Source: an uncultured Actinomycetes bacterium | GTDB taxonomy: Bacteria; Actinomycetota; Acidimicrobiia; Acidimicrobiales; RAAP-2 | Reading direction: 5' to 3' | Assembly (NCBI GenBank): GCA_903924205.1 | Contig: CAIYAP010000003.1 | Coordinates: 1 to 64,000 of the forward strand | Length of the DNA: 64,000 nucleotides | Part shown: positions 1 through 64,000 of the stretch, piece after piece | Layout of the letters: the number at the start of each line of letters is the position of its first letter | Position numbering within the stretch: position 1 is the first letter of the stretch | The notes under the pieces: generated by a model | The model's input: the letters and a program-made list of their open reading frames with translations, nothing else | What the model was told of the DNA's origin: nothing | The model's database searches: none | Translations under genes and position numbers: made by a program

Positions 1-49
1 AGTGGACACCTGATAATCCGACTCGAGGGTCGGCTGAAAGGATGTCACC

Positions 50-370
50 ATGGGAGCCACCAGGAGAAGATTCACTTTGGAATTTCGAACTGAGGCGGCG
101 CACCGCGTCATTGACACCGGAAGAACGGTGCGTGACGTGGCTCGCGAGCTTTCAGTGGTCGAGAACTCACTGAGCAAATGGGTGCGCGACGAACGTCGAC
201 GCATGGAGAGCGTCGCGGGAACCAGCGAGGAACCGCTGACGCCCGCCGAACGATCAGAGCTCGTGCGGCTTCGTCGTGAGAACGACGAGTTGCAAAAGGA
301 TCTCGCCTTCTTGGGAAAAGCTGCCGCGTACTTCGCCTCGAATCCACCAAAGCAGAGAGATTTACGTTGA
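50..370 (+). CDS. IS3-family transposase OrfA (helix-turn-helix subunit)
   Basis: A 106-residue protein with the usual OrfA layout. An N-terminal helix-turn-helix (about residues 8-50) binds the IS ends. A leucine-zipper-like heptad region (about 65-90, containing ELVRLRRENDELQKDLAFL) serves dimerisation. The family keeps DNA recognition here and catalysis in the downstream orfB. The stop TGA at 368-370 overlaps the ATG of orfB at 370, and a slippery heptamer at 313-319 could instead give an OrfAB fusion by -1 frameshifting. Confidence 0.9.
   Translation: MGATRRRFTLEFRTEAAHRVIDTGRTVRDVARELSVVENSLSKWVRDERRRMESVAGTSEEPLTPAERSELVRLRRENDELQKDLAFLGKAAAYFASNPPKQRDLR
313..319 (+). other. putative -1 ribosomal frameshift site of IS copy 1
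   Basis: The heptamer G GGA AAA is read as GGA AAA in the orfA frame and fits the X XXY YYZ slippery pattern. From here the -1 frame, which is the orfB frame, is open all the way to orfB. IS3 elements are known to make their OrfAB transposase by this kind of slip. That it works in this copy is inferred. Confidence 0.5.
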
Positions 371-1242
371 TGGCTGCGGAGTGCGCGAACTTCGAAGTGA
401 TTCGCATGGCTCGCCTGCTCGAGGTCTCACCCTCGGGCTATTACCGCTGGAAGAACGCCCGACAGCGTGACCCACTGCCGAGCGAGCAGCGTCGCGCCGA
501 GCGAGACGCCAAGATCCTGAGCAGTCATAAGAACTCTCGTGGCATCTACGGAGCCCCGAGGATCACCCTGGACCTCCACGAGTTAGGCGACTCGCTGAGC
601 CACAACACCGTCGCTTCACGCATGGCGGCCCTCGGCATTGCGGGCATCAGCCCGCGCACCTACAAGGTCACGACAGTTCACGCCAGCGACGCCACCTACC
701 CCGAGGACCTGGTCAAACGCGACTTCGCTCCCGAGGGACTGAACAAACTCTGGACCAGCGACCTCACCTACCTGAAAATCGGCAGTGGCGACGTCTATCT
801 CTGTTGCGTTCGCGACGAGGGATCCAGCCGAGTACTCGGTTGGCAGCTCGCCGACCACATGCGCACCGAGATCGTGACGGACTCACTTCGCCAAGCCATC
901 GCCACACGTTGGGGCAAGGTGGCCGGAGTGAAGTTCCACGTCGATCGTGGCAGTCAGTTCTCCGACGCCAAGACGGCGCAGCTCTGCGAAAACTTCAAGA
1001 TCCTTCGCTCCATGGGCGCGACTGGTTCGTGTTACGACCACGCCAGTGCCGAGAGCTTCTGGTCGATCTTCAAGCACGAGTACTTCTACCGGCACACCTT
1101 TGCGACCATCGATGAACTACGCGCCGGGATCAGCGACTACCTCAACTTCTACAACCACCAACGTCGCTGCGCGAAGGCCGACGATCAAAGTCCCGTTGGC
1201 TACGAGTTATCGTTGGCTCGTCTAAACCAATTTGCTGCATAA
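370..1242 (+). CDS. IS3-family transposase OrfB (DDE catalytic subunit)
   Basis: A 290-residue integrase-core protein (rve fold). The N-terminal third has the HTH_21-type region (SRGIYGAPRI). The DDE triad is visible as D in WTSDLTYL, D in FHVDRGSQF and E in ASAESFWSIFKHE. The C-terminal YNHQRR block is also typical. The ATG at 370 overlaps the orfA stop; a TTG lies one codon upstream. The length is normal for IS3 OrfB and no stop or indel interrupts it, so the enzyme looks intact. Confidence 0.92.
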   Translation: MAAECANFEVIRMARLLEVSPSGYYRWKNARQRDPLPSEQRRAERDAKILSSHKNSRGIYGAPRITLDLHELGDSLSHNTVASRMAALGIAGISPRTYKVTTVHASDATYPEDLVKRDFAPEGLNKLWTSDLTYLKIGSGDVYLCCVRDEGSSRVLGWQLADHMRTEIVTDSLRQAIATRWGKVAGVKFHVDRGSQFSDAKTAQLCENFKILRSMGATGSCYDHASAESFWSIFKHEYFYRHTFATIDELRAGISDYLNFYNHQRRCAKADDQSPVGYELSLARLNQFAA

Positions 1243-1390
1243 ACCGTGTCCACTATTTCTGGGCAACCTCAGTTTAGTTTCCACTTAACGTGTGAGGACT
1301 GTGAACAGATAGTGAACTTGATCCCATGGCGCTCTACCATCATGAAACTTATCTCTCAACATATAGTCGAAGGCTGTTCAGTGTTAGAAG

Positions 1391-1666
1391 TTCACCCCGC
1401 AGCCCAACGGGGAACCCATCATCCCGAATGCCATTGCCCTGTGAAAAATTCACCATGCCTTCTATGACCGAATTCTCTTGGGGATTAGACCCAATTGTCA
1501 GGTCGAAATTAATGCCGATCTCCTGTTGGAGATAGATGGCCCCATGCTGAAGCATGGCCTCCAGGAAATGAACGGACAAAAGCTGCTCATACCTTCATCT
1601 GCGCAGTCTCGCCCAGACCCCGAACGCCTTCAAGTGCGTTACGAAGAGTTCAAGAACGCTTTGTAA
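1391..1666 (+). pseudogene. remnant of an HNH endonuclease (HNH_2 type), 3' part only
   Basis: One frame encodes the C-terminal end of an actinobacterial HNH nuclease of the 'putative restriction endonuclease' group. The order is a GEPI segment, then NAIAL, a stop, KIHHAFYD (the HNH zinc/catalytic segment) and DGPMLKHGLQEM, ending at the TAA at 1664-1666. The TGA at 1442-1444 stands where the family has the Cys of a C-K-x-H-H motif, so TGC to TGA is the likely lesion. A further in-frame TAG lies at 1385-1387, and no 5' part is recognisable before the IS end at 1254. The family assignment rests on remembered motif patterns, not on a search. Confidence 0.6.
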
Positions 1667-1731
1667 CCTTCGATGAGTGAATCGCACTGGGAATGTTGGA
1701 GACTCAACGCTTTGGAAACAAGGATGGAGTT

Positions 1732-2073
1732 ATGGGAAACAACAACCAGCGCAGAAGCCCTCAAGCGAGGCGCTACTCACCTGAGGAAAAGGCGCAGGCG
1801 ATTCGCCTCGTGCGGACGCTCCGAGATGAACTCGGGACGTCACGAGGAACCGTTCAACGGGTGGCGAATCAACTCGGCTATGGCGTTGAAAGGGTCAAGT
1901 CCTGGGTTCGTCAAGCCGATATCGATGAGGGAATCATTGGTGGCGTCACCACGGCCGACAAGCAACGGATTGCCGAGCTTGAGCAAGAGAACAAGGAACT
2001 GCGGCGAGCGAATTCGATCCTAAAGAGCGCCTCGGCTTTTTTTGCGGCGGAGCTCGACCGCCCACAGAGGTGA
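1732..2073 (+). CDS. IS3-family transposase OrfA, copy 2
   Basis: A 113-residue protein with an N-terminal helix-turn-helix (RRYSPEEKAQAIRLVR, then TVQRVANQLG) and a C-terminal zipper-like segment (IAELEQENKELRRANSILKS). The ATG at 1732 was chosen because a purine-rich stretch (AAGGATGGAG) precedes it; the upstream alternative at 1693 would lie outside the left inverted repeat. The stop at 2071-2073 overlaps the GTG of orfB. The T7 run at 2037-2043 near the 3' end is a candidate frameshift site. Confidence 0.88.
   Translation: MGNNNQRRSPQARRYSPEEKAQAIRLVRTLRDELGTSRGTVQRVANQLGYGVERVKSWVRQADIDEGIIGGVTTADKQRIAELEQENKELRRANSILKSASAFFAAELDRPQR
2037..2043 (+). other. putative -1 frameshift site of IS copy 2 (T TTT TTT)
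   Basis: Seven consecutive T residues are read as TTT TTT (Phe-Phe) in the orfA frame, which matches the X XXY YYZ slippery heptamer. The -1 frame is the orfB frame and is open from this run into orfB, so a slip would fuse the two products. Function is inferred from the family. Confidence 0.5.
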
Positions 2074-2975
2074 GTGTTCGTTTCGTCGACGAGCACAAGG
2101 AAGAGTTCGGGGTCGAGCCCATCTGCGACACACTGCAGATTGCCCCCAGCACCTACTACGCCGCCAAGACGAGGCCAATCTCGGCACGCGCTCTCAACGA
2201 CGAGGTCTTGGGCAACGCCCTCTGCGAGATTCACGCCGCCAATTTCTCGGTCTATGGGACTCGCAAGATGTGGAAGGCCATGCGCCGAGCGGGTCACGAC
2301 GTTGGTCGAGACCAAGTGGCCAGGCTCATGAGAAACCAAGGCCTCTATGGGGTCAGACGAGCCAAGAAGGTGAGGACCACGAGACGCGACGACTCAGCAC
2401 CTCGCTCACCAGACCTGGTCGAGCGCAACTTCACCGCCTCATCTCCGAACCAGCTCTGGGTCACGGATCTGACCTACGTGCCCACTTGGCAAGGGGTCGC
2501 CTACGTCTGTTTCATTACCGATGTCTATAGCCGCATGATCGTGGGGTGGCGAGTGGCGAGTCACATGCGCACCGACATGGTCTTAGACGCCCTCGAGATG
2601 GCGAGATGGCAGCGGGGCTCTCAACTTACCGACCTGCGGTGCCATTCCGATGCCGGAGCTCAATTCACGAGCATCCGCTACGGCGAGCGCCTAGACGAAA
2701 TTGGCGCTCGTCCCTCGATTGGCAGCGTCGGAGATTCCTACGACAACGCCCTCGCCGAGAGTGTCAACGCCCTCTACAAGACCGAACTCATGAGAGGACC
2801 GGGACGAGGACCGTGGAAGACCATTGACGAGCTCGAACTCGCCACGTTGACCTGGGTTCACTGGCACAATCACGGCCGATTGCATAGCTATCTCGGCGAC
2901 GTTCCACCCGCCGAGTTCGAGGCGACCTACACTTCGAAAGTCGGCGAACGATCGCTGGCAGAAATCACAAGCTGA
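2070..2975 (+). CDS. IS3-family transposase OrfB, copy 2
   Basis: A 301-residue DDE transposase. The triad is D in WVTDLTYV, D in CHSDAGAQF and E in ALAESVNALYKTEL. The C-terminus has the usual HWHNHGRLHSYLG...PPAEFE block. The second-Asp motif is HSDAGAQ, where most relatives have HSDRGSQ, so an Arg-to-Ala change sits next to the catalytic Asp. The GTG start at 2070 overlaps the orfA stop (GTGA). The frame is otherwise full length. Confidence 0.92.
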   Translation: MSVRFVDEHKEEFGVEPICDTLQIAPSTYYAAKTRPISARALNDEVLGNALCEIHAANFSVYGTRKMWKAMRRAGHDVGRDQVARLMRNQGLYGVRRAKKVRTTRRDDSAPRSPDLVERNFTASSPNQLWVTDLTYVPTWQGVAYVCFITDVYSRMIVGWRVASHMRTDMVLDALEMARWQRGSQLTDLRCHSDAGAQFTSIRYGERLDEIGARPSIGSVGDSYDNALAESVNALYKTELMRGPGRGPWKTIDELELATLTWVHWHNHGRLHSYLGDVPPAEFEATYTSKVGERSLAEITS

Positions 2976-2984
2976 AAGTCTCCA

Positions 2985-3180
2985 CTAAACCCAGTGCGAT
3001 TCAGAGTGATGCCTTCGCGGAAGCAGGCGTTTTGCTGCTCACTTCGGGCGCCTCGCGGGCGCTTCAAGTCGTTTTGGGCACCTTCGGGCGCCTCAAATTG
3101 GAGTTTTGAGGAATCCAGTGAGTGTTCACGGAAACTCTCAATCCCCCTTATTTACAGGGGAAAGTGCCGGTGGGCTTGAG
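2985..3180. other. intergenic stretch right of IS copy 2, no gene seen
   Basis: No convincing coding frame is present. A 13-bp direct repeat CTTCGGGCGCCTC occurs at 3042-3054 and 3082-3094. A short hairpin (CCCC-TTATTTACA-GGGG) lies near 3145-3162. CTCTCAA and TTGAGAG at about 3134 and 3176 form a longer-range inverted pair that ends beside the tRNA fragment at 3181. This looks like debris of past insertions. Confidence 0.4.
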
Positions 3181-3230
3181 AGCGGGCGACGGGAATCGAA
3201 CCCGCGTTCTCAGCTTGGGAAGCAGAGTTC
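3181..3230 (-). pseudogene. 3' half of a tRNA-Gly (CCC), 5' half missing
   Basis: Read on the minus strand, this stretch has an anticodon arm with loop TTCCCAA, a perfect T-arm (GCGGG TTCGATT CCCGT), the 3' acceptor strand CGCCCGC and the discriminator T. The matching 5' acceptor strand and D-arm are absent, so it cannot fold as a tRNA. It matches the intact tRNA-Gly at 3416-3486 at 39 of 43 positions over 3181-3223. The acceptor differs by one base (GCGGGCG against GCGGGTG). Such 3' halves are typical scars of integrases that target tRNA genes. Confidence 0.75.
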
Positions 3231-3368
3231 GAGCAAGTCAACGTGTCGAAATGCGATAAGAGCACAAGATTTTTCAGTCTGGGAACCAGGAGGCATCTCG
3301 ATTCCACAGGACTAGTTGGTTCCATAAAACTTCAGGTGGGCCACCACCCGATTCGAGGGTCGAAATAG

Positions 3369-3394
3369 CATGGACACAGGTTCGGGTGTCCATG
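3369..3394. terminator. hairpin downstream of tRNA-Gly
   Basis: CATGGACAC at 3369-3377 and GTGTCCATG at 3386-3394 form a perfect 9-bp stem with an 8-nt loop. It lies 22 nt past the 3' end of the minus-strand tRNA-Gly, where a terminator or processing hairpin would be expected. No strong U run follows, so its role is uncertain. Confidence 0.4.
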
Positions 3395-3415
3395 ATGTCT
3401 TGAGTCATAACAGCG

Positions 3416-3486
3416 AGCGGGTGACGGGAATCGAACCCGCGTGGCCAGCTTGGGAAGCTGGAACTCTGCCATTGAGCTACACCCGC
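3416..3486 (-). tRNA. tRNA-Gly (anticodon CCC)
   Basis: The reverse complement folds as a full cloverleaf of 71 nt. It has acceptor GCGGGTG/CACCCGC, D-stem GCTC/GAGT, anticodon stem CCAGC/GCTGG with loop TTCCCAA (anticodon CCC) and T-arm GCGGG-TTCGATT-CCCGT, with discriminator T. CCA is not encoded. It reads GGG codons. A partial copy of its 3' half lies at 3181-3230. Confidence 0.93.
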
Positions 3487-3530
3487 AGAGAGGCCCAGAA
3501 TACTCGGGCCTCACGTAAGCCTGAAGGGGC

Positions 3531-4109
3531 TTACTTCAGAATCGCCACCGTGGAGTTCATGAAGTTAATCAAGGTGGTCGGAGCCTTGCTGACGGCCGGA
3601 GCCATGAAGGTCAAAATCACGTACTTGCCATTGGCCACCCAGGCGTCGAGGCGAAGACTCTTGGCGATCGAGAGTGATCCGAGTCCGTCCTCCTTGCCGT
3701 TTCCAAAGTCGAGGTAATCGGTGACGGGGCCAACCTTGGTCTTCGTCATCGCCCCGGCAGAGGCAGCCACCAACTTGGTCATGAAGTCGGTGGCGTTCGT
3801 GGCCTTGCCCGCAAAGCCTTGGACTTTCCACGCCGCGGCGAGGTGGGCGGGGTCGAGGCAACTGACTACGAGGGCCTTGGTCCCAAAGTCAATGGTTTGT
3901 CCGAGTGCGTTGGCGGCGTTCTTGCTGGGATGGGCGTAGTTGTAGTCGGTGACGTAAGGGCCGGTGCTGGAGTCAAAGCCATCGGCCTTGATGAGGGAAT
4001 GGGTAATGAGTCCGCAACCGGTCACGGTGGTGGCTCCCGCACCGGAGGAAATCACGGTTCCCGTGGCGGCCACCAGGGTGAGGGAGGCGAGTGCGAGGCG
4101 AATTTTCAT
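3531..4109 (-). CDS. secreted protein of unknown function
   Basis: A 192-residue protein that I do not recognise. The N-terminus is a Sec-type signal peptide (MKIRLALASLTLVAATGTVI, cleavage expected near GAGA-TT). The mature part is small and polar. It has two Cys (GCGLI near the N-terminus, VVSCLDP in the middle) that could pair outside the cell. The ATG at 4109 is preferred because AAAGGA stands 8 nt before it; an ATG three codons upstream would be too close. It lies alone between the tRNA-Gly and dcd, which is divergent. Confidence 0.7.
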   Translation of the reverse strand: MKIRLALASLTLVAATGTVISSGAGATTVTGCGLITHSLIKADGFDSSTGPYVTDYNYAHPSKNAANALGQTIDFGTKALVVSCLDPAHLAAAWKVQGFAGKATNATDFMTKLVAASAGAMTKTKVGPVTDYLDFGNGKEDGLGSLSIAKSLRLDAWVANGKYVILTFMAPAVSKAPTTLINFMNSTVAILK

Positions 4110-4215
4110 GTGAGGCATCCTTTCGCGAAAGTTCGCTCTTCAGCCTATGAGGCAGGTAAGTCGTTTTTCCCCTCACAACACGAGGCTTTAACGAATCCTT
4201 AGTAATCTGACGCCG

Positions 4216-4782
4216 ATGGTTCTTTCTGACCGCTCTATTCGTGAAGCCCTAGCCGCGGGCCGTATCGTCATTGACCCCCTCAACGAGGCGGACATTCAGC
4301 CGTCGTCAGTGGATCTTCGCATTGACAACGCCTTTCGGGTGTTTCGCAACCACACCCGCGGCATCATCGACGTGAAGGAAGACCAAACCGATCTCACCGA
4401 ACTGGTCGAAGTGGGCCCAGATGAGCCCTTTATCTTGCACCCGGGTGAATTCGCCCTCGGTGCCACCTTGGAGCGCGTCACCATTCCGAACGATTTGGTG
4501 GCTCGCCTGGAAGGAAAGAGCTCCCTCGGCCGTCTCGGTCTCCTTATTCATTCCACCGCGGGCTTCGTGGACGCCGGCTGGGATGGGTACTTGACCTTGG
4601 AGCTCTCCAATATCGCTAACTTGCCCATTACCTTGTATCCCGGTATGAAAATTGGCCAAATCAGTTTCTTCCAGATGACCACGGAAGCCGATAACCCCTA
4701 CGGTTCGGGCATCCTCGGCTCGAAGTATCGCGGCCAACGCGGCCCGACGCCGAGTCGCTATTTCGAAAACTTTCAACGGTAG
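4216..4782 (+). CDS. dcd: dCTP deaminase (possibly bifunctional dCTP deaminase/dUTPase)
   Basis: The enzyme converts dCTP to dUTP for thymidylate synthesis; some relatives also hydrolyse dUTP to dUMP. The 188-residue length is normal for the trimeric dUTPase-like fold. Visible motifs are [10 protein letters not shown] near residue 28, the [13 protein letters not shown] block (with the phosphate-binding Arg and Ser), [13 protein letters not shown] (with the catalytic Glu replaced by the family's later TLELSN Glu region) and the C-terminal [14 protein letters not shown]. Whether it is bifunctional, as in Mycobacterium, cannot be settled by eye. The next gene follows after 20 bp. Confidence 0.93.
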
Positions 4783-4802
4783 TAACCCTTAAGGAGTTTC
4801 AC

Positions 4803-6869
4803 ATGTTGTTACGCATCATCATCGGCCTGCTCGTCAGCGCCGTTTGTTTGGCCATCGCGGGTCGCCGCTTCTTCTGGCTCAGTCGCCTCATTCGCACCGG
4901 TGCGAAGTCTGATCGCACCTGGCAGGGCATGCGTCGGGCCAAGGAAATTGCGTCGGCCGAAGTCGTCGAAGTCGCGGGTCAGAAGAAGCTGCTCAAGTGG
5001 ACGGTGCCGGGAATCGCCCACTTCTTCACCATGTGGGGCTTCACGGTCCTCTCCACCACCATCCTTGAGGCCTACGGCTCGCTGTTTAACCGTGACTTTC
5101 ATATTCCTCTGATCGGTCAGCAGTCGTGGCTGGCCGGTCTCGAAGACTTCTTCGGGGTCGCCGTCTTGGCCGCCTTGGTGGTCTTCACCACCATTCGTAT
5201 TAAGAACGCGCCGAAGCGCCTCGACCGCGCGAGTCGTTTCTATGGCTCGCACCTCGGACCGGCCTGGCTGGTCCTCTTCATGATCTCCATGGTGATCGTC
5301 ACCATGTTCGTCTCACGTGCGGCGCAAATCAACACGGGTCACTTCCCCTTCACCCGCGGCGTGGCCTCGAGCAGCATCGCCCTCAACCACTCGTACGTGA
5401 CCTCGGCCGCGTTTGCGTCCAAGGCGCTGGCGAGTTGGCTGGCTCCCCTCGGGATGACCGCCAACGGTGCGCTCGAGACCATCTTCATCCTGCTCAACAT
5501 CGCCATCATTACTGGCTTCTTGGTTCTGGTCTCCTACTCCAAGCACCTCCACATCTTCCTCGCCCCCATCAACATCGCGTTCTCGCGTCGTCCCCGGGCT
5601 TTGGGCGGTCTCGACAAGACCCCCGACATGGACATGGAAAACGTCACCGAAGACACCGTCTTCGGTGTGGGCAAGATCGAAGACTTCACCTGGAAGCAGA
5701 TGCTGGACTTCTCCACCTGCACCGAGTGTGGTCGTTGTCAGGACCAGTGTCCGGCCTGGTCGACTGGCAAGCCGCTGAGTCCCAAGCTGCTCATCATGGG
5801 TCTTCGCGACAACATGTTCGCCTCGGCCGACCGTCTGCTCTCCGGTGAGGGCGAAGCCACCACCTTGGTGCCGTCCATCATCGACCCCGACGTCTTGTGG
5901 TCCTGCACTACCTGCGGAAACTGCACCGAGCAGTGCCCCGTCGACATCGAGCACGTGGACGCCATCATCGACATGCGTCGCTACGAAGTGCTCATGGAGA
6001 GCCGTTTCCCGACCGAAGCGGGCCTGTTGCTACGCAACATGGAAAACCAGGGTGACCCCTGGGGCCTCGGTCAATCCAAGCGCACCGAGTGGCTGGCCGC
6101 CCTCGACTTCGAGGTGCCGGTCGTCGACGACGTCATCCCTGAGGGTGTCGAGTACCTGTACTGGGTCGGCTGTGCCGGCGCGCTGGATGAGCGTGGTCGC
6201 AAGCAAGTGGTCTCCACCGCGCGCATGCTGAACCGCGCGGGCGTGAACTTCGCCATCTTGGGACCCAAGGAAAGTTGCAGCGGCGACCCCGCGCGCCGCA
6301 TGGGTAACGAGTACCTCTTCCAAGAGATGGCCAAGGCCAACATCTCGACGCTGAATGAAGTCGGCGCCGTCAAGATCGTGGCCAGCTGCCCGCACTGCTT
6401 TAACACCATTAAGAACGAGTACCCCACCCTCGGCGGTGACTTCGAAGTCATCCACCACAGCGACCTTCTCAGTCGCTTGATCGCGGACAAGAAGTTGGTC
6501 CCCGGCATGAACTTCACGGGCACCGTCACCTACCACGACCCCTGCTACCTCGGTCGTCACAACCGTCACTTCGACGAGCCTCGCTCGGTTATCGACGCCG
6601 TGCCGGGGGTGACCTCGGTCGAGATGCACCGTCACCGCGAGAAGGGCTTCTGCTGTGGCGCTGGTGGAGCGCGCATGTGGATGGAAGAGAACATTGGTAA
6701 GCGCGTCAACATGGAGCGCACCATCGAGGCGCTCGGCACCGGCGCGAACGTCGTGTCGACCGCCTGTCCGTTCTGCATGATCATGATCGATGACGCCGTC
6801 AAGGCACAGGGCCGTGGCGATGATGTGTCGGTCGTCGACATCTCCCAGGTGCTCGAGCAGTCCTTCTAA
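4803..6869 (+). CDS. etfD: membrane-bound Fe-S oxidoreductase, EtfD-like (ETF:menaquinone oxidoreductase)
   Basis: A 688-residue protein built like mycobacterial Rv0338c/EtfD, which passes electrons from electron-transfer flavoprotein (fatty-acid oxidation) to the quinone pool. The N-terminal ~270 residues contain several membrane helices of the NarI-like heme b type. Two ferredoxin-type 4Fe-4S motifs follow, CTECGRCQDQCP near residue 305 and CTTCGNCTEQCP near 368. Two CCG domains come next, with SCPHCF, HDPCYLGRH, FCCGAGGARMW and ACPFC motifs. A good ribosome site, AAGGAG, lies at 4791-4796. A strong terminator follows. The symbol rests on domain order only; other HdrD-like roles are possible. 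Confidence 0.8.
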   Translation: MLLRIIIGLLVSAVCLAIAGRRFFWLSRLIRTGAKSDRTWQGMRRAKEIASAEVVEVAGQKKLLKWTVPGIAHFFTMWGFTVLSTTILEAYGSLFNRDFHIPLIGQQSWLAGLEDFFGVAVLAALVVFTTIRIKNAPKRLDRASRFYGSHLGPAWLVLFMISMVIVTMFVSRAAQINTGHFPFTRGVASSSIALNHSYVTSAAFASKALASWLAPLGMTANGALETIFILLNIAIITGFLVLVSYSKHLHIFLAPINIAFSRRPRALGGLDKTPDMDMENVTEDTVFGVGKIEDFTWKQMLDFSTCTECGRCQDQCPAWSTGKPLSPKLLIMGLRDNMFASADRLLSGEGEATTLVPSIIDPDVLWSCTTCGNCTEQCPVDIEHVDAIIDMRRYEVLMESRFPTEAGLLLRNMENQGDPWGLGQSKRTEWLAALDFEVPVVDDVIPEGVEYLYWVGCAGALDERGRKQVVSTARMLNRAGVNFAILGPKESCSGDPARRMGNEYLFQEMAKANISTLNEVGAVKIVASCPHCFNTIKNEYPTLGGDFEVIHHSDLLSRLIADKKLVPGMNFTGTVTYHDPCYLGRHNRHFDEPRSVIDAVPGVTSVEMHRHREKGFCCGAGGARMWMEENIGKRVNMERTIEALGTGANVVSTACPFCMIMIDDAVKAQGRGDDVSVVDISQVLEQSF

Positions 6870-6872
6870 GTC

Positions 6873-6913
6873 TCTCGACGGGGAGATTCACGCCCCCCCG
6901 TCGAGATTTTTTT
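6873..6913 (+). terminator. Rho-independent terminator after the EtfD-like gene
   Basis: TCTCGACGGGG at 6873-6883 pairs with CCCCGTCGAGA at 6896-6906 (11 bp, GC-rich), followed at once by seven T residues (6907-6913). It starts 3 nt after the EtfD-like stop codon. Confidence 0.92.
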
Positions 6914-7089
6914 CTCCACGCCTCACGCCGGCGTCATCATCTCGTCATGTGGTGATGTGGCTAAATAATGGCGCATTGGGCGACGAGAATCTCGTGAACG
7001 ACTCATGAGGGCTCATCGTGACTTTCCCTAGGCGCCACATGGGAAAAAAGTGGGCCTCGGGGTAGTCCCTGGGGGCTAAGGTCTCGCCG

Positions 7090-8238
7090 ATGACCATGAC
7101 GACGGGGCGACAAAATCTCACTCGCGTGCGCCTCGATGGCGTGACGAAATCCTTCGGCGACATGGTCGCCGTGGACAATTTGTCACTGACCATTGAGCCG
7201 GGTGAGTTCATCTCTCTGCTCGGCCCGTCGGGCTGTGGCAAGACCACCACGCTGCGCATGCTGGGTGGCTTCGAAGACCCCACCAGTGGCGCCATCTTCT
7301 TCGGAGATCTCAACGTCACCGACCTGCCGCCCCACAAGCGTGACGTCAACACCGTCTTTCAGAGCTACGCCCTCTTCCCGCACCTCAGCGTTCTCGAGAA
7401 CATCGCCTTTGGACTACGTCGCAAGAAAGTCTCGAAGGAAGAAGCGCGTCGCCGCGCCGGCGAGATGCTGGATCTCGTCGACCTCGCGGGTCGTGGTGAG
7501 CGCCGTCCGGCGCAACTCTCCGGTGGTCAGCAGCAGCGCGTCGCGCTCGCGCGCGCCCTCGTGAATCAGCCCACCTTGTTGCTGCTCGATGAACCCATGT
7601 CCGCCCTCGACGCCAAGTTGCGCAAGCACATGCAGATCGAATTGCAGCGTCTGCAGGCGCAGGTCGGCATCACCTTCCTCTACGTCACGCACGATCAAGA
7701 AGAAGCCATGACGATGTCGGACCGCATCGTGGTGATGAACCAGGGCCGCATTGAGGGTCTGGGGTCACCGGCGGCGGTCTACGAGCACCCCACCACCGAA
7801 TTTGTCGCTTCCTTTCTCGGAGCGTCCAACTTGCTCGCCGGCACGCTTGATCGCGACGACACCCAGTCATCGGTTAACTGCGGCGCCGTGGTGCTGCGGG
7901 CCCCGAGCGACCACATTGATGCTCAGCTGCAGGGTCGAGTGGTCAAGGTGGGAGTTCGTCCCGAGAAGATTCGTATCTCTGAGACGGCCTCGGCGGCCGG
8001 CGACGAGAATTCCCTGCCCGGCCGCGTGATGGTCTCCACCTTCACCGGTGTGGGCGTGTCGTACATCGTCGAAACGGTGGGCGGCGAGGAATTCACCGTG
8101 TATTCGCAAAATCTTGGTGGAGAACCCACCTGGCGCGTCGGTGACGACGTACACATGATCTGGCCGGTGCGCCACACTTTTGTGGTGGCACCCTCAGAAA
8201 ACAACAACTCACAGGAGGTGGAAGACAATGACAACTAA
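7090..8238 (+). CDS. potA: polyamine-type ABC transporter, ATP-binding protein
   Basis: A 382-residue ATPase of the spermidine/putrescine (MOI) importer family. The ATPase domain shows Walker A GPSGCGKTT (near residue 45), Q-loop region VFQSYALFPH, signature LSGGQQQRVALARAL, Walker B LLLLDEPMSALD and the H-loop YVTHDQEEA. A TOBE domain occupies about residues 270-370 and includes the typical VGVRPEKI. It is the first gene of a potA-potD-potB-potC operon; potD begins inside its last codons. Putative substrates are putrescine or spermidine, but related amines cannot be excluded. Confidence 0.88.
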   Translation: MTMTTGRQNLTRVRLDGVTKSFGDMVAVDNLSLTIEPGEFISLLGPSGCGKTTTLRMLGGFEDPTSGAIFFGDLNVTDLPPHKRDVNTVFQSYALFPHLSVLENIAFGLRRKKVSKEEARRRAGEMLDLVDLAGRGERRPAQLSGGQQQRVALARALVNQPTLLLLDEPMSALDAKLRKHMQIELQRLQAQVGITFLYVTHDQEEAMTMSDRIVVMNQGRIEGLGSPAAVYEHPTTEFVASFLGASNLLAGTLDRDDTQSSVNCGAVVLRAPSDHIDAQLQGRVVKVGVRPEKIRISETASAAGDENSLPGRVMVSTFTGVGVSYIVETVGGEEFTVYSQNLGGEPTWRVGDDVHMIWPVRHTFVVAPSENNNSQEVEDNDN

Positions 8239-9511
8239 CGGATCTGACATGGATGCATCGATTATTCGTGGGATGACCCAGCCGAGGATTACTCGACGAG
8301 ATCTGTTCAAGACGGCGGGCGCCGTCGCGGGTGCGGCCGGATTGTCTTCCGGTCTCTCGTCGGTCGCGGGCGCACTGCCGAACTCGAACGTCGGTTCGAA
8401 GACCTGGTGGGCCTCGCAGCACGCACACCACCAACTCAACTTCGCCAACTGGCCGTACTACATCGACACCCTGAACGGCACCCACCCCTCATTGGTGGAG
8501 TTCAAGAAGGAGAAGGGGACGAACGTCAGTTATTCCGAAGTCATCGAGGACAACCCCGCCTTCTATCAGCGGATTATCCCCTCACTGTCGGCGGGCGGCT
8601 CGACGGGTTACGACATCATCGTCATGACCAACAACTCGCCGCAGCTGGGTTATCTCATCCAGGGTGGCTATCTCATTCCGCTTGACCAAAACGCCATGAC
8701 GAACTTCAAGAAGTACGCGTCACCGACGGTGAAGAACCCCGTGTGGGACCGTGGCAACAAGTACACCATGGCCTACCAGTCGGGATGGACCTCGTTGGCG
8801 TACGACGCCAACAAGGTCAAGACCCCGGGCAACAGCCTGCAGTTGATGTTCAGCACGAAGTACAAGGGCCAGGTCGGCATGTTTGCGGACCCCATCGAAC
8901 TCGGCGCGATTGGCCTCTTGGCCCTCGGCATCAACCCAGCGAGTTCCAAACCCTCGGACTGGACGAAGGCGGCCACCAAGTTGCGCCAGCAGCGCGACAG
9001 TGGCATCGTCGCGGCCTACTACGGCAATGACTACATCAACCACCTCAAGAGCGGCGACCTCGCGATTTCGCAGTGCTACTCCGGTGACGTCTTCCAGGCC
9101 AACGTCAATGGTTCGAAGAACATCAAGTTGCTGACGCCGAAGGAAGGCTTGTTGTTCTGGACGGACAACATGGCGATCCCGCTGTACGCGGCGAACCCGC
9201 GAGACGCTATGGACGCCATGGACTTCTACTTCAGCCCGCTGACGCAGGCCGTGGTGGAGTACTACGTCGACTACATCTGCCCGGTGCCCACCGCCAAGAA
9301 CGAACTGCTCAAGCCCACGGGCTGGGACAAGAGCGTGCTGACGGCGATGAAGGCGGAGATTGGTCTGACCTCGACGCAGGTGGCCTCGGCCCCGACGGTC
9401 TTCCCGACCGCCAAGGAGAACGCCATCTCCAAGCCGTACTACCAGTTCAAGAGCCAGACGGAAATTGACACCTGGAACGAAACGTTCCTGCCGATCGTCC
9501 AAGGTCAATGA
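8228..9511 (+). CDS. potD: polyamine-type ABC transporter, substrate-binding protein (Tat-exported)
   Basis: A 427-residue periplasmic-binding-protein-like lipoprotein or secreted protein of the PotD/PotF family. The N-terminus has a twin-arginine signal (TRRDLFKTAG, then a hydrophobic Ala/Gly stretch), so it is probably folded before export. The body has the family's NWPYYID start, YDIIVMTNN, PYAMAYQ-like GNKYTMAYQSGWTSLAYD and DNMAIPLYAANP. The ATG at 8228 is chosen because AGGAGG lies 9 nt upstream (8213-8218) inside potA; the two genes overlap by 11 bp. It captures the ligand for the PotBC channel. Confidence 0.85.
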   Translation: MTTNGSDMDASIIRGMTQPRITRRDLFKTAGAVAGAAGLSSGLSSVAGALPNSNVGSKTWWASQHAHHQLNFANWPYYIDTLNGTHPSLVEFKKEKGTNVSYSEVIEDNPAFYQRIIPSLSAGGSTGYDIIVMTNNSPQLGYLIQGGYLIPLDQNAMTNFKKYASPTVKNPVWDRGNKYTMAYQSGWTSLAYDANKVKTPGNSLQLMFSTKYKGQVGMFADPIELGAIGLLALGINPASSKPSDWTKAATKLRQQRDSGIVAAYYGNDYINHLKSGDLAISQCYSGDVFQANVNGSKNIKLLTPKEGLLFWTDNMAIPLYAANPRDAMDAMDFYFSPLTQAVVEYYVDYICPVPTAKNELLKPTGWDKSVLTAMKAEIGLTSTQVASAPTVFPTAKENAISKPYYQFKSQTEIDTWNETFLPIVQGQ

Positions 9512-10386
9512 GTCGACTCGCTGGTGCCCGCCGCTGGGGGCGTGGGGCGACGCCCTACGCCCTCGGCGCGCCGGCCGTGGTGTGGCTTTTCGCCCTCTTC
9601 CTCATCCCCCTCGTGGTGATGTTGGTCAAGGCGTTAGAAACGTGCTCGCCGATTACCCAGGCCTGCACCATGACCTGGCACTGGTCCGAATTTTCCTACG
9701 TGTGGCACGGGTCCGCCCAGTCCATCTTCACCAGTCTGCGCTTCGCCGCGTACGCGACGATCATCGACGTGCTGTTGTCATTTCCCATTGCGTACTGGAT
9801 CGCCTTTTACGGTGGCCGCCGCAAGAACTTCTTCTTGCTGATGCTGCTGGTGCCCTTCTTCGTGTCCTTCGTGATTCGCACCATCATCTGGCAGTTCCTG
9901 CTCAGCAGCTCGGGCATCATCTTGACGCTGGCGCGCGACCTGCACCTCGTCGGCCCCAACTACCACGTGCTGCAAACCAGTGGCGCCGTGATTGCCGGCC
10001 TCGCCTATAACTATTTACCCTTCACGGCGCTGCCCATCTTCGTGGCGCTCGAGCGCATTGACAAGAACTTGCTCGATGCGGCTCGCGACCTGTATTCGTC
10101 CAAGGTCGAGGTATTTCGCCGGGTGATTTTCCCCCTCGCGCGACCCGGCGTGTTCGCCGCCTTCTTGTTGACCTTCATCCCCGCCTTCGGTGACTACGTC
10201 AACCAACAAGTGCTGGGCGGTATTTCCAACACCATGGTCGGCACCGTCATTCAGAACTACTTCTTAACCTTCTCGAACCCGACCAGTGGTTCGGCTCTGT
10301 CGGCCATCGTGATGGGCATTTCGCTGATCGCCATCGTGATTGGCGGCATTGCCATTGGCGCCCGCAATCTGGGTGACTACGTATGA
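9508..10386 (+). CDS. potB: polyamine-type ABC transporter, permease 1
   Basis: A 292-residue membrane protein with about six helices. The BPD_transp_1 EAA loop is visible as ALERIDKNLLDAARDLYSSKVEVFRRVIFPLARPG near residue 190, where the ATPase docks. The start ATG overlaps the stop of the binding-protein gene (ATGA), and the next permease overlaps its end in the same way, so the four genes are translated as a unit. Confidence 0.87.
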   Translation: MSRLAGARRWGRGATPYALGAPAVVWLFALFLIPLVVMLVKALETCSPITQACTMTWHWSEFSYVWHGSAQSIFTSLRFAAYATIIDVLLSFPIAYWIAFYGGRRKNFFLLMLLVPFFVSFVIRTIIWQFLLSSSGIILTLARDLHLVGPNYHVLQTSGAVIAGLAYNYLPFTALPIFVALERIDKNLLDAARDLYSSKVEVFRRVIFPLARPGVFAAFLLTFIPAFGDYVNQQVLGGISNTMVGTVIQNYFLTFSNPTSGSALSAIVMGISLIAIVIGGIAIGARNLGDYV

Positions 10387-11183
10387 GCCGCAAACCTCGT
10401 TTCCTGCCGCTGTATTCCTGGCTGTTGATTGGCTATCTCGTTCTGCCCATTCTGGTCATGATCGTGTATTCGTTCAACGACGTGGTGACCGGTATTCCGA
10501 ACGTGAGCTTCACCTGGAATGGATTCACCACGCGCTGGTATCAGCACTGGAGCGACGTGCCGGGACTCACGGCCTCGGCGTGGCTGTCGATTCGTCTCGC
10601 CGTGGCGGCGAGTGCGGTGGCCACGGTGGTGGGCACCATGCTGGCCCTCGCCCTCGTTCGATACTCTGGACGACGTTTTCGCGGCAAGGCGGCCATTGAT
10701 TACTTGATGTATCTCAACATCGCCGCCCCCGAAATTGTGATGGGTTCCTCGCTGCTGGGCCTCTTTGTCACGATGCGTATCGACCGCGGCTTTTGGACGC
10801 TGTTTCTCACCCACGTGGTTTTCTCGGTGGCCTACGTGGTCGTGACCGTGCGGGCTCGACTCACGGGCTTTGACGTGCGCCTCGAAGAAGCCGCCGCCGA
10901 CCTCGGCTCCCAGCCCCTCGCCACCTTTCGCCTGGTGACCTTCCCCCTCATCTTGCCGGGCGTGATGGCCGGGGCACTCATGGCCTTCGCGCTGTCTCTC
11001 GATGACTTTGTGGCCAGTGACTTCGTCAGTGGATCGATCCAACCCTTCCCTGTGTGGGTGTACGGCGCGACGCGCATTGGTATTCCGCCACAGGTCTTCG
11101 TCTTCGGGACCGCGATTTTCTCACTCGGACTTATTGCCGCGGTGATCAGCGTCGTGTTGTCACGGCGTCAACCCGCGCGTTAA
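10383..11183 (+). CDS. potC: polyamine-type ABC transporter, permease 2
   Basis: A 266-residue inner-membrane permease with about six helices. The EAA motif is RLEEAAADLGSQPLATFRLVTFPLILPG near residue 160. The N-terminal YLVLPILVMIVYSFND is typical of PotC. It ends the operon. Its TAA stop (11181-11183) is part of a TTAA shared with the oppositely oriented gpmA stop, leaving no space for a terminator between the two genes. Confidence 0.87.
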   Translation: MSRKPRFLPLYSWLLIGYLVLPILVMIVYSFNDVVTGIPNVSFTWNGFTTRWYQHWSDVPGLTASAWLSIRLAVAASAVATVVGTMLALALVRYSGRRFRGKAAIDYLMYLNIAAPEIVMGSSLLGLFVTMRIDRGFWTLFLTHVVFSVAYVVVTVRARLTGFDVRLEEAAADLGSQPLATFRLVTFPLILPGVMAGALMAFALSLDDFVASDFVSGSIQPFPVWVYGATRIGIPPQVFVFGTAIFSLGLIAAVISVVLSRRQPAR

Positions 11184-11935
11184 CCCGCCTGCTTGCCCAC
11201 CGCGGCTGCGGCCGCATCGGCCGCCGCCGCGTCACCGAGGTACGCCCCACTCAGGACGCGCAGGTCATTGGTGAGTCGGTAGCGAAAGGGGATACCCGTC
11301 GGAATCTCGAGCTCGGTGATGTCGTCGGGTGAAATCTTTTCCAGCATCATGCGCAGCGCGCGCAGCGAGTTGCCGTGGGCGACGACGAGCACCGCGCCCC
11401 CTCGCGAGGCGGTGAGGGCGAGATCGGGGGCGAGCACGTCCATGAAGTACGGGGTGGCGCGCGTCACCACGTCGGCCAAACACTCCGTCGCGGGAATCTG
11501 CTCACGGGTGAGATCGCGGTAGCGCGGGTCATCCCAATTGCCGCGCGAGTCGTCGGCCGGCAGCGGCGGCGGTGGCACGTCGTAACTGCGACGCCAGAGC
11601 TTGAGTTGATCCATGCCAAATTTTTCGGCTGTTTCCTTCTTGTCCTTACCGGTCAGGTCGCCGTAGTGGCGTTCATTGAGTCGCCAGTCGCGGGTGACGG
11701 GCAGCCACGAACGGCCCGCGTGGTGCAGCGCAATATTCGCGGTGCGAATGGCACGCGTGAGTCGTGAGGTGTGAAGAATCTGCAGGTCGAGGTCCGTCTC
11801 GGCCGCGAGGAGGTCGCCCGCGGCGGCGGCTTCGGCCTCACCCTGGGGGACGAGGTCGACGTCGTGCCATCCCGTAAAGAGGTTGAGGTCATTCCACTGG
11901 GAGCGACCGTGGCGCAAAAGTATGAGATCCGGCAT
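11180..11935 (-). CDS. gpmA: 2,3-bisphosphoglycerate-dependent phosphoglycerate mutase
   Basis: A glycolytic enzyme that interconverts 3- and 2-phosphoglycerate. The 251-residue length fits. The phospho-His motif LLRHGRSQWN is at the N-terminus, then NLFTGWHDVDL, the LNERHYGDLTGKDK loop (substrate Glu/Arg) and the second His in VAHGNSLRAL. The C-terminus ends in an unusual Ala/Asp-rich tail (DAAAADAAAAAVGK). It is convergent with potC and shares its stop region. Confidence 0.93.
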   Translation of the reverse strand: MPDLILLRHGRSQWNDLNLFTGWHDVDLVPQGEAEAAAAGDLLAAETDLDLQILHTSRLTRAIRTANIALHHAGRSWLPVTRDWRLNERHYGDLTGKDKKETAEKFGMDQLKLWRRSYDVPPPPLPADDSRGNWDDPRYRDLTREQIPATECLADVVTRATPYFMDVLAPDLALTASRGGAVLVVAHGNSLRALRMMLEKISPDDITELEIPTGIPFRYRLTNDLRVLSGAYLGDAAAADAAAAAVGKQAG

Positions 11936-11993
11936 GGGTCGAGCGTATCGGGCGCGCTCTCACCAGGGAGGTCGCGAGTGACCGTCGACGACC

Positions 11994-12491
11994 TTAAAAG
12001 ACGGGTGGTGGTCCGCGGTGAATTAACTGTTCGATGCGCGTGAGATCGTGGGCGAGATTCGCGCCTGCCAAGGGAGGAGAGATTGAGTGACCCGCCCTGA
12101 TGACGGTGGCTGCGGGACAGCCGCCCAGTTGAAAGGAGACCGTGATGTCGGGCCGGCGGGTGGTCGTGCGAGAAAAGGAAATCAGCACGGGAATCATGTA
12201 GTCCGCGGGGCAGGCAGTCCCGGGGGCCAGATGTTGGACGGGGAGAGCATTAATAATTCCCCGTACTTTTTCGATGACGACGGGATCCGTGGAGCTCAGT
12301 GTTCCGTAGATCACCGTGTCGGGGAGGTAGCCCGGATACGACCAGGTCACTTTCGCCATCCCCGCGGGAATCAGGTCCCCCGCCGGTTTCACGGCGACCT
12401 GGGTGGGTGAGTTGATGGCCGCCCAGGTCACGGGGATGCCAACTCCCACTATCAAGAGGAGCACGATCAGACTTCGGCGGAATGTGGTCAC
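11994..12491 (-). CDS. membrane-anchored protein of unknown function
   Basis: A 165-residue protein that I cannot assign to a family. A single N-terminal hydrophobic segment (SLIVLLLIVGVGIPVTWAAI) follows a short Arg-containing start, so it is an anchored or secreted protein. The rest has two Cys (GTACPADY and LGGCPAAT) that may form a disulfide outside the cell. The start is a GTG. It shares its upstream region with the divergent dnaK promoter. It may be cotranscribed with gpmA (58-bp gap). Confidence 0.65.
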   Translation of the reverse strand: MTTFRRSLIVLLLIVGVGIPVTWAAINSPTQVAVKPAGDLIPAGMAKVTWSYPGYLPDTVIYGTLSSTDPVVIEKVRGIINALPVQHLAPGTACPADYMIPVLISFSRTTTRRPDITVSFQLGGCPAATVIRAGHSISPPLAGANLAHDLTRIEQLIHRGPPPVF

Positions 12492-12572
12492 ATATCCATA
12501 CTGCTCTGCGGTCCGTCGTCACTTTCCCGCAATGGCATCAAAATAGGACTTTAGTCACTTCTTATACAAAAT

Positions 12573-12603
12573 CTTGATACGAGTCATATCAAGTCTCTAT
12601 ACT
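12573..12603 (+). promoter_or_regulatory. HAIR-like HspR operator overlapping the dnaK promoter
   Basis: CTTGATA at 12573-12579 and TATCAAG at 12587-12593 form a perfect 7-bp inverted repeat with a 7-nt spacer. The known HAIR element, the HspR target, is CTTGAGT-N7-ACTCAAG, so the geometry and outer bases match. A promoter overlaps it: -35 TTGATA at 12574-12579, an 18-nt spacer and -10 TATACT at 12598-12603. Bound HspR would cover the -35 box. The repressor gene is the fourth gene of this operon, so autoregulation with DnaK as co-repressor, as in Streptomyces, is likely. Confidence 0.85.
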
Positions 12604-12661
12604 GACCTCATACCACCGATGGGAAAGTCCCGACGGCGGCTCATTTCAAGGAGTTATCACT

Positions 12662-14482
12662 ATGGCGAAGGCAGTCGGTATCGACCTCGGCACGACGAAC
12701 TCGGTGGTCTCAGTCCTCGAGGCGGGCGAGCCCGTCGTCATCCCGAACGCCGAAGGCGCGCGCACCACGCCCTCGGTCGTGGGTTTCTCCAAGACCGGTG
12801 AAGTGCTCGTCGGTGAAGTCGCGAAGCGTCAAGCGATCACCAACCCGGAGCGCACCATTCGCTCGGTGAAGCGTCACATGGGCACGAGTTGGACCATCGA
12901 CATCGATGGCACCTCATATACGCCGCAGGAAATCTCCGCCCGCGTGCTCATGAAGCTGAAGCGCGACGCCGAGGCCTACCTCGGTGAGCCCGTCACCCAG
13001 GCCGTGATTACCGTGCCCGCCTACTTCGACGACGCCCAGCGCACCGCGACCAAGGAAGCTGGTCAGATTGCCGGCCTCGAAGTTCTGCGTATCGTCAACG
13101 AGCCCACCGCAGCCGCCCTCGCCTACGGCCTCGACAAGGGCCCGGCCGAGCAGACCATCTTGGTCTTCGACCTCGGTGGTGGCACCTTTGACGTGTCCGT
13201 GCTCGAGATCGCCGACGGCGTGTTCGAAGTGAAGTCCACCGCCGGTGACACCCACCTCGGTGGTGACGACTGGGACGACGCCGTGATGAACTGGTTGGTC
13301 AAGTCCTTCAAGGACACCGAGGGCGTGGACCTCATGGCCGACAAGATGGCCATTCAGCGACTCAAGGAAGCCGCGGAGAAGGCGAAGATCGAACTGTCGT
13401 CGCTGCAAGAGACGCACGTCAACCTGCCCTTCATCACCGCGACCAGCGAAGGCCCCAAGCACCTCGATCTCAAGCTCACCCGCGCCAAGTTCAACGAATT
13501 GACCTCGGAGTTGGTGGAGCGTTGCCGCAAGCCCTTCGACTCGGCCATCAAGGACGCCGGACTCACCATTGACAAAATCGACCACGTCATCATGGTGGGT
13601 GGATCGACGCGTATCCCCGCGGTGCAAGAGCTCGTCGCGCGTCTCACCGGCAAGGAGCCGAACAAGACGGTGAACCCCGACGAAGTCGTGGCTATCGGTG
13701 CCGCGGTCCAGGCGGGCGTGCTCAAGGGTGATGTCAAGGACATCTTGCTCCTCGACGTGACGCCGCTGTCGCTCGGTATCGAGACCAAGGGTGGCGTGAT
13801 GACCAAGCTCATCGAGCGCAACACCACGATTCCGACCAAGAAGACCCAGGTCTTCACCACGGCGGACGATAACCAGCCCTCGGTGGAAGTGCACGTGCTG
13901 CAGGGTGAGCGCGAAATGGCCGCCTATAACAAGACGCTCGGCAAGTTCCAGTTGGTCGGCATTCCGCCGGCACCGCGTGGCGTGCCGCAAATTGAGGTCA
14001 CCTTCGACATCGACGCGAACGGCATCGTGCACGTCTCGGCGAAGGACACCGCCTCGGGCAGCACCCAGTCCATGACCATCACCGGTGGATCGACCTTGTC
14101 GAAGGACGACATCGACCGCATGGTGCGTGACGCGGAAGCCCACGAGGCCGAGGACAAGGCTCGCCGTGAAGAGGCCGAAGTGCGCAACCAGGCCGACTCG
14201 CTGGTGTACCAGACCGAGAAGTTGCTCAAGGACCAGGCCGAGAGTCTGGAGGGTAACGAGAAGGACGACGTGGAGCGCGAGCTCGCCGCCGTCAAGGCCG
14301 CACTCGAGGGCTCCGACATCGAGGCGATCAAGTCAGCGACCGAAAAGCTCGTGACGGTTAGCCAGACCTTCGGTCAGCGACTCTACGAAGAGGCCGCGAA
14401 GAACCAGCAGGCGGCCGGTGGATCTGAGTCAACCGCGGACGATGACAACATCGTCGACGCCGAGATTGTGGACGAGCAGTGA
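12662..14482 (+). CDS. dnaK: molecular chaperone DnaK (Hsp70)
   Basis: An ATP-dependent chaperone that folds and protects proteins. The 606-residue protein opens with [15 protein letters not shown] and has [28 protein letters not shown] and the interdomain linker [15 protein letters not shown]. It ends in a lid and the acidic tail [14 protein letters not shown] typical of actinobacterial DnaK. A ribosome site AAGGAG is at 12648-12653. It is the first gene of a five-gene heat-shock operon under a HAIR-type operator. Its stop overlaps the GTG of grpE. Confidence 0.97.
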
Positions 14483-15018
14483 GCGACATCAACGAACCCG
14501 TGAACCCGGCGGAGGAGCCCGACGACATCGTGGCGCAGGCCGAGGCGGTACTCGACGAGGCCGGCAGCGATCTGCGTAGTGACGTCGAGCGTGAGCGCGA
14601 TGATTTGCGTGACATGCTGCAGCGTCTGCAGGCCGACTTCGAGAACTACAAGAAGCGCATCGCTCGCGACAGCGCCGACACGATTGCTCGTGGTGTGGCC
14701 AGCTTGGTGAACAAGTTGCTACCCGTGCTCGACGCCCTTGATCTCGCCCAGGCTCACTTCACGTCGGCGAGTGCGGAAGAACTCGACACGGTGGAGGCCA
14801 AGGCACTCGTGCAAGCTCGCGCGCTGTTGCTCGACACTTTGCAGAAAGACGGCTTGGAGCGCATTGATGCGGTCGGCGCTGCCTTTGATCCCCAGATTCA
14901 CGAGGCCGTCGCGCACGTGGACGGTGACGGTGAGCAGGTGATTGACGATGTCATGCGAGCGGGTTACCGCTGGAAGGGCGCCGTCGTTCGACCGGCCATG
15001 GTGAGGGTGCGGGGCTAA
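14479..15018 (+). CDS. grpE: nucleotide exchange factor GrpE
   Basis: GrpE releases ADP from DnaK. The 179-residue protein has an acidic N-terminus, a long helix ([18 protein letters not shown], near residue 40) and the C-terminal beta domain (FDPQIHEAV, then [20 protein letters not shown]). The start is a GTG that overlaps the dnaK TGA, and its TAA directly abuts the ATG of dnaJ. Confidence 0.95.
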
Positions 15019-16095
15019 ATGGCCGAGCGCGAATGGTTCGACACTGATTACTACCACGTCCTGGGTGTGACCTCGTCCGCCACGGATAAGGAGATCACGC
15101 GCGCCTATCGCCAGCTGGCTAAGAAGAACCACCCCGATACCAACCCCGGCAAGGAAGAGACCTTCAAGAAGATCTCCGCCGCCTACGACGTCCTCGGTGA
15201 CGCCGAGAAGCGTAAGGAGTACGACGAGGTTCGGCGCATGGGACCGGCAGCCGCCGGTTTCGGCGGCGGTGGATTTTCGGGAGGACCCGGAGGATTTAAT
15301 CCCGGTGACTTTGGTGATATCGGCGACATCTTCTCCGGCCTCTTCGGTGGCCGTCGTCAACGGGCCCAACGCGGTCAAGATCTCGAGACCAACCTTCACC
15401 TGTCGTTTCGCGACGCGGTGTTGGGGGTCGAAACGCAGGTGCATCTGCCCAGCGAGAAAGCGTGCGCGACCTGTCACGCCACCGGCGCTGCTCCCGGCAC
15501 CTCCGTCACGACCTGTGAGCGCTGCCAGGGCCGTGGCGTCTTGGCGGATGACCAAGGACCCTTCTCCCTGTCGTCGGTCTGCCCCGCCTGCAGTGGTCGC
15601 GGGGGCCGCATCGAGCGACCCTGTCCCACCTGTCACGGCACGGGTCGAGAGCTCTCGCAGCGCTCGGTCAAAGTACGCATTCCCGCGGGCGTGGAAGATG
15701 ACAAACGCATCGTGCTCAAGGGCAAGGGTGCTCCCGGCAGCAATGGCGGTCCGGCGGGCAATTTGTACGTCAACGTGCACGTCGCCCCCGACGCCACTTT
15801 CGCTCGTCGTGGTCGCCACCTCACCACCACGGTGCGGGTGAGTTTCCCTGATGCCGTCCTCGGTACCTCCGTGGAGGTTCCGACCGTGGATGAGCCCGTC
15901 ACCGTGAAAGTGTCGGCGGGCACTCAGTCCGGCACGACCTTGCGCGTGCGTGGACGTGGTGTCCCCGCGGCCGGGAAACATCCACTGGGTGATTTACTGG
16001 TCACGGTCAGCGTGGACGTGCCGCGTGAACTCACCGGCGAGCAACGTCGACTGATCGAAAAGCTTCGTAGTGCTCTCGGCGAGGAGAGTGCGTGA
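15019..16095 (+). CDS. dnaJ: co-chaperone DnaJ (Hsp40)
   Basis: A class A J-protein of 358 residues that stimulates the DnaK ATPase. It shows the J-domain with the HPD motif (KKNHPDTNPG), then a Gly/Phe-rich linker. The four zinc repeats are CATCHATG, CERCQGRG, CPACSGRG and CPTCHGTG. In the first, the central Gly of CxxCxGxG is Ala. The C-terminal substrate-binding domains follow. The J-domain opens with DYYHVLGV in place of the usual DYYxxLGV, which fits well. It starts directly after grpE and overlaps hspR at its end. Confidence 0.95.
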   Translation: MAEREWFDTDYYHVLGVTSSATDKEITRAYRQLAKKNHPDTNPGKEETFKKISAAYDVLGDAEKRKEYDEVRRMGPAAAGFGGGGFSGGPGGFNPGDFGDIGDIFSGLFGGRRQRAQRGQDLETNLHLSFRDAVLGVETQVHLPSEKACATCHATGAAPGTSVTTCERCQGRGVLADDQGPFSLSSVCPACSGRGGRIERPCPTCHGTGRELSQRSVKVRIPAGVEDDKRIVLKGKGAPGSNGGPAGNLYVNVHVAPDATFARRGRHLTTTVRVSFPDAVLGTSVEVPTVDEPVTVKVSAGTQSGTTLRVRGRGVPAAGKHPLGDLLVTVSVDVPRELTGEQRRLIEKLRSALGEESA

Positions 16096-16478
16096 TGAAC
16101 GACAACTCTCGCGCAATCTACGTCATCTCGGTAGCCGCGCAATTGGCGGGGGTACACCCACAGACCTTGCGCAACTACGAGAGAAGTGGACTCCTTGACC
16201 CCTCGCGCACCAGTGGGGGCTCGCGGCGATTTTCCAATGAGGACCTGGCTCGACTGCGACGCATTCAAGAATTAACTGAGGCGGGCTGCAATCTCGAGGG
16301 CGTACGACGTATCTTGCAGTTAGAGGCCGAGCTCGCTCGCACTCGCAAGCAGGTGGCGGACCTTCAACGAGAGGTGCAGACCGTGGCGGCGCAGACCACC
16401 AAGCAATTCCGGCGAGACCTCGTGCCCGTGCAGAACACGATGGCCATTTTCGTTAATCGCATCAATCCTCGGAGGTAG
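16095..16478 (+). CDS. hspR: MerR-type heat-shock repressor HspR
   Basis: A 127-residue MerR-family protein. The winged helix-turn-helix is [20 protein letters not shown], followed by [21 protein letters not shown]; HspR of other actinobacteria shares the VHPQTLR-Y-R block. A C-terminal coiled coil (about residues 75-105) would dimerise. It most likely represses this operon through the HAIR-like site at 12573-12593. The ATG at 16095 overlaps the dnaJ TGA; a GTG one codon earlier is an alternative start. Confidence 0.9.
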
Positions 16479-16483
16479 CTCAC

Positions 16484-18973
<2,490 letters not shown>

Positions 18974-18991
18974 GCGAACTACTGTGACGCC

Positions 18992-20281
18992 ATGGCGTCG
19001 CCCCGTTTCGTCACCCGCATTCGCCCGCTGAGCTACGGGCGCGCCCTCGCCCTGATCACCGCCGCCGCTTTCATCTGGCGCGAGATCTACGTGACCCTGG
19101 AATTGCCCATGCGCAAGGTCACCGACGAGTTTTGGTACATCATGCAGGCGCACCGCTTCTTTGGTCCCCACGCGTGGACCTGCGTTAATTGCCTGGTGTT
19201 GTCGCCCACGGCATCTCATGGTCCCTTGACGTCAACGGTCATGGCGCCGTTGGCGTGGCTGTTCCCCCACGCCATGTCGTCACTGCGTTTTGTTATTCCC
19301 GTCGTGGGTGCCGCCACCGTGGTGGGGGTGGCCACGCTGGCCAAAACGGTTCATTCTCCGCGCGCCGGACTCATTGCCGCGGTCGCCGCCGCGCTGTATC
19401 CCGGACTGTGGATACGTGACGGATTGGTGGTGTCGGAGCCCTTCGCGATGTGCGCGTTGGCCTGGCTTTTGGTATTTCTTATTCGCTGGTGGCAGTCACC
19501 GTCGCTGCGCTGGGCCGCGGCGGTCGGAATCTGCGCGAGCGCGATTGCCCTGTCACGGTCGGAACTTTTGCTCTGGGCCCTGTTGGCCATTTTCCTCGCC
19601 TGGTGGGGGACGCGACAGTGGCGACTGATCAGGCACATCGCGCTCATGGCAATCTTGTTAGTCGTGGTCATGTCGCCGTGGATCGCGTATAACAACGGAC
19701 GTTTTTCCAAGCCGGTGTATCTGTCGACCAATCTGGGCATGACCTTGGCCGGCGCCAACTGCCACCTCACCTATTACGACGGTCGCTTCATTGGCTATGA
19801 CGCGTGGGCCTGCGCGCTGAAGGCGGAGAATTCAGTCTCGTCGATTACCGACGAATCGGAGAAGTCCAGCGTGATGACCCACGAGGCCACCTCGTACATC
19901 ACGGCGCACTGGTCACGACTCCCCCTCGTCATCGTCGGCCGCGAGTTGTGGTTCTTTGGCCTGTATCGCCCGAATGCGGTGGTCGGGATTTCTCAACTGG
20001 CGAGTCAGCCGCAGTGGGCGACCTGGTTGCAAGCGGCCGGGGCGTGGATCTTGTATCCCATCTTTGCGTGGGTGATGTGGCGACGACAGCGTGATCGTGA
20101 ACCCGTCGCCCGCCTCTTCGCGCGCATCACGGTGATGACCTTGATGTTCGCCATTTTCTTGGCCGCCATCTTCGTGGGCCACTGGCGTTATCGACTCGGA
20201 CTCGACGTGGTCGCCCTCGTCACGGTCTCCGTGTGGCTGGCTGATCGCTGGTCCCCCGCGAGGTCGCTGTCGGCATCATGA
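18992..20281 (+). CDS. multi-pass membrane glycosyltransferase (GT39/ArnT-like)
   Basis: A 429-residue protein with about ten or more hydrophobic helices. The N-terminal part, with KVTDEFWYIMQAHRFF, places an acidic loop after the first helix, as in GT-C fold glycosyltransferases of the PMT_2/GT39 type that use polyprenyl-phosphate sugars. The acceptor is unknown. It starts 18 bp after clpB and overlaps the following ABC transporter by 4 bp (ATGA), so it may be cotranscribed with either. Family placement is by general architecture only. Confidence 0.65.
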   Translation: MASPRFVTRIRPLSYGRALALITAAAFIWREIYVTLELPMRKVTDEFWYIMQAHRFFGPHAWTCVNCLVLSPTASHGPLTSTVMAPLAWLFPHAMSSLRFVIPVVGAATVVGVATLAKTVHSPRAGLIAAVAAALYPGLWIRDGLVVSEPFAMCALAWLLVFLIRWWQSPSLRWAAAVGICASAIALSRSELLLWALLAIFLAWWGTRQWRLIRHIALMAILLVVVMSPWIAYNNGRFSKPVYLSTNLGMTLAGANCHLTYYDGRFIGYDAWACALKAENSVSSITDESEKSSVMTHEATSYITAHWSRLPLVIVGRELWFFGLYRPNAVVGISQLASQPQWATWLQAAGAWILYPIFAWVMWRRQRDREPVARLFARITVMTLMFAIFLAAIFVGHWRYRLGLDVVALVTVSVWLADRWSPARSLSAS

Positions 20282-21117
20282 ACGTCGTGTCGGTACAGAA
20301 TCTGACGCGACGCTACGGCGATGTGCTCGCCGTCAATGACCTCAGTTTCACGGTGGCAGCCGGTGAGTGCGTCGCGATGCTGGGCCCCAACGGTGCCGGG
20401 AAATCCACCACGATCGAAATTCTCGAGGGCTATCGCCACCGCGATGGCGGCTCCGTCGAGGTGCTGGGCGTGGACCCCGCGCGCGCAACGCGAGCGTGGC
20501 GATCACGAGTGGGCATCGTTCCGCAGGGGGCCTCTGACATGACGGACGCGACGGTGCGCGACGCGATATCGCTTTTTGCTGCGTTGTATCCACACCCACG
20601 AGCCGTGGATGAGACGATCGATCTCGTGGGCCTCACGGCGCAACGTGACACTCGGCTCGGTCGCCTCTCGGGGGGACAACGTCGTCGCGTGGACGTGGCG
20701 CTCGGCATTGTCGGCCGCCCCGAACTGCTTTTTCTCGACGAACCCACCACGGGCTTTGATCCCGAAGCGCGACACGTGTTCTGGGACGTGATCGCCCAAC
20801 TTCGTGCTGATGGCACGACCATCATGCTGACGACGCACTACCTCGATGAAGCGGACCAACTCGCCGACCGGGTGATCGTGGTCGCGGGGGGACGCAAAGT
20901 AGCTGATACGACACCGGCGGACTTAGGAAGTCGCCACGGAAACTCGGTGCGAGTGAGCTGGCGCGAGGGGGAGACTCGTCGAGACGAATTGACCACGGAA
21001 CCGACCCGAGTGGTTCGCGACCTCTTGACGCGTTTCGACGGAGAAATTCCGGGATTGGAAATATCACGGATGACCCTCGAAGAGGCGTATTTGAAATTGG
21101 TGGAGGAGGCATCGTGA
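20278..21117 (+). CDS. ABC-2 type exporter, ATP-binding protein
   Basis: A 279-residue ATPase of the DrrA/CcmA-like group. It shows Walker A GPNGAGKST, signature LSGGQRRRVDVALG, Walker B LLFLDEPTTGFD and switch His in MLTTHYLDEADQ. It should power the permease encoded next, whose GTG overlaps its stop. The substrate (drug, lipid or polysaccharide) is not evident. The adjoining membrane glycosyltransferase may hint at a cell-envelope glycan. Confidence 0.9.
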   Translation: MNVVSVQNLTRRYGDVLAVNDLSFTVAAGECVAMLGPNGAGKSTTIEILEGYRHRDGGSVEVLGVDPARATRAWRSRVGIVPQGASDMTDATVRDAISLFAALYPHPRAVDETIDLVGLTAQRDTRLGRLSGGQRRRVDVALGIVGRPELLFLDEPTTGFDPEARHVFWDVIAQLRADGTTIMLTTHYLDEADQLADRVIVVAGGRKVADTTPADLGSRHGNSVRVSWREGETRRDELTTEPTRVVRDLLTRFDGEIPGLEISRMTLEEAYLKLVEEAS

Positions 21118-21899
21118 TACGCGCCACGTGGGCCCGCACCGTCTACGAGTTACGCATCTTCAGTCGCGATCGACGAAGTGTCTTTTTCACCATTGTGCTC
21201 CCCATCATGCTGCTGGTGATCTTTGGCTCGATCTTTGGCCAGACGAAGTTGGGTCACGGTGTGCGCTTTTCGCAATATTTCGTGGCGGGGATGTTGGCCT
21301 CCGCCATTTTGTATAGCTCGTTTCAACAACTCGCCATCATGATTCCCGAAGAACGTAGCAACGGAACGTTGAAGCGCATTAAGGGGTCTCCTCTGCCACC
21401 GGCGGCCTACTTCGCGGGCAAGTTCTTCGCGACGGTCCTCGTCTACGTGGTGCAAGCGGCGGGTCTGTTCATCATCGGCGCCTCGGCCTATCACGTGCAG
21501 CTCCCGCACGGAATGGGTTGGATCAACTTCGTGTGGATTTCCCTCCTCGGACTCTTGGCGAGCGCCCTACTCGGCATCGCCTTTTCGTCCTTGGCCCGTG
21601 ATGGGCGTGCGGCGTCGGCCTTGGCGAGTCCCGTCTTGTTGTTCTTGCAATTTTCCTCGGGGGTGTACATGGTCTTTACGACCCTGCCCCACTGGATGCA
21701 GCACGTGGGAGCACTGTTCCCGCTCAAGTGGCTAGCCCAATCCATGCGCGGAGTCTTTCTGCCGGCCGTCTTTGCGCAAAATGAAGTGGGACACAGCTTT
21801 GGCTACGGCGAGACCGCCCTGGTGCTGACCGCGTGGGTGCTGGTGGGGGGACTGTGGTGCTGGCGACGCTTTGCCTGGGTGCCCCTCGATCAGGCGTAG
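21114..21899 (+). CDS. ABC-2 type exporter, permease
   Basis: A 261-residue inner-membrane protein with about six helices of the ABC2_membrane family. It includes the short amphipathic ERSNGTLKRIKGSPLPPAAYF segment near residue 80, typical of these permeases. It overlaps the ATPase gene by 4 bp and forms a simple two-gene exporter. The GTG start is supported by the coupling. Confidence 0.88.
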   Translation: MIRATWARTVYELRIFSRDRRSVFFTIVLPIMLLVIFGSIFGQTKLGHGVRFSQYFVAGMLASAILYSSFQQLAIMIPEERSNGTLKRIKGSPLPPAAYFAGKFFATVLVYVVQAAGLFIIGASAYHVQLPHGMGWINFVWISLLGLLASALLGIAFSSLARDGRAASALASPVLLFLQFSSGVYMVFTTLPHWMQHVGALFPLKWLAQSMRGVFLPAVFAQNEVGHSFGYGETALVLTAWVLVGGLWCWRRFAWVPLDQA

Positions 21900-21930
21900 C
21901 GACCACTCGGCCATGATTTAGACTTATACG

Positions 21931-21946
21931 GGAGTAGGCCTACTCC
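21931..21946. promoter_or_regulatory. perfect 16-bp palindrome upstream of purA
   Basis: GGAGTAGGCCTACTCC is a perfect palindrome, 17 bp before the purA ATG at 21964. A -10-like TTATAC at 21924-21929 precedes it, so the palindrome would lie at or just after the transcription start, where a dimeric repressor could act. No regulator is known to me for this sequence. Confidence 0.5.
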
Positions 21947-21963
21947 AGAAAGTGTGGGTTCTC

Positions 21964-23247
21964 ATGCCGGCAACCGTGGTCGTAGGAACGCAGTGGGGCG
22001 ACGAAGGTAAGGGCAAGCTCACCGACCTTCTGGCCGGCGAGAGCGACTTCGTCGTTCGCTACCAAGGGGGACACAATGCCGGTCACCGCATCGTGGTCAA
22101 CGGTGACACCTTCGCGTTGCAGTTGGTCCCCTCGGGAATTTTGTACCCCCACGTGACGCCGGTAATTGGTAACGGCGTGGTGGTGGACCCGGGCGTCTTG
22201 ATTCAAGAACTTGATGGGCTTATTGCCAAGGGCGTGGACGTGTCCAAGCTCATCGTCTCGGGCAATGCCCACCTCATCATGCCGTATCACCAAGAGCTGG
22301 ACCGTCTCACGGAGCGCTACCTGGGTCGAAATGCTTTGGGTACCACGAAGCGCGGCATCGGCCCGGCCTACGCCGACAAGGCCAGTCGGGTGGGTATTCG
22401 AGTGCAGGACCTCCTTGACCCCAAGATCTTCCGCGAAAAACTTGACATGGTTCTCGCAGAAAAAAATCCCTTGCTCACTCGCGTCTATAACCGCATGCCG
22501 ATGGATGCTCGCGCGATCTCCGCTCGCTACCTCGACGAGTTTGCCGCTCGCTTAACGCCCATGATTGCTGACACAGTCGGCATTTTGCACGACGCCTTGG
22601 ACGAGGAGAAGAAAATTCTCCTCGAGGGCGCACAAGCCACGTTCTTGGACTTAGATCACGGCACCTATCCCTTCGTCACCAGCTCTAACCCCGTCGCCGG
22701 GGGGGCGGCGGTGGGATCAGGACTCGGCCCCCACCACCTCAACCGGATTTCGGGTGTCGCCAAGGCCTACATCACCCGCGTGGGGGCGGGTCCCTTCCCG
22801 ACTGAGCTCACTGACGAACTCGGGGAAACGTTGGTGAATCGCGGTCACGAATTTGGTACCAACACCGGCCGTCGCCGTCGCGTGGGGTGGTTCGATGCCG
22901 TGATGATGCGCCAGGCGGCTCGCCTGAACTCCCTCGACGACATCGCGATCACCAAACTCGACGTCCTGGATACTTTTGAGACCATCAAGGTCTGTGTGGC
23001 TTACGAGCACGAGGGTCGTCGTTTCACGACGCCGCCGTATCACCAGTCGGTGTTGCACGATGTTGTTCCCGTGTACGAGGAACTACCGGGTTGGCAGACC
23101 GATATCACGGGCTGCCAGAACTTTCGCGATCTTCCCCGTCGCGCCCAGGAATACATCACCTTCCTGCAGGAGACCACGGGAGTTCGCATTTCTATCGTGG
23201 GCACCGGCCCCGGACGAGAGCAGTTCGTCATTCCGGAGAACGCGTGA
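21964..23247 (+). CDS. purA: adenylosuccinate synthetase
   Basis: It joins IMP and aspartate with GTP, the first committed step to AMP. The protein is 427 residues from the ATG at 21964. A GTG four codons earlier is an alternative, but the ATG gives the usual start [15 protein letters not shown]. The GDEGKGK loop, [25 protein letters not shown] and the C-terminal TGPGREQ region are all present. Its stop overlaps purB (GTGA), so the two AMP-branch genes are coupled. A palindrome at 21931-21946 may control them. Confidence 0.95.
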
Positions 23248-24536
23248 TTCCCCGATACCTCCCCTCGGAGATCGCCGCGCTGTTTAGCGACACGCATCGC
23301 TTCGATGTCATGTGCGAGGTGGAGATATTGGTGGCGGAAGCTCTCGCCGCGGCCGGACGAATCCCCGAGCCGGATGCACGAGAACTTCGTGCTCGTCGCC
23401 CGCAGATTGATGAGACCTTCGTTGCGGAGGTGGAGGCTCGTGAAGCCATTACTCATCACGACACTGCGGCCTTTGTTGACGTGCTGCAAGGTCGCATCAA
23501 CCACCCCAGTGCGGCGTGGATTCACTACGGACTGACGTCGTCTGACGTCCTCGATACCGCGATGTGCGTCATCATTCGTGATGCGCTCGATGTGGTGACA
23601 CGTCAAGTGGGTTCACTTCGCGAGGCGCTGGTGGCTCGGGCGATCGAAACCATTGACTGGCCGCTGGCGGGACGAACGCACGGCATGCACGCCGAGCCCA
23701 CCACCTTCGGCATCAAGTTCTCCCACTTCGCTCGTCAGTGTGATCGCGACCTAGTCCGGCTCGCTCGAGCTCGCGAGCAGATTTCTGTGGGCAAACTCTC
23801 CGGCGCCGTGGGCACCTATTCCAATATCGAACCGGAGATTGAAACCGCCGTCTGCGCGGCCTTGTCGCTGAGGGCCGTGCCGGCGACCCAGGTGATTGCG
23901 CGTGATCGTCATGCCGAAGTGCTCTACGCCCTCGCGAGTGCGGCGGCCACGATGGAGGCGATTGCCCTCGAGATCCGCCATCTGGCACGAACGGAAGTCG
24001 GGGAAGTGGAAGAACCTTTCGCCGTGGGGCAAAAGGGTTCCTCCGCCATGCCTCATAAGCGAAACCCGGTGATCGCGGAGCGAATTTGTGGACTGGCACG
24101 CGTCGTTCGTGGCTACGCCCACACGGCTCTCGAGGACGTAGCGCTGTGGCACGAGCGTGACATCTCGCACTCGTCAGTGGAGCGAGTCATCATTCCTGAT
24201 GCCGTGGCACTGGTGGCCTATATGGCGAGCAAGGCCACGAACTTGGTCTCGGGCTTGGTCGTGCATCGCGAGCGAGCCCTCTGTAATCTCGTCGACGGCT
24301 CACGCGGCCTGGTGTTCTCGCAATCGGTGTTGCTCTCCCTGGTTGATCACGGAATGGATCGCAACGAGGCGTATCGCGTCGTGCAGAATCTCGCCAATGA
24401 CGTCCGTGAGCAGAACTCCACCCTTCGAGAGATTCTGGCCACGAGTGACCACGGGTCACTATTGGATCTCGATGATGTCTTTTCCATCGAGAGGCTCGTT
24501 CGTCACCGTCACCACTTTCTTGAAGAACTAGGATAA
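23244..24536 (+). CDS. purB: adenylosuccinate lyase
   Basis: A fumarase-superfamily lyase that acts twice in purine synthesis (SAICAR to AICAR and adenylosuccinate to AMP). The 430-residue protein shows [26 protein letters not shown] (with the general-acid His) and the signature [11 protein letters not shown], which holds the catalytic Ser. The GTG at 23244 overlaps the purA stop and gives a normal N-terminus ([16 protein letters not shown]). It ends some 100 bp before the next gene. Confidence 0.95.
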
Positions 24537-24635
24537 AAGGACTTAAGTCGCCTGCTCACACGTGGGTGTGCCACTTAGAGTTCACTTACGTCCGCCGGGC
24601 GCGTTGGTCCAGTGATTCAGAGAGGCAGCTTTGGT

Positions 24636-26068
24636 ATGCCTGCTCACGATGATGCTTCTCTCGGCTCCACGTTCGTCGAGTGGAATCGAGAGGTCGGAAC
24701 CGATCTCTACCCCACTGCCATGCCGGACCTTGAACTACCGGTGTACGGCTTCGTCCTGGTCGTTATTCCTGCCCACAATGAAGGCGAACGCATTACCGCG
24801 ACTCTCCAGAGTTTGCGTGAACAGACGCGTCATGCCGATGCGATCATTGTCGTGGCGGATAATTGCTCGGATGACACCGTGACCCTCGCCCTCGCCGAAG
24901 GGGTAACTGTCATTGAGACCGTTGGTAACACCAATCGCAAGGCCGGGGCCCTGAATCAGGCGCTGGAGGCGCTACTGCCCAAGCTCGACGCCGATGATGT
25001 GATCTTGTTGATGGATGCCGATACTCGCTTAAATGCCAATTTCATCAATCGAGTGAACCGGACCCTATGGGATGACCACGCACCACGAGAACTCGGTGGG
25101 GTGGGAGGCGTGTTTATGGGTGACATGAGTGGCTGGAGCCTGATTCAGCAACTCCAAAAGAACGAATACGTTCGCTACGCCCGCAAATTGGCTCGTCGTC
25201 ACGGGCGCGCTCTGGTGTTAACCGGGACGGGAAGCATTCTGCGAGTTCGCGTCTTACGCGAAGTCATCGCCGCTCGCCGTTCGGGGCAACTTCCCGATGA
25301 TGGAGTATCGAGGAGCGTGTACGACATCGAAGCGCTGACCGAAGACAACGAACTCACCTTGTCGGTGAAGGCGTTGGGTTACCGCGTGCTGTCTCCCAAG
25401 GACTGTCAAGTCTTCACGGCGCTGATGCCGACCTATTCGTTTTATATCAGCAACGGCGCCGCTGGCAACGCGGCGCCATGGAAAATCTCATGTCGCATGG
25501 TCTGCATTCCTATACCGCGCCCTACATTGCCAAACAGGTGGCATCGTACGTGGCCATCATGTTCTTCCCCCTGTACGTGGCCACACTCACGATGGAGATT
25601 GTTCGCCACGGGGACCACGGCCTCTTCCCGTGGTTTTGGGTCGCGGTCGCCATCTTGTATCTCGTCGAGCAAACGTGGTCAGTGCGTCGCGGGGGGTGGC
25701 GCGGTGTGGTGATTTCGCTACTCGTGGTGCCCGAAATCATTTATTCCATATTTCTTGATGTCGTCTTCCTGACCTCGCTGCTGGGTGTCCTGGTCTCTCG
25801 CCAAGAAAAGTGGGGTCGCGGCATCGACCAAGAATCGATCGACGAATTGGCGATTCACCGCACGGCCATCACCCCTACGAAATTGGTAAATGTTGACATT
25901 TCTCACGTGGCGTCGCGCTGTGCCGCGGCCGCCGCACTGATGTTTACGGTGAGCATTCCGATAATCCCCCTTTTCAATCCGTCGGCGGCGTGGTTACTCA
26001 TCGCCGTCTTTGTCCTCACCGGCTCAGTCAACACCGTGATTCGACTTGTACCCATGAGCGAGCGATGA
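24636..26068 (+). pseudogene. membrane glycosyltransferase (GT2), broken by a 1-nt frameshift
   Basis: The first frame encodes a GT2 domain: VVIPAHNEGERITATLQSLR, then LLMDADTRLN (metal-binding DxD) and the EDNELTLS region. Translation stays in phase until YS at about 25439, where the product becomes unrelated and stops at 25712. The expected QRRRW helix and membrane segments continue in the -1 frame as LYQQRRRWQRGAMENLM, and run to 26068 with several hydrophobic helices. One base appears to be lost in the T run at 25440-25443. This may be a real mutation, a phase-variable tract or a sequencing error. A GTG at 24612 is an alternative start. The stop overlaps the next gene. Confidence 0.85.
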
Positions 26069-26751
26069 GCGCTCTTCGGTGGCAGGAGCTCCTCACAGGT
26101 ATTACGTCGCATCGCGAAGATGTGGGCTGCACCTTCACCCAGGCCATCTGCTTTGAAGCACTCAAGGTGATTCACGTGGATGAAGCCAGCGTCACCATGA
26201 CGGTGGGCAATTCCTTCACTGTGGTGTCCGCGTCATCGGCGAGGGCAGTGGTGCTCGAAGAAGAGCAGTTCACCATCGGTGAGGGCCCCACCTTTGACAG
26301 CACTCAGAGCAACTTGCCCATCCTGACCCCACGCCTGGGCTCGGGGCTCCACCTTCGTTGGCCCATCTTTTCTCGCTTTGCGGTTAGTCACCAGATCAAT
26401 GCCTCCTTCTGCTTTCCGGTGCGCATCGGCGATGCTCGCATCGGGGCACTGACCCTGTATCGCGAAGCGAGCATCGGTCTCACCTCCCAGGAGTATGCCG
26501 ACGCATTGATTTTCGCGTCGTTGTCGTCGGACGACCTCATTCGATCGGTCACGGAGGGAATCTCGGGCGGGGTGTCTCCTCTCGCCGTCGCGGGGCTGTC
26601 GAATACCTCCGAGGTCCAGCAAGCCGCCGGCATGCTGGCGGAGAAGTTCAACTGCTCCGTGGTGGATGGTCTCGTTCGCCTGAGAGCGGCAGCATACGCC
26701 CAACACGAGCCCATTTCGATAATTGCCAAACGCATTTTGAACCGTGAATGA
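26065..26751 (+). CDS. GAF-ANTAR transcription antitermination regulator 1
   Basis: A 228-residue protein with a GAF-like sensor domain (about residues 15-165) and a C-terminal ANTAR domain (about 170-228, VQQAAGMLAEKFNCSVVDGLVRLRAAA). ANTAR domains bind paired RNA hairpins and prevent termination. The signal that the GAF domain senses is unknown. The ATG overlaps the stop of the glycosyltransferase (ATGA), and the next GAF-ANTAR gene follows within 30 bp. Confidence 0.8.
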   Translation: MSALRWQELLTGITSHREDVGCTFTQAICFEALKVIHVDEASVTMTVGNSFTVVSASSARAVVLEEEQFTIGEGPTFDSTQSNLPILTPRLGSGLHLRWPIFSRFAVSHQINASFCFPVRIGDARIGALTLYREASIGLTSQEYADALIFASLSSDDLIRSVTEGISGGVSPLAVAGLSNTSEVQQAAGMLAEKFNCSVVDGLVRLRAAAYAQHEPISIIAKRILNRE

Positions 26752-26773
26752 ATACTTGATGAGTAGGAGCGAC

Positions 26774-27541
26774 ATGACACCGATATCCCCGACGTCAGAG
26801 ATAAGCACCTGGCCCCATGCCGCCAAGCTGGCGGGAGCTCTCGCCACGTTGGCTCGCCACTCGGTGAGCGGCGGCGACACCGTCGACATGCTGTCGCGAC
26901 TCGCGCGTCAATGCGTAGAAGTCCTGCCCGTTGCCGCCGCCGGCATCTTGATAACCGATCAATTCTCCGCACTCAAGGTGATCGGCTCATCCAGTGATGC
27001 GGCACATCTCCTCGATCTCTACCAAGTACAAAACGAACAGGGTCCCTGCCTCGAATGTCTGCACAGCGGAAAAGCCGTGTCACTCGACAATCTCTCCGCC
27101 CCCGACGCCCCCTGGCCGCATTTTCGGGTCGCGGCGGTACGCGAAGGCTTCACGAGCGTGTACGCCTTGCCTCTCGCGGCGGGTGACACGGTGGTGGGAG
27201 CGCTCAACCTCTTCGCCCTTCACCCCTTGTCGGAACAAGACCTCATCGGTGCCCAATCATTGGCTGATGCGGCCACCATGACGCTGCTGCGCGCCGACCC
27301 GACCGAAGACGGTCTCGTGGTGGCTCGCCGTTTGCACGATGCGGTAGAAACCCGTAACGGAGTGGAGCAGGCCAAGGGCATGATTGCCCAACGTTATGAC
27401 CTCGATATTGCCGCCGCCTTCCAGCTTCTGATTGATGTCGCTGATGAGTCGGGAAAGAGCGTGAGTGAGGTGGCGCGCTACGTGACGCTTCGGGTGAGTG
27501 ATCCCGTCCTTGACACCCTCTTCCTTCGTCAACGGTCTTAA
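26774..27541 (+). CDS. GAF-ANTAR transcription antitermination regulator 2
   Basis: A 255-residue protein with a clearer GAF domain (about 35-165, with NEQGPCLECLHSGKAVSLDNL and YALPLAAGDTVVGALNLF). Its ANTAR domain is VEQAKGMIAQRYDLDIAAAFQLLIDVADESGKSVSEVARYV. This pattern is common in actinobacteria. The ATG at 26774 has AGGAG just upstream; ATG 26759 or GTG 26744, the last overlapping the preceding gene, are other possible starts. Two ANTAR proteins side by side may regulate each other or the same RNA targets. Confidence 0.85.
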   Translation: MTPISPTSEISTWPHAAKLAGALATLARHSVSGGDTVDMLSRLARQCVEVLPVAAAGILITDQFSALKVIGSSSDAAHLLDLYQVQNEQGPCLECLHSGKAVSLDNLSAPDAPWPHFRVAAVREGFTSVYALPLAAGDTVVGALNLFALHPLSEQDLIGAQSLADAATMTLLRADPTEDGLVVARRLHDAVETRNGVEQAKGMIAQRYDLDIAAAFQLLIDVADESGKSVSEVARYVTLRVSDPVLDTLFLRQRS

Positions 27542-27574
27542 GATGCCATCACTGACAGGAAAGGGGAGAATCAC

Positions 27575-28216
27575 ATGAACTTCCGAACGACTCGACGGGG
27601 TCCTGTCCTGTTGGTGGCGCTGTTACTTGTTCTGGCGGCCACTCTTTTGATGTGGCCGACCTCCGACAAGACCCCACGTCACGTGTGGCCCGCACCATCA
27701 GCCGCCACCAGTTCGCCATCGCAGACGGCGGTGGCCTTCGCTCATCGGCTGGGTTTCACGACGCCCTACGTGACCGCGACGTCAGTCTTTGCCAATTCGG
27801 CGACCGTTGACATTTCCCCCGTCGGACCCGAGAGCGGCTTGTTAGTTCTAGCGACGACGCGGGTGAACGAGAGCCGCGCGAATGGCAAGTGGTTAGTCAC
27901 GAGCTGTTCGTCGTCCCAATTAGTGGTCTATTCCCCTCGTCCCGACAGCATCATTTCTGGCATGCTCCCCGTCAGGGCCGCCACGACGGCGTACGAGGCG
28001 GTAGTGAACGTGCAACTGCGCGATATCGAGAGTTGGGAACTCGAATGGAAGAGCACCATGATGGGTGGATCAATGGGGGAAATGGGCCCGGCGTCAGGAT
28101 TATTCCCGTTGCGCAGCGCGGCGAGTCACCCGGTCGCCCTAGTCCTTTTATCGCGCAGTGCGAGGGACGGCGGTGTCATTGCGGCCACCGTGGTGCCCCT
28201 GACTGAACGGTCGTAA
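27575..28216 (+). CDS. membrane-anchored or secreted protein of unknown function
   Basis: A 213-residue protein with an N-terminal Arg-rich start and a hydrophobic segment (PVLLVALLLVLAATLLMW), so it is anchored or exported. The extracytoplasmic part is Ser/Thr-rich at first (APSAATSSPSQTAVAFA) and then beta-rich. I do not recognise the family. It is preceded by a clear ribosome site (AAGGGGAG) and followed by a bidirectional terminator. Confidence 0.65.
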   Translation: MNFRTTRRGPVLLVALLLVLAATLLMWPTSDKTPRHVWPAPSAATSSPSQTAVAFAHRLGFTTPYVTATSVFANSATVDISPVGPESGLLVLATTRVNESRANGKWLVTSCSSSQLVVYSPRPDSIISGMLPVRAATTAYEAVVNVQLRDIESWELEWKSTMMGGSMGEMGPASGLFPLRSAASHPVALVLLSRSARDGGVIAATVVPLTERS

Positions 28217-28222
28217 ACGTAA

Positions 28223-28256
28223 AAAATGGGGGTGCGGTCGACCGCACCCCCATTTT
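28223..28256. terminator. bidirectional terminator (34-bp perfect palindrome)
   Basis: AAAATGGGGGTGCGGTC (28223-28239) is the exact reverse complement of the following 17 bases to 28256. It ends in TTTT on the top strand and AAAA at the other side, so it can terminate both the plus-strand gene at 27575 and the minus-strand gene at 28269. Confidence 0.9.
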
Positions 28257-28268
28257 CTATTGATTGAA

Positions 28269-28751
28269 TTAACCGCGTGCGCGGGAAATTCCCGCCTTCT
28301 TCAAGACGTCGGCGGGAACGCCCAAGGTGCGGAAAGCTCCGTAACTGATGCCGTTACGAGCCGCGTAGCTCTTGGCAACTTTGACGAACTGCTTCTCCAC
28401 GTCCGTGATGTCGACACGAGCCGACAGACGCTCCGACTCGGCCAGCAAGTCGTAGCGCTTCTGGGTGAGTTCGAGCTGACGGATTGCGGGTGCGATTGAC
28501 ATTTCGGCGTCAATCTTCGCGATCTGCATCGCAATGGACTCTGGGGTGCGCTTGCGTCCGCGCTTGCCCTTGCCCGCGGTGATGGCCTCGAGGTAGCGCG
28601 ACACGACGCGTGATTCATTGCGACCCTGGGCGAGCTTCGCCTTGTGGTCGTCTGACATTGCACGACGTGGCGACATAGTGGCGGCCTTAGGAGTCGACTT
28701 TTTTGCTGCCGTGCTTCGGCTGCGAGTAGCAGTTTTTTTCGTGATTGCCAT
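28269..28751 (-). CDS. Lys/Arg-rich hypothetical protein
   Basis: A 160-residue basic protein with a Lys/Ala/Thr-rich N-terminal tail (MAITKKTATRSRSTAAKKST). A charged middle, GKGKRGRKRTPESIAMQIAK, leads to a helical C-terminus. Actinobacterial genomes often carry such proteins with the RGRKRTPESI segment, without known function. The basic tail recalls histone-like proteins and suggests nucleic-acid binding, which is inference. It has a fitting AAGGA ribosome site and an AT-rich upstream region. Confidence 0.7.
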   Translation of the reverse strand: MAITKKTATRSRSTAAKKSTPKAATMSPRRAMSDDHKAKLAQGRNESRVVSRYLEAITAGKGKRGRKRTPESIAMQIAKIDAEMSIAPAIRQLELTQKRYDLLAESERLSARVDITDVEKQFVKVAKSYAARNGISYGAFRTLGVPADVLKKAGISRARG

Positions 28752-28917
28752 AAATGTATCCTTCTAACGTTCAAAATGACTAGACACAAAGTTTAGGCAT
28801 TCAATTCACTGATAAACCGCACATATCACCAAATAAAAATGCTGAAATAACTTTTCAGTGAAACCAACTGCTAGTGCTAGCAATGCTTAGTTACTACCGT
28901 GTTGTCAAACATTGTTC
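28752..28917. promoter_or_regulatory. AT-rich intergenic region upstream of the Lys/Arg-rich gene
   Basis: This stretch is markedly richer in A and T than its surroundings. It has small dyads such as CTGAAA..TTTCAG near 28840-28857 and CTAGTGCTAG near 28872. It holds the promoter of the minus-strand gene at 28269 and the 3' flank of the PHP gene. No open frame of interest is seen. Confidence 0.35.
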
Positions 28918-29847
28918 TTATTTACCGACGAGTTCACGGAGCTCAAAGAGAACATTGTCGGAAACTGATAGGTCATTAAATCGGCCTTTTGCGAATGTGA
29001 CGTCGGGTTTATACGAGCCGTGAAAATCGGAACCACCGGTGGGAACCATGCCTAATCCTCGGGTAATGGCCGCCATTTCGTGACGAGTCCGGTCATCAAA
29101 CTGCCCGTACCAACACTCCACGCCACGCAGGCCCTCGCCGCGAAGTCGCTCCAATGTCGGCACGATCTCCTTGAGAACGGTGCTCGAGGAGAGATCGCGG
29201 GACCCGTAATTAAAGAGTGGGTGGGCAATGGACAGCACCACGTCAGGTCCGGCCGCCGCGACGACGTCGGTCACGGTCAGATGGGCTTTAGAGATGTAGG
29301 CACTTCCCGAGTCGCCGAGAATGTCAGTGAAGATGGTGCGAGTCTTTTCCTCGGCCGTCACCCCCGCCAGCTCATCGGCATAGTTCGCCAAGATGGCGGC
29401 CGCAAAATGGGGTCGCCCCAAATTCTTGCCCCCGGCGCGCTGCATGAGGTCATCCCAGGTCAGCTGCGTATATCCCAATTCGTGCAATGTGGTGAACAGG
29501 CGAGCATTGCGGGTTTCACGGTCATCTTGGAGGCCCGACAACAATTGCTGTAGTGGATGAGCGGGGTCTTCGGGAACGAAGTACGCCAATACATGGATGG
29601 AAGGGTGAGTGATGGAACCATCATCGGCCACGATGTCGTGTCCCCGGTCTTTCAGCGATACCTCGCAACCCACGACGAGCTCAATATTCCGCTCCGCGAA
29701 AGCCACTCGTGCTTCGGCAATGCCCGCCGTGGTGTCATGGTCCGTGAGGGCCATCGCGCTCAGCCCCGCCGCCGCCGCGAGCTCGGCCAGAGCAGTGGGG
29801 CTTTCAGAGCCATCAGAGAAACTCGAGTGCACGTGGAGATCAATCAC
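28918..29847 (-). CDS. PHP-domain phosphoesterase (nucleoside bisphosphate phosphatase-like)
   Basis: A 309-residue metal-dependent phosphoesterase of the YciV/TrpH type, which includes enzymes that act on 3',5'-bisphosphonucleotides and RNA ends. The metal-binding motifs are visible in order: HVHSSFSDG at the N-terminus, LTDHDT, GCEVS, IAHPLFNY and the final GSDFHGSYKPD. The GTG at 29847 puts the HVHSSFS motif at the usual distance from the start. A start further upstream would overlap the divergent pyrE gene. Its promoter must lie in the 66 bp shared with pyrE. Confidence 0.85.
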   Translation of the reverse strand: MIDLHVHSSFSDGSESPTALAELAAAAGLSAMALTDHDTTAGIAEARVAFAERNIELVVGCEVSLKDRGHDIVADDGSITHPSIHVLAYFVPEDPAHPLQQLLSGLQDDRETRNARLFTTLHELGYTQLTWDDLMQRAGGKNLGRPHFAAAILANYADELAGVTAEEKTRTIFTDILGDSGSAYISKAHLTVTDVVAAAGPDVVLSIAHPLFNYGSRDLSSSTVLKEIVPTLERLRGEGLRGVECWYGQFDDRTRHEMAAITRGLGMVPTGGSDFHGSYKPDVTFAKGRFNDLSVSDNVLFELRELVGK

Positions 29848-29913
29848 CTCAGTGACAGTAGTAAGGCTCGGCGACTTCCTTGTCGTATCGTCAGAGGGAC
29901 ACACGGAGGACTT

Positions 29914-30471
29914 ATGAACAATGCCCGCGATCGCGTCCGCGACCACCTGTTGGCCCACTCAATTCGTCGGGGCGACTTCGTCCTCAAGAGCGGTCGACGC
30001 TCCACGTGGTTCATTGATTCGAAGCAGACAATCTGCGACGGTGACGTTGCTCGTGATGTCGCCGAATTAGTTCTCGAGCATGTCCCCGCATCCGCGACGG
30101 CCATTGGCGGGTTGACGATGGGTGCCGATGGGGTGTCGTTCATCGCCGCCGGTGTGGCGGTCGCTCAGGGTCGACGACTCAACTCTTTCTCGGTGCGCAA
30201 GGAAGCGAAGGACCACGGCGCCGGCGGGCGTATTGCCGGTCGGCTGAGCCCTGGTGACAAGGTGGTTATTACCGAGGACACGGTGACGCGAGGGACCAGT
30301 CTTATCGAAGCGGCTCGCGTGGTCCGAGAATTCGGTGCCGAGGTGGTGCAGATCATTGCGGTGGTGGACCGCGGTGGGACCGCGGCGGCCATGGCGGCGG
30401 CGGAAGGCTGGCCCTTCACGGCCATTTTCACTGCGCCCGACCTCGGCTTCGACTACGAAGGTGCGGTGTGA
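29914..30471 (+). CDS. pyrE: orotate phosphoribosyltransferase
   Basis: It makes OMP from orotate and PRPP in pyrimidine synthesis. The 185-residue protein has the SGRRSTWFIDSKQ substrate region, the catalytic Lys-containing loop RKEAKDHGAGGRI and the PRPP-binding motif VVITEDTVTRGTSLIEA. The ATG at 29914 follows GGAGGA and gives a normal length; the open frame continues upstream but is not coding there. The stop overlaps the next gene (GTGA). Confidence 0.93.
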   Translation: MNNARDRVRDHLLAHSIRRGDFVLKSGRRSTWFIDSKQTICDGDVARDVAELVLEHVPASATAIGGLTMGADGVSFIAAGVAVAQGRRLNSFSVRKEAKDHGAGGRIAGRLSPGDKVVITEDTVTRGTSLIEAARVVREFGAEVVQIIAVVDRGGTAAAMAAAEGWPFTAIFTAPDLGFDYEGAV

Positions 30472-31667
30472 AGAGACTCGGGAGTTACCTCCTCGGGACA
30501 TTGATCCTGGTGGCCCTCACGGTGTTCGTGGTGCGGACCGTCCCTCACCACAATTGGCTATTTACCGGCCGTTACTCCACGAGTTTCGTGGATATTCGTG
30601 CGCGCATTCGAGATGTTCACCTGGTGCAAAAGCACATCACCATCTACGGACCGGTGACGACGCCGCAGTATTTCTCCTATCCCCCCGCCGCCCTCTTGCT
30701 CTTCTTCCCCTTCGCGTGGTTGAAGACGGCCTGGGCGATCCGCGTGTGGACCTTTCTCAGCGTGTGGGTGCTGGCGGGAGCCATTCATATTGCTCGTCGC
30801 GTGGTCGGGCGACCCGGCACTTGGTGGATGTCGTGTGCCGCCGCGGCGGTGGCGGTTGCCGTGTTGCCACCACTGTCAATTCTCTTGGCCGATGGTCAAC
30901 TGGGCACCCTCTTGCTGATGGCGTTGCTGGGTGACTCGCTCGCGGTGCCGGCTCGTTGTCGGGGGTATCTCACCGGTCTCGTGACCGCCATCAAGATCTA
31001 CCCCGCCATCTTCGTGGTGGTGTGGCTGTGGCGCCGCCAGTGGGCAGACGTGGCTCGCGCGGTGAGCGCGTGGGCGGTGGTGACGGGAATTGCCGCATTG
31101 CTCTGGCCGTCGTACACCTCCACCTTTATTAGTCGTCTGGTTGATGGCACCGAAGTCACGCGGTTCACTCACTTCATCCACTGGCGGGCCACCAGTTCTA
31201 GCCCCTACACCGTGTTCTTTAGGTGGCCCTTTGGTAACGAGCACTTCGCCGCCACCATCGGCACGCTGGCCTGCGTCGCGGTGGTGGCACTGGCACTCTG
31301 GGCCTCACAGCGCGCGCGGCGCGCGACGTGGCCACTGAGTGAGTTCGTCATCATTCTTATGGCATCCACCTTGGCGGCACCGGTGGTCTGGGATCACTAC
31401 TTCGTGTGGTTCGCACTCCTGCCCCTCGTAGCTCTCGAGGTGGGGGTGAGGCGACCCCTCGGCATTCTGGTGCTGGCGGCCACGGTGATAGCGATGTTGC
31501 CGTGGCAGTTGGGGCGAAACGAGAGCTTTTCCGTCACGGGCTTCTCGATGACCACGCTCGGCATTTTCGCCTCACGCAGCGCCTTGGTGGCTACCTCGTT
31601 GGCGGTCATGATCGCGGTGGGCTTAGCGCGCGAGCGTGCGCAGGACCCCGTCACGCCACTGGCGTAA
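30468..31667 (+). CDS. GT87-like polyprenol-phosphate mannosyltransferase (membrane)
   Basis: A 399-residue integral membrane protein with some nine to ten helices of the DUF2029/GT87 family. In mycobacteria this family adds mannose to lipid or glycan acceptors from polyprenyl-phosphate-mannose. FSYPPAALLLFFPF and DGQLGTLLLMALLGDSLAV fit the family pattern. The GTG start overlaps pyrE. The 3' end overlaps the convergent serine hydrolase by 45 bp. Confidence 0.75.
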   Translation: MKRLGSYLLGTLILVALTVFVVRTVPHHNWLFTGRYSTSFVDIRARIRDVHLVQKHITIYGPVTTPQYFSYPPAALLLFFPFAWLKTAWAIRVWTFLSVWVLAGAIHIARRVVGRPGTWWMSCAAAAVAVAVLPPLSILLADGQLGTLLLMALLGDSLAVPARCRGYLTGLVTAIKIYPAIFVVVWLWRRQWADVARAVSAWAVVTGIAALLWPSYTSTFISRLVDGTEVTRFTHFIHWRATSSSPYTVFFRWPFGNEHFAATIGTLACVAVVALALWASQRARRATWPLSEFVIILMASTLAAPVVWDHYFVWFALLPLVALEVGVRRPLGILVLAATVIAMLPWQLGRNESFSVTGFSMTTLGIFASRSALVATSLAVMIAVGLARERAQDPVTPLA

Positions 31668-32672
31668 GTCGGGGTAACGCTCGGCGTTGGTGCGACCCAG
31701 ACGCACGAGCACGCTGTCGAGCGTTGGACTCACGACGATCATTTGACCTTCGTAGCCGTTGCACCAATACGACCCAAAGTCATCGCCGCTCACCCACCAC
31801 TGCCAGGAGTAGAACGTGCCACTCTCCTCATCCACGCTGAGGGGAATTTGGGCGGTGTCAATCCACCGGCGTGACACCAGTCGCCGGCCATCCCACTCGC
31901 CACCACGCAGGTAGAGCAGTCCGAACTTCGCGAAGTCACGAGCGGTGGCGTGCACGTAGCTGGACGCCACGAAGGTGCCTGCCTCATCACAGGTCCCGGT
32001 GGCGCTCGTCATGCCGATGGCGTCAAACAGTCGTGTCTGCAAAAAATCGCGATAGGGCTCGCCGCGACCCACGAGGTCGCCCACGATGCCCGAGATGATG
32101 TTGGTGGTGCCCGACGAATAGTTAAAGACGCGGCCTGGTTCATGTGCGAGCGGGCGACTTGCCGCATACGCGGCCATGTCGTGTTGGCCCTCACCAAAGA
32201 GCATCTCCACCACGTTGCTCGGTGTGTCGACGCTGTACTCCTCGGCGAAGTTCAGGCCATCGCGCATGGCGAGCAAATCACCGAGGGTGATGGTGGAGCG
32301 CTCGTCGTTTTCCCACGCGGCAATCCCGGCGGGTGCCGAGGGATCAAGTCGGCCCTCGTCAACCAATGTGCCGACCAGGAAGTGGAGCATGGACTTGGCC
32401 ATCGACCACGACAGCAGAGGGGTATCGACGTCGACGGGAGTGGGCTCGTGGATGAAGGAGGGCAGGGCGTTGTCGTAACGCTCGTAGACGAGACGGCCAC
32501 GGTGGATGAGGACGACGGCGTAGGTGTCACCGAGCGCGGGATCGCCGAAGCCCGCATCCAGTGCGGCGTGCACGGCGTCGCCGACCTCGCCCGTGGGCCA
32601 CGCGAGGGTTGGCCAGGTCAGACCAGATTCGTGGGGGTGAATGGCGGGAGTAATGACAGGAAGAGTGCTCAC
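31623..32672 (-). CDS. serine hydrolase of the class C beta-lactamase/DD-peptidase family
   Basis: A 349-residue enzyme from the GTG at 32672. The catalytic SxxK motif is SMAK (in LSWSMAKSML). The second box is YSSG, where class C enzymes have YxN. The third region is NGYEGQMI, in place of the usual H/KxG triad. No clear signal peptide is visible, so it could be intracellular, as many esterase-like members are. It follows the proline dehydrogenase gene by 12 bp on the same strand, a possible part of that operon, though its role there is unclear. Confidence 0.82.
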   Translation of the reverse strand: MSTLPVITPAIHPHESGLTWPTLAWPTGEVGDAVHAALDAGFGDPALGDTYAVVLIHRGRLVYERYDNALPSFIHEPTPVDVDTPLLSWSMAKSMLHFLVGTLVDEGRLDPSAPAGIAAWENDERSTITLGDLLAMRDGLNFAEEYSVDTPSNVVEMLFGEGQHDMAAYAASRPLAHEPGRVFNYSSGTTNIISGIVGDLVGRGEPYRDFLQTRLFDAIGMTSATGTCDEAGTFVASSYVHATARDFAKFGLLYLRGGEWDGRRLVSRRWIDTAQIPLSVDEESGTFYSWQWWVSGDDFGSYWCNGYEGQMIVVSPTLDSVLVRLGRTNAERYPDLRQWRDGVLRTLAR

Positions 32673-32683
32673 GGCACCAGAGG

Positions 32684-33598
32684 CTAGGACCGCGAGACGA
32701 GTGCGCGCAGGAACAGGCGAAGATTGGCGGGCTTCTCCGCCATTCGGCGCATGAGGTAGCCATACCACTGGTCACCGAAAGGCACGTAGACGCGCACCAC
32801 GTGACCGGCGGCCACCAGGCGCGCCTGCTCGTCGGGTCGCACCCCGTAGAGCATTTGGAATTCAAAGTGTCGTGGCTGTGCCGCCGCGAGCGCTTCGGTG
32901 CGCGAAATGATCTCGGGGTCGTGGGTGGCGACCAGCGGGGTGCCGGCCCCGCGCCAGAGAGTCTCGAGCGCGCGCACATATGCCGAGGTGACGTCACGAC
33001 GATCGCCGTAGGTGATGGTGGCGGGTTCGTGATAGGCACCCTTACAGAGGCGAACGCGAGCCGTGGTGGCGGACAAGGTGCCCGCGTCGTCGTCGGTGCG
33101 CGTCAACATGGCCTGAATAACGGTGGCGGTGGCGGGGTGAGTCTCGCGCAAGGTCACGCCGAAGCGCAGCGTCACGTCGGTGAGGTCGGAACCCTCCATG
33201 TCGAGGGTCACCGTCATGCCGGCTTCGTCAGCCGCCGCCACGATGCGGCGACAGCGTGTTCGGCACCGTTCCTCATTCACGAGCAAACCGAGAGCGGTGA
33301 GCTTGAGTGACAGATCCACCTTCTCCACCCGCGCGGCGCGCAGCGCCGCAATGAGGTCGAGGTAAGCATCGCGAGTGAGGTCAGCCCCCGCGTCGTCGGT
33401 GACGTCTTCGCCGAGGAAGTCGATGGTGGCGAGCAGCCCCTGGGTCGCGAGTAGTTGCACGCTGCGCACCACGTCGGCCGTGGTCGTGCCCCCCACGAAT
33501 CGCGCGACCACGGATCGGCTCACCGGCAGGGTTTCAATGCGACGTCGCAGCCCCGACGAGCGCGCCGCGGCCAGGATGAGGCGACGAGTGACAGCCAC
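32684..33598 (-). CDS. putB: proline dehydrogenase
   Basis: A stand-alone FAD enzyme that oxidises proline to pyrroline-5-carboxylate. The 304-residue protein is a monofunctional TIM barrel like PutB of Bacillus and Mycobacterium. Motifs are DMEGSD, RLCKGAYHEP (flavin and substrate Arg/Lys) and ATHDPEII, with the C-terminal YVPFGDQWYGYLMRRMAEKP, whose two Arg bind the proline carboxylate. It is 2 bp behind the P5C dehydrogenase gene on the same strand; the pair performs proline to glutamate in two steps. Confidence 0.93.
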   Translation of the reverse strand: MAVTRRLILAAARSSGLRRRIETLPVSRSVVARFVGGTTTADVVRSVQLLATQGLLATIDFLGEDVTDDAGADLTRDAYLDLIAALRAARVEKVDLSLKLTALGLLVNEERCRTRCRRIVAAADEAGMTVTLDMEGSDLTDVTLRFGVTLRETHPATATVIQAMLTRTDDDAGTLSATTARVRLCKGAYHEPATITYGDRRDVTSAYVRALETLWRGAGTPLVATHDPEIISRTEALAAAQPRHFEFQMLYGVRPDEQARLVAAGHVVRVYVPFGDQWYGYLMRRMAEKPANLRLFLRALVSRS

Positions 33599-33600
33599 GA

Positions 33601-35241
33601 CTAGTCCTGGTGGCGATAGCCGTGCTGCGTCGGCGGGACGAAGGTTTCCTTGATGGTGCGCGGAGAGACCCAGCGCTCGAGGTTGGCAATCGACCCCGCC
33701 TTGTCATTGGTGCCGGAGGCCCGCGCGCCACCAAAAGGCTGTTGGCCGACAACGGCGCCCGTGGGCTTGTCGTTGATGTAGAAATTCCCCGCCGAATAAC
33801 GAAGGGCGGCGGACGCGCGGGCGATGACCTCGCGATCCGTTGCCCACAGCGCGCCGGTGAGGGCGTAGGGGCTCGTGGCATCCACCAACTCGCAGGTCTC
33901 CTCAAATCGAGCGGGGTCGTAGAGGTGCACCGCGAGAACCGGTCCAAAGAATTCGGTGGTGAAGATCTCGTGGTGCGGGTTGTCGCTCAGCACGATGGTG
34001 GGTCGAATGAAGAAGCCCTCCGCATCATCGTGAGTGCCACCCGCAATAACAGTCACAGTGGGGTCGTGACGGAGGCGGTCCTGCAGGTCGGCGAGTCGGG
34101 TGAAGGCCCGACGGTCGATAACCGCGCCGCCGAAGTTCGAGAGGTCCGCCACGTCGCCGTAGGTGAGGGAGTTGGCAAGGCCGGCGAGTTCGTCGAGGTA
34201 ACCAGTGCCAAAGCTGGCGGGCAGATAAGCCCGTGAGGCCGCGGAGCACTTTTGTCCCTGGAAGTCAAAGGCGCCGCGAATGAGCGCCGTGCGTAGCGCG
34301 TCACGAGAGGCGTCCTCGTGGGCCAGCACGAAGTCCTTGCCACCCGTCTCACCGACGAGACGAGGATACGAGCGATAGGTCGCGAGGTGGTGCGACACGG
34401 ACTGCCAGAGGTGGCGGAAGGTCGCGGTCGATCCGGTGAAGTGAATACCCGCGAGATCGCGGTGCGGTACAGCCACCTCGCTGATGGCGGCGCCGTGTCC
34501 CGTCACCATATTGATGACGCCGTCGGGAAGCCCGGCTTCCTTAAAAATCGCCATGGTGAGCGACGCCGCTTCTTGCTGGGTGGGGCTGGGCTTCCACACC
34601 ACGGTGTTACCCATGAGGGCGGGCGCCGCCGGCAGATTGGCGGCGATGGCCGTGAAGTTAAACGGCGTGATGGCGAGCACGAAGCCTTCGAGGGGACGGT
34701 GGTCCATCTCGTTTCGCACACCCGCGGGGCTGATGTGGGGCTGACGCGAAATTAACTCGAAGCCGTCGAACACGTTGAAGCGCAAGAAATCCGCGAGTTC
34801 GCCGGCAGCGTCGATTTCCGCTTGATAGGCGGTCTTGCTCTGACCGAGCATCGTGGCGGCGTTTAGGCGGGCACGCCACGGGCCGCTGATGAGGTCGGCA
34901 GCCTTGAGAAAAATGCCCGCGCGATCGGCGAAGGGCAAAGCGCGCCAGGTGTGACCGGCGGCCAGGGCGCTGTCGATGGCGAGCTGCACGTCCGCCGCGG
35001 TGGCGTCGCGCAACGTGCCGAGTGCGTGGCGATGATGATGCGGTTCGACGACCGCAATCTCACTACCGTCGCCCCACACCTCGCGACCCGCGATGACGTG
35101 GGGGTAGGTGATGGCATCACGCTGACGAAGCTCAGTAAGTGCGCGCTCTAAGGCGAGTCGAGGTGTCGAGCCGGGTTCGTAATCGAAAGTGGGCTCATTG
35201 CGGGGCCGGCGGCTGACTCGTAACGCATCGAAGGTGTCCAC
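33601..35241 (-). CDS. pruA: L-glutamate gamma-semialdehyde (P5C) dehydrogenase
   Basis: An NAD-dependent aldehyde dehydrogenase that completes proline breakdown to glutamate. The 546-residue length is that of the long monofunctional form. Key residues are the general base Glu in LVGETGGKDF and the catalytic Cys in FQGQKCSAASR, about 34 residues later. ITPFNFTAIAANLPAAPALMG and TEFFGPVLAV are also characteristic. The start is a GTG. The gene lies directly before proline dehydrogenase, in the order pruA, putB, serine hydrolase. Confidence 0.93.
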   Translation of the reverse strand: MDTFDALRVSRRPRNEPTFDYEPGSTPRLALERALTELRQRDAITYPHVIAGREVWGDGSEIAVVEPHHHRHALGTLRDATAADVQLAIDSALAAGHTWRALPFADRAGIFLKAADLISGPWRARLNAATMLGQSKTAYQAEIDAAGELADFLRFNVFDGFELISRQPHISPAGVRNEMDHRPLEGFVLAITPFNFTAIAANLPAAPALMGNTVVWKPSPTQQEAASLTMAIFKEAGLPDGVINMVTGHGAAISEVAVPHRDLAGIHFTGSTATFRHLWQSVSHHLATYRSYPRLVGETGGKDFVLAHEDASRDALRTALIRGAFDFQGQKCSAASRAYLPASFGTGYLDELAGLANSLTYGDVADLSNFGGAVIDRRAFTRLADLQDRLRHDPTVTVIAGGTHDDAEGFFIRPTIVLSDNPHHEIFTTEFFGPVLAVHLYDPARFEETCELVDATSPYALTGALWATDREVIARASAALRYSAGNFYINDKPTGAVVGQQPFGGARASGTNDKAGSIANLERWVSPRTIKETFVPPTQHGYRHQD

Positions 35242-35266
35242 GTTGACCCGTTCTACTCGCAGTTAA

Positions 35267-35342
35267 TGGTGGTCGAGACCGGCGTCGATCCGGTGACCCC
35301 ACGCTTTTCAGGCGTGTGCTCTACCAACTGAGCTACTCGACC
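35267..35342 (-). tRNA. tRNA-Phe (anticodon GAA), CCA encoded
   Basis: The reverse complement gives a 73-nt cloverleaf plus an encoded CCA (35267-35269). It has acceptor GGTCGAG/CTCGACC, D-stem GCTC/GAGC, anticodon stem CACGC/GCGTG with loop CTGAAAA and T-stem ACCGG/CCGGT. The T-loop is ATCGACG, so base 54 is A where T is almost universal. Confidence 0.93.
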
Positions 35343-35369
35343 ATTTTCGTCCCCCCAGAGGGGGCCGAG

Positions 35370-35444
35370 CGGACCTGACGGGATTTGAACCCGCGACCTC
35401 CGCCGTGACAGGGCGGCGTGCACTCCGAGCTGCACCACAGGTCC
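35370..35444 (-). tRNA. tRNA-Asp (anticodon GTC)
   Basis: The 75-nt cloverleaf has acceptor GGACCTG/CAGGTCC, D-stem GTGC/GCAC, anticodon stem CCGCC/GGCGG with loop CTGTCAC and T-arm GCGGG-TTCAAAT-CCCGT. CCA is not encoded. It lies 27 bp before the tRNA-Phe on the same strand, so the two are probably cotranscribed. Confidence 0.93.
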
Positions 35445-35519
35445 TCGGTGTCCCACAGGTTGCCCCATGAGCGCGAGTCATCACTCTACACGACTCGACG
35501 AGGGAGTCACAAAGGCGCC

Positions 35520-36065
35520 CTAATTGGCGACCTGAGCGGAGATGGTGACGAGTGAGTCGTCGGTGGGGACCGAGAGGGCGACGGCGGAGCGAATATCAAG
35601 CGGTGAACCATTATTGGCGTCACCAATGGTGATGAAATCCGGCGTCGAGGCCTGGAGAACGAGATTTTGGTCGCCAGGACCCACTACTTCCATGCTCCAC
35701 GGGCCGACGGCGAGGTTGGTGACGTAAAAGGTGGCGCTCGACACGCCGGCGCTGACGGACAGACCCTGCCATGTCGCCACCAGGTGGTGTGACCCCGACG
35801 TCAAGGTCACGGTGGGAAGTTGTGCGCGGGTGATGGTCGCGTCGACGCTATAGGTGCCGCTCAGGGTGTACCCGGCGGGTCCGCAGGCCGCCACGGCGGC
35901 GGGCTCACGGACGTTTCCCAAGATGAGGGCTCCGAGCAAGACGAGGGCGGCACCGGCGAGTCGAGTAGATCTCGTGACGACGAGGCCGACGATGACGAGG
36001 GGGAGACCGATGACGAGGTACGGCCACAGCATGGTGCCAGTGTGGGCCAAGCAGGGTGCGGACAT
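35520..36065 (-). CDS. membrane protein of unknown function
   Basis: A 181-residue protein with two hydrophobic segments near the N-terminus (MLWPYLVIGLPLVIVGLVV and LAGAALVLLGALILG), followed by a beta-rich extracytoplasmic domain of about 120 residues. No family is recognised. The second Met at residue 12 (36032) is an equally good start that would open directly with the first helix. It lies between tRNA genes and a divergent DoxX-like gene. Confidence 0.6.
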   Translation of the reverse strand: MSAPCLAHTGTMLWPYLVIGLPLVIVGLVVTRSTRLAGAALVLLGALILGNVREPAAVAACGPAGYTLSGTYSVDATITRAQLPTVTLTSGSHHLVATWQGLSVSAGVSSATFYVTNLAVGPWSMEVVGPGDQNLVLQASTPDFITIGDANNGSPLDIRSAVALSVPTDDSLVTISAQVAN

Positions 36066-36105
36066 AACCGCAGGCTACCGAGTCACACGACCTAGCGTGG
36101 GGGCC

Positions 36106-36453
36106 ATGCTGACTTTTGACATCCTCGCCACCATCCTTGCGGTCATCATGGCCGCCTCGGCCGTGTACGACTTCACCTCACCGGCCGCCCTGGTCGCCGA
36201 CCTCACGCGCTGGGGCTACTCAGCCGGATTCGAGCGCACGTTGGGCATCATCAAGGTGATCGGCGCCGTCGGTCTCTTCACGGTGTGGAGCACTCGCTGG
36301 CTCGCCGTTGTCGCCGCCTTCGGTTTCGTCCTGTACTTCATCCTCGCCATTCGCACCCACCTCTCGGCCAAGGATGCTCCGGCCGCGACGGTGCCGGCCG
36401 TCGGGATCTTCATCTTGACGGTGGCCACGACCGTCGCGGGATTGGTGGCCTAA
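36106..36453 (+). CDS. DoxX-like membrane protein
   Basis: A 115-residue protein with four hydrophobic helices in the DoxX-like arrangement: a start TFDILATILAVIMAASAVYDF, a KVIGAVGLF third segment and a final GIFILTVATTVAGL. Relatives are small membrane proteins of diverse or unknown role. It is directly followed, without a gap, by an SDR oxidoreductase gene; the two probably share an mRNA. Confidence 0.7.
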   Translation: MLTFDILATILAVIMAASAVYDFTSPAALVADLTRWGYSAGFERTLGIIKVIGAVGLFTVWSTRWLAVVAAFGFVLYFILAIRTHLSAKDAPAATVPAVGIFILTVATTVAGLVA

Positions 36454-37203
36454 ATGTCGAAATCGATTCTCATCACCGGTGCGGGGTCGGGCTTCGGCCA
36501 CGGTACCGCTCTCGCTCTCGCCGCGCGCGGACACCACGTCATTGCGACCACCGAAACCGAGGAGCAAGCAGCGGCACTGCGTGCCGAGGCACCTGACCTC
36601 GAGGTCATCAAGCTGGATATCACCACGAACGACGTGGACGTCGCTCGTGAGAAGCACGTCGACGTGTTGATTAACAACGCGGGCTTTGGTCAAACGGGCC
36701 CCCTCGTGGATGTGCCCCTCGACATAGTGCGGCGCGTCTTTGAGGTCAACGTCTTTGGGACTTTGCGCATGACGCAGGCCGTGGCACCGCAGATGATTGC
36801 GCGCGGCTCGGGTCGCATCATCATCGTGTCGTCGATTGCGGGCATCGTGGCCGGCCCGGCCTTTGGCCCCTACACCATGAGCAAATTTGCGCTGGAAGGA
36901 ATGGGTAAGACCTTGCGCGGGGAGCTCTTCGGCCTCGGCGTCGACGTCACCTTGTTGAACCCTGGTCCTTTCCTCACGGGATTCAACGACCGCATGGCGG
37001 CCTCAATGTGGGATTGGTATTCGAGCGACGCGGCGACCGCGGGCATGAGCGAGTTGTTCTCCACGATGCGTGAACTCATTACGACTAATCAGGCAGACCC
37101 CGCCGATGTGGTGTCACGCATGGTGGAACTTGTCGAAGCCGAGAGCACCGAGGAAAATAACTTCGTGCCGGCCGACCTGCGTCAGCAGTTGGGTCTCGCC
37201 TAA
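36454..37203 (+). CDS. short-chain dehydrogenase/reductase
   Basis: A 249-residue classical SDR. The Rossmann motif is TGAGSGFGHG (TGxxxGxG), followed by INNAGFG (NNAG), VSSIAG (catalytic Ser) and YTMSK (YxxxK) at the expected spacings. The second strand region has TETEEQ, so NADP preference is not obvious. The ATG follows the stop of the DoxX-like gene directly. The substrate is not predictable. Confidence 0.9.
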   Translation: MSKSILITGAGSGFGHGTALALAARGHHVIATTETEEQAAALRAEAPDLEVIKLDITTNDVDVAREKHVDVLINNAGFGQTGPLVDVPLDIVRRVFEVNVFGTLRMTQAVAPQMIARGSGRIIIVSSIAGIVAGPAFGPYTMSKFALEGMGKTLRGELFGLGVDVTLLNPGPFLTGFNDRMAASMWDWYSSDAATAGMSELFSTMRELITTNQADPADVVSRMVELVEAESTEENNFVPADLRQQLGLA

Positions 37204-37208
37204 ACGCC

Positions 37209-38135
37209 CTAACGCGTGGCCGCGGTCACGAGTGGTGCGAGCGCGGTCGCGAGCACGGTCGTGAGGTAGCGGCTATAGGGCACGGCGACGTGCTGGGAGT
37301 CCGAGTAGGGCAAGTAATCACCAATCACGGCAGAACACAGGGTCGTGGTGCACAGCCACGGCGTCGGATTGACGTAGAGGAAGTGGTTCGCCTTCGCCAC
37401 GTTGATCTCACCCGTTTCGCGACCGGGAATGGCCTTGTTCGGATTCTTGCCCGCACACAGGGCCACACCATTGGGATGGATAGCGAGACAGGTGGGCAAA
37501 GTCACACTAAAGACTTGGATATCACCCATGATTGCCACCGTCGCTCCCGAGGGCGCGAGATTGCTAATGGTCTTTTGTAATCCGGCACCCCACTGGGCGT
37601 CGGTTCCCTTGTACGAGGGGTAGCTTGTCCGCTCACCGATCAACACGGCTTGGGGCTTGAGCGTATTGATGAGTGCCTCGCCGGTACTGCGATAGTGGGA
37701 GCATGCTCCGTACGCACCACCGGGGATAGTGACGGCGGCCACGGGGCAGCCGGCGTGGCCGACAATGACGATTTTGAAGTGACTCGTCGTCGCCATGCTG
37801 ATGAGCGGTGCCAGCCACATGCGGATGTGTGAGTCACCGTACAGAACAAGAGTCTTCGATGACGAGGAATCACCAAAGACGCACGCGCTCGCCGTGAAGC
37901 ATCCGTCGGGGAGTTGGTAGTAGTTGCCGGCAAAGTTGCCACCCGCCGCCGCGATTTGGCTTTGCGTCGTGGGAGTGAGGGCCTTGATCTTGACCGAGGC
38001 CGCGACGAGAGCCTTCACCTCCGCCGCCGAACCCGCGGGCGTACCTGATGGTGAGGCGGCGGCGGCGAGTCCACTCGCACTGAGCGCACCGAAGGCGGTG
38101 AGAATGGCTACCGACATCCAACGTTGACGCTTCAT
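37209..38135 (-). CDS. secreted SGNH-domain protein
   Basis: A 308-residue exported protein. It opens with a signal peptide (KRQRWMSVAILTAFGALSAS, cleavage near AAA-SP) and carries the SGNH hydrolase fold that is usually fused to OafA-type acyltransferases. Block I is LYGDSH (nucleophile Ser), and the C-terminal block is YSDSQHV with the catalytic Asp/His. A free-standing secreted SGNH domain could remove or transfer acyl groups on surface glycans. GGAGGG supports the ATG at 38135; an upstream start is less likely. Confidence 0.75.
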   Translation of the reverse strand: MKRQRWMSVAILTAFGALSASGLAAAASPSGTPAGSAAEVKALVAASVKIKALTPTTQSQIAAAGGNFAGNYYQLPDGCFTASACVFGDSSSSKTLVLYGDSHIRMWLAPLISMATTSHFKIVIVGHAGCPVAAVTIPGGAYGACSHYRSTGEALINTLKPQAVLIGERTSYPSYKGTDAQWGAGLQKTISNLAPSGATVAIMGDIQVFSVTLPTCLAIHPNGVALCAGKNPNKAIPGRETGEINVAKANHFLYVNPTPWLCTTTLCSAVIGDYLPYSDSQHVAVPYSRYLTTVLATALAPLVTAATR

Positions 38136-38188
38136 GACACCCTCCGGTCGACTGAGCGACATCGTACCGTTCGTAGCCGTCGAGTGGG

Positions 38189-38890
38189 CTACACCGGAAG
38201 GTACACGACGTCACCGGCCCGGGCCACTTGATCAGTCGATAACACCGTGACCGCCCCGAGGCCCGCCACGCGCCACCCCTCGCCCGGGCGACCAATGAGG
38301 GCAGTCTCTTCGTCGATTCCCACCACGGTGGTATCCGCATCCAGATGAGCGAGCGAGGCTCTCATCATTTGGGGGTAACGGTCGCGAAAGACGTCGTAGT
38401 GCGGAATGACGCGAAGCGTCGGTAACACGCCACAGGCGTCCACCATCTCACCATCACCGCGCAAGACGGGCACGCGCCCACACAACACCATGGCGCCCGC
38501 ACTACAGCCGGCGAGGGTGGACCCCGCGCGCCACTCGCGCTCAATGGCCCGCCACAAGACGGTGTCTTTCAATGTGACCGCCAAGAAGGCGGGATTACCA
38601 CCCGATAGATAGATCAAACCCGCACCATGCAGAACGTCGTCCCACCGGGGATCATTGGCCTCATCACGGTCATATACCGTCGCGTCACGCACCTCAAGAC
38701 CCAAGTTCTCGCCGTGGCGTCGTCCGAGATCACGCCAGTACGACAAACGCTTCTCTCCGTCGGGAACGGCCGCGGTGGCAATCTGCACGGTGACCGGAGG
38801 CTGGCCCGTCATGAGCTCGAGGTCGATGTCATGCATGACGTCGAGGTACTCACCACTGCCTACCAATGCGACAACACCCGTGTGACTCAC
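38189..38890 (-). CDS. peptidase S51-like (cyanophycinase/dipeptidase E family)
   Basis: A 233-residue glutamine-amidotransferase-like enzyme. YLSGGNPAFL and the nucleophile elbow AGCSAGAMVL (Ser) mark the S51 family, which includes cyanophycinase and alpha-aspartyl dipeptidase. The later VIPHYDVF His and the VGIDEETAL motif also fit. Whether it cleaves cyanophycin or simple Asp dipeptides cannot be told. It is divergent from a GT4 glycosyltransferase, with an inverted repeat in the gap. Confidence 0.82.
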   Translation of the reverse strand: MSHTGVVALVGSGEYLDVMHDIDLELMTGQPPVTVQIATAAVPDGEKRLSYWRDLGRRHGENLGLEVRDATVYDRDEANDPRWDDVLHGAGLIYLSGGNPAFLAVTLKDTVLWRAIEREWRAGSTLAGCSAGAMVLCGRVPVLRGDGEMVDACGVLPTLRVIPHYDVFRDRYPQMMRASLAHLDADTTVVGIDEETALIGRPGEGWRVAGLGAVTVLSTDQVARAGDVVYLPV

Positions 38891-38893
38891 TCC

Positions 38894-38910
38894 GTCACCG
38901 TAACGGTGAC
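38894..38910. promoter_or_regulatory. inverted repeat in the S51 peptidase/GT4 divergent gap
   Basis: GTCACCG at 38894-38900 and CGGTGAC at 38904-38910 form a perfect 7-bp dyad around TAA. It sits in the 35-bp gap between two divergent start codons, so it may be an operator or simply part of overlapping promoters. It begins 4 bp from the peptidase start. Confidence 0.4.
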
Positions 38911-38925
38911 CGGTAGCGTGAGGGC

Positions 38926-40035
38926 ATGAGTCGCATTGTGGTGGTCACACCGTGGGCCCCACCCTCCGATGGGATTGCCCGTTACAGCGCCAATCTGGCG
39001 CGCGAATGGCTGGCCGCCGGCCACGAGGTCATCGTGTTGGCTCCCCCGACCACGCACTCGGGCGAGGAGGAACTGTCGGGCGAGGTCAACGTGCGGCGAG
39101 TCGTCACCCGCCGCACCCCCTGGGCCGCGCTGCTCGATGAGATTCGCCCCGACCACGTGGTGGTGCAGTTTGCGGTGCCTGCTCTTCGCCTCGCGGCGCT
39201 CGGTATCTCCGCCCTCCTACGGGCGGCGACTGACCGCGGCATTCCGACCACCGTGGCCTACCACGAGGCCTCGCGCGACGTGGGTCGACTGCGGGTGCTG
39301 GGACGCTGGCTGTATCGCCGCGTGGCCGCGGAGACGAGAGACGCGGTGGCCTTCGTGCCACGCGAGGCGGACATTCTTCGCGCAGTGGGATGTCACCGCG
39401 TTCGCGTGGTGCCGCACGGTACTCGCGAGCGCGAACGCCTTGATGCGACGGCTGTTCGCGAGTCGTATCACCTCACCGAACCCTTCGTGATGAGCTTCGG
39501 CTATATCCATCCGCACAAGTCCTTTGAGACCTTCATCGATGCCCTCGCTCTCATGGGTGAACCCGTCACCGCCCTGTTGGCGGGATCGGTTCGTCAACGC
39601 CACGGGCTGTTTCGATTATTGGGACGGGTGGACGAGAAATACCAAGCGATGCTGGAAGGTCGTATCGCCGCCCTGCCGAGTTCGGTGACCCTACGTCGGG
39701 TGGGCTATCTCCCTGACCATGACCTCCGCGCGCTGCTCCAGTCGGCTGACGTGGTCGCGATTCCCTATCGCGAGACCTCACAAAGCGGTGTGGCCGCCGA
39801 GGTCTTGGCCAACGGCTCCGCCATCGTGGCGGCCGAGGTGCCCGGGCTCACCGACATGCTGCACGACGCCGCCATCTACGTGACGCCTGGTGACGCCGCG
39901 GGATTGGCGGCGGCCATGAACGTGCTGCGTCACTCGGCCGCGCAACGAGAGACATCGTGCGAGCGAGCTCTGTGGTGGGCGAACGAAGAATCGTTCGCTC
40001 GGACGGCCGCTTCGCTGATCGCTAACGCGAATTAG
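38926..40035 (+). CDS. family 4 glycosyltransferase
   Basis: A 369-residue GT-B fold protein. The N-terminal domain starts with VVVTPWAPPSDGIARYSANLAREW, with the Gly-rich donor loop region. The C-terminal domain has GYIHPHKSFETFIDAL, the VGYLPDHDLRALLQSADVV block and an E(x7)E-like region around YRETSQSGVAAEVLANG. It probably transfers a hexose to a surface glycan or lipid. It ends 4 bp inside the convergent ROK kinase gene. Confidence 0.88.
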   Translation: MSRIVVVTPWAPPSDGIARYSANLAREWLAAGHEVIVLAPPTTHSGEEELSGEVNVRRVVTRRTPWAALLDEIRPDHVVVQFAVPALRLAALGISALLRAATDRGIPTTVAYHEASRDVGRLRVLGRWLYRRVAAETRDAVAFVPREADILRAVGCHRVRVVPHGTRERERLDATAVRESYHLTEPFVMSFGYIHPHKSFETFIDALALMGEPVTALLAGSVRQRHGLFRLLGRVDEKYQAMLEGRIAALPSSVTLRRVGYLPDHDLRALLQSADVVAIPYRETSQSGVAAEVLANGSAIVAAEVPGLTDMLHDAAIYVTPGDAAGLAAAMNVLRHSAAQRETSCERALWWANEESFARTAASLIANAN

Positions 40036-40910
40036 GCGGAGAGGCCGGCCATGATGGCGGCGCCCACCAGGCCACTGTGATGCCCGAATGCGGGGGTCAG
40101 AGTGAGCCGATGGACATCAACATCGAGGTAGTCCCCATTCAGCAGTACCAGCTGCTCACGCACCTGGTCGCGAAGGCCGAGAGAGTCGAGCACGCCTCCA
40201 CCAAGAACGACCGCGTCGGGTGCCACGGTCATGGTGAGGTTGTGAATGACTTGGGCAATGTAGTGAGCTTCGAGAGTCCACCGCACATCGCCGACGGGAA
40301 CGTTCTCACCGCGTTCCCCCGCCCGCGCACGCAGAGCGGGTCCACTGGCGAGACCCTCGGCGCAGTCGTGGTGCGAGGGACAGACACCCGCGAAATGATC
40401 ACCTTCGAGACGGCGGACATACATGTGACCCACTTCTCGTGGTTGTCGCGTGGCGACGATGGATCCGTTCTGCACCACACCCGCCCCGATACCGGTGCCG
40501 ACGGTGAGATACGCGACGGTGGCAAGGTCGTGCGCGACGCCCCAGGTGGCCTCGGCGAGCGCGGCGGCGTTCACGTCGGTATCCAGAAGAACGGGAATGT
40601 CGACGTCAATCGTCGCCACTAAATCGATCCACGAGAACCCACGCCAACTGATCTTGGGGGTGGTGGGAGCGATGCTTCCCGTAGCGACGTCGAGGGGACC
40701 GAAGGACGCAATTGCGACGGCGTCGAGAGGTTCCTCCTGTTGTGCCGCGCGCAAAAACTTCGCGATGAGTGGGCCCGTCTCACGAGGGTCACCAGTCGCG
40801 ATGAGGTGGGGTTCGCGTCGCTGCGCATCCTCGCGAGTGCGGTAGACGTCGAGGCGAATCGTGGTGCCGCCGGCTTCGATCACGGCCACTCGCGCCACCG
40901 ACGAACTCAC
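40032..40910 (-). CDS. ROK-family sugar kinase, fructokinase-like
   Basis: A 292-residue kinase. It shows the ATP-binding start EAGGTTIRLDVY (usual EIGGTK), VLLDTDVNAAALAEA with the catalytic Asp, and TVGTGIGAGVV. The zinc-type motif is represented by the spaced HxxxxxxxxxCxxHxxC region EVGHMY...GVCPSHHDCAEGLASGPAL, the pattern of bacterial fructokinases (GmuE/ScrK-like). The GTG start overlaps the stop of the LLM oxidoreductase upstream, so the two genes are coupled. Confidence 0.85.
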   Translation of the reverse strand: MSSSVARVAVIEAGGTTIRLDVYRTREDAQRREPHLIATGDPRETGPLIAKFLRAAQQEEPLDAVAIASFGPLDVATGSIAPTTPKISWRGFSWIDLVATIDVDIPVLLDTDVNAAALAEATWGVAHDLATVAYLTVGTGIGAGVVQNGSIVATRQPREVGHMYVRRLEGDHFAGVCPSHHDCAEGLASGPALRARAGERGENVPVGDVRWTLEAHYIAQVIHNLTMTVAPDAVVLGGGVLDSLGLRDQVREQLVLLNGDYLDVDVHRLTLTPAFGHHSGLVGAAIMAGLSA

Positions 40911-41830
40911 TTCCCGGCCAAGGCCGCCACGATGGGTGCGAAGCTGTCAATCTCGTTTTCGTGCACGACGACGTAGTTAAAGCCAAATCGTTCACGTCGT
41001 GCGCGCAGCGTCTCGATGATGCCCTCCACGCTGCCGACGAGGGCCACGGGTGAGTCGGCGACCTGCTCCGCGGTCACACCCATCATGCCGGCGATGGCGG
41101 CGAGAGTTCCCTCGGCGTCATCAGTGATGGTGACGAAGAAGGTGAGGATTTGGAGGTCGATTTCACTGAGGCGATCACCGGCGGCCTCGCGTACCCAGCG
41201 CACGCGTTCATCGAAGTAACTGCCCTGGGTGGACTCAATGACCTCCGGTCCGATGTAGCCGGCGGTGAGGCGGGGGTTGACACCCACGATGTCGGCGTTC
41301 TGCGCGGCGAAGCGCAACACCTTGGGGCTACCACCACCAATGATGAGCGGTGGTGGTGAGGAGAGCCTGGGCGTGCTGGGAGCGTTCGTGACGGTGTAGA
41401 ACTCGCCACTGAAGGTCGCCGAGCCCGTGTGCAACATTTGTCGGTAGATCTCGACGGCTTCCTGCATGCGACGCACGCGCACGGCCGGTTCATCTTCCAC
41501 AATGCCCGCCTGCTGGTAGTCCGAACTCATCCAGCCCGCGCCGATGCCAAATTCGAGTCGGCCACCGGACAGGTAGTGCAAGGTGGCAAGTTCCTTCGCC
41601 GCCACGACGGGGTGGCGATAGTCATTGCCGAGAACGAGGGAACCCACGCGCAGAGTGGTCGTGGCCTCGGCCGCGACGGTCAGCGCCGTGAAGGGTCCGA
41701 ACTGATTGTCGAGGTGATCAGGAATGAAGAGCGTGGAGTATCCGAGCTCTTCAATGCGGCGTGCGGTGCGTCGCCACGCGGCGGGTGAACTGGACGTAGA
41801 TAACTGAACGGCAAAGCGAAACGGGCGCAT
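40907..41830 (-). CDS. luciferase-like (LLM) F420-dependent oxidoreductase
   Basis: A 307-residue TIM-barrel oxidoreductase of the LLM class. FRFAVQLSTSSSPAAWRRTA starts it, followed by LGYSTLFIPDHL, LVLGNDYRHPVVAAKE and the GGRLEFGIGAGW nucleotide-binding segment. It resembles the F420-using branch frequent in actinobacteria, but FMN use is possible and the substrate is not known. AAAGGAG stands 4 nt before the ATG at 41830, which is preferred over an upstream start. It is coupled to the following ROK kinase. Confidence 0.85.
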   Translation of the reverse strand: MRPFRFAVQLSTSSSPAAWRRTARRIEELGYSTLFIPDHLDNQFGPFTALTVAAEATTTLRVGSLVLGNDYRHPVVAAKELATLHYLSGGRLEFGIGAGWMSSDYQQAGIVEDEPAVRVRRMQEAVEIYRQMLHTGSATFSGEFYTVTNAPSTPRLSSPPPLIIGGGSPKVLRFAAQNADIVGVNPRLTAGYIGPEVIESTQGSYFDERVRWVREAAGDRLSEIDLQILTFFVTITDDAEGTLAAIAGMMGVTAEQVADSPVALVGSVEGIIETLRARRERFGFNYVVVHENEIDSFAPIVAALAGK

Positions 41831-41895
41831 GGAACTCCTTTGTACCGCTTCGACGGTAGTGAGTTCCCGCACCCGTCACGATGATGGCGGGCGCT

Positions 41896-42060
41896 TTAGC
41901 GGCCGAAGAGGCGGCCCCAAAAGCCCGCGCCGGAGGGCTCGGGGCGATCACAGGTGCAGCGCTCATCAATCGGGATGTTGGCTAGTGCCGCCTCGATGTG
42001 GCGACCGCATCCGGTCCACGTCGGTTGGCGACAGGTCGGGCAAATGATTTGGTGACACAT
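41896..42060 (-). CDS. small zinc-ribbon-like protein (54 aa)
   Basis: A 54-residue protein with Cys pairs in the pattern CPTC-x7-C near the start and CTC near residue 35. It opens MCHQIICPTCRQPTWTGCG and ends GFWGRLFGR. The Cys/His spacing suggests one zinc-binding knuckle or ribbon. The C-terminal aromatic/basic tail could bind membranes or nucleic acid. Similar small proteins exist in other actinobacteria, from memory, without a known role. It begins 12 bp after the old-yellow-enzyme stop and has a purine-rich AGAAGAGAGAG ahead of the ATG, so it is probably expressed with that gene. Confidence 0.8.
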   Translation of the reverse strand: MCHQIICPTCRQPTWTGCGRHIEAALANIPIDERCTCDRPEPSGAGFWGRLFGR

Positions 42061-42072
42061 ACGCTCTCTCTT

Positions 42073-43149
42073 CTATTCGGCGACAAAGCCGGGCCAGGCC
42101 GACATGTAGGTGATGAATGATTCCGACAAACCTTCGCTCGCCAAAGTCTCTCGAGAGACGGGAAGTTCGCGCATCGTGAAGGTGGGGTCCGCGATGGCGG
42201 CCCGAGCAAAGTCGTGGTTGGTAATGGCGGCACGGCCAATGGCCACCAAATCGGCGCCGAGGTCGAGGCAGCGCTGCGCGTCGGCGGCCGAATAAATCTT
42301 TCCGGCCACACACAGCCGCGTGTTGCCGCGGGGCACCTCGGTGAAGAGGTCAATCAATTGACGACCCGCAAATTCTTCGTCGGAAGCTTCCTTGAAAGCG
42401 TCCCAGAGAGAGATGTCGACAAAGTCGGCCAATTCTGTCTCAATGATGAGTCGATAGGTCTCAATAATGTCGGCGGTATGTAGGCCAAAGCGCTCGGGCG
42501 ATAAGCGGACCGACACGTTAAAAGTGGGGCGTGTCGCCGCGCGAATGCCGCGCAAAATGTCGAGCAAGAGACGCGCACGGTTCTCCACTGAACCGCCGTA
42601 CTGGTCGCTGCGCTGGTTGTAGTCGCGATTGAGAAATTCGCAAATGATGTAATCGTGGGCGCCGTGGATCTCCACGCCGTCGAAGCCCGCCTTTTCGCAG
42701 CGCACCGCGGCGGCGATGAAGTCCTCGGTGAGGTGCTCAACCTCGTGAGTGGTGAGTTCGCGCGTGCCCGTCTTCTCGTCAACACTGGGCCCCACCGGAT
42801 CAGTGCCAATGAGCTCGCGGGGGCTGCGACGGCCCGCGTGATGTAACTGCACCACGGACAGGGAACCCGTGTCGCCAATGCCCGTCGCGAGCTGCGTGAG
42901 TCCCTCGAGGTGGCGATCGTCAAAGCAGCCCAGCTGGCCGGGGAATCCCTGACCGACGGCTTGCACGTGGCTGGCGCAGGTCATGGTGAGTCCGAAGCCA
43001 CCTTGTGCACGCATGGTGAGCCAGTGGTATTCAGCCTCGCTCAAGGTGCCGTCGGCGTAGCTTTGCTGGTTCGTCAGAGGAGCCAAGGTCACGCGGTTCG
43101 CCACGGAGGTGCCGTGGCGAAAGGAGACAGAATCGGAGAGGTGAGCCAT
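42073..43149 (-). CDS. NADH:flavin oxidoreductase (old yellow enzyme family)
   Basis: A 358-residue FMN enzyme that reduces activated double bonds (enoates, nitro compounds). VTLAPLTNQQSYADG gives the N-terminal FMN site. VQLHHAGRRSP and the active-site pair in GVEIHGAHDYIICEFL (HGAH) are followed by NVSVRLSPERFG. The later GKIYSAADAQRCLDLGADLVAIGRAAI binds the FMN phosphate. It is followed on the same mRNA by the 54-residue zinc-ribbon protein. Confidence 0.92.
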   Translation of the reverse strand: MAHLSDSVSFRHGTSVANRVTLAPLTNQQSYADGTLSEAEYHWLTMRAQGGFGLTMTCASHVQAVGQGFPGQLGCFDDRHLEGLTQLATGIGDTGSLSVVQLHHAGRRSPRELIGTDPVGPSVDEKTGTRELTTHEVEHLTEDFIAAAVRCEKAGFDGVEIHGAHDYIICEFLNRDYNQRSDQYGGSVENRARLLLDILRGIRAATRPTFNVSVRLSPERFGLHTADIIETYRLIIETELADFVDISLWDAFKEASDEEFAGRQLIDLFTEVPRGNTRLCVAGKIYSAADAQRCLDLGADLVAIGRAAITNHDFARAAIADPTFTMRELPVSRETLASEGLSESFITYMSAWPGFVAE

Positions 43150-43285
43150 ACGACGACGGTAGTTGATTCGCGTGAAATGACTCTCGATGTTGTCGCGGAA
43201 GACTTAGAGGCTCCTTCACCATTTTTCAGATTCTCTTAATTTTCCGGAGGCAGACTGAAGGCACCTCAACACCAAGGGAGCACGC

Positions 43286-43468
43286 ATGGCCACTATGACA
43301 TTCACGTACGGACTCATCATCACCGCCGCCTTTGCCGCCGTCGTGCCGGTCGTCGCCGGTGCGGTCGCAGAACACCGCCATCACGTTGCCACGGCCGAGA
43401 AGATCCAAATTGAGACGCTGACGCAGGAACTGGCTCGCGTCCGCTCTCAGCGGGAGATGGCCGCATAA
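43286..43468 (+). CDS. small membrane protein (60 aa)
   Basis: A 60-residue protein with a single hydrophobic helix (YGLIITAAFAAVVPVVAGAVA) followed by a charged, helical tail (TAEKIQIETLTQELARVRSQ) that could form a coiled coil. AAGGGAG lies 5 nt before the ATG and a hairpin follows the stop, which supports a real gene. No family is recognised. Confidence 0.75.
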   Translation: MATMTFTYGLIITAAFAAVVPVVAGAVAEHRHHVATAEKIQIETLTQELARVRSQREMAA

Positions 43469-43501
43469 CCCGCCAGTCGCATTCATTCCTCCCCTAGGAA
43501 G

Positions 43502-43535
43502 CACCATGCCCGGAGCGAGAGCTCCGGGCATGGTG
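43502..43535. terminator. hairpin terminator between convergent genes
   Basis: CACCATGCCCGGAGC (43502-43516) and GCTCCGGGCATGGTG (43521-43535) form a perfect 15-bp stem closed by a GAGA loop. It lies between the small membrane-protein gene and the convergent large FN3 gene, whose stop is at 43553, and so may serve both. No long T run follows. Confidence 0.75.
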
Positions 43536-43552
43536 TCGTCAGGGTGAGTTTC

Positions 43553-46500
43553 TTAGTGGGTGGCGATGACGACGCAGCGTGTCGAGGCAGCGAGAACCGC
43601 AGGGCCGCCCACACCAAATGTCGTGCTGGCAGGCCCCACGGCGACCGAGACGACGACATCGCGGTGCCCGGCGGCCGCGAGCGCTGCCAAGAGGGTCGCT
43701 CGTGCATGGTTGGCTCGAGCGAGTCGAATGGAATTGGGCAAACCGACATTGCCGTACCCGGTAATGGTGACGACGCGTCGTCCTGACGACACGATTGCCG
43801 TTGCCACGCTCGTGATCTGGTCAGACATGGCACGCGAGATAGTCGAACTATCGACACCGAATCCCGCTACTCGCTGAGTGATGTTCGTACCCAGGGGAAT
43901 CACGCTGGCAAAGGTGGCCACTGGTGAGGTGCCGGCCCGAGTGGTGGCCGTCACGGTGAAGACATACGCCGTACCATTCACCAGATTCGAGATGGTGCAA
44001 TTCGTGAGGACCGTCACACATTGGTGGGCATGACCGTCGGTCACGGTGTACGAGGTCACCGGATTTCCGCCGTTGTTGTTCGGGGCCGACCAGGTAAGAG
44101 TTGCCGCTCGCGATTGCGACAGTGCGGAAACAGTCACGGGGGCGGCCGGGAGGCGCCAGGTCATGATCGACCCACCGCTTGCGGGCAGCGAGTTATCCCA
44201 ACTATTTACCGCCATCACCGAGATGACAAAGGTGGCACCCGAGTCGAGTCCCGAAATGGTGCACGCTGTCTCGTTCGCACTCACCACGCACCGGTGCGCA
44301 TAGAGATCCACGCCGATCGCCGACACCTCGTACGCGGTGAGGGGAGACCCGCCATCGTCAAGCACGGGCAACCACGTCACAACCACACTGTGCAAGGTGG
44401 CGGTGGCGGTCACCTGGCGGGGAAGCGACGGTGCCGCGGGCGTGGTTACTTGAGCGCTACTCGCCTCGCTGGTACCGACGTCGTTCGTCGCCGTCACGTT
44501 GAGTTGGTAGGTCGTCCCCGCGGTCAGTCCGGTGCAGGTCACACTGGTGACGTTCCCGGATCCCGAACAGGCACCGCTCCAGGTGTACGACGTGATATCA
44601 GCACCACCGTTGTTAGCCACTGACCAGGTGAAGGTGATGGCACCACCCTCGGTGACCGGTTGGGTGGTGACCGAGGGGGCCCGAGGCACCGCCACGGTGT
44701 CTACCCAGCCACCGTCAGTACTCGTCGATGCTCCGAGGGCGTTATTGGCCACGACGGTGACGTCATAACTCGTGGCGTCCGCAAGACCAGTCACGGTGCA
44801 GCCTGTCCAATTAGCGCTGATACCTGGTCCGGCGAGGCAACTGAAGGTGTTACCCGCGGCATCAGTTGCCGTCACGGTGTACGACGAGACCACGTTGCCA
44901 CCGTCGTCACTCGGGGCGGACCAGCTGACATCAATGGTCCCGTGACCAGCCGATAGCGATATTGCGCTGACCGACCCCGGAACGGTGCGGGCGGTGGCGG
45001 AGTTGCTACCGACCTGGCTGATACCGACGGCGTTCGTCGCGGTGACGTCCAACTCGTAGGAGATGCCACCGGTCAGTCCGATGCAGGTCACACTGATGAC
45101 GTTCCCGGTTCCCGAACAGGCACCGCTCCAGGTGTACGACGTGATATCGGCGCCACCATTGTTGGGTGCTGACCACGTGAAGGTGATCTGCCCGGAAAGG
45201 GACGCGGGCGAGGCCGACACCTCAGGTGCGGCGGCCACATCGGGGGTCGTTACCGACCCACCATCGAGGCTCGATGAATTACCCAGCGCGTTCGTGGCAA
45301 TGACCGTGACGTCATATGTCGTGCCGTTCGCCAATCCCGATAGCTGGCATCCCGGTGAGTTCTGCGACGAATCAATGTTCACCGAGCAGGCGAAACTATT
45401 GCCCGCCGCGTCGGTCGCCGTTACCTCATACGACGTGAGGGGAGAGCCACCGTCGTTGGAGGTGACGATGTCGTCCACGTTGATAGTGCCCACTCCCGCG
45501 GTGAGGCTCACGGACGCGGGCGCATCAGGAACGGTTTCTCCCATCACTGTGTCGCTACCTGCAGAACTATCACCGAGCGTGTTCGTCGCGGTCACCCACA
45601 AGGTGAAGTCCTGACTGGCTGTCAGTCCGGTGCAGGTGACCGAGGTGACGTTGCCGGATCCTGAACAGGCGCCACTCCAGGTATAAGAGGTGATGTCACT
45701 CCCGCCGTTATTGCTCACTGACCAGTGAAAGATGATCGCGCCCGAGGAGGTTATGTTCTCCGCGTTCACCGAGGGCGTATCGGGCACGGTGAGCGCCCGG
45801 GCAGAGGCGGAGCCCAGGTCACTCGCGCCCGCGGAGTTCGTAGCCGACACAACGAGCGAGTAGTCCTGACCGCCAGTGAGTCCGGTGCAGGTGACCGAGG
45901 TGACGTTGCCGGATCCTGAACAGGCGCCACTCCAGGTATAAGAGGTGATGTCACTCCCGCCGTTATTGCTCACTGACCAGTGAAAGGTGATCGCGCCCGA
46001 GGAGGTAATGGCATCTGCGGACACGGTGGGCGCCAGCGGTGGAATCGCGGCGTTGGGCAACACCGCTTCGACAGCGCCATTTCCGCTATCACCAATGATC
46101 AGATATCCATGGATGTCGAGAGTGAGAAAGCGGGGAGCGCTTAAGGGGCTAGAGGTAGCGGGACCGGCGACGGGCGAACCTGAGACGCCCGAACCAGCCA
46201 CCAGCGTCACTGAATACGACTGGCCCACGGGTATCAATTCGTACACCCGGTTGGTGGCGGTGGCAGCGACATAGACATTGCCGTTGGTGTCGACTGCGAA
46301 GCCGCGTGGGGAACCAAGCTGAGTCACGATGCTGGTGGTCCAGCCCTGTGCCGACGAGGTGAGTTGTTCCACGAAGCCGGTGTTGCTGTCACTGATCATG
46401 AGCGACCCCGACGGAGTGAGGGCAATGTCACTCGGATTATTCAATGAACTATTCAGCGAGGGTCCTGCCGTGGGGTAACCAGTAGTCCCCGTTCCCGCAA

Positions 46501-47131
46501 TGATTTTCAGCGTGTAGGTCGAGCCCGAGGGAGTAAGGGAGTACGCCACATTGACCGTGGAGTCGACGATGTAGATCACCCCACTATCCGTCACGGTGAG
46601 ACCAGCGGGATTCGAGAGTGGCTCAACGAGAGCATTCCCGTTATTGATCAACGTGCCGGATGAGCCAGTTCCGGCGATAATTTTCAACGAGTAACCCGAA
46701 TAAGTCGGGATTAAACGTCCCACTTGGCCCGCCGTCGTGAAAAAGATGCTGCCATCGGGGCGACAGGCCAGCCCGCGCGGATTCGTCATTGGGCTCGAGG
46801 TCGCGGCCCCGGCGACAAGGTTTCCGCTTTGGCCCGACCCCGCCACGGTGATGACTTGGGTGTAGACGCTGGCTGCCGTGAGCTCGTAGATCTTGTTCTG
46901 TGGCGTGTTGGCGAAGAAGAGGTTGTCGCTCGAGTCAACGCAGATACCACGCATTCCACCTGACGCCATTTGGCTGAGACCACTGGCCACCACGACCAAA
47001 CGACCGCCGGAGCCTAAGTCAGCACCGGCCGGTGCGCTCGTGACGACGAGGCCGAGAGAGCATGTTGCGAGCGACAATGCACTGGACAGCAAGAATTTCC
47101 AACGAGACCGAGAGACGCGACGAGACAACAT
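43553..47131 (-). CDS. large secreted surface protein: beta-propeller, FN3 repeats, OmpA-like end
   Basis: A 1192-residue exported protein with a clear signal peptide (RSRWKFLLSSALSLATCSLG, cleavage near AGA-DL). Residues about 45-340 are NHL/SMP-30-like repeats (such as GICVDSSDNLFFAN and GFAVDTNGNVYVAA) of a beta-propeller. Some seven FN3-like domains follow to about 1065, most with a Cys pair spaced about 11. The C-terminal ~110 residues (VTITGYGNVGLPNSIRLARA) resemble an OmpA-like peptidoglycan-binding fold. The ATG at 47131 has AAGGA upstream and gives the signal peptide at the start. Likely roles are adhesion or wall attachment, which is inference. Confidence 0.85.
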   Translation of the reverse strand: MLSRRVSRSRWKFLLSSALSLATCSLGLVVTSAPAGADLGSGGRLVVVASGLSQMASGGMRGICVDSSDNLFFANTPQNKIYELTAASVYTQVITVAGSGQSGNLVAGAATSSPMTNPRGLACRPDGSIFFTTAGQVGRLIPTYSGYSLKIIAGTGSSGTLINNGNALVEPLSNPAGLTVTDSGVIYIVDSTVNVAYSLTPSGSTYTLKIIAGTGTTGYPTAGPSLNSSLNNPSDIALTPSGSLMISDSNTGFVEQLTSSAQGWTTSIVTQLGSPRGFAVDTNGNVYVAATATNRVYELIPVGQSYSVTLVAGSGVSGSPVAGPATSSPLSAPRFLTLDIHGYLIIGDSGNGAVEAVLPNAAIPPLAPTVSADAITSSGAITFHWSVSNNGGSDITSYTWSGACSGSGNVTSVTCTGLTGGQDYSLVVSATNSAGASDLGSASARALTVPDTPSVNAENITSSGAIIFHWSVSNNGGSDITSYTWSGACSGSGNVTSVTCTGLTASQDFTLWVTATNTLGDSSAGSDTVMGETVPDAPASVSLTAGVGTINVDDIVTSNDGGSPLTSYEVTATDAAGNSFACSVNIDSSQNSPGCQLSGLANGTTYDVTVIATNALGNSSSLDGGSVTTPDVAAAPEVSASPASLSGQITFTWSAPNNGGADITSYTWSGACSGTGNVISVTCIGLTGGISYELDVTATNAVGISQVGSNSATARTVPGSVSAISLSAGHGTIDVSWSAPSDDGGNVVSSYTVTATDAAGNTFSCLAGPGISANWTGCTVTGLADATSYDVTVVANNALGASTSTDGGWVDTVAVPRAPSVTTQPVTEGGAITFTWSVANNGGADITSYTWSGACSGSGNVTSVTCTGLTAGTTYQLNVTATNDVGTSEASSAQVTTPAAPSLPRQVTATATLHSVVVTWLPVLDDGGSPLTAYEVSAIGVDLYAHRCVVSANETACTISGLDSGATFVISVMAVNSWDNSLPASGGSIMTWRLPAAPVTVSALSQSRAATLTWSAPNNNGGNPVTSYTVTDGHAHQCVTVLTNCTISNLVNGTAYVFTVTATTRAGTSPVATFASVIPLGTNITQRVAGFGVDSSTISRAMSDQITSVATAIVSSGRRVVTITGYGNVGLPNSIRLARANHARATLLAALAAAGHRDVVVSVAVGPASTTFGVGGPAVLAASTRCVVIATH
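45624..46006 (-). repeat. near-identical 128-bp direct repeats, period 255 bp, in adjacent FN3 domains
   Basis: 45624-45751 and 45879-46006 match at 127 of 128 bases, with identity unbroken over the first 108. The 255-bp offset equals 85 codons, one FN3 unit. At the protein level the repeats encode the HWSVSNNGGSDITSYTWSGA segment. This shows recent domain duplication or gene conversion, since other units of the gene differ much more. Confidence 0.95.
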
Positions 47132-47254
47132 AAGGGTTTCATTCCTTTTGATAGCAGTGTGACGAATCTTATTCATAGCTCTGATATCAAATGTGACAAG
47201 CGAGTGACGAGCAGATTTTTTCTCAGGGTGTGACGTAGAGTTGCATCGATTCTT

Positions 47255-47848
47255 ATGACCTCCGCCAGCCCCCGTACCTACGCCCCGCGCATCCCTCGAG
47301 AGGAAGCGGAACGGCGCATTGTGGAGTCGGCCATTGAATTGTTGCGGTCCGGGGATTTCAGCGAGGTCTCCTCGCGCAAAATCGCCGAGCGCGCGGGAGT
47401 CCACGCACCCACTATCGCTCGCTATTTCGGATCCATGACCGGGCTCTTTGCGGTGGTGGCTCATGAACTCGCCGAACGCAACCTCACCGCCTTCCCCGAT
47501 GCGATCAACGAGGTGGTCAACGACTCTGACCTCATGCTGCGCTCGCGTTTAGTGGCGTGGTGCCTCTTTCATGGCGCGTCTCCGGAGCTGTTTATGACCT
47601 CTCGCGCGACACCGGGTGGTCGAAGCCTGCTCCAACGGCAAGAAGGGTTTGCGAAGGTGTCCCCCCGCACGACCGCGGCCATCACCGAGATTTCTCGGTT
47701 CGCTTTCGAAGGTTTCGCCATCATGGGCCAGACCCATGAGTTTTCGCCGGAACAATTGGCCGACACCTTGGCCTTGATTCAAGAAATCCGGCGGCACTTG
47801 CCGGAGGTGGAGCGATCACTCGGCTGGGACCAGCCGAGCACGGCTTAG
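47255..47848 (+). CDS. TetR-family transcriptional regulator
   Basis: A 197-residue regulator. The N-terminal HTH is visible (RRIVESAIELLRSGDFSEVS, then RKIAERAGVHAPTIARYFGS), followed by a helical ligand domain. It is divergent from the large FN3 surface protein 123 bp away and could regulate it, but the spacing alone does not prove this. Its end overlaps the convergent VOC/SnoaL gene by 4 bp. Confidence 0.88.
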   Translation: MTSASPRTYAPRIPREEAERRIVESAIELLRSGDFSEVSSRKIAERAGVHAPTIARYFGSMTGLFAVVAHELAERNLTAFPDAINEVVNDSDLMLRSRLVAWCLFHGASPELFMTSRATPGGRSLLQRQEGFAKVSPRTTAAITEISRFAFEGFAIMGQTHEFSPEQLADTLALIQEIRRHLPEVERSLGWDQPSTA

Positions 47849-48582
47849 GTCTCGTTCGAGCCCTCACGGTAGGTCTTCACGGATGTGATGAGGCCAGCAT
47901 CCACACTCAACGCAATCGCGATATCAAACTCCAGCGACTGGCCGGCCACGTGCAAAATCTCGTGGATTTCTGCCATGGCGTGACGGCCGTCCACCACGAC
48001 ACTCGTGATGGTGATCTCCGGCTTCCAGCTCCAAAATCCCGCATCAAAGAGCTCTCGCACTTCGGAGATGCCTGACATCACGTCGCTGCCGGTGGACCAC
48101 GCCACGTCAGAACTGAGCGTCGCGAAGAAGGCGTCGGCGTCGTGGCGAGCGAGAGCCTCGAAGTGTCGCGACACGACAGTTCGCGTGCCGGAGTGCTCCT
48201 CGAGATCTTCAATCAAATCCCAGCGATTCCCGTATTTGTCACGAAAGACGCAGACCCATCCGTAGACCTCGTGGCGAGGGCTTTCTTCGAAGTGAACGCC
48301 ACGTTCCGAAAGACGAGCGTGGTAACCGTGGAAGTCGGTGGTGTAGAGGAAGTAGGCCACCCGACCACCGGCCGCCTTACCGAGGTGGGCAACCTGCTCG
48401 TCGTTGCTGGGCAGGGCCAACAAGAGGCGCCCCGCCTGCCGACCGCTCTCGACGATGACCCATCGCTTGGAATCACTGAGCGGCGTGTCGTCGACGAGCG
48501 TGAACTCCAGTGTGTTCGTGAAATACGAGATCGCGTCGTCGTAGTCGTCAACCAGAAACGTGGTGTGGGGCAAGCGCAGCAT
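47845..48582 (-). CDS. VOC (glyoxalase-like) protein fused to a SnoaL-like domain
   Basis: A 245-residue protein with two domains. Residues 1-125 are a glyoxalase/bleomycin-resistance VOC fold (LRLPHTTFLVDDYDDAISYF, ending CVFRDKYGNRWDLIE, with the metal-ligand Glu). Residues 130-245 form a SnoaL/NTF2-like domain (VVSRHFEALARHDADAFFATL and VVVDGRHAMAEIHEIL). Each fold binds small organic ligands, and the fusion suggests an enzyme or resistance protein of unknown substrate. It lies 34 bp from the hydrolase gene behind it on the same strand. Confidence 0.8.
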   Translation of the reverse strand: MLRLPHTTFLVDDYDDAISYFTNTLEFTLVDDTPLSDSKRWVIVESGRQAGRLLLALPSNDEQVAHLGKAAGGRVAYFLYTTDFHGYHARLSERGVHFEESPRHEVYGWVCVFRDKYGNRWDLIEDLEEHSGTRTVVSRHFEALARHDADAFFATLSSDVAWSTGSDVMSGISEVRELFDAGFWSWKPEITITSVVVDGRHAMAEIHEILHVAGQSLEFDIAIALSVDAGLITSVKTYREGSNET

Positions 48583-48616
48583 CGCGAAACCTTAGTCAGC
48601 GCCGCCGGGGTTCTCG

Positions 48617-49303
48617 CTAGGCGCGAGTGGCGACCGCGACGACGAGCTGGCCCAGCTCGTCGGTGTGGCTGAAGAAAGGGGAGTGATCACTGGCCAGGCG
48701 GAGCACCTCGGTGCAACGAGTAGCCATCTGCTCTTGGGCAAAGAGGGGGATGGCCTGATCGTTGGTGCACAGCACGTACGTGGACGGAATTTCTCGCCAC
48801 GCCACCTCGGTGACGGGTTGCATGAACGACGACATGCTCTGGGTGCGCAACGCGGCACTGGCTTGGGCAGCGATGTCTGGTGAACACTCGTTGTAAAACA
48901 CGTCGGCGGGGGTTCCCGCCGTGAGACGCTCGCCATCGGCGCTGCGAATCCACCACGGTGGGTCCATCGAACCACAGGCGGCGAATAGCGACTCGCCCTC
49001 GTCGAGAACAAACGCGGTGAGGTAGATGATGCGCGAGACGTTCGTCAGTCCGACGAGCGCTTGAGTGGTCACGACACCGCCATAGGAGTGTGCGAGCACG
49101 ACGCAGTCACCATCGAGGGAGGTCACGGCCTCGCGCAGGAGGGCGGCATCGCGGTACAGGTCCCCGATGGGTTCGCCGTCGTGAGCGACGCTCGTGAGCT
49201 CCACGGTGGACGAGGTGACGCCGCGTGCGGCGAGAATGGCGCGCACCTCATCGAAGCCCGAACCGTGGTGCCAAGCGCCATGTACCAAAAGAATGTGAGG
49301 CAT
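48617..49303 (-). CDS. alpha/beta hydrolase, EstC-like
   Basis: A 228-residue hydrolase. ILLVHGAWHHGSGF gives the oxyanion-hole segment (HGAWHG type), VLAHSYGGVVT the nucleophile Ser, and LASDHSPFFS the catalytic His near the C-terminus. It belongs to the small esterase/EstC-like group and its substrate is unknown. It is followed by the VOC/SnoaL gene, so the two may work on one metabolite. Confidence 0.88.
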   Translation of the reverse strand: MPHILLVHGAWHHGSGFDEVRAILAARGVTSSTVELTSVAHDGEPIGDLYRDAALLREAVTSLDGDCVVLAHSYGGVVTTQALVGLTNVSRIIYLTAFVLDEGESLFAACGSMDPPWWIRSADGERLTAGTPADVFYNECSPDIAAQASAALRTQSMSSFMQPVTEVAWREIPSTYVLCTNDQAIPLFAQEQMATRCTEVLRLASDHSPFFSHTDELGQLVVAVATRA

Positions 49304-49404
49304 GCGCGGAGATTAATGCCGAGCCGCAGGGGCGTAAAGTCCAGCACGACGTGCGACGGCCACGGCGAGAAAGTAATTATTGAAGCCCGATGACGAATGA
49401 GGAG

Positions 49405-50013
49405 CTATTTTTCCTCGTCGCGGCCGAAATACATATTAAAAATGGCCTCGATGGCCAATGCGTTCCAATCAGCCTGAAAGTCCTCATCAGCCCATGATTC
49501 AATGAGGACGCGTGAGTTAATGATGCCGTAGTACAAGAGACAGGCGGCCTGAGTATTGAGTCCAGGTCGCAACCATCCTCGCTCTTGGGCGATTATCAAG
49601 ATTCCCCCAATAGCCGCACTGGTCTCGCGATGGATAAGTTCCAATTGGTGAGCGAGATCAGGACGCCGATATGAAGCGCCGAGCGCGCTCGCTCGACTCA
49701 TGCGGCGATCAAAGAATTCGGGAGTGAGAAACGAGTCAAACACGGGCCTCACCGTGGCCTTGAGGTCATCCACGCTCTGGGCATCAGCCAACATTCTCGT
49801 CAATTCCGGTAGTGAGGCGATCATGGAGCGGCGGTATTGCTCTGCACGAGCGGCCGTCACCAATCCCTCACGATCGCTGAAGTAATGACGCACCATCGCC
49901 ACCGATAAACCCGCCGCCGCGGCCACTTCACGAACGTGAAGCTCGGCTTCGCCACTTTCATCGATGATGGAGATGGCTGCTTCCAGGAGGCGTTGTCGGC
50001 TTGATTGGGGCAC
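49405..50013 (-). CDS. TetR-family transcriptional regulator
   Basis: A 202-residue regulator from the GTG at 50013. The N-terminal HTH is RQRLLEAAISIIDESGEAEL with REVAAAAGLSVAMVRHYFSD, followed by a helical domain with the TetR_C-type ending (NTQAACLLYYGIINSRVL). Starts further upstream would run over the FN3/OmpA fragment. It lies about 100 bp before the hydrolase-VOC pair on the same strand and may control that pair. Confidence 0.87.
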   Translation of the reverse strand: MPQSSRQRLLEAAISIIDESGEAELHVREVAAAAGLSVAMVRHYFSDREGLVTAARAEQYRRSMIASLPELTRMLADAQSVDDLKATVRPVFDSFLTPEFFDRRMSRASALGASYRRPDLAHQLELIHRETSAAIGGILIIAQERGWLRPGLNTQAACLLYYGIINSRVLIESWADEDFQADWNALAIEAIFNMYFGRDEEK

Positions 50014-50074
50014 GGCGGAATCGTACTGTGCGACTCTCAGGGGACTTCTTAGGATTCCGCGACGGTGACGATAA

Positions 50075-50542
50075 TTTTCGTCAGACCCGAGTAAAGCGGC
50101 CCTGACCTGTTCGGTATCCGGTCTGAAGCCGCGCATCAACTACACCTACACGGTGATCGCGGTGAATTCCGTGGGTGTCAACAAGCCGCGTCTCGCTCGT
50201 CGTGCGATTGACACCAACATCCGCATTGCGACCTTTGCGGTGGGCAAGACCACTATGTGGTCGGGTCTCTACCGCCAGGCCTACATCACTGCGTTCTACA
50301 TCAAGAAGTTCAAGTTCACCAGCGTGACCATTACTGGTTACGCGAACTTTGGCGGCAGCCGCGCGACGGTCTTGGCCTACACCCAGGCTCGCGCTCTGAC
50401 GGTGGCCAACTACTTGAACCGCGTGCTCTCCTCGATGCACGTGACGGGCGTCACGTTGACCGCCGTGGGAAATGGCACTCGCCTCGTCGGTCGTAGCAGC
50501 AAGCTCAACCGCTCAGTGACCGCACTGCTCAGCTACAAGTAA
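50075..50542 (+). pseudogene. 3' fragment of an FN3/OmpA-like surface protein
   Basis: One frame is open from just after a TAA at 50072 to the TAA at 50540-50542. It begins inside an FN3 domain (LTCSVSGLKPRINYTYTVIA) and continues into an OmpA-like C-terminal module (VTITGYANFGGSRATVLAYT), as at the end of the gene at 43553. No start codon with ribosome site or signal peptide is present, so it is a decayed gene end that kept its terminator. A short product starting at GTG 50153 is possible but would lack export signals. Confidence 0.7.
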
Positions 50543-50558
50543 CAACTCCGAATCAGCA

Positions 50559-50590
50559 CACTGCCCCCGGCCGAATGGCCGGGGGCAGTG
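50559..50590 (+). terminator. Rho-independent terminator after the FN3/OmpA fragment
   Basis: CACTGCCCCCGGCC (50559-50572) pairs with GGCCGGGGGCAGTG (50577-50590), a perfect 14-bp stem with a GAAT loop, followed by TTGTTGT. It probably ended the parent gene. Confidence 0.85.
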
Positions 50591-50645
50591 TTGTTGTACA
50601 GGTAGAGCGACGTGGGACTTGCAGTAATCCACGTATCGTGAGGCG

Positions 50646-51566
50646 GTGCTTGGATACCCCTCACGACGCCGAGCCGTGGTGACTACCGTGGCCATGATGA
50701 TGATGGGCCTCACCGTGAGTGCAACGGGAGGCGCTACGTCGCCTGCGACCGTCTCTGGTGATGCGCATCCACCATTTACAACGGCTCTGATGAATTATCT
50801 GCACTCGCGTGTCGGCACCATCACTATGACGTTGCACGATGTGATCAACCAACAAACTTGGTATCTCAACGCCGATCAGTCGCATCACGCCAACAGCATC
50901 ATCAAAGTGGACATCTTGGCTGCTTACTTGTATCAGGTACAAGGAACGCATCTACCGATCTCGGCGGATAATCGTCTGCGGCTCGCGCGCATGATTGAAG
51001 ACAGTAACAACGACGATGCCACCTACTTTTACAAAATCATCGGCTCGTGCCAGGGACTGACCCGCTTCAACTCTCTGATCCCGCTGCGAGCGACGGTGCC
51101 GGTCTGCCCGTCAGCCACTTTCTATGGCTGGGGGCTGACCGCAACCACGGCGAGTGACCAAGTAACCATCATGAATCTGTTCGCTCCCGGATCGACTCTT
51201 TTGACCGTGGGGTCGCAAAATCTCGGGCTGTCGTATCTCACCCATGTGTCACCGTCGACGACGTGGGGCGTGGGCTACGCACGCGCTAGAGGTGATGTCA
51301 TCGCGTTTAAGAATGGATGGTCGCCACTCACCTCCTTGTCGAACTGGGAAATGAATTCTGTCGGCTGGGTTGTTGGCACGAACCGGAACTACCAGGTAGC
51401 GATTCTGATCAGCCGGAATCCCAGCTACGCGTATGGTGTGGCAACCCTCAATAATCTCTCTGAACTGCTGTACCAGGAGATGGGCAAAGTCGCCTATCGA
51501 ACTCCCGTGTCGACAACAACGACAAGTTCGACAACCACCACTACCTCGACAACGATTCCCGTCTAA
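50646..51566 (+). CDS. secreted beta-lactamase class A-like serine hydrolase
   Basis: A 306-residue exported protein with a signal peptide (AVVTTVAMMMMGLTVSATGG). The catalytic SxxK is S84-I-I-K87 (HANSIIKVDIL). The SDN motif is SNN at 120 (MIEDSNNDDATY), and the KTG-like box is KNG (AFKNGWSPL). These fit the Beta-lactamase2 family, which holds lactamases and DD-peptidase-like proteins; the altered boxes argue against a normal penicillinase. The C-terminus is a Thr/Ser tail (STTTTSSTTTTTSTTIPV), often seen in acidimicrobial exported proteins. The start codon (GTG/TTG) is uncertain. Confidence 0.82.
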   Translation: MLGYPSRRRAVVTTVAMMMMGLTVSATGGATSPATVSGDAHPPFTTALMNYLHSRVGTITMTLHDVINQQTWYLNADQSHHANSIIKVDILAAYLYQVQGTHLPISADNRLRLARMIEDSNNDDATYFYKIIGSCQGLTRFNSLIPLRATVPVCPSATFYGWGLTATTASDQVTIMNLFAPGSTLLTVGSQNLGLSYLTHVSPSTTWGVGYARARGDVIAFKNGWSPLTSLSNWEMNSVGWVVGTNRNYQVAILISRNPSYAYGVATLNNLSELLYQEMGKVAYRTPVSTTTTSSTTTTTSTTIPV

Positions 51567-51571
51567 GCGGA

Positions 51572-51694
51572 CTACTTGTTGTCGCCGAGCAGTCCGGTCT
51601 TGTTGGTTTTCTTGGTGTGCTTCTCGAGGCGCTTTTCCTTGAGGGTCTTTCCGACCTTCTTATTGTTGCGCTGACTCGGTGACTTTTCAGCCAT
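51572..51694 (-). CDS. small basic protein (40 aa)
   Basis: A 40-residue, very lysine-rich peptide (MAEKSPSQRNNKKVGKTLKE, then KRLEKHTKKTNKTGLLGDNK). GAGGA stands 6 nt before the ATG at 51694. Small proteins with this KSLKEKR-like pattern are common in actinobacteria, from memory, and their role is unknown; RNA or ribosome binding is a guess. The longer upstream frame has no good ribosome site. Confidence 0.7.
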   Translation of the reverse strand: MAEKSPSQRNNKKVGKTLKEKRLEKHTKKTNKTGLLGDNK

Positions 51695-51853
51695 GGTGTT
51701 CCTCGTTTCCGGCGTCGCCACGATGACGACGTCACGATGGCTCAGCAAAGACGTCGTGCCTGCACGGCAACAGTTCATCACTGTTCACCCAAACGAGGCG
51801 GCTCTCCCAAGGAATCAACTCCACCTTAACCACCACCGCGTCTCTCGTACGGG

Positions 51854-52021
51854 TCAGCTACCTTCACCACATTCTCGAAGGTAGGCGTCGAGTCCGCCGA
51901 TCACGGCCAAGGTGGCCCGCCATCGTTCTTCCTCGTGGGCGATGTCATCGGGGGTCATCGTCGCGCGCGCCGCACGGCGGATGTGGTCAATCGAGCGTGA
52001 CTCAGCATCGTGTGTCGTCAC
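51854..52021 (-). CDS. small protein coupled to the amidase (55 aa)
   Basis: A 55-residue charged, helical protein (about MTTHDAESRSIDHIRRAARA at the start, with IAHEEERWRATLAVIGGLDA later). Its GTG overlaps the amidase TGA (GTGA), which argues for real translation. No family is recognised. It is the last gene of a four-gene minus-strand operon and could be a subunit or regulator of the amidase. Confidence 0.6.
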   Translation of the reverse strand: MTTHDAESRSIDHIRRAARATMTPDDIAHEEERWRATLAVIGGLDAYLRECGEGS

Positions 52022-53448
52022 GATTCCCACCCCGTCCACGGAGGGGAGATATATCCCATCGGAATGCCCGTGTCATCAAGTTGGCGTACGGCGGAGATGA
52101 TGGCGTCTTCTCGGTGTGGGCGCGCAATCACGATCAGCCCCACGGGAAGTCCACCGTCAGTGGTGAAGGGCATGATGGCACTCGGCCAACCCACGGCGGA
52201 CGTCAAGACGTCAAGGAAGGACGTATAGGTCGTCGGGTTATCGTCTCCGTCACATCGCGGCGCCGCGCTCACGGCGATAGCGGCGGCCGCATCGGCATCG
52301 CCGAGCAGGGTGTCGAGAATCTCAGTGGCCTCACGCTCCGCCTCCTGGCGCGCCGTGTGCGCTTCAGCGAGAGAGACAGTGAGCGCGTGGCGGAAATTGT
52401 CGTAGGGGTACCAGTCTTCGAGGTCGAGGTACTGCATCTGCGAAAGGTCCTCGAGATTCGTTATGCCCGAATCTGCGCGCTGCTGGAGATAGCGATCGAG
52501 GTCGCGATGTAATTCTCCGACTAGTGCGGTGAAGAGGCGATCGGAGAATCCGGGTGACGTGCGGGGAATCAAGCCGCGGGGAAATCGTTCCACGGTGGCC
52601 GCCAGGAACGCGCGGTAGTCATCACGCAGACTCTCGCTCGTCTGAGACGGGTCGTCGAGGTCCGCATCGTCCAAAAGCCGCACTCGCGAGGGCGACGAAG
52701 CCTGCAATGTGCGCCCCAACATGACGGACATCACGAGCTCGATGTCATCACTACTGCGCGCAAAGACCGCGGGCACATCTTGAACCGAGCTGTACGGAAC
52801 CATGCCGGTGTTCGAGATGGCCCCGCGTGTCGCCTTCATGGCGTAGACACCACAGTGTGATGCGGGGTAGGTCATCGACCCCACCGTCTCGGAGCCCAGC
52901 GCAATCGGAGCGAGACCCGCCGCCACCGCGGCCGCGCTGCCCGACGAAGACCCCCCGGGTGAATGGAGACGGTTCCACGGGTTCAGCGTCTGGCCGCCGC
53001 GGTGTGAGTAACCCTCGGGCAAAGTAGAGGAACCCGCCGCGGCCCATTCGCTGAGATTCGCACTGGCGATGAATATCGCCGCCGCGGAGCGAAGAGTGGC
53101 AACGCAGTCAGCATCTGCGGTCACTGTGTCATGAAAAAGGTCAGATCCGGCGCTGCTCATCCAGCCCGCCACTTCGATGTTGTCCTTCACGATGATGGGA
53201 ATGCCCCACAGTGGACCGTGGGCCTCTGATTGCACGCTGAGAATATCGAGTCCCGATTCGTCGACATCAATCACCGCGTGCAGGGCGCTCGCTTCCGATT
53301 CAATCGCCTCAATACGAGTGAGCAGAATCCTCGCTAGGTCAGCGGGATGAAGGGAGAAGTCGCGATACGCCGCGACGAGTTCAGTGGCGGTGAGGCGTGA
53401 CATGGCAAACGATTCGTCGTGGGGATCGTGATTATCGGTGAGGGTCAT
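52018..53448 (-). CDS. amidase (amidase-signature family)
   Basis: A 476-residue AS-family hydrolase. The Ser-cisSer-Lys triad is traceable: Lys in PIIVKDNIEV, the cis-Ser in SPGGSSSGSAAAVAAG and the nucleophile Ser in GSETVGSMTYPA, where most members have DTGGSIR. The Thr-Val-Gly-Ser variant changes the oxyanion loop. The substrate (amide, peptide or plant-type signal) is unknown. It lies 15 bp behind the CxxC protein and overlaps the small protein at its end. Confidence 0.88.
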   Translation of the reverse strand: MTLTDNHDPHDESFAMSRLTATELVAAYRDFSLHPADLARILLTRIEAIESEASALHAVIDVDESGLDILSVQSEAHGPLWGIPIIVKDNIEVAGWMSSAGSDLFHDTVTADADCVATLRSAAAIFIASANLSEWAAAGSSTLPEGYSHRGGQTLNPWNRLHSPGGSSSGSAAAVAAGLAPIALGSETVGSMTYPASHCGVYAMKATRGAISNTGMVPYSSVQDVPAVFARSSDDIELVMSVMLGRTLQASSPSRVRLLDDADLDDPSQTSESLRDDYRAFLAATVERFPRGLIPRTSPGFSDRLFTALVGELHRDLDRYLQQRADSGITNLEDLSQMQYLDLEDWYPYDNFRHALTVSLAEAHTARQEAEREATEILDTLLGDADAAAAIAVSAAPRCDGDDNPTTYTSFLDVLTSAVGWPSAIMPFTTDGGLPVGLIVIARPHREDAIISAVRQLDDTGIPMGYISPPWTGWES

Positions 53449-53463
53449 ATTGTTCCTTGCCGT

Positions 53464-53910
53464 TTAGTTATCGTCATCATCGACGAGGGACACCCACGTG
53501 GAGAGGTCCTCGGCCATGATGTAGTTCGTGCCCTGGCAGGCGGCGCATCCATCGTCGTCTGCACCCATGCACAGGGGACAAAAGATGATGCGGCGCTGGT
53601 CTTCGAGCAGGTAGATCAATTCGTCGTTCTGCCAATTGATGGGTGAACCCAAGGGAACGAGCCGATTGATGACCTGTCGAACCTGATAGTCCACGGCACT
53701 ACGGGCGGTGTCGTCATCCGACCAAATGTGCAGGTAATCATCAGTAATGAGGCCCGTGGGGTCGGCCACCGCGAGGTGCGAGGCGACTTTCCAGTCCGGC
53801 ATCGGCGAGAGCTCCACGGTGATGGTGCTGCCATCGGCCATCGTGAGCGACGCGCTGAGGTCATCCACCCACTCGAGGTGGTAGTTATCGGTGACATCAA
53901 AGTCGGACAT
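53464..53910 (-). CDS. CxxC zinc-binding protein of unknown function
   Basis: A 148-residue acidic protein. Near the C-terminus it has CPLCMGADDDGCAACQG, two CxxC pairs 8 apart that should bind one zinc ion, as in rubredoxin-like or zinc-ribbon knuckles. The N-terminal part is a beta-rich domain (YHLEWVDDLSASLTMADG). It starts 7 bp after the phosphatase and is 15 bp before the amidase, so it is part of that operon. No family is recognised. Confidence 0.65.
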   Translation of the reverse strand: MSDFDVTDNYHLEWVDDLSASLTMADGSTITVELSPMPDWKVASHLAVADPTGLITDDYLHIWSDDDTARSAVDYQVRQVINRLVPLGSPINWQNDELIYLLEDQRRIIFCPLCMGADDDGCAACQGTNYIMAEDLSTWVSLVDDDDN

Positions 53911-53917
53911 ATGCCTC

Positions 53918-54529
53918 CTAGTGACCCTGGCGAATGCGCCGGATAATGGTGTGAATATCAATGTGGTTCTCCTCGAACCACGTCGCCGCACGGTCGAGAT
54001 CTTCGCCGATGTCGCTCTCGGAGCGACCGTGGCGTTCGCCCACGGCACGAATGGCGCTGTCGGCATAGATGATGCCGGCAATAGGTCGAGCGTTGCGAAT
54101 GGCATTCAGGGCGTCAATGACATCCCAGCCCTGGTCGAGCAACATGGCGAAGGCCATGGATGGGCCGCGATTCACGCCCATGTGGCAGTGCACCATCACG
54201 CGCGCGCGGGGGTGTTCGAGGACTGAGTGGAGTGCCTCGATGCCGGCCGCGAACCACTCGGCATCTTGCGAGCCGCCGTTGTCATGGGTGCCGAAGTAGT
54301 GGTAACGAATATCCGGAGCATTCTGGGCAACGAAGTCTTCGTCGGACCACTCACCGCGGAGATCAACGATGTCAGTCACGCCGGCGGCAACCCATTCATC
54401 GAGTTTGGCCGCGGCTTCGTCGCTATCCATGGGGAGGTCACCAGAAATGGTGAGCCATTCGGTAATAGGGCACACTTCGCGGTGCCAGGTCACTATCGCA
54501 CTGGGGCTTAAGGGGTTCGTGTCTTTCAT
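53918..54529 (-). CDS. dual-specificity-type protein tyrosine phosphatase
   Basis: A 203-residue Cys-based phosphatase. The P-loop is VHCHMGVNRGPS (HCxxGxxRG), with the catalytic Cys, and the general-acid Asp likely lies in the DLRGEWSDEDF region. It could remove phosphate from proteins or small molecules. The ATG at 54529 gives a protein that fits the family, while the upstream extension does not. It is the first gene of the phosphatase, CxxC, amidase, small-protein operon. Confidence 0.85.
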   Translation of the reverse strand: MKDTNPLSPSAIVTWHREVCPITEWLTISGDLPMDSDEAAAKLDEWVAAGVTDIVDLRGEWSDEDFVAQNAPDIRYHYFGTHDNGGSQDAEWFAAGIEALHSVLEHPRARVMVHCHMGVNRGPSMAFAMLLDQGWDVIDALNAIRNARPIAGIIYADSAIRAVGERHGRSESDIGEDLDRAATWFEENHIDIHTIIRRIRQGH

Positions 54530-54620
54530 ACTTCGACGATACGAAAGGGGTGTGACAGAGAACCGAGATAACGGGAGTTCGTGATAGTGATGCACGACAC
54601 ATATCACCGAGGAGTTAGCC

Positions 54621-55043
54621 ATGGATGTCAGTAACGCTGTCGAAGTAGATCCCACACAAGCACTGACGTTCTTCAGTGACGATGATCGCTCACCCATCGT
54701 GATGCTGAACTTGCTCAAGTTCAAAGAACGCGCCGACTACGCCGATGAGAGTCTCAATGGCGTCAGCGGGCGTGAGGCGTACCTGCGTTACGGCGACTGC
54801 CTCGGTGGACCTGACGGCGTACTGGCACAATTCGGTGCGCGCATCATCTATTCGGGGGATGTCACCGGTCTCTTGTTGGGTGAGGTTGCTGAACCGTGGG
54901 ATGCGGTGGCATTAGTGGAGTATCCCTCGACGAAGGCGATGCTCGACATGGTGATGTCGGACGCCTACCGGGCAGTGGACCATCACCGCTACGCCGGACT
55001 TGCCGGTCAGCTCAACATCCGAACCCAGAGCATCGCTCGCTAG
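54621..55043 (+). CDS. DUF1330-family protein
   Basis: A 140-residue ferredoxin-like-fold protein. SPIVMLNLLKFKERADYAD and the GREAYLRYG and DAVALVEYPSTKAMLDM segments are those of DUF1330, a dimeric alpha/beta-barrel family of unknown role. GAGGAG lies 7 nt before the ATG. It is convergent with the heliorhodopsin, with only 7 bp between them. Confidence 0.85.
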   Translation: MDVSNAVEVDPTQALTFFSDDDRSPIVMLNLLKFKERADYADESLNGVSGREAYLRYGDCLGGPDGVLAQFGARIIYSGDVTGLLLGEVAEPWDAVALVEYPSTKAMLDMVMSDAYRAVDHHRYAGLAGQLNIRTQSIAR

Positions 55044-55050
55044 GCGAGGG

Positions 55051-55818
55051 CTACTTGGCGGCAGTGGCCGCGAGTGCGGATGCGAAGATCTGCCATGCCA
55101 GTAGCGACTTTGCCGCGAGAGACAGCACCAGGTAGGTCTTCTCGCCCACGAGGTAATTCGCGAAGCGTCCCACACGGCGATATTGCAGGTACTGCACGAG
55201 CGCGAAGCAGTTGAAGGCCACGAACAGCGAGACGTAGATGCCGTAGACGAAGCCGGGAGCGTGCTGGTGAGCACCGGGTCCAATGAGATAAACACCAATG
55301 GCGAGCCACGGCACCACGCCCGCCGCGCAGCCCAGCCAGAAGGGCAACAAGCTGCCACCGGGCTTTTCGTAGCGTTCTTGGAGAGCACCGAATCCGATCA
55401 TCGAGGCGTTCACACCAACGAGGGCTAACAGGGCGGCGATGTCGGAGATGCCCGTGAGTTGGGCAATGGCGACGATCATGAGCGATGACGAGAGCGAGTA
55501 TTCGAGCCAGCGATAGGGGTTGCGGCTTTCGCCGAGATGCGCTTCGTAACGCGAACGAAGGGGGCCAGCCACCAGGAAGTGAGCGACAGACGACAAGACG
55601 AAGAAGGCCCCGACGAGCCAGGCCAAACGCAGGCCTCCGAACAGATACATCTGGCGCGAGGTCGTTCCCGGAGGGCCGGCCATGTAGTTGGCATTGATGG
55701 GAAGAGCGAAGGTGTTGGCAAGCGCGATGATGGTGATCGCCGACATGAGGTGCAGCAACGCCGCCGCAAGATTGAAGTGGCGAAGTCGAGTGAATGAGGG
55801 TGACGAAGGCATATTCAT
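55051..55818 (-). CDS. heliorhodopsin
   Basis: A 255-residue protein with seven membrane helices of the heliorhodopsin family, not the type-1 pump family. The retinal Lys is K237 in VLSLAAKSLLAWQIF (helix 7). The Schiff-base counterion is E106 in RWLEYSLSSSLMI (helix 3); this EYSxSSS signature is diagnostic. His23 (helix 1) and His80 (helix 2) match the His pair of the reference protein 48C12. No DTD/NDQ pump motif is present, so it is more likely a light sensor or regulator. The topology is expected to be inverted (N-terminus inside). It is divergent from an epimerase gene 71 bp away. GAGGGG lies about 10 nt before the ATG. Confidence 0.92.
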   Translation of the reverse strand: MNMPSSPSFTRLRHFNLAAALLHLMSAITIIALANTFALPINANYMAGPPGTTSRQMYLFGGLRLAWLVGAFFVLSSVAHFLVAGPLRSRYEAHLGESRNPYRWLEYSLSSSLMIVAIAQLTGISDIAALLALVGVNASMIGFGALQERYEKPGGSLLPFWLGCAAGVVPWLAIGVYLIGPGAHQHAPGFVYGIYVSLFVAFNCFALVQYLQYRRVGRFANYLVGEKTYLVLSLAAKSLLAWQIFASALAATAAK

Positions 55819-55889
55819 GACACTATGACCCCTCGCTATGACGAGGGATCATGTCCCTAAGATGCGCTGATGACCCACAAGAGACTGCC

Positions 55890-56909
55890 ATGACCACCGT
55901 TCTTTTGACCGGCGCGAGCGGTTATATCGGTAAGCACATCGCGCTACAGCTTCTTGAGGCTGGCTACATCGTGCGTGCGTCGGTGCGCTCCCAGGTGAAG
56001 GCCGACGAGGTTGTTGCCGCTCTCGCACCGCACCTCAGCGATCCCACGGTCGCGAACCGTGTGAGCTTCGTCCATCTCGACCTCACCAGTGATGACGGCT
56101 GGACCACCGCGCTCGAGGGAGTCGATGTTCTGCTGCACACTGCTTCCCCGTTCTCCGTCGACAAGGTGAAGGATGAGAGCATCCTCATTCGCCCGGCGGT
56201 CGACGGTACCTTGCGCGCACTTCGTGCCGCACGGGCGGCGGGCGTGACGCGCGTCGTGGTGACGTCGTCGAATGCTGCCATTCAGGGTGCCGTGGTGCCG
56301 GCAGGTCCCGTCACCTATGACGAGAGCTTCTGGACTGACGTCACGTCACCGATTGGACGCGACCCCTACACCAAATCCAAGACCTTGGCGGAGCGTGCGG
56401 CATGGGACTTCGTCGCCACCGAGGCGCCAGAAATCAATCTCACCACCATTAATCCCGGCCTCGTTATTGGGCCGCCTCTGGACCGTCACTATGCGACGTC
56501 GGTGGAAGTCATAGAACGCGTGCTGGCCGCCAAGGACCCCGCCATGCCGGATCTCTCCTTCCCGCTGGTTGACGTGCGCGACGTGGCCGCCATGCACGTG
56601 CGCTGCATTGATCGACCCGTGACTTTTGGTCAGCGCTATCTCGCCGCGGCGGGTACCTATTCCTTTGTCGACATTGCACGCACCTTGAAGGCGGCCTTTC
56701 CGACGCGCAAGTTGGTGACCCGTCAAGCTCCCAACTTCCTCATCCATGTCTTGGGGCTCTTCGACGGTCAAATCAAGTCCATCATTCCCCTGCTGAGCAA
56801 GAAGATGTCGTTTAACGCCGCCAAGGCGACTCGCGACCTCAACATCGTCTTCATTGACCCCGCCACGTCTCTCGTCGAGACTGCCACCTTCTTGCTTAAC
56901 GAGAAATAG
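55890..56909 (+). CDS. NAD(P)-dependent epimerase/dihydroflavonol-reductase-like SDR
   Basis: A 339-residue extended SDR. The ATG at 55890 gives VLLTGASGYIGKHIALQLLE (TGxxGxxG). LHTASPF, VVVTSSNAAIQG and the active-site YTKSK (YxxxK) fit the dihydroflavonol-4-reductase-like branch. The substrate is unknown. It shares its promoter region with the divergent heliorhodopsin, so joint regulation is possible. Confidence 0.87.
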   Translation: MTTVLLTGASGYIGKHIALQLLEAGYIVRASVRSQVKADEVVAALAPHLSDPTVANRVSFVHLDLTSDDGWTTALEGVDVLLHTASPFSVDKVKDESILIRPAVDGTLRALRAARAAGVTRVVVTSSNAAIQGAVVPAGPVTYDESFWTDVTSPIGRDPYTKSKTLAERAAWDFVATEAPEINLTTINPGLVIGPPLDRHYATSVEVIERVLAAKDPAMPDLSFPLVDVRDVAAMHVRCIDRPVTFGQRYLAAAGTYSFVDIARTLKAAFPTRKLVTRQAPNFLIHVLGLFDGQIKSIIPLLSKKMSFNAAKATRDLNIVFIDPATSLVETATFLLNEK

Positions 56910-56969
56910 GCGGCATCGCGGACGTCGCCACCCCCGTACATTCGTAGTGTTCGCCGGAAGGAATTCGCC

Positions 56970-58667
56970 ATGACTATGCCCTCTGCTCTCGATATTGCAC
57001 GTGCGGCCACCTTGAGGCCAGTGACCGACGTGGCACGAGAGATGGGTATCAGTGAGGACTTCCTCGAGCCCTATGGTCGCCACATCGCCAAAATCAAACT
57101 GGAGGCCATCGACTCCCTGGCCGATCGACCACGGGCGAAGTATGTGGTGGTGTCGGCCGTCACCCCGACCCCGCTCGGTGAAGGCAAAACCACCACCACC
57201 ATCGGACTCGCCCAAGCTTTCGCCCACATCGGCAAGCGCGCGACGGCCGCTATTCGTCAATCGTCCATGGGCCCGACCTTCGGTATCAAGGGTGGCGCCG
57301 CGGGTGGTGGCTATAGCCAAGCCGTACCCTTCGAAGCCCTTAATTTGCACCTCACCGGTGATATCCACGCGGTGACCGCGGCGCACAACCAACTCGCCGC
57401 CATGGTGGATAACCATATTCATCACGGCAATGCCCTCGACCTTGATCCCGCGTCGGTCACCTGGCGTCGCTGTCTCGATATCAACGACCGTGCGCTGCGC
57501 AACGTCATTATTGGTCTCGGATCTAAAGACGATGGTGAGCCGCGTCAAAGTGGCTTTGACATCACCGCCGCATCCGAAGTCATGGCCATTTTGGCGCTGT
57601 CGACCTCGCTGCGCGATATGCGCCAGCGTTTCGGGCGCATCGTGGTGGGCTTTAACCGTGCCGGTGAGCCAGTCACCGCCGATCAGTTGAAGGCGGCGGG
57701 CGCCATGACGGTGATCATGCGTGATGCACTGAAGCCCAATGTGCTGCAAACCCTCGAAGGAACTCCCGTCATCGTGCACGCCGGCCCCTTCGGCAACATT
57801 GCGCACGGAAACTCATCGGTGGTGGGCGACCTCATCGGCATCCACACCGGTGACTATTTGATTACCGAAGCCGGTTTTGGTGCCGACATGGGCGCCGAAC
57901 GGTTTTTCAACATCAAGTCGCGCGTCTCGGGCCTCACCCCCGATGCGGGCGTGGTCGTCGCCACCGTGCGCGCCCTCAAGGCACATTCCGGTAACTATCG
58001 CGTGGTCGCGGGCAAACCTTTACCCGAGGCCATGTTGCAGGAAAATCCCGATGACGTGCGACGCGGGGCCGACAACTTGCGTAAGCAAATCGAGAACATC
58101 GCCATGCACGGAGTGACGCCGGTGGTGGCCGTCAACGCCTTCCCGGGTGACTTCGAGTCGGAATACCAGGTCATTCTTGACATTGCGAAGGAGATGGGTG
58201 TCCCCTGTGCGGTGAGTCACCACTTCTCGCAAGGTGGACGAGGGGCTATTGACTTGGCCCACGCCGTCGTCGAGGCAGCCGAACGTCCGAGTTCCTATAC
58301 GCCCCTCTATCCGACGAACATTCCTCTGCGAGAAAAAATAGACATCATTGCCCGTCGGGTCTACGGCGCCGATGGGATTGATATCTCTCCGGTCGCGGGC
58401 AAACAGCTGGACAAGTACGAAAAGTCCGGATTTGGCGACTTCATGGTCTGCATCGCGAAGACCCACCTCTCCATTTCCTCAGATCCGACATTGAAAGGTG
58501 CACCGACGGGGTGGCGATTGCCCGTGCGAGAGGTCCGTGCGTCGGTGGGGGCGGGCTTCATCTACGCCATTTGTGGCGATATGCGTACCATGCCGGGCCT
58601 AGGAATGCACCCCGCAGCGGAGTCAATTGATATTGATGACGATGGCAATATCGTTGGACTCTATTAA
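56970..58667 (+). CDS. fhs: formate--tetrahydrofolate ligase
   Basis: An ATP-dependent enzyme that makes 10-formyl-tetrahydrofolate from formate. The 565-residue length is normal. The P-loop is TPTPLGEGKTTTTIGL (near residue 70), followed by RQSSMGPTFGIKGGAAGGGYSQ and the family's EAGFGADMGAERFFNIK. GGAAGGAATT precedes the ATG as a reasonable ribosome site. It feeds one-carbon units to purine synthesis, in keeping with the purA/purB genes elsewhere in the window. Confidence 0.96.
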   Translation: MTMPSALDIARAATLRPVTDVAREMGISEDFLEPYGRHIAKIKLEAIDSLADRPRAKYVVVSAVTPTPLGEGKTTTTIGLAQAFAHIGKRATAAIRQSSMGPTFGIKGGAAGGGYSQAVPFEALNLHLTGDIHAVTAAHNQLAAMVDNHIHHGNALDLDPASVTWRRCLDINDRALRNVIIGLGSKDDGEPRQSGFDITAASEVMAILALSTSLRDMRQRFGRIVVGFNRAGEPVTADQLKAAGAMTVIMRDALKPNVLQTLEGTPVIVHAGPFGNIAHGNSSVVGDLIGIHTGDYLITEAGFGADMGAERFFNIKSRVSGLTPDAGVVVATVRALKAHSGNYRVVAGKPLPEAMLQENPDDVRRGADNLRKQIENIAMHGVTPVVAVNAFPGDFESEYQVILDIAKEMGVPCAVSHHFSQGGRGAIDLAHAVVEAAERPSSYTPLYPTNIPLREKIDIIARRVYGADGIDISPVAGKQLDKYEKSGFGDFMVCIAKTHLSISSDPTLKGAPTGWRLPVREVRASVGAGFIYAICGDMRTMPGLGMHPAAESIDIDDDGNIVGLY

Positions 58668-58790
58668 GCCGTCACTCGGTATCTCGGCGTGACCCTCTCG
58701 CGGATTTTTGTGCGGCTACCATAGAAACATTACAAGGGCACCGTGGCCCTCTTACCCGCTCCGATAGTGGCGGAAACTGGAGTATCCCTC

Positions 58791-61700
58791 ATGAAGAAAA
58801 ACCTCGTCCGCGCCTGTGCCTCGATATTGATGACGGTCGGCGCCCTGACGGTCATCCCGACCGTTGCTAGCGCCGCACCGACCGCCCCCGTGTTGGCTAA
58901 GCCGACCTTCAACATCGCATCAGACACGATTATCCAAATCGTCGTGTCAATGACGACTCCGGGGACGTACACGGGTACGACTCCCACCTGGACGTGGAAC
59001 GCCACGCTGTACAGCAAGAGCACGGGTCTCGCGGTGGGAGGGTGCAACGCGTCTCTGTCCAGTGTGGGAAGTTTGGGCTACTGCACGGTCACAGGATTGA
59101 CGGCGGGATCAACCTATTACGCGACGGTCTCGGCGTACTACACGACCTACGTACCTTCGAAAGCCAATAGTGACATCGGAACCGCCACCTCCAATGATGT
59201 GCGTATTCCGGTGTTGCCCTCGGCACCCAATGTCACCTCAGTGACGCCGACGACGAATGGGCTGGGAGCGCGTTTTTGCGGTAATCCGAATAACGTTTTT
59301 TGCGGCAATGCCGGCTGGGCCAAGTCGGTGACCGTCACGTGGACAGCCCCCGCCGATGACGGCGGATTGCCCGTGACGGGCTACACCGTGACGGCGGTCC
59401 CGAAGGATACGTACGCCCCGTTTTGCACGGGAACTCAGTCGAGTGGGCCATGTTATGACCAAGGTCAATCAAGTTGCACTACCACGACTGCGTTGAGTTG
59501 CGATGTTCCCAACTTGACTCCGGGGGCGAACTACGACTTCACGGTGACCGCCAAGACAGCAAAGGGTTCCACTGTGTCACCGGTCTTCCCGTCGATGATC
59601 AAAGCTATTCCCAGCTTCGTCATCACCCCGTCAAACTCGTATTACAGCTTCGGACCTGGCGTCGTTAATGCCACTAACCCCATCGTCACGGCGGGTGACG
59701 GGTGGGCAACGCTGACCTGGAATGCCGGCAATTTTGTTGCCAACGGCTATCCGATTACTAGTTACATCGTGAGCGCGACGCAGCAGTGGGGCCGTTCATG
59801 GTCGGGGCCGGGAGCTTCATGTCGCGCCTGCTCGTACGGCCCGCTGGATTCAATTCCGTCCGAGGTCACCGTGGTCGGCACCTGCGTCACGATTAACTTC
59901 ACCTGCACTATTTCCGGTTTGCACAATGGTGAAAGCTACGGCTTCATCATCCAAGCAGTGAACGCCCTCGGCACGGGACCGATCATGATGGGCTTCCAAG
60001 CCAATCCCGTTGGCATTCCGCATGCAGTGTCGAACATCATCACCCAAGTCGGCAAGGGATCTTTTGGTCCGGCCCTTAGTGTGAATTGGACTCAGCCGGA
60101 CAATTGGCTTACCGCCCCGGGGATTGGCTACTACGTCAGCATTCAGCCGACGGGACGAAGCACCATTCCACAAAACTGGCAGGGATATACGTCGACGGAA
60201 CTCTGTTCGGTGCAGGCGAGCCCCCCGTCATCACAGCAGAGCACCAACATCAACAACATTCCGTGGCTAACTCCGTATACGCCCGTACCGACGAATTGCA
60301 GCATTCCCATCCAATCGGCACCCCGTTGGCCAGGTGACAATGCTTTCCTGACTCCGGGGACGTCGTACAACTTGGTCATTTCAGCATGCAACTGGAGGGG
60401 ATGCGCGCAGTTGGCCACCTCTCCCGTCGTGATTCCCGCACCCGTGAAGGTGGATGCTCCGGCGTCCGCTGCGACGACGCCAGCGAGCACGCAATTGACC
60501 GTGAACTGGACGCCTGCCGCAACGGCGGGTGCCTCTCAAACGGATAGTTACCTCGTGTTCGCCGTTCCCGCGGGTACAGCAGTGGGTGTGAGCGGACCTA
60601 CCTCACCACCATCGGGCTATTGCCTATACACGGTGACCACTCCCGAAGTGGACAGTTGTGTCATCACGGGGTTGACCAACGGCACGAAATATGACGTCTA
60701 TGTCGTCCCCAAGAGTTCCATGAACGGGAACGGAACGATGGTGAAGACTTCGGGTATTCCCGGTGGACCGCCCAGCGTTCCCCTCAACCCGAGCGCCACT
60801 GCCGGAACCGATTCGCTGATTATCACATGGTCGGCTCCGACGTCCAATGGCGGAATCCCCATCACTAGTTACACCGCAACCGCCTACGACGCGTTGGGCA
60901 ACGTGGCGGGAAGTTGTACGTATCTCGCGACGAACCCCGAATCGAACACCTGCACCATTACCGGGCTCATGGCCGGCCCCTACACCACGAAGATTGTGGC
61001 GACCAATGCTGCCGGCAATAGTCCGGAGGCCACGACGACTCCCGCCGCGCCGATCCACGCCACCGCACCGGGGGCTCCTCTCTCGGCGTCAGCCACCGGT
61101 GGTCAGTTACAGGCAACCATTAGTTGGACTCCGTCGATCGATGACGGCGGTTCGCCGGTGACGAGTTACATCGCGGAACTGCTGCAAAACGGTGTCGTTA
61201 TTGGCTCGTGTGTCTACACGGTCACGCTCCCCGAAACTGATACCTGCACGGTGAACGGTGTTCCGGAAGGTGATTATGACGTTCGCGTCACGGCGACAAA
61301 CGTGGTGGGTGCGTCCAGCTCGACGACCACGACGGTCACGGTGTTGCCGAATACCTCAGCGCCCAGCGCTCCCCTCAACCCATCGGCCACGTCGAATGAC
61401 GACGGGCAGACCACGGTGACGTGGTCGGCGCCGACCGATGACGGCGGTTCGCCGGTGACGAGTTACACCGCGACGGCCTACGACAGCACGGGGGCGGAGA
61501 TTGGTTCGTGCACCTACGTCGTGGGGGAGCCAGAAACCGACTCCTGCGTGATTACGGGACTCACGAATGCCCTGACCTATTCGGTGGAAGTCGTGGCGAC
61601 GAACTCGGCGGGCGAATCGGTGCCCTCGGCGAAGGCGTCGGGTCGCCCCGCACGAGTTCCTGATGCTCCCGACGCCGTTACGGTCACCGATGGCGAAGCG

Positions 61701-63863
61701 GGTCAAACCACGGTGATGTGGGATCGTCCACTATTCAATGGCGGTCAGACGATCACCTCGTATACCGCGACGGCCTACGACAGCAACGGCACTGCCGTGG
61801 CGTCGTGCACCTACGTGGTGACCAACCCCGACATCAACAGTTGTGTCATCACGGGATTGACCAATGGCCTTGACTACACCATTCGTGTCACGGCACAGAA
61901 TTCACTGGGGACCAGTCCTGCGGCGGAAGCACTTGACTTAGCCACACCGACGAGTGTGCCGGGTGCACCCACCTCGATTCACGCGACGGGGGGCATCCAG
62001 ACGGCCACCATTAGCTGGACTCCTCCTACCGATGATGGAGGAAGCGTGATCACCAGTTACACCGTGAACTTGATTGACAACTTTGGCAATGTGGTGGGCA
62101 CGTGCACCTACGTGGTGACGAGCCCCGAAGTTGACCAGTGCACGGTGGAGAACCTGCTGGGGAACGAGTATCGAGTTGAGGTCACGGCGAATAATGCCCT
62201 GGGGGAATCTGACTTTGGAACCACCACCGTCATCGTCGTGGAAGCGGCGACGGTTCCCTCGACTCCGCCGGATGTGTCAGTGACTCCGGGTGATAATCAG
62301 GTCGTGGTGACGTGGTCACCGTCCGTGGACGACGGTGGCGCTGCCATCACTTCGTACACGGCGACGGCGTATGACGCGAACGGCAACGTGGTGGGCACGT
62401 GCACCTATGTGGTGAGTGCGCCGGAGTCCGATACCTGCACTATTACGAATTTGCCGGCGAATCAAATTATTAGCGTCTCCGTCGTAGCCACCAATTCAGT
62501 GGGCGACAGCATCCCCGGCACGGCATCGAGCGCGGGAACGACCACCGGTGTGCCCAACGAACCGACTCTCGCTCCCACCCCCCTCGTGGTGTCGGAGTCG
62601 TCGGTGCGCTTCACGTGGACGCCCAGCGTGTACGCCTCGTCACAGTCGGTGACCAGCTACACCGCGACCGTCTTCGACGTGAACGACAACGTGGTGGGGC
62701 AGTGCACGTACACCGTCGCGATCCCCGAAACGGACACCTGCGTCGTCACGGGACTCACGCCAGGTCAGACCTACATTGGCTCAGTGATTGCGCACAGCGT
62801 GGCGGGCGATAGCCCCGAGTCGCCTGATTCTGTCGAAGTCATTCCTGCCGGTGCGCCTGATGCACCACAGTCACCAGCCGTGGATATTGCGAACGGGCGA
62901 GCCACCATCACGTGGGCGCCGCCGGTGTCCGATCACGGTGCCATCGTGACCTCCTACTCCGCCACGCTGTACGGTCCGACCGGCACCGTTCTCGGCACCT
63001 GCACCTACACGGTGAGCGTTCCCGAGAGCGACCGTTGTGTGGTGACGGGAGTCACGACGACGGGTGCGGTGACGGTGAAAATCACGGCGACGAATCGTAT
63101 CGGCACCTCGGTCCCGTCGGCAGCAGCCATCGCGACACGCGGAGCCTTCTCGTGCCCGATGCCGAAGTACGTGGTGACGGTGGACGGTAAGACCTTTGCG
63201 TCCAGCAACCTGACGAACTGGTCCTCGACGACCTCGGCGTCGTCGGTGATGGTCAATGCCATGGGTATCGCTCGAAATGGTTTTGCCTACTCGATGGGCG
63301 CCTTTGGCACATCGCTGGGTCACCTTGTTCGTTTGGACCGATTGGGCAACCGACTCGATCTGGGTGTTATTACCGGACTGCCACGCAACGTGGTCTACTT
63401 GGCCGGCGATATCGATCAATCCGTGGGAAATCTCGGAACTCTGTACGTCTCGGCGGGAGCGGGCGCGTCAACGGTGTACGCCGTGGATATCGCACGACGC
63501 ACCGCCACGGTCGTCGCGACGCCCGGCGGCTTCGTTGCGGGCCTTGACTTGGTAGTTCTCCATCACGGTGGCAAGACGTGGATTTTCTCCATCACCACCA
63601 CCACCATCAACGGCTTCTCGGTGGGAGCTGGTCAGCAATTCGTCACCCGCTCGTTAGTGGGTTACGGCGATGCGAACTTGATCGGTGGAGTCGATGGTAA
63701 CTCCTTGATGGCTTTCCGTCGCAGCGGCAAGATCACGCAGTTCCAGAACTTGTTCACCAATCGCATGCAAGCCATTGTCCTGACCGCCACCTTGCCGGGT
63801 GCGGCGTCGGGCATGAACGCGGGTATCAACGTGGACGGCGCGCTGTGCGTCACGGGGGCCTAG
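58791..63863 (+). CDS. giant secreted FN3-repeat surface protein (1690 aa)
   Basis: The ATG at 58791 gives a signal peptide (MKKNLVRACASILMTVGALT, cleavage near ASA-AP). Residues up to about 570 hold four or so FN3-like domains with irregular Cys. Nine more regular units of about 85-95 residues follow to about 1450. Each has a pair Cys-x-Tyr...Pro-Glu...Cys (for example SCTYVVTNPDINSCVITGL), probably a disulfide. The last ~240 residues form a beta-propeller-like domain. No LPXTG motif or membrane helix ends it, so it may be released or held non-covalently. GGAG precedes the ATG. Confidence 0.85.
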   Translation: MKKNLVRACASILMTVGALTVIPTVASAAPTAPVLAKPTFNIASDTIIQIVVSMTTPGTYTGTTPTWTWNATLYSKSTGLAVGGCNASLSSVGSLGYCTVTGLTAGSTYYATVSAYYTTYVPSKANSDIGTATSNDVRIPVLPSAPNVTSVTPTTNGLGARFCGNPNNVFCGNAGWAKSVTVTWTAPADDGGLPVTGYTVTAVPKDTYAPFCTGTQSSGPCYDQGQSSCTTTTALSCDVPNLTPGANYDFTVTAKTAKGSTVSPVFPSMIKAIPSFVITPSNSYYSFGPGVVNATNPIVTAGDGWATLTWNAGNFVANGYPITSYIVSATQQWGRSWSGPGASCRACSYGPLDSIPSEVTVVGTCVTINFTCTISGLHNGESYGFIIQAVNALGTGPIMMGFQANPVGIPHAVSNIITQVGKGSFGPALSVNWTQPDNWLTAPGIGYYVSIQPTGRSTIPQNWQGYTSTELCSVQASPPSSQQSTNINNIPWLTPYTPVPTNCSIPIQSAPRWPGDNAFLTPGTSYNLVISACNWRGCAQLATSPVVIPAPVKVDAPASAATTPASTQLTVNWTPAATAGASQTDSYLVFAVPAGTAVGVSGPTSPPSGYCLYTVTTPEVDSCVITGLTNGTKYDVYVVPKSSMNGNGTMVKTSGIPGGPPSVPLNPSATAGTDSLIITWSAPTSNGGIPITSYTATAYDALGNVAGSCTYLATNPESNTCTITGLMAGPYTTKIVATNAAGNSPEATTTPAAPIHATAPGAPLSASATGGQLQATISWTPSIDDGGSPVTSYIAELLQNGVVIGSCVYTVTLPETDTCTVNGVPEGDYDVRVTATNVVGASSSTTTTVTVLPNTSAPSAPLNPSATSNDDGQTTVTWSAPTDDGGSPVTSYTATAYDSTGAEIGSCTYVVGEPETDSCVITGLTNALTYSVEVVATNSAGESVPSAKASGRPARVPDAPDAVTVTDGEAGQTTVMWDRPLFNGGQTITSYTATAYDSNGTAVASCTYVVTNPDINSCVITGLTNGLDYTIRVTAQNSLGTSPAAEALDLATPTSVPGAPTSIHATGGIQTATISWTPPTDDGGSVITSYTVNLIDNFGNVVGTCTYVVTSPEVDQCTVENLLGNEYRVEVTANNALGESDFGTTTVIVVEAATVPSTPPDVSVTPGDNQVVVTWSPSVDDGGAAITSYTATAYDANGNVVGTCTYVVSAPESDTCTITNLPANQIISVSVVATNSVGDSIPGTASSAGTTTGVPNEPTLAPTPLVVSESSVRFTWTPSVYASSQSVTSYTATVFDVNDNVVGQCTYTVAIPETDTCVVTGLTPGQTYIGSVIAHSVAGDSPESPDSVEVIPAGAPDAPQSPAVDIANGRATITWAPPVSDHGAIVTSYSATLYGPTGTVLGTCTYTVSVPESDRCVVTGVTTTGAVTVKITATNRIGTSVPSAAAIATRGAFSCPMPKYVVTVDGKTFASSNLTNWSSTTSASSVMVNAMGIARNGFAYSMGAFGTSLGHLVRLDRLGNRLDLGVITGLPRNVVYLAGDIDQSVGNLGTLYVSAGAGASTVYAVDIARRTATVVATPGGFVAGLDLVVLHHGGKTWIFSITTTTINGFSVGAGQQFVTRSLVGYGDANLIGGVDGNSLMAFRRSGKITQFQNLFTNRMQAIVLTATLPGAASGMNAGINVDGALCVTGA

Positions 63864-63892
63864 CCACTCGTTTCGACCATTCCCGTAGTACC

Positions 63893-63932
63893 AACAAAGG
63901 GCTGCTGCACTACGGTGCGGCAGCCCTTTGTT
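63893..63932 (+). terminator. terminator hairpin with UACG tetraloop
   Basis: AACAAAGGGCTGCTGCAC (63893-63910) and GTGCGGCAGCCCTTTGTT (63915-63932) form an 18-bp stem with one T-G wobble and a loop TACG closed by C-G, the very stable UNCG tetraloop. It lies 30 bp after the large gene's stop and could also end the minus-strand gene entering from the right. Confidence 0.85.
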
Positions 63933-63956
63933 AGTGATGACGCGGTGAAAGTATCT

Positions 63957-64000
63957 CTACAGCGAGTCGGCGAAATTCATCACCGCGGCGAAATACGCCT
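63957..64000 (-). CDS. 3' end of a gene continuing past the window (partial)
   Basis: On the minus strand the last bases read AYFAAVMNFADSL then TAG at 63957-63959. The terminator hairpin just beyond it supports a gene end here. Thirteen residues are too few to name the protein. Confidence 0.4.
   Translation of the reverse strand, partial: AYFAAVMNFADSL

Follow-up and report, generated by a model that had tools for sequence, protein, structure and literature searches.

The short tRNA fragment that lies past an intact tRNA-Gly(CCC) gene in this genome is, with a probability that we put at roughly 85%, the core of a relic attachment junction left by integrative elements that land in the dcd-linked tRNA-Gly(CCC) gene. 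The window, by which we mean the whole stretch of 64,000 nucleotides that was analysed, is the start of contig C3 in a genome of 1.66 Mb in 7 contigs. The intact tRNA gene, which combines a remodelled body with a GCGGGTG acceptor, was identified at 3415..3486 on the minus strand with ARAGORN and Rfam (RF00005, 65.2 bits). The fragment was delimited by direct-repeat comparison at 3180..3223, also on the minus strand; it is a 3' half of tRNA-Gly(CCC) that begins at the anticodon stem-loop and has the usual sequence of the genus. The two form a direct repeat (3180-3223 against 3415-3458) with 40 of 44 positions identical and a start-to-start distance of 235, the half lying past the 3' end of the tRNA and separated from the whole gene by 191 nt. 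When the half was used as a query against the whole genome, the tRNA was matched with E = 2.1e-11, which excludes chance. A 3' half past the intact tRNA-Gly in the same orientation, as announced by the original prediction, is therefore real; the predicted spacing of about 190 bp holds, whereas the predicted length of 50 nt has to be shortened to 44 nt. The difference between the acceptors, GCGGGCG in the half against GCGGGTG in the whole tRNA (read on the plus strand), is also present as described.

Two further copies of the half exist in the genome, at C3:82247-82290 and C2:350374-350415, with no intact tRNA around either, i.e., two of the three copies are far from the tRNA. Across the 42 nt that extend from its anticodon loop to its acceptor end, the window half is identical both to these two copies (42/42 nt) and to the dcd-linked tRNA-Gly(CCC) found in relatives, G350 among them (42/42 nt). 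A decayed duplicate of the neighbouring tRNA, arising locally by duplication or slippage and without any mobile element, would fit the common orientation, the distance of 191 nt and the 40/44 identity of the two sequences. The half, however, differs from that neighbour at 4 of 44 positions and is the same as two distant copies and the usual gene over 42 of 42. We regard this scenario as very improbable and rejected it, given that the sequences on either side of the half are found again at the other copies in this genome.

The flanks of these copies are combined in different ways around the same core. Homology between the window and the C2 copy starts exactly at the anticodon loop TTCCCAA and continues into the flank past the tRNA end, and homology between the window and the C3-right copy spans the flank before the half and stops with the half. 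The left, P-like arm (3222..3363, minus strand) is common to the copy at C3:82.2 kb (blastn, 77% over 186 nt including the half). The right, P'-like arm (3043..3179, minus strand) is common to the copy at C2:350.4 kb (89% over 179 nt including the half) and to the tRNA flank of G350 (86%), where it stands directly after an intact tRNA of the usual type. Because each flank of the window half recurs at a different half, the structure resembles a junction at which one element directly follows another, and the half is not simply the far end of one island. Left and right arms that vary around a common core are what one would expect at a point where two elements abut, the right end of the first against the left end of the second. 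A search for the right arm over 298 genomes of the order returned matches in three of them, namely this genome, G350 and G353 (21 nt only in the latter). Between the tRNA and the left arm lies a short stretch (3364..3414, minus strand) that had no match in the other copies of this genome or in the sister genome. An assembly or binning artefact, in which foreign or collapsed repeat sequence had been placed beside a contig end, was also considered, since the window starts at a contig end inside an insertion sequence and the half is present three times. However, the half is 3.2 kb away from the contig end, the surroundings differ among its three copies, and 31 of the 61 genomes of the genus contain at least two matches to the half pattern (with intact tRNAs counted). 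We therefore consider an artefact extremely improbable.

The right arm contains three direct repeats of the motif GARGCGCCC, located by motif match at 3046..3054, 3057..3065 and 3086..3094 (all on the minus strand), and five copies are found in the C3-right arm. All five matches (5/5) in the 11-kb piece L009 fall inside the C3-right arm, a number reached by none of 200 shuffles. The whole 64-kb window has four matches, which is unremarkable (22 of 100 shuffles reach four). At least two copies within 250 nt downstream were observed at 7 of 170 distinct tRNA or half sites, three of the seven being copies of this genome, against 12 of 3400 control pieces drawn at random from the same loci, which may overlap those arms. 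Two copies 11 nt apart are also found past the tRNA in both L178 and L307. The gaps between the tRNA acceptor end and the repeats, computed from their positions, are 105 and 116 nt in L178 and L307, 85, 114 and 125 nt in the window, and 84, 113 and 124 nt in G350. We infer that these repeats are candidate arm-type integrase sites. A second motif, TGTCCAC, appeared by eye to be common to the right arms; it was dropped, as it was seen 9 times against a shuffle mean of 5.0 and a maximum of 11 (200 shuffles). Among the matches listed for phage records (20 of 292) and plasmid records (20 of 56), only the tRNA part of the query was covered.

In the nearest sister, G386, the site is empty. Its dcd is 98% identical to that of the genome under study, and its assembly is 94% complete. 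The same remodelled tRNA is followed in G386 by 16 nt and then by a fatty-acid desaturase gene (named by eye). The alignment of the window with G386 (84% from 3415 on) stops exactly at the tRNA 3' end, and no match to the half pattern was found in G386 at up to 3 mismatches. The desaturase of the present genome is located close to the right-hand end of contig C2; after it come a DUF6996/6997/7226 protein, a D12-class DNA adenine methylase and, at the contig end, a transposase (by eye). Since the desaturase that flanks the tRNA in the sister is found near the end of C2, an island separates the tRNA from the desaturase here, and the middle of this island is lost in the contig gap between insertion sequences. 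No tRNA 3' half was found at the desaturase end of the island on C2. The DUF6996/6997/7226 protein and the D12-class methylase at this end of C2 (L287 9451-11678), in the part of the island past the desaturase, are probably a restriction-modification pair.

Two IS3-type insertion sequences accompany the half, as had been predicted. The first, inside the element, spans 1678..3003 on the plus strand, with 27-nt inverted ends, ORFs at 1693-2073 and 2070-2975, and an ALIL pseudoknot at 2034-2147. The second occupies the contig end (1..1254, plus strand; ends set by eye) with ORFs at 50-370 and 367-1242. Pfam identified helix-turn-helix and integrase-core transposase pairs in both, and an ALIL frameshift element is found in one. 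The broken nuclease expected alongside is likewise there, as the C-terminal remnant of an HNH endonuclease at 1445..1666 on the plus strand, probably a relic of cargo. In tblastn it matched eight plasmid records with 35-47% identity, all eight annotated as HNH endonuclease, and a Pfam search with two ORFs of the remnant returned no family. In G350, the right arm is followed by an ORF that we took by eye for an HNH-type gene; this ORF had no match in the stretches of the present genome that were searched.

Several other features of the contigs bearing these copies were recorded. The right end of C3 (L009 10900-11040) and the left end of C5 (L230 1-141) have 141 identical bases in common, so that the two contigs probably adjoin. 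Beside the C3-right half copy (L009 6512-8999) are HipBA and an unnamed 187-aa gene, whose order is swapped in the sister (G386:C164). A repetitive gene of 1629 aa, fibronectin-like by eye, has an insertion sequence on one side and the C2 half copy on the other (L010 3421-8310), and a 1743-aa ORF in the G017 array (L044 7994-13225) looks similar to it. When the map locus at the C2 copy was compared with six relatives, homology stopped at the end of map in five, and the G386 contig starts inside map.

The half pattern is widespread in the genus. With up to 3 mismatches allowed and intact tRNAs included, it was found in 47 of 61 genus genomes, and the reversed-pattern control gave 0. It was absent from the other 14, including 6 of the 37 genomes with a completeness of 90% or more and a contamination of 5% or less. 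The titles of contigs with the exact pattern, among the matches listed, were mainly those of Acidimicrobiaceae and of other Acidimicrobiia or Actinomycetota assemblies. In relatives, the intact gene of the usual type is found 70 nt to 4.8 kb from dcd, which is the place of the window's tRNA, and halves lie beyond the intact tRNA in the same orientation, 0.6-28 kb apart. We counted 159 sites (halves and intact tRNAs) in 65 genomes, with 44 neighbouring pairs on common contigs. All 40 pairs within 30 kb (40/40) were same-facing, with a median distance of 3.7 kb and 17 of them at most 3 kb apart; the 30-kb limit was our own choice, and of the 4 wider pairs among the 44 that it excluded, two were opposed (C3 of this genome and G364:C29). 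We also profiled 50 of the 55 sites taken as halves, at least one of which (L205) resembles a tRNA that ARAGORN did not call, and obtained a conserved block from the anticodon stem to the tRNA end with both flanks variable.

In the pieces examined, few genes and no integrase were often present between halves. Segments between halves encode, e.g., an AAA/DUF4143 protein, a PemK toxin, an oxidoreductase, a GNAT protein, a PadR regulator, a luciferase-like protein and a dihydroxy-acid dehydratase; this gene content comes from five chosen arrays and is no census. Ten array ORFs were searched for families, of which four had none and one had only a match below the cut-off. The usual tRNA at this place acts as an integration hotspot in relatives. 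Separately, an IMG/VR viral contig of 82.7 kb contains the same half near its end (L224 118-157) and is possibly a prophage of this kind.

Several relatives (e.g., L040, L053, L141, L173, L178 and L208) have a tyrosine integrase and the intact tRNA-Gly(CCC) on one and the same stretch, as judged with a rough, home-made profile built from ORFs picked by motif. The two integrases that were tried with Pfam, those of L040 and L053, were both confirmed as Phage_integrase, with a SAM-like N-terminus in each. The integrase of L208 is located about 90 nt from the tRNA. The L178 and L307 integrases, of a 371-aa type, are encoded 2.1 and 7.8 kb from the tRNA and are 95% identical to each other; the L040 integrase is 61-62% identical to them. 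The central claim of the original prediction, the scar of an integrative element at a tRNA-Gly hotspot, is supported by G386, which is without the half, and by relatives with integrases and further halves. The same rough profile also identified tyrosine integrases near tRNA-Gly(TCC) in relatives (L022 and L024), where there is possibly a second hotspot.

No integrase is left in the window's element. This makes it a relic and not an intact element, with part of the island in the contig gap. A search of 15 stretches of this genome detected no integrase fragment. The genome has two PF00589 matches, which by size and neighbours we take to be XerC/XerD-like; an integrase of its own as driver was rejected, as these are its only two.

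The whole tRNA gene of the window is itself atypical. We examined 43 pieces, consisting of the 30 best dcd matches and 13 chosen ones, from 81 genomes with a dcd match; 36 had the CCC tRNA, 6 had dcd without the CCC tRNA and 1 was without dcd. Among the 36 dcd-linked tRNA-Gly(CCC) genes, that of the window included, 33 are of the usual type, with 0-6 differences. The other three have a TCC-like body: those of this genome (window 3415-3486), G386 and G382 (L234 and L275). They differ from the usual gene at 12, 12 and 10 positions, respectively, and from the TCC-type tRNA-Gly at 5, 5 and 7. In a dcd tree of 188 residues, G382 is not sister to this genome and G386, and the TCC-type bodies occupy two separate places. 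The half had been predicted to derive from another tRNA-Gly type and to be foreign; it has instead the usual dcd-linked CCC sequence found in 33 of the 36 genes. It is doubtful that the half is the foreign part: the half has the native sequence, and the window's whole tRNA is the unusual one. A TCC-type body could, in addition, alter the target site of the integrases.

This arrangement raises the alternative that the half is what remains of an ancestral whole tRNA-Gly(CCC), replaced by a remodelled newcomer and subsequently deprived of its 5' half. The usual sequence of the half and the remodelling of the whole gene, in G386 too, are compatible with this history. However, the sequence upstream of the anticodon loop is the arm common to the C3-right copy and no 5' half, conservation breaks near the anticodon stem-loop across the 50 profiled halves, and G386 has the remodelled gene without the half. 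We consider this history improbable and retain the attachment junction as the best reading. A single simple insertion does not yield the observed order of a remodelled tRNA followed by a half of the usual type; this order would result from an insertion that preceded the remodelling, or from a rearrangement among the genome's own copies.

Under the attachment-junction reading, the attachment site of each element would include a copy of the tRNA 3' half. Strand exchange by a tyrosine integrase would take place within the anticodon loop (TTCCCAA), which is flanked by the inverted stems TCAGC/GCTGA. The incoming half would complete the tRNA and the previous half would be pushed to the far end. After repeated insertion, a row of same-facing halves would result, in which every half has the right end of an element on one side and the left end of the following element on the other. 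A single junction of this kind is left in the window (left arm, half, and right arm with repeats), the remainder having presumably been cut down and invaded by the two insertion sequences.

The mechanism of integration into tRNA genes is textbook knowledge, and rows of tRNA or ssrA 3' ends that divide islands are known already. The rows of tRNA-Gly(CCC) halves in relatives are a new instance of such accretion arrays. Among the papers listed in searches of open-licence literature, none described a tRNA-Gly array in Acidimicrobiia. The interest of the system lies in how often this bacterial group stacks insertions at one tRNA-Gly gene, which points to a frequent insertion hotspot in a poorly studied and mostly uncultured bacterial class. 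The 42-nt half provides a marker for cutting island segments out of assemblies, and candidate integrases and arm sites are named here. A bolder and rather unlikely extension is that Acidimicrobiia have an integron-like system at the dcd-linked tRNA-Gly(CCC), in which small integrase-less cassettes (toxin, acetyltransferase, oxidoreductase or restriction-type), each ending in the 3' half, would be inserted and shuffled in trans by a shared integrase, and in which a few lineages, including this one, would have converted the tRNA to a TCC-type body, maybe closing the site to such cassettes. Integrons proper are marked by an IntI-type integrase and attC hairpins; the sites here are tRNA 3' halves, and the integrases of L040 and L053 match Phage_integrase. 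If small integrase-less segments do move in trans, this would constitute another route for collecting single genes beside integrons.

Several described systems resemble this one in part. The attB of actinophages B22, E1, BritBrat, Spooky and Jace is tRNA-Gly-CCC with a core of 42-47 bp, as given in PMC10865867. The account there matches ours in the tRNA species, in a 42-47 bp core common with the tRNA and in the rebuilding of the tRNA on integration; unlike those phages, the window keeps only a junction with no integrase, and the relatives concerned are Acidimicrobiia. In the additive flexible island fGI-2 of Methylophilaceae, as described in PMC10872708, repeated copies of the final 20 nt of tRNA-Lys serve as markers. 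Both there and here, islands that vary in size (330 bp-42 kb in that description) and content are marked by tRNA 3'-end repeats whose number varies; the present system differs in its tRNA, in its longer core of 42-44 nt, which includes the anticodon loop, and in its phylum. Tycheposons, as described in the same source (PMC10872708), are likewise tRNA-bordered cargo elements with a tyrosine recombinase, whereas the window's element has no recombinase left. The feature that defines accretion arrays, several same-facing halves past an intact tRNA, is found in the relatives; the present genome has one half beside the tRNA and two elsewhere. The ssrA genomic islands of Dehalococcoides are reported in PMC3146451 as tandem and bounded by 20-bp ssrA direct repeats, with 15 lacking an integration module. 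What they have in common with the rows described here is accretion, in which segments that have an integrase and segments that lack one are lined up at a single RNA gene, but they involve a serine recombinase and ssrA, whereas tyrosine integrases and tRNA-Gly(CCC) are involved here.

Follow-up and report, generated by a model that had tools for sequence, protein, structure and literature searches.

The locus described here raises the question of which process a heliorhodopsin serves in its cell, and from where it obtains its retinal. Few heliorhodopsin signalling partners are known. Direct regulation of an enzyme has been reported for glutamine synthetase (PMC9529153) and for photolyase (PMC9769723), and that of an ABC transporter has been reported as well (PMC11109279). 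Among these systems, the actinobacterial AbHeR (glutamine synthetase, PMC9529153) and OcHeR (the OmrDE ABC transporter, PMC11109279) reportedly bind, and regulate by light, a protein encoded next to them. The gene studied here lies in a stretch of 64,000 nucleotides (the window), and it is divergent from a gene for an extended SDR. We favour, with a probability of about 0.4, the reading that this heliorhodopsin is a photosensor using external retinal and working with the cytoplasmic, Gre2/dihydroflavonol-4-reductase (DFR)-like reductase encoded divergently from it; such a reductase is a specific and testable candidate partner. The parts that are perhaps new to specialists are the co-occurrence of this SDR with heliorhodopsin, the missing carotenoid genes, and a DosR-like box found in related bacteria.

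A canonical heliorhodopsin by sequence and predicted fold

The product of the gene (Table 1) matched the whole Pfam model PF18761 with 297.6 bits (cut-off 26.7, E 7.6e-89), and the NCBIfam equivalog model NF038020, 'heliorhodopsin HeR', with 287.4 bits for a cut-off of 100. When solved structures were searched with phmmer, the best match was heliorhodopsin 48C12 (6su3, 6su4, 6uh3; E 1.2e-77), homologous over the full length with 131 identical residues out of 247 (53%). In an alignment of 61 rows, the protein deviated at none of the columns where at least 90% of the relatives agree. An AlphaFold model made with 34 sequences (pLDDT 89.9) predicted helices at residues 7-33, 65-84, 101-121, 127-150, 158-179, 189-214 and 222-253, as well as two strands in the first loop (38-46 and 55-64), a feature of the heliorhodopsin fold. 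Foldseek superposed this model on 48C12 (6su4) with a TM-score of 0.91 and an rmsd of 1.9, type-1 rhodopsin folds being much weaker matches. The type-1 model itself (PF01036) reached 19.7 bits, below its cut-off of 24.6, and together with the fold this rules out a type-1 microbial rhodopsin. TaHeR, from a Thermoplasmatales archaeon (6is6, 7u55), has the same family and fold (TM-score 0.87-0.88 on the query), but is only about 40% identical and has an archaeal host. Judged by sequence and model, the protein is thus a canonical type-3 rhodopsin that adds an unexceptional member to an established family, and the sequence-only reading of this gene as a heliorhodopsin was borne out. An inverted topology, with the N-terminus in the cytoplasm, is assumed by carry-over from the family. 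Translation might alternatively start at Met3 (55812), which would give a length more usual among the relatives.

Alignment with 48C12 placed the retinal-site residues as listed in Table 1, exactly as had been proposed earlier, and S233 opposite S237. The confident AlphaFold model locates E106 within helix 3, and K237 belongs to helix 7, so that the refuting condition set beforehand for this assignment did not arise. Neither K237 nor H80 is substituted in any of the 61 aligned rows; H23 shows no substitution and two gaps, and the exceptions at E106 are one alanine and one gap. The hydrogen-bond network of 48C12 comprises N16, H23, Q26, S76, H80, Y92, R104, E107, S111, E149, E230, S237 and W246, and roles have been described for N16, S76, H80, R104, E107, E149, E230 and W246 (PMC9726877). 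According to the alignments the network is complete in the window protein except for Q26, which is a serine; N16, H23, S76, H80, Y91, R103, E106, E148, E226, S233 and W242 are among the residues kept. Besides this serine, the window protein differs from 48C12 in its gene neighbourhood. Retinal-site residues that are intact, and invariant across relatives, imply selection for chromophore binding.

Table 1. Features of the window and of the loci compared with it (window positions unless a locus is named)
Feature	Position	Strand	Basis or context
Heliorhodopsin, 255 aa	55051..55818	-	Pfam, NCBIfam, 48C12 alignment, AlphaFold model, Foldseek
K237 codon, retinal Schiff-base lysine (48C12 K241)	55108..55110	-	Alignment and predicted helix 222-253
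E106 codon, Schiff-base counterion (48C12 E107)	55501..55503	-	Alignment and predicted helix 101-121
H80 codon (48C12 H80)	55579..55581	-	Alignment
H23 codon (48C12 H23)	55750..55752	-	Alignment
DUF1330-like protein, 140 aa	54621..55043	+	Convergent neighbour; not shown to belong with heliorhodopsin
Imperfect palindrome of 28 bp, ATGACCCCTCG-N6-CGAGGGATCAT, operator-like	55825..55852	.	71-bp divergent intergenic region
Extended SDR, Gre2/dihydroflavonol-4-reductase-like, 339 aa	55890..56909	+	YTKSK motif, homology, co-occurrence; divergent from heliorhodopsin
GGGACRTTCGGCCC-like boxes	L024:5922, L026:5922, L028:4706, L029:5920, L018:189, L033:3609, L035:5934		Acidimicrobiaceae/Actinomycetes MAG loci
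Heliorhodopsin and SDR-DUF2867 loci	L127:7893-10096, L137, L135, L139		Four congeners

A mobile gene with changing neighbours

The spacings reported earlier were confirmed on the window coordinates: the ATG of the SDR gene (55890) is 71 bp from the heliorhodopsin gene, and the convergent gene on the other side is separated from it by 7 bp. For the latter gene the position held but the family call did not, as its product scored 18.1 bits with DUF1330 (PF07045; E 0.0036), under the Pfam cut-off of 23. Among 60 other congeners that were searched, 4 had relatives of it, and G013, one of the 4, is devoid of heliorhodopsin. Convergent, and showing no association with heliorhodopsin in the genus, it was ruled out as a partner.

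The locus was compared with 45 heliorhodopsin loci of other species, with flanks of at most 6 kb and heliorhodopsins 44-80% identical to that of the window. These relatives are uncultured actinobacterium and Acidimicrobiaceae MAGs, many of them evidently from freshwater. The gene arrangement of the window was found in none of the 45 loci, and none of its neighbours recurred beside heliorhodopsin there, except a distant amidase 2 kb off in one locus. Clusters obtained by an all-against-all comparison of ORFs were discarded, being mostly antisense shadows of the heliorhodopsin ORF. Inside the genus, heliorhodopsin has a patchy distribution (25 of 99 genomes). The closest one, in G106 (81% identity), is followed by a dCTP-deaminase-like gene; the ortholog of that gene occupies positions 4216-4782 of the window, some 50 kb from the window heliorhodopsin; the sister genome G113 has the dcd region as in the window, and heliorhodopsin is absent there. 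We conclude that the heliorhodopsin gene changes place, and is gained and lost, in this genus. The expectation that its neighbours would prove conserved and informative across genomes therefore failed for the most part, the DUF1330-like gene included. The SDR gene departs from this pattern: it has orthologs only in heliorhodopsin-bearing congeners and is linked to heliorhodopsin in two of them.

In the congener G071, the heliorhodopsin gene is split over two frames (L148:6023-6727; G071:C15:6059-6698), which may reflect decay into a pseudogene or a misassembly.

A divergently encoded reductase that accompanies heliorhodopsin

The SDR has an intact active-site motif (YxxxK). Its nearest solved relatives are dihydroflavonol-4-reductase and Gre2 (4qtz, E 1.5e-32), and about 275 of its residues align with the Gre2-type methylglyoxal reductase/DFR group (4qtz, 4pvc, 2c29), in which YxxxK is likewise kept. 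Since these are reductases, the label of epimerase given to it earlier was too loose. Unlike that group, the window SDR belongs to a bacterial subfamily that is found, within the genus, only in genomes bearing heliorhodopsin.

Orthologs were defined by an identity of at least 55%, all remaining matches being under 47%. They are present in 10 of the 99 congeners, and all 10 also have heliorhodopsin. The sister genome G113, whose RpoB is identical or near-identical, has neither heliorhodopsin nor an SDR ortholog; it is 94% complete, and the 626 kb examined matched the window only at 3.4-11.1 kb (86% nucleotide identity). All such absences are uncertain because the genomes are MAGs. In G022 and G107, a same-strand run of genes with short or overlapping gaps reads heliorhodopsin, VOC/glyoxalase, methyltransferase, SDR and DUF4260 (L125:1175-4611 and L149), an apparent heliorhodopsin operon including the SDR; the heliorhodopsin of G107 is truncated by the contig end. 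With only 48% identity between the heliorhodopsins of G022 and the window, this linkage involves another heliorhodopsin lineage and another gene arrangement. It was probably inherited once by G022 and G107, through common descent. In the other seven SDR-bearing genomes, SDR and heliorhodopsin are on separate contigs.

Counting genomes, which are not independent of each other, a Fisher test of the co-occurrence gave p 2e-7. The SDR-bearing genomes form five lineages in an rpoB tree, and counted by lineage (5 of 5) p is about 1e-3; in a strict test of independent pairs, all three supported pairs were concordant (p 0.25). The association of SDR and heliorhodopsin within the genus is suggestive, not proven. 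Concerning the tree itself, the RpoB proteins of G016, G067 and G013 (L240, L239 and L241) are 60-63% identical to the reference, most others checked being at 85-95%. They may stem from a divergent rpoB, from a second copy of the gene or from wrongly binned contigs, and the placement of these genomes is unsure because of a very long branch.

A second SDR family, unrelated to the divergent one, is found near heliorhodopsin in relatives. A protein of about 480 aa, an SDR with a C-terminal DUF2867, is encoded on the same strand, -1 to +33 bp after heliorhodopsin, in G016, G067, G087 and G112 (Table 1). Five loci that are less closely related (L016, L017, L023, L030, L032) also carry its gene, there upstream of heliorhodopsin and in opposite orientation. 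Some of these five also contain, in our scan, a B12-binding HTH regulator and an FAD amine-oxidoreductase-like protein, and some contain genes that read as DUF1365-, CFA-synthase- or photolyase-like. This context is known in kind, since 'SDR family' is already one of ten recurrent heliorhodopsin operon partners, 'MerR' and 'photolyase' being listed too (PMC11109279). The presence of an SDR directly downstream of heliorhodopsin in relatives also counts in favour of the pairing proposed below. The window genome has a homolog, 56% identical and unlinked to heliorhodopsin (C5:14280-15716).

By analogy with the family, all-trans-retinal would form a Schiff base with K237, light would shift the proton toward E106 and H80 with no pumping, and a slow change of conformation at the cytoplasmic face would be relayed to a soluble partner. 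The co-occurrence and the linkage suggest that this partner, or the process controlled, may be the Gre2/DFR-like and probably NADPH-dependent reductase, in which case light would tune carbonyl reduction. The pairing is supported by linkage in the window genome (divergent) and in G022 and G107 (same strand). The locus then resembles those of AbHeR and OcHeR, an actinobacterial heliorhodopsin beside a candidate partner gene, but AbHeR and OcHeR share an operon with their partners, whereas the window SDR is divergent and a putative partner. It is a point against the pairing that divergent genes do not form one transcript. An SDR neighbour is also unsurprising in itself, because SDR genes are abundant.

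The neighbours of a functional photosensor might alternatively be accidental, its partner being encoded elsewhere, for example by the unlinked SDR-DUF2867 gene, or being the membrane, and the SDR association reflecting shared lineages. We hold this to be only slightly less likely: heliorhodopsin gene order differs among nearly all species examined, the G106 gene being an example at 81% identity, but a presence of heliorhodopsin in 10 of 10 SDR-ortholog genomes, for 25 of 99 overall, and an SDR linkage in two arrangements with divergent heliorhodopsins, speak for more than chance proximity. It is rather unlikely, in our estimate, that heliorhodopsin and a dedicated reductase are gained and lost together as a functional pair, in which the reductase would either be under light control or act on scavenged retinoids for the opsin.

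Retinal supply

The window genome, that of a small freshwater actinobacterium (1.66 Mb in 7 contigs, 97.5% complete), was searched as a whole, alongside relatives. No type-1 rhodopsin, no Brp/Blh-type carotene dioxygenase (BCD), no RPE65-type carotenoid oxygenase and no phytoene synthase (SQS_PSY) was found in it, so that the absence of another rhodopsin or a retinal-synthesis gene, first claimed for the 64 kb, holds genome-wide, carotenoid oxygenases elsewhere included. The searches worked on controls: the BCD model found a match in a genome of the same order, the RPE65 search gave matches for 11 of the 16 other genera, and SQS_PSY was matched in 3 genomes of the same genus without heliorhodopsin and in 7 control genomes. 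With no such genes detectable, no known route would lead to retinal or to its carotenoid precursor. The simplest reading is uptake, and retinal is probably acquired from outside the cell; an unrecognised synthesis route is a possible alternative, for which Aurantimicrobium minutum provides a precedent (PMC7734400). The window genome is a naturally occurring example of a heliorhodopsin host that lacks known genes for retinal or carotenoids.

The missing genes bear on two other explanations. In the first, the SDR would serve the chromophore, interconverting retinal and scavenged retinol or another apocarotenoid, and so supplying or removing retinal. Its place among ketone and aldehyde reductases, and its restriction within the genus to heliorhodopsin-bearing genomes, would fit. 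We nevertheless regard this as improbable, given that 15 of the 25 heliorhodopsin-bearing congeners have no SDR ortholog, that the substrates of Gre2/DFR enzymes are broad or unrelated, and that NADPH favours the conversion of retinal to retinol, the opposite of supply. In the second, which is very improbable, the opsin would be mostly chromophore-free in nature, with no light function or with a light-independent scaffold role. A genome this complete (97%) without a known retinal route speaks for it, but the retinal-site residues are all intact and invariant among relatives, and other plankton may provide retinal. A. minutum, moreover, lacks known genes for retinal synthesis and yet contains retinal and a functional rhodopsin (PMC7734400).

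That the protein is a light-driven ion transporter like the viral heliorhodopsin V2HeR3, a family member reported to transport protons (PMC9448325), is hardly to be expected, as it is 53% identical to the 48C12 type, in which the proton of the Schiff base reportedly does not reach the bulk surface (PMC9726877), and deviates from its relatives at no column conserved to at least 90%.

Candidate regulatory sites

The intergenic region between heliorhodopsin and SDR contains an operator-like palindrome (Table 1), unique within the window, whose score was equalled in 13 of 1000 shuffles of the region. It was rejected as a conserved operator, being absent upstream of the heliorhodopsins of relatives. 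In the related loci listed in Table 1, a GGGACRTTCGGCCC-like palindromic box precedes heliorhodopsin by about 50 nt. Six distinct loci carry the exact 14-mer GGACNTTCGGCCCT, which among all compared loci is confined to the region upstream of heliorhodopsin; L028 has a one-base variant. The box resembles, in sequence, the DevR/OsdR consensus AGGGCCGATCGGCCCT (PMC5069765), which makes it a candidate DosR/OsdR-like site and points to possible oxygen or redox control of the heliorhodopsin gene in these bacteria. No literature linking heliorhodopsin with DosR was found in the papers examined. In the window, the single match to such a box, at 7072 and with one mismatch, is no better than chance. In the congener G098 (L144) a similar sequence, GGGACCTTCGACCC, precedes heliorhodopsin by 90 nt.

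Two further regions of the window were inspected by eye. Positions 367-2975 contain two IS3-type transposase-like ORFs, and synteny with G113 starts just after them, at 3415. At the other end, positions 58743-63863 encode a secreted protein of 1706 aa with what look like fibronectin-type-III-like repeats, which ends near the window edge.
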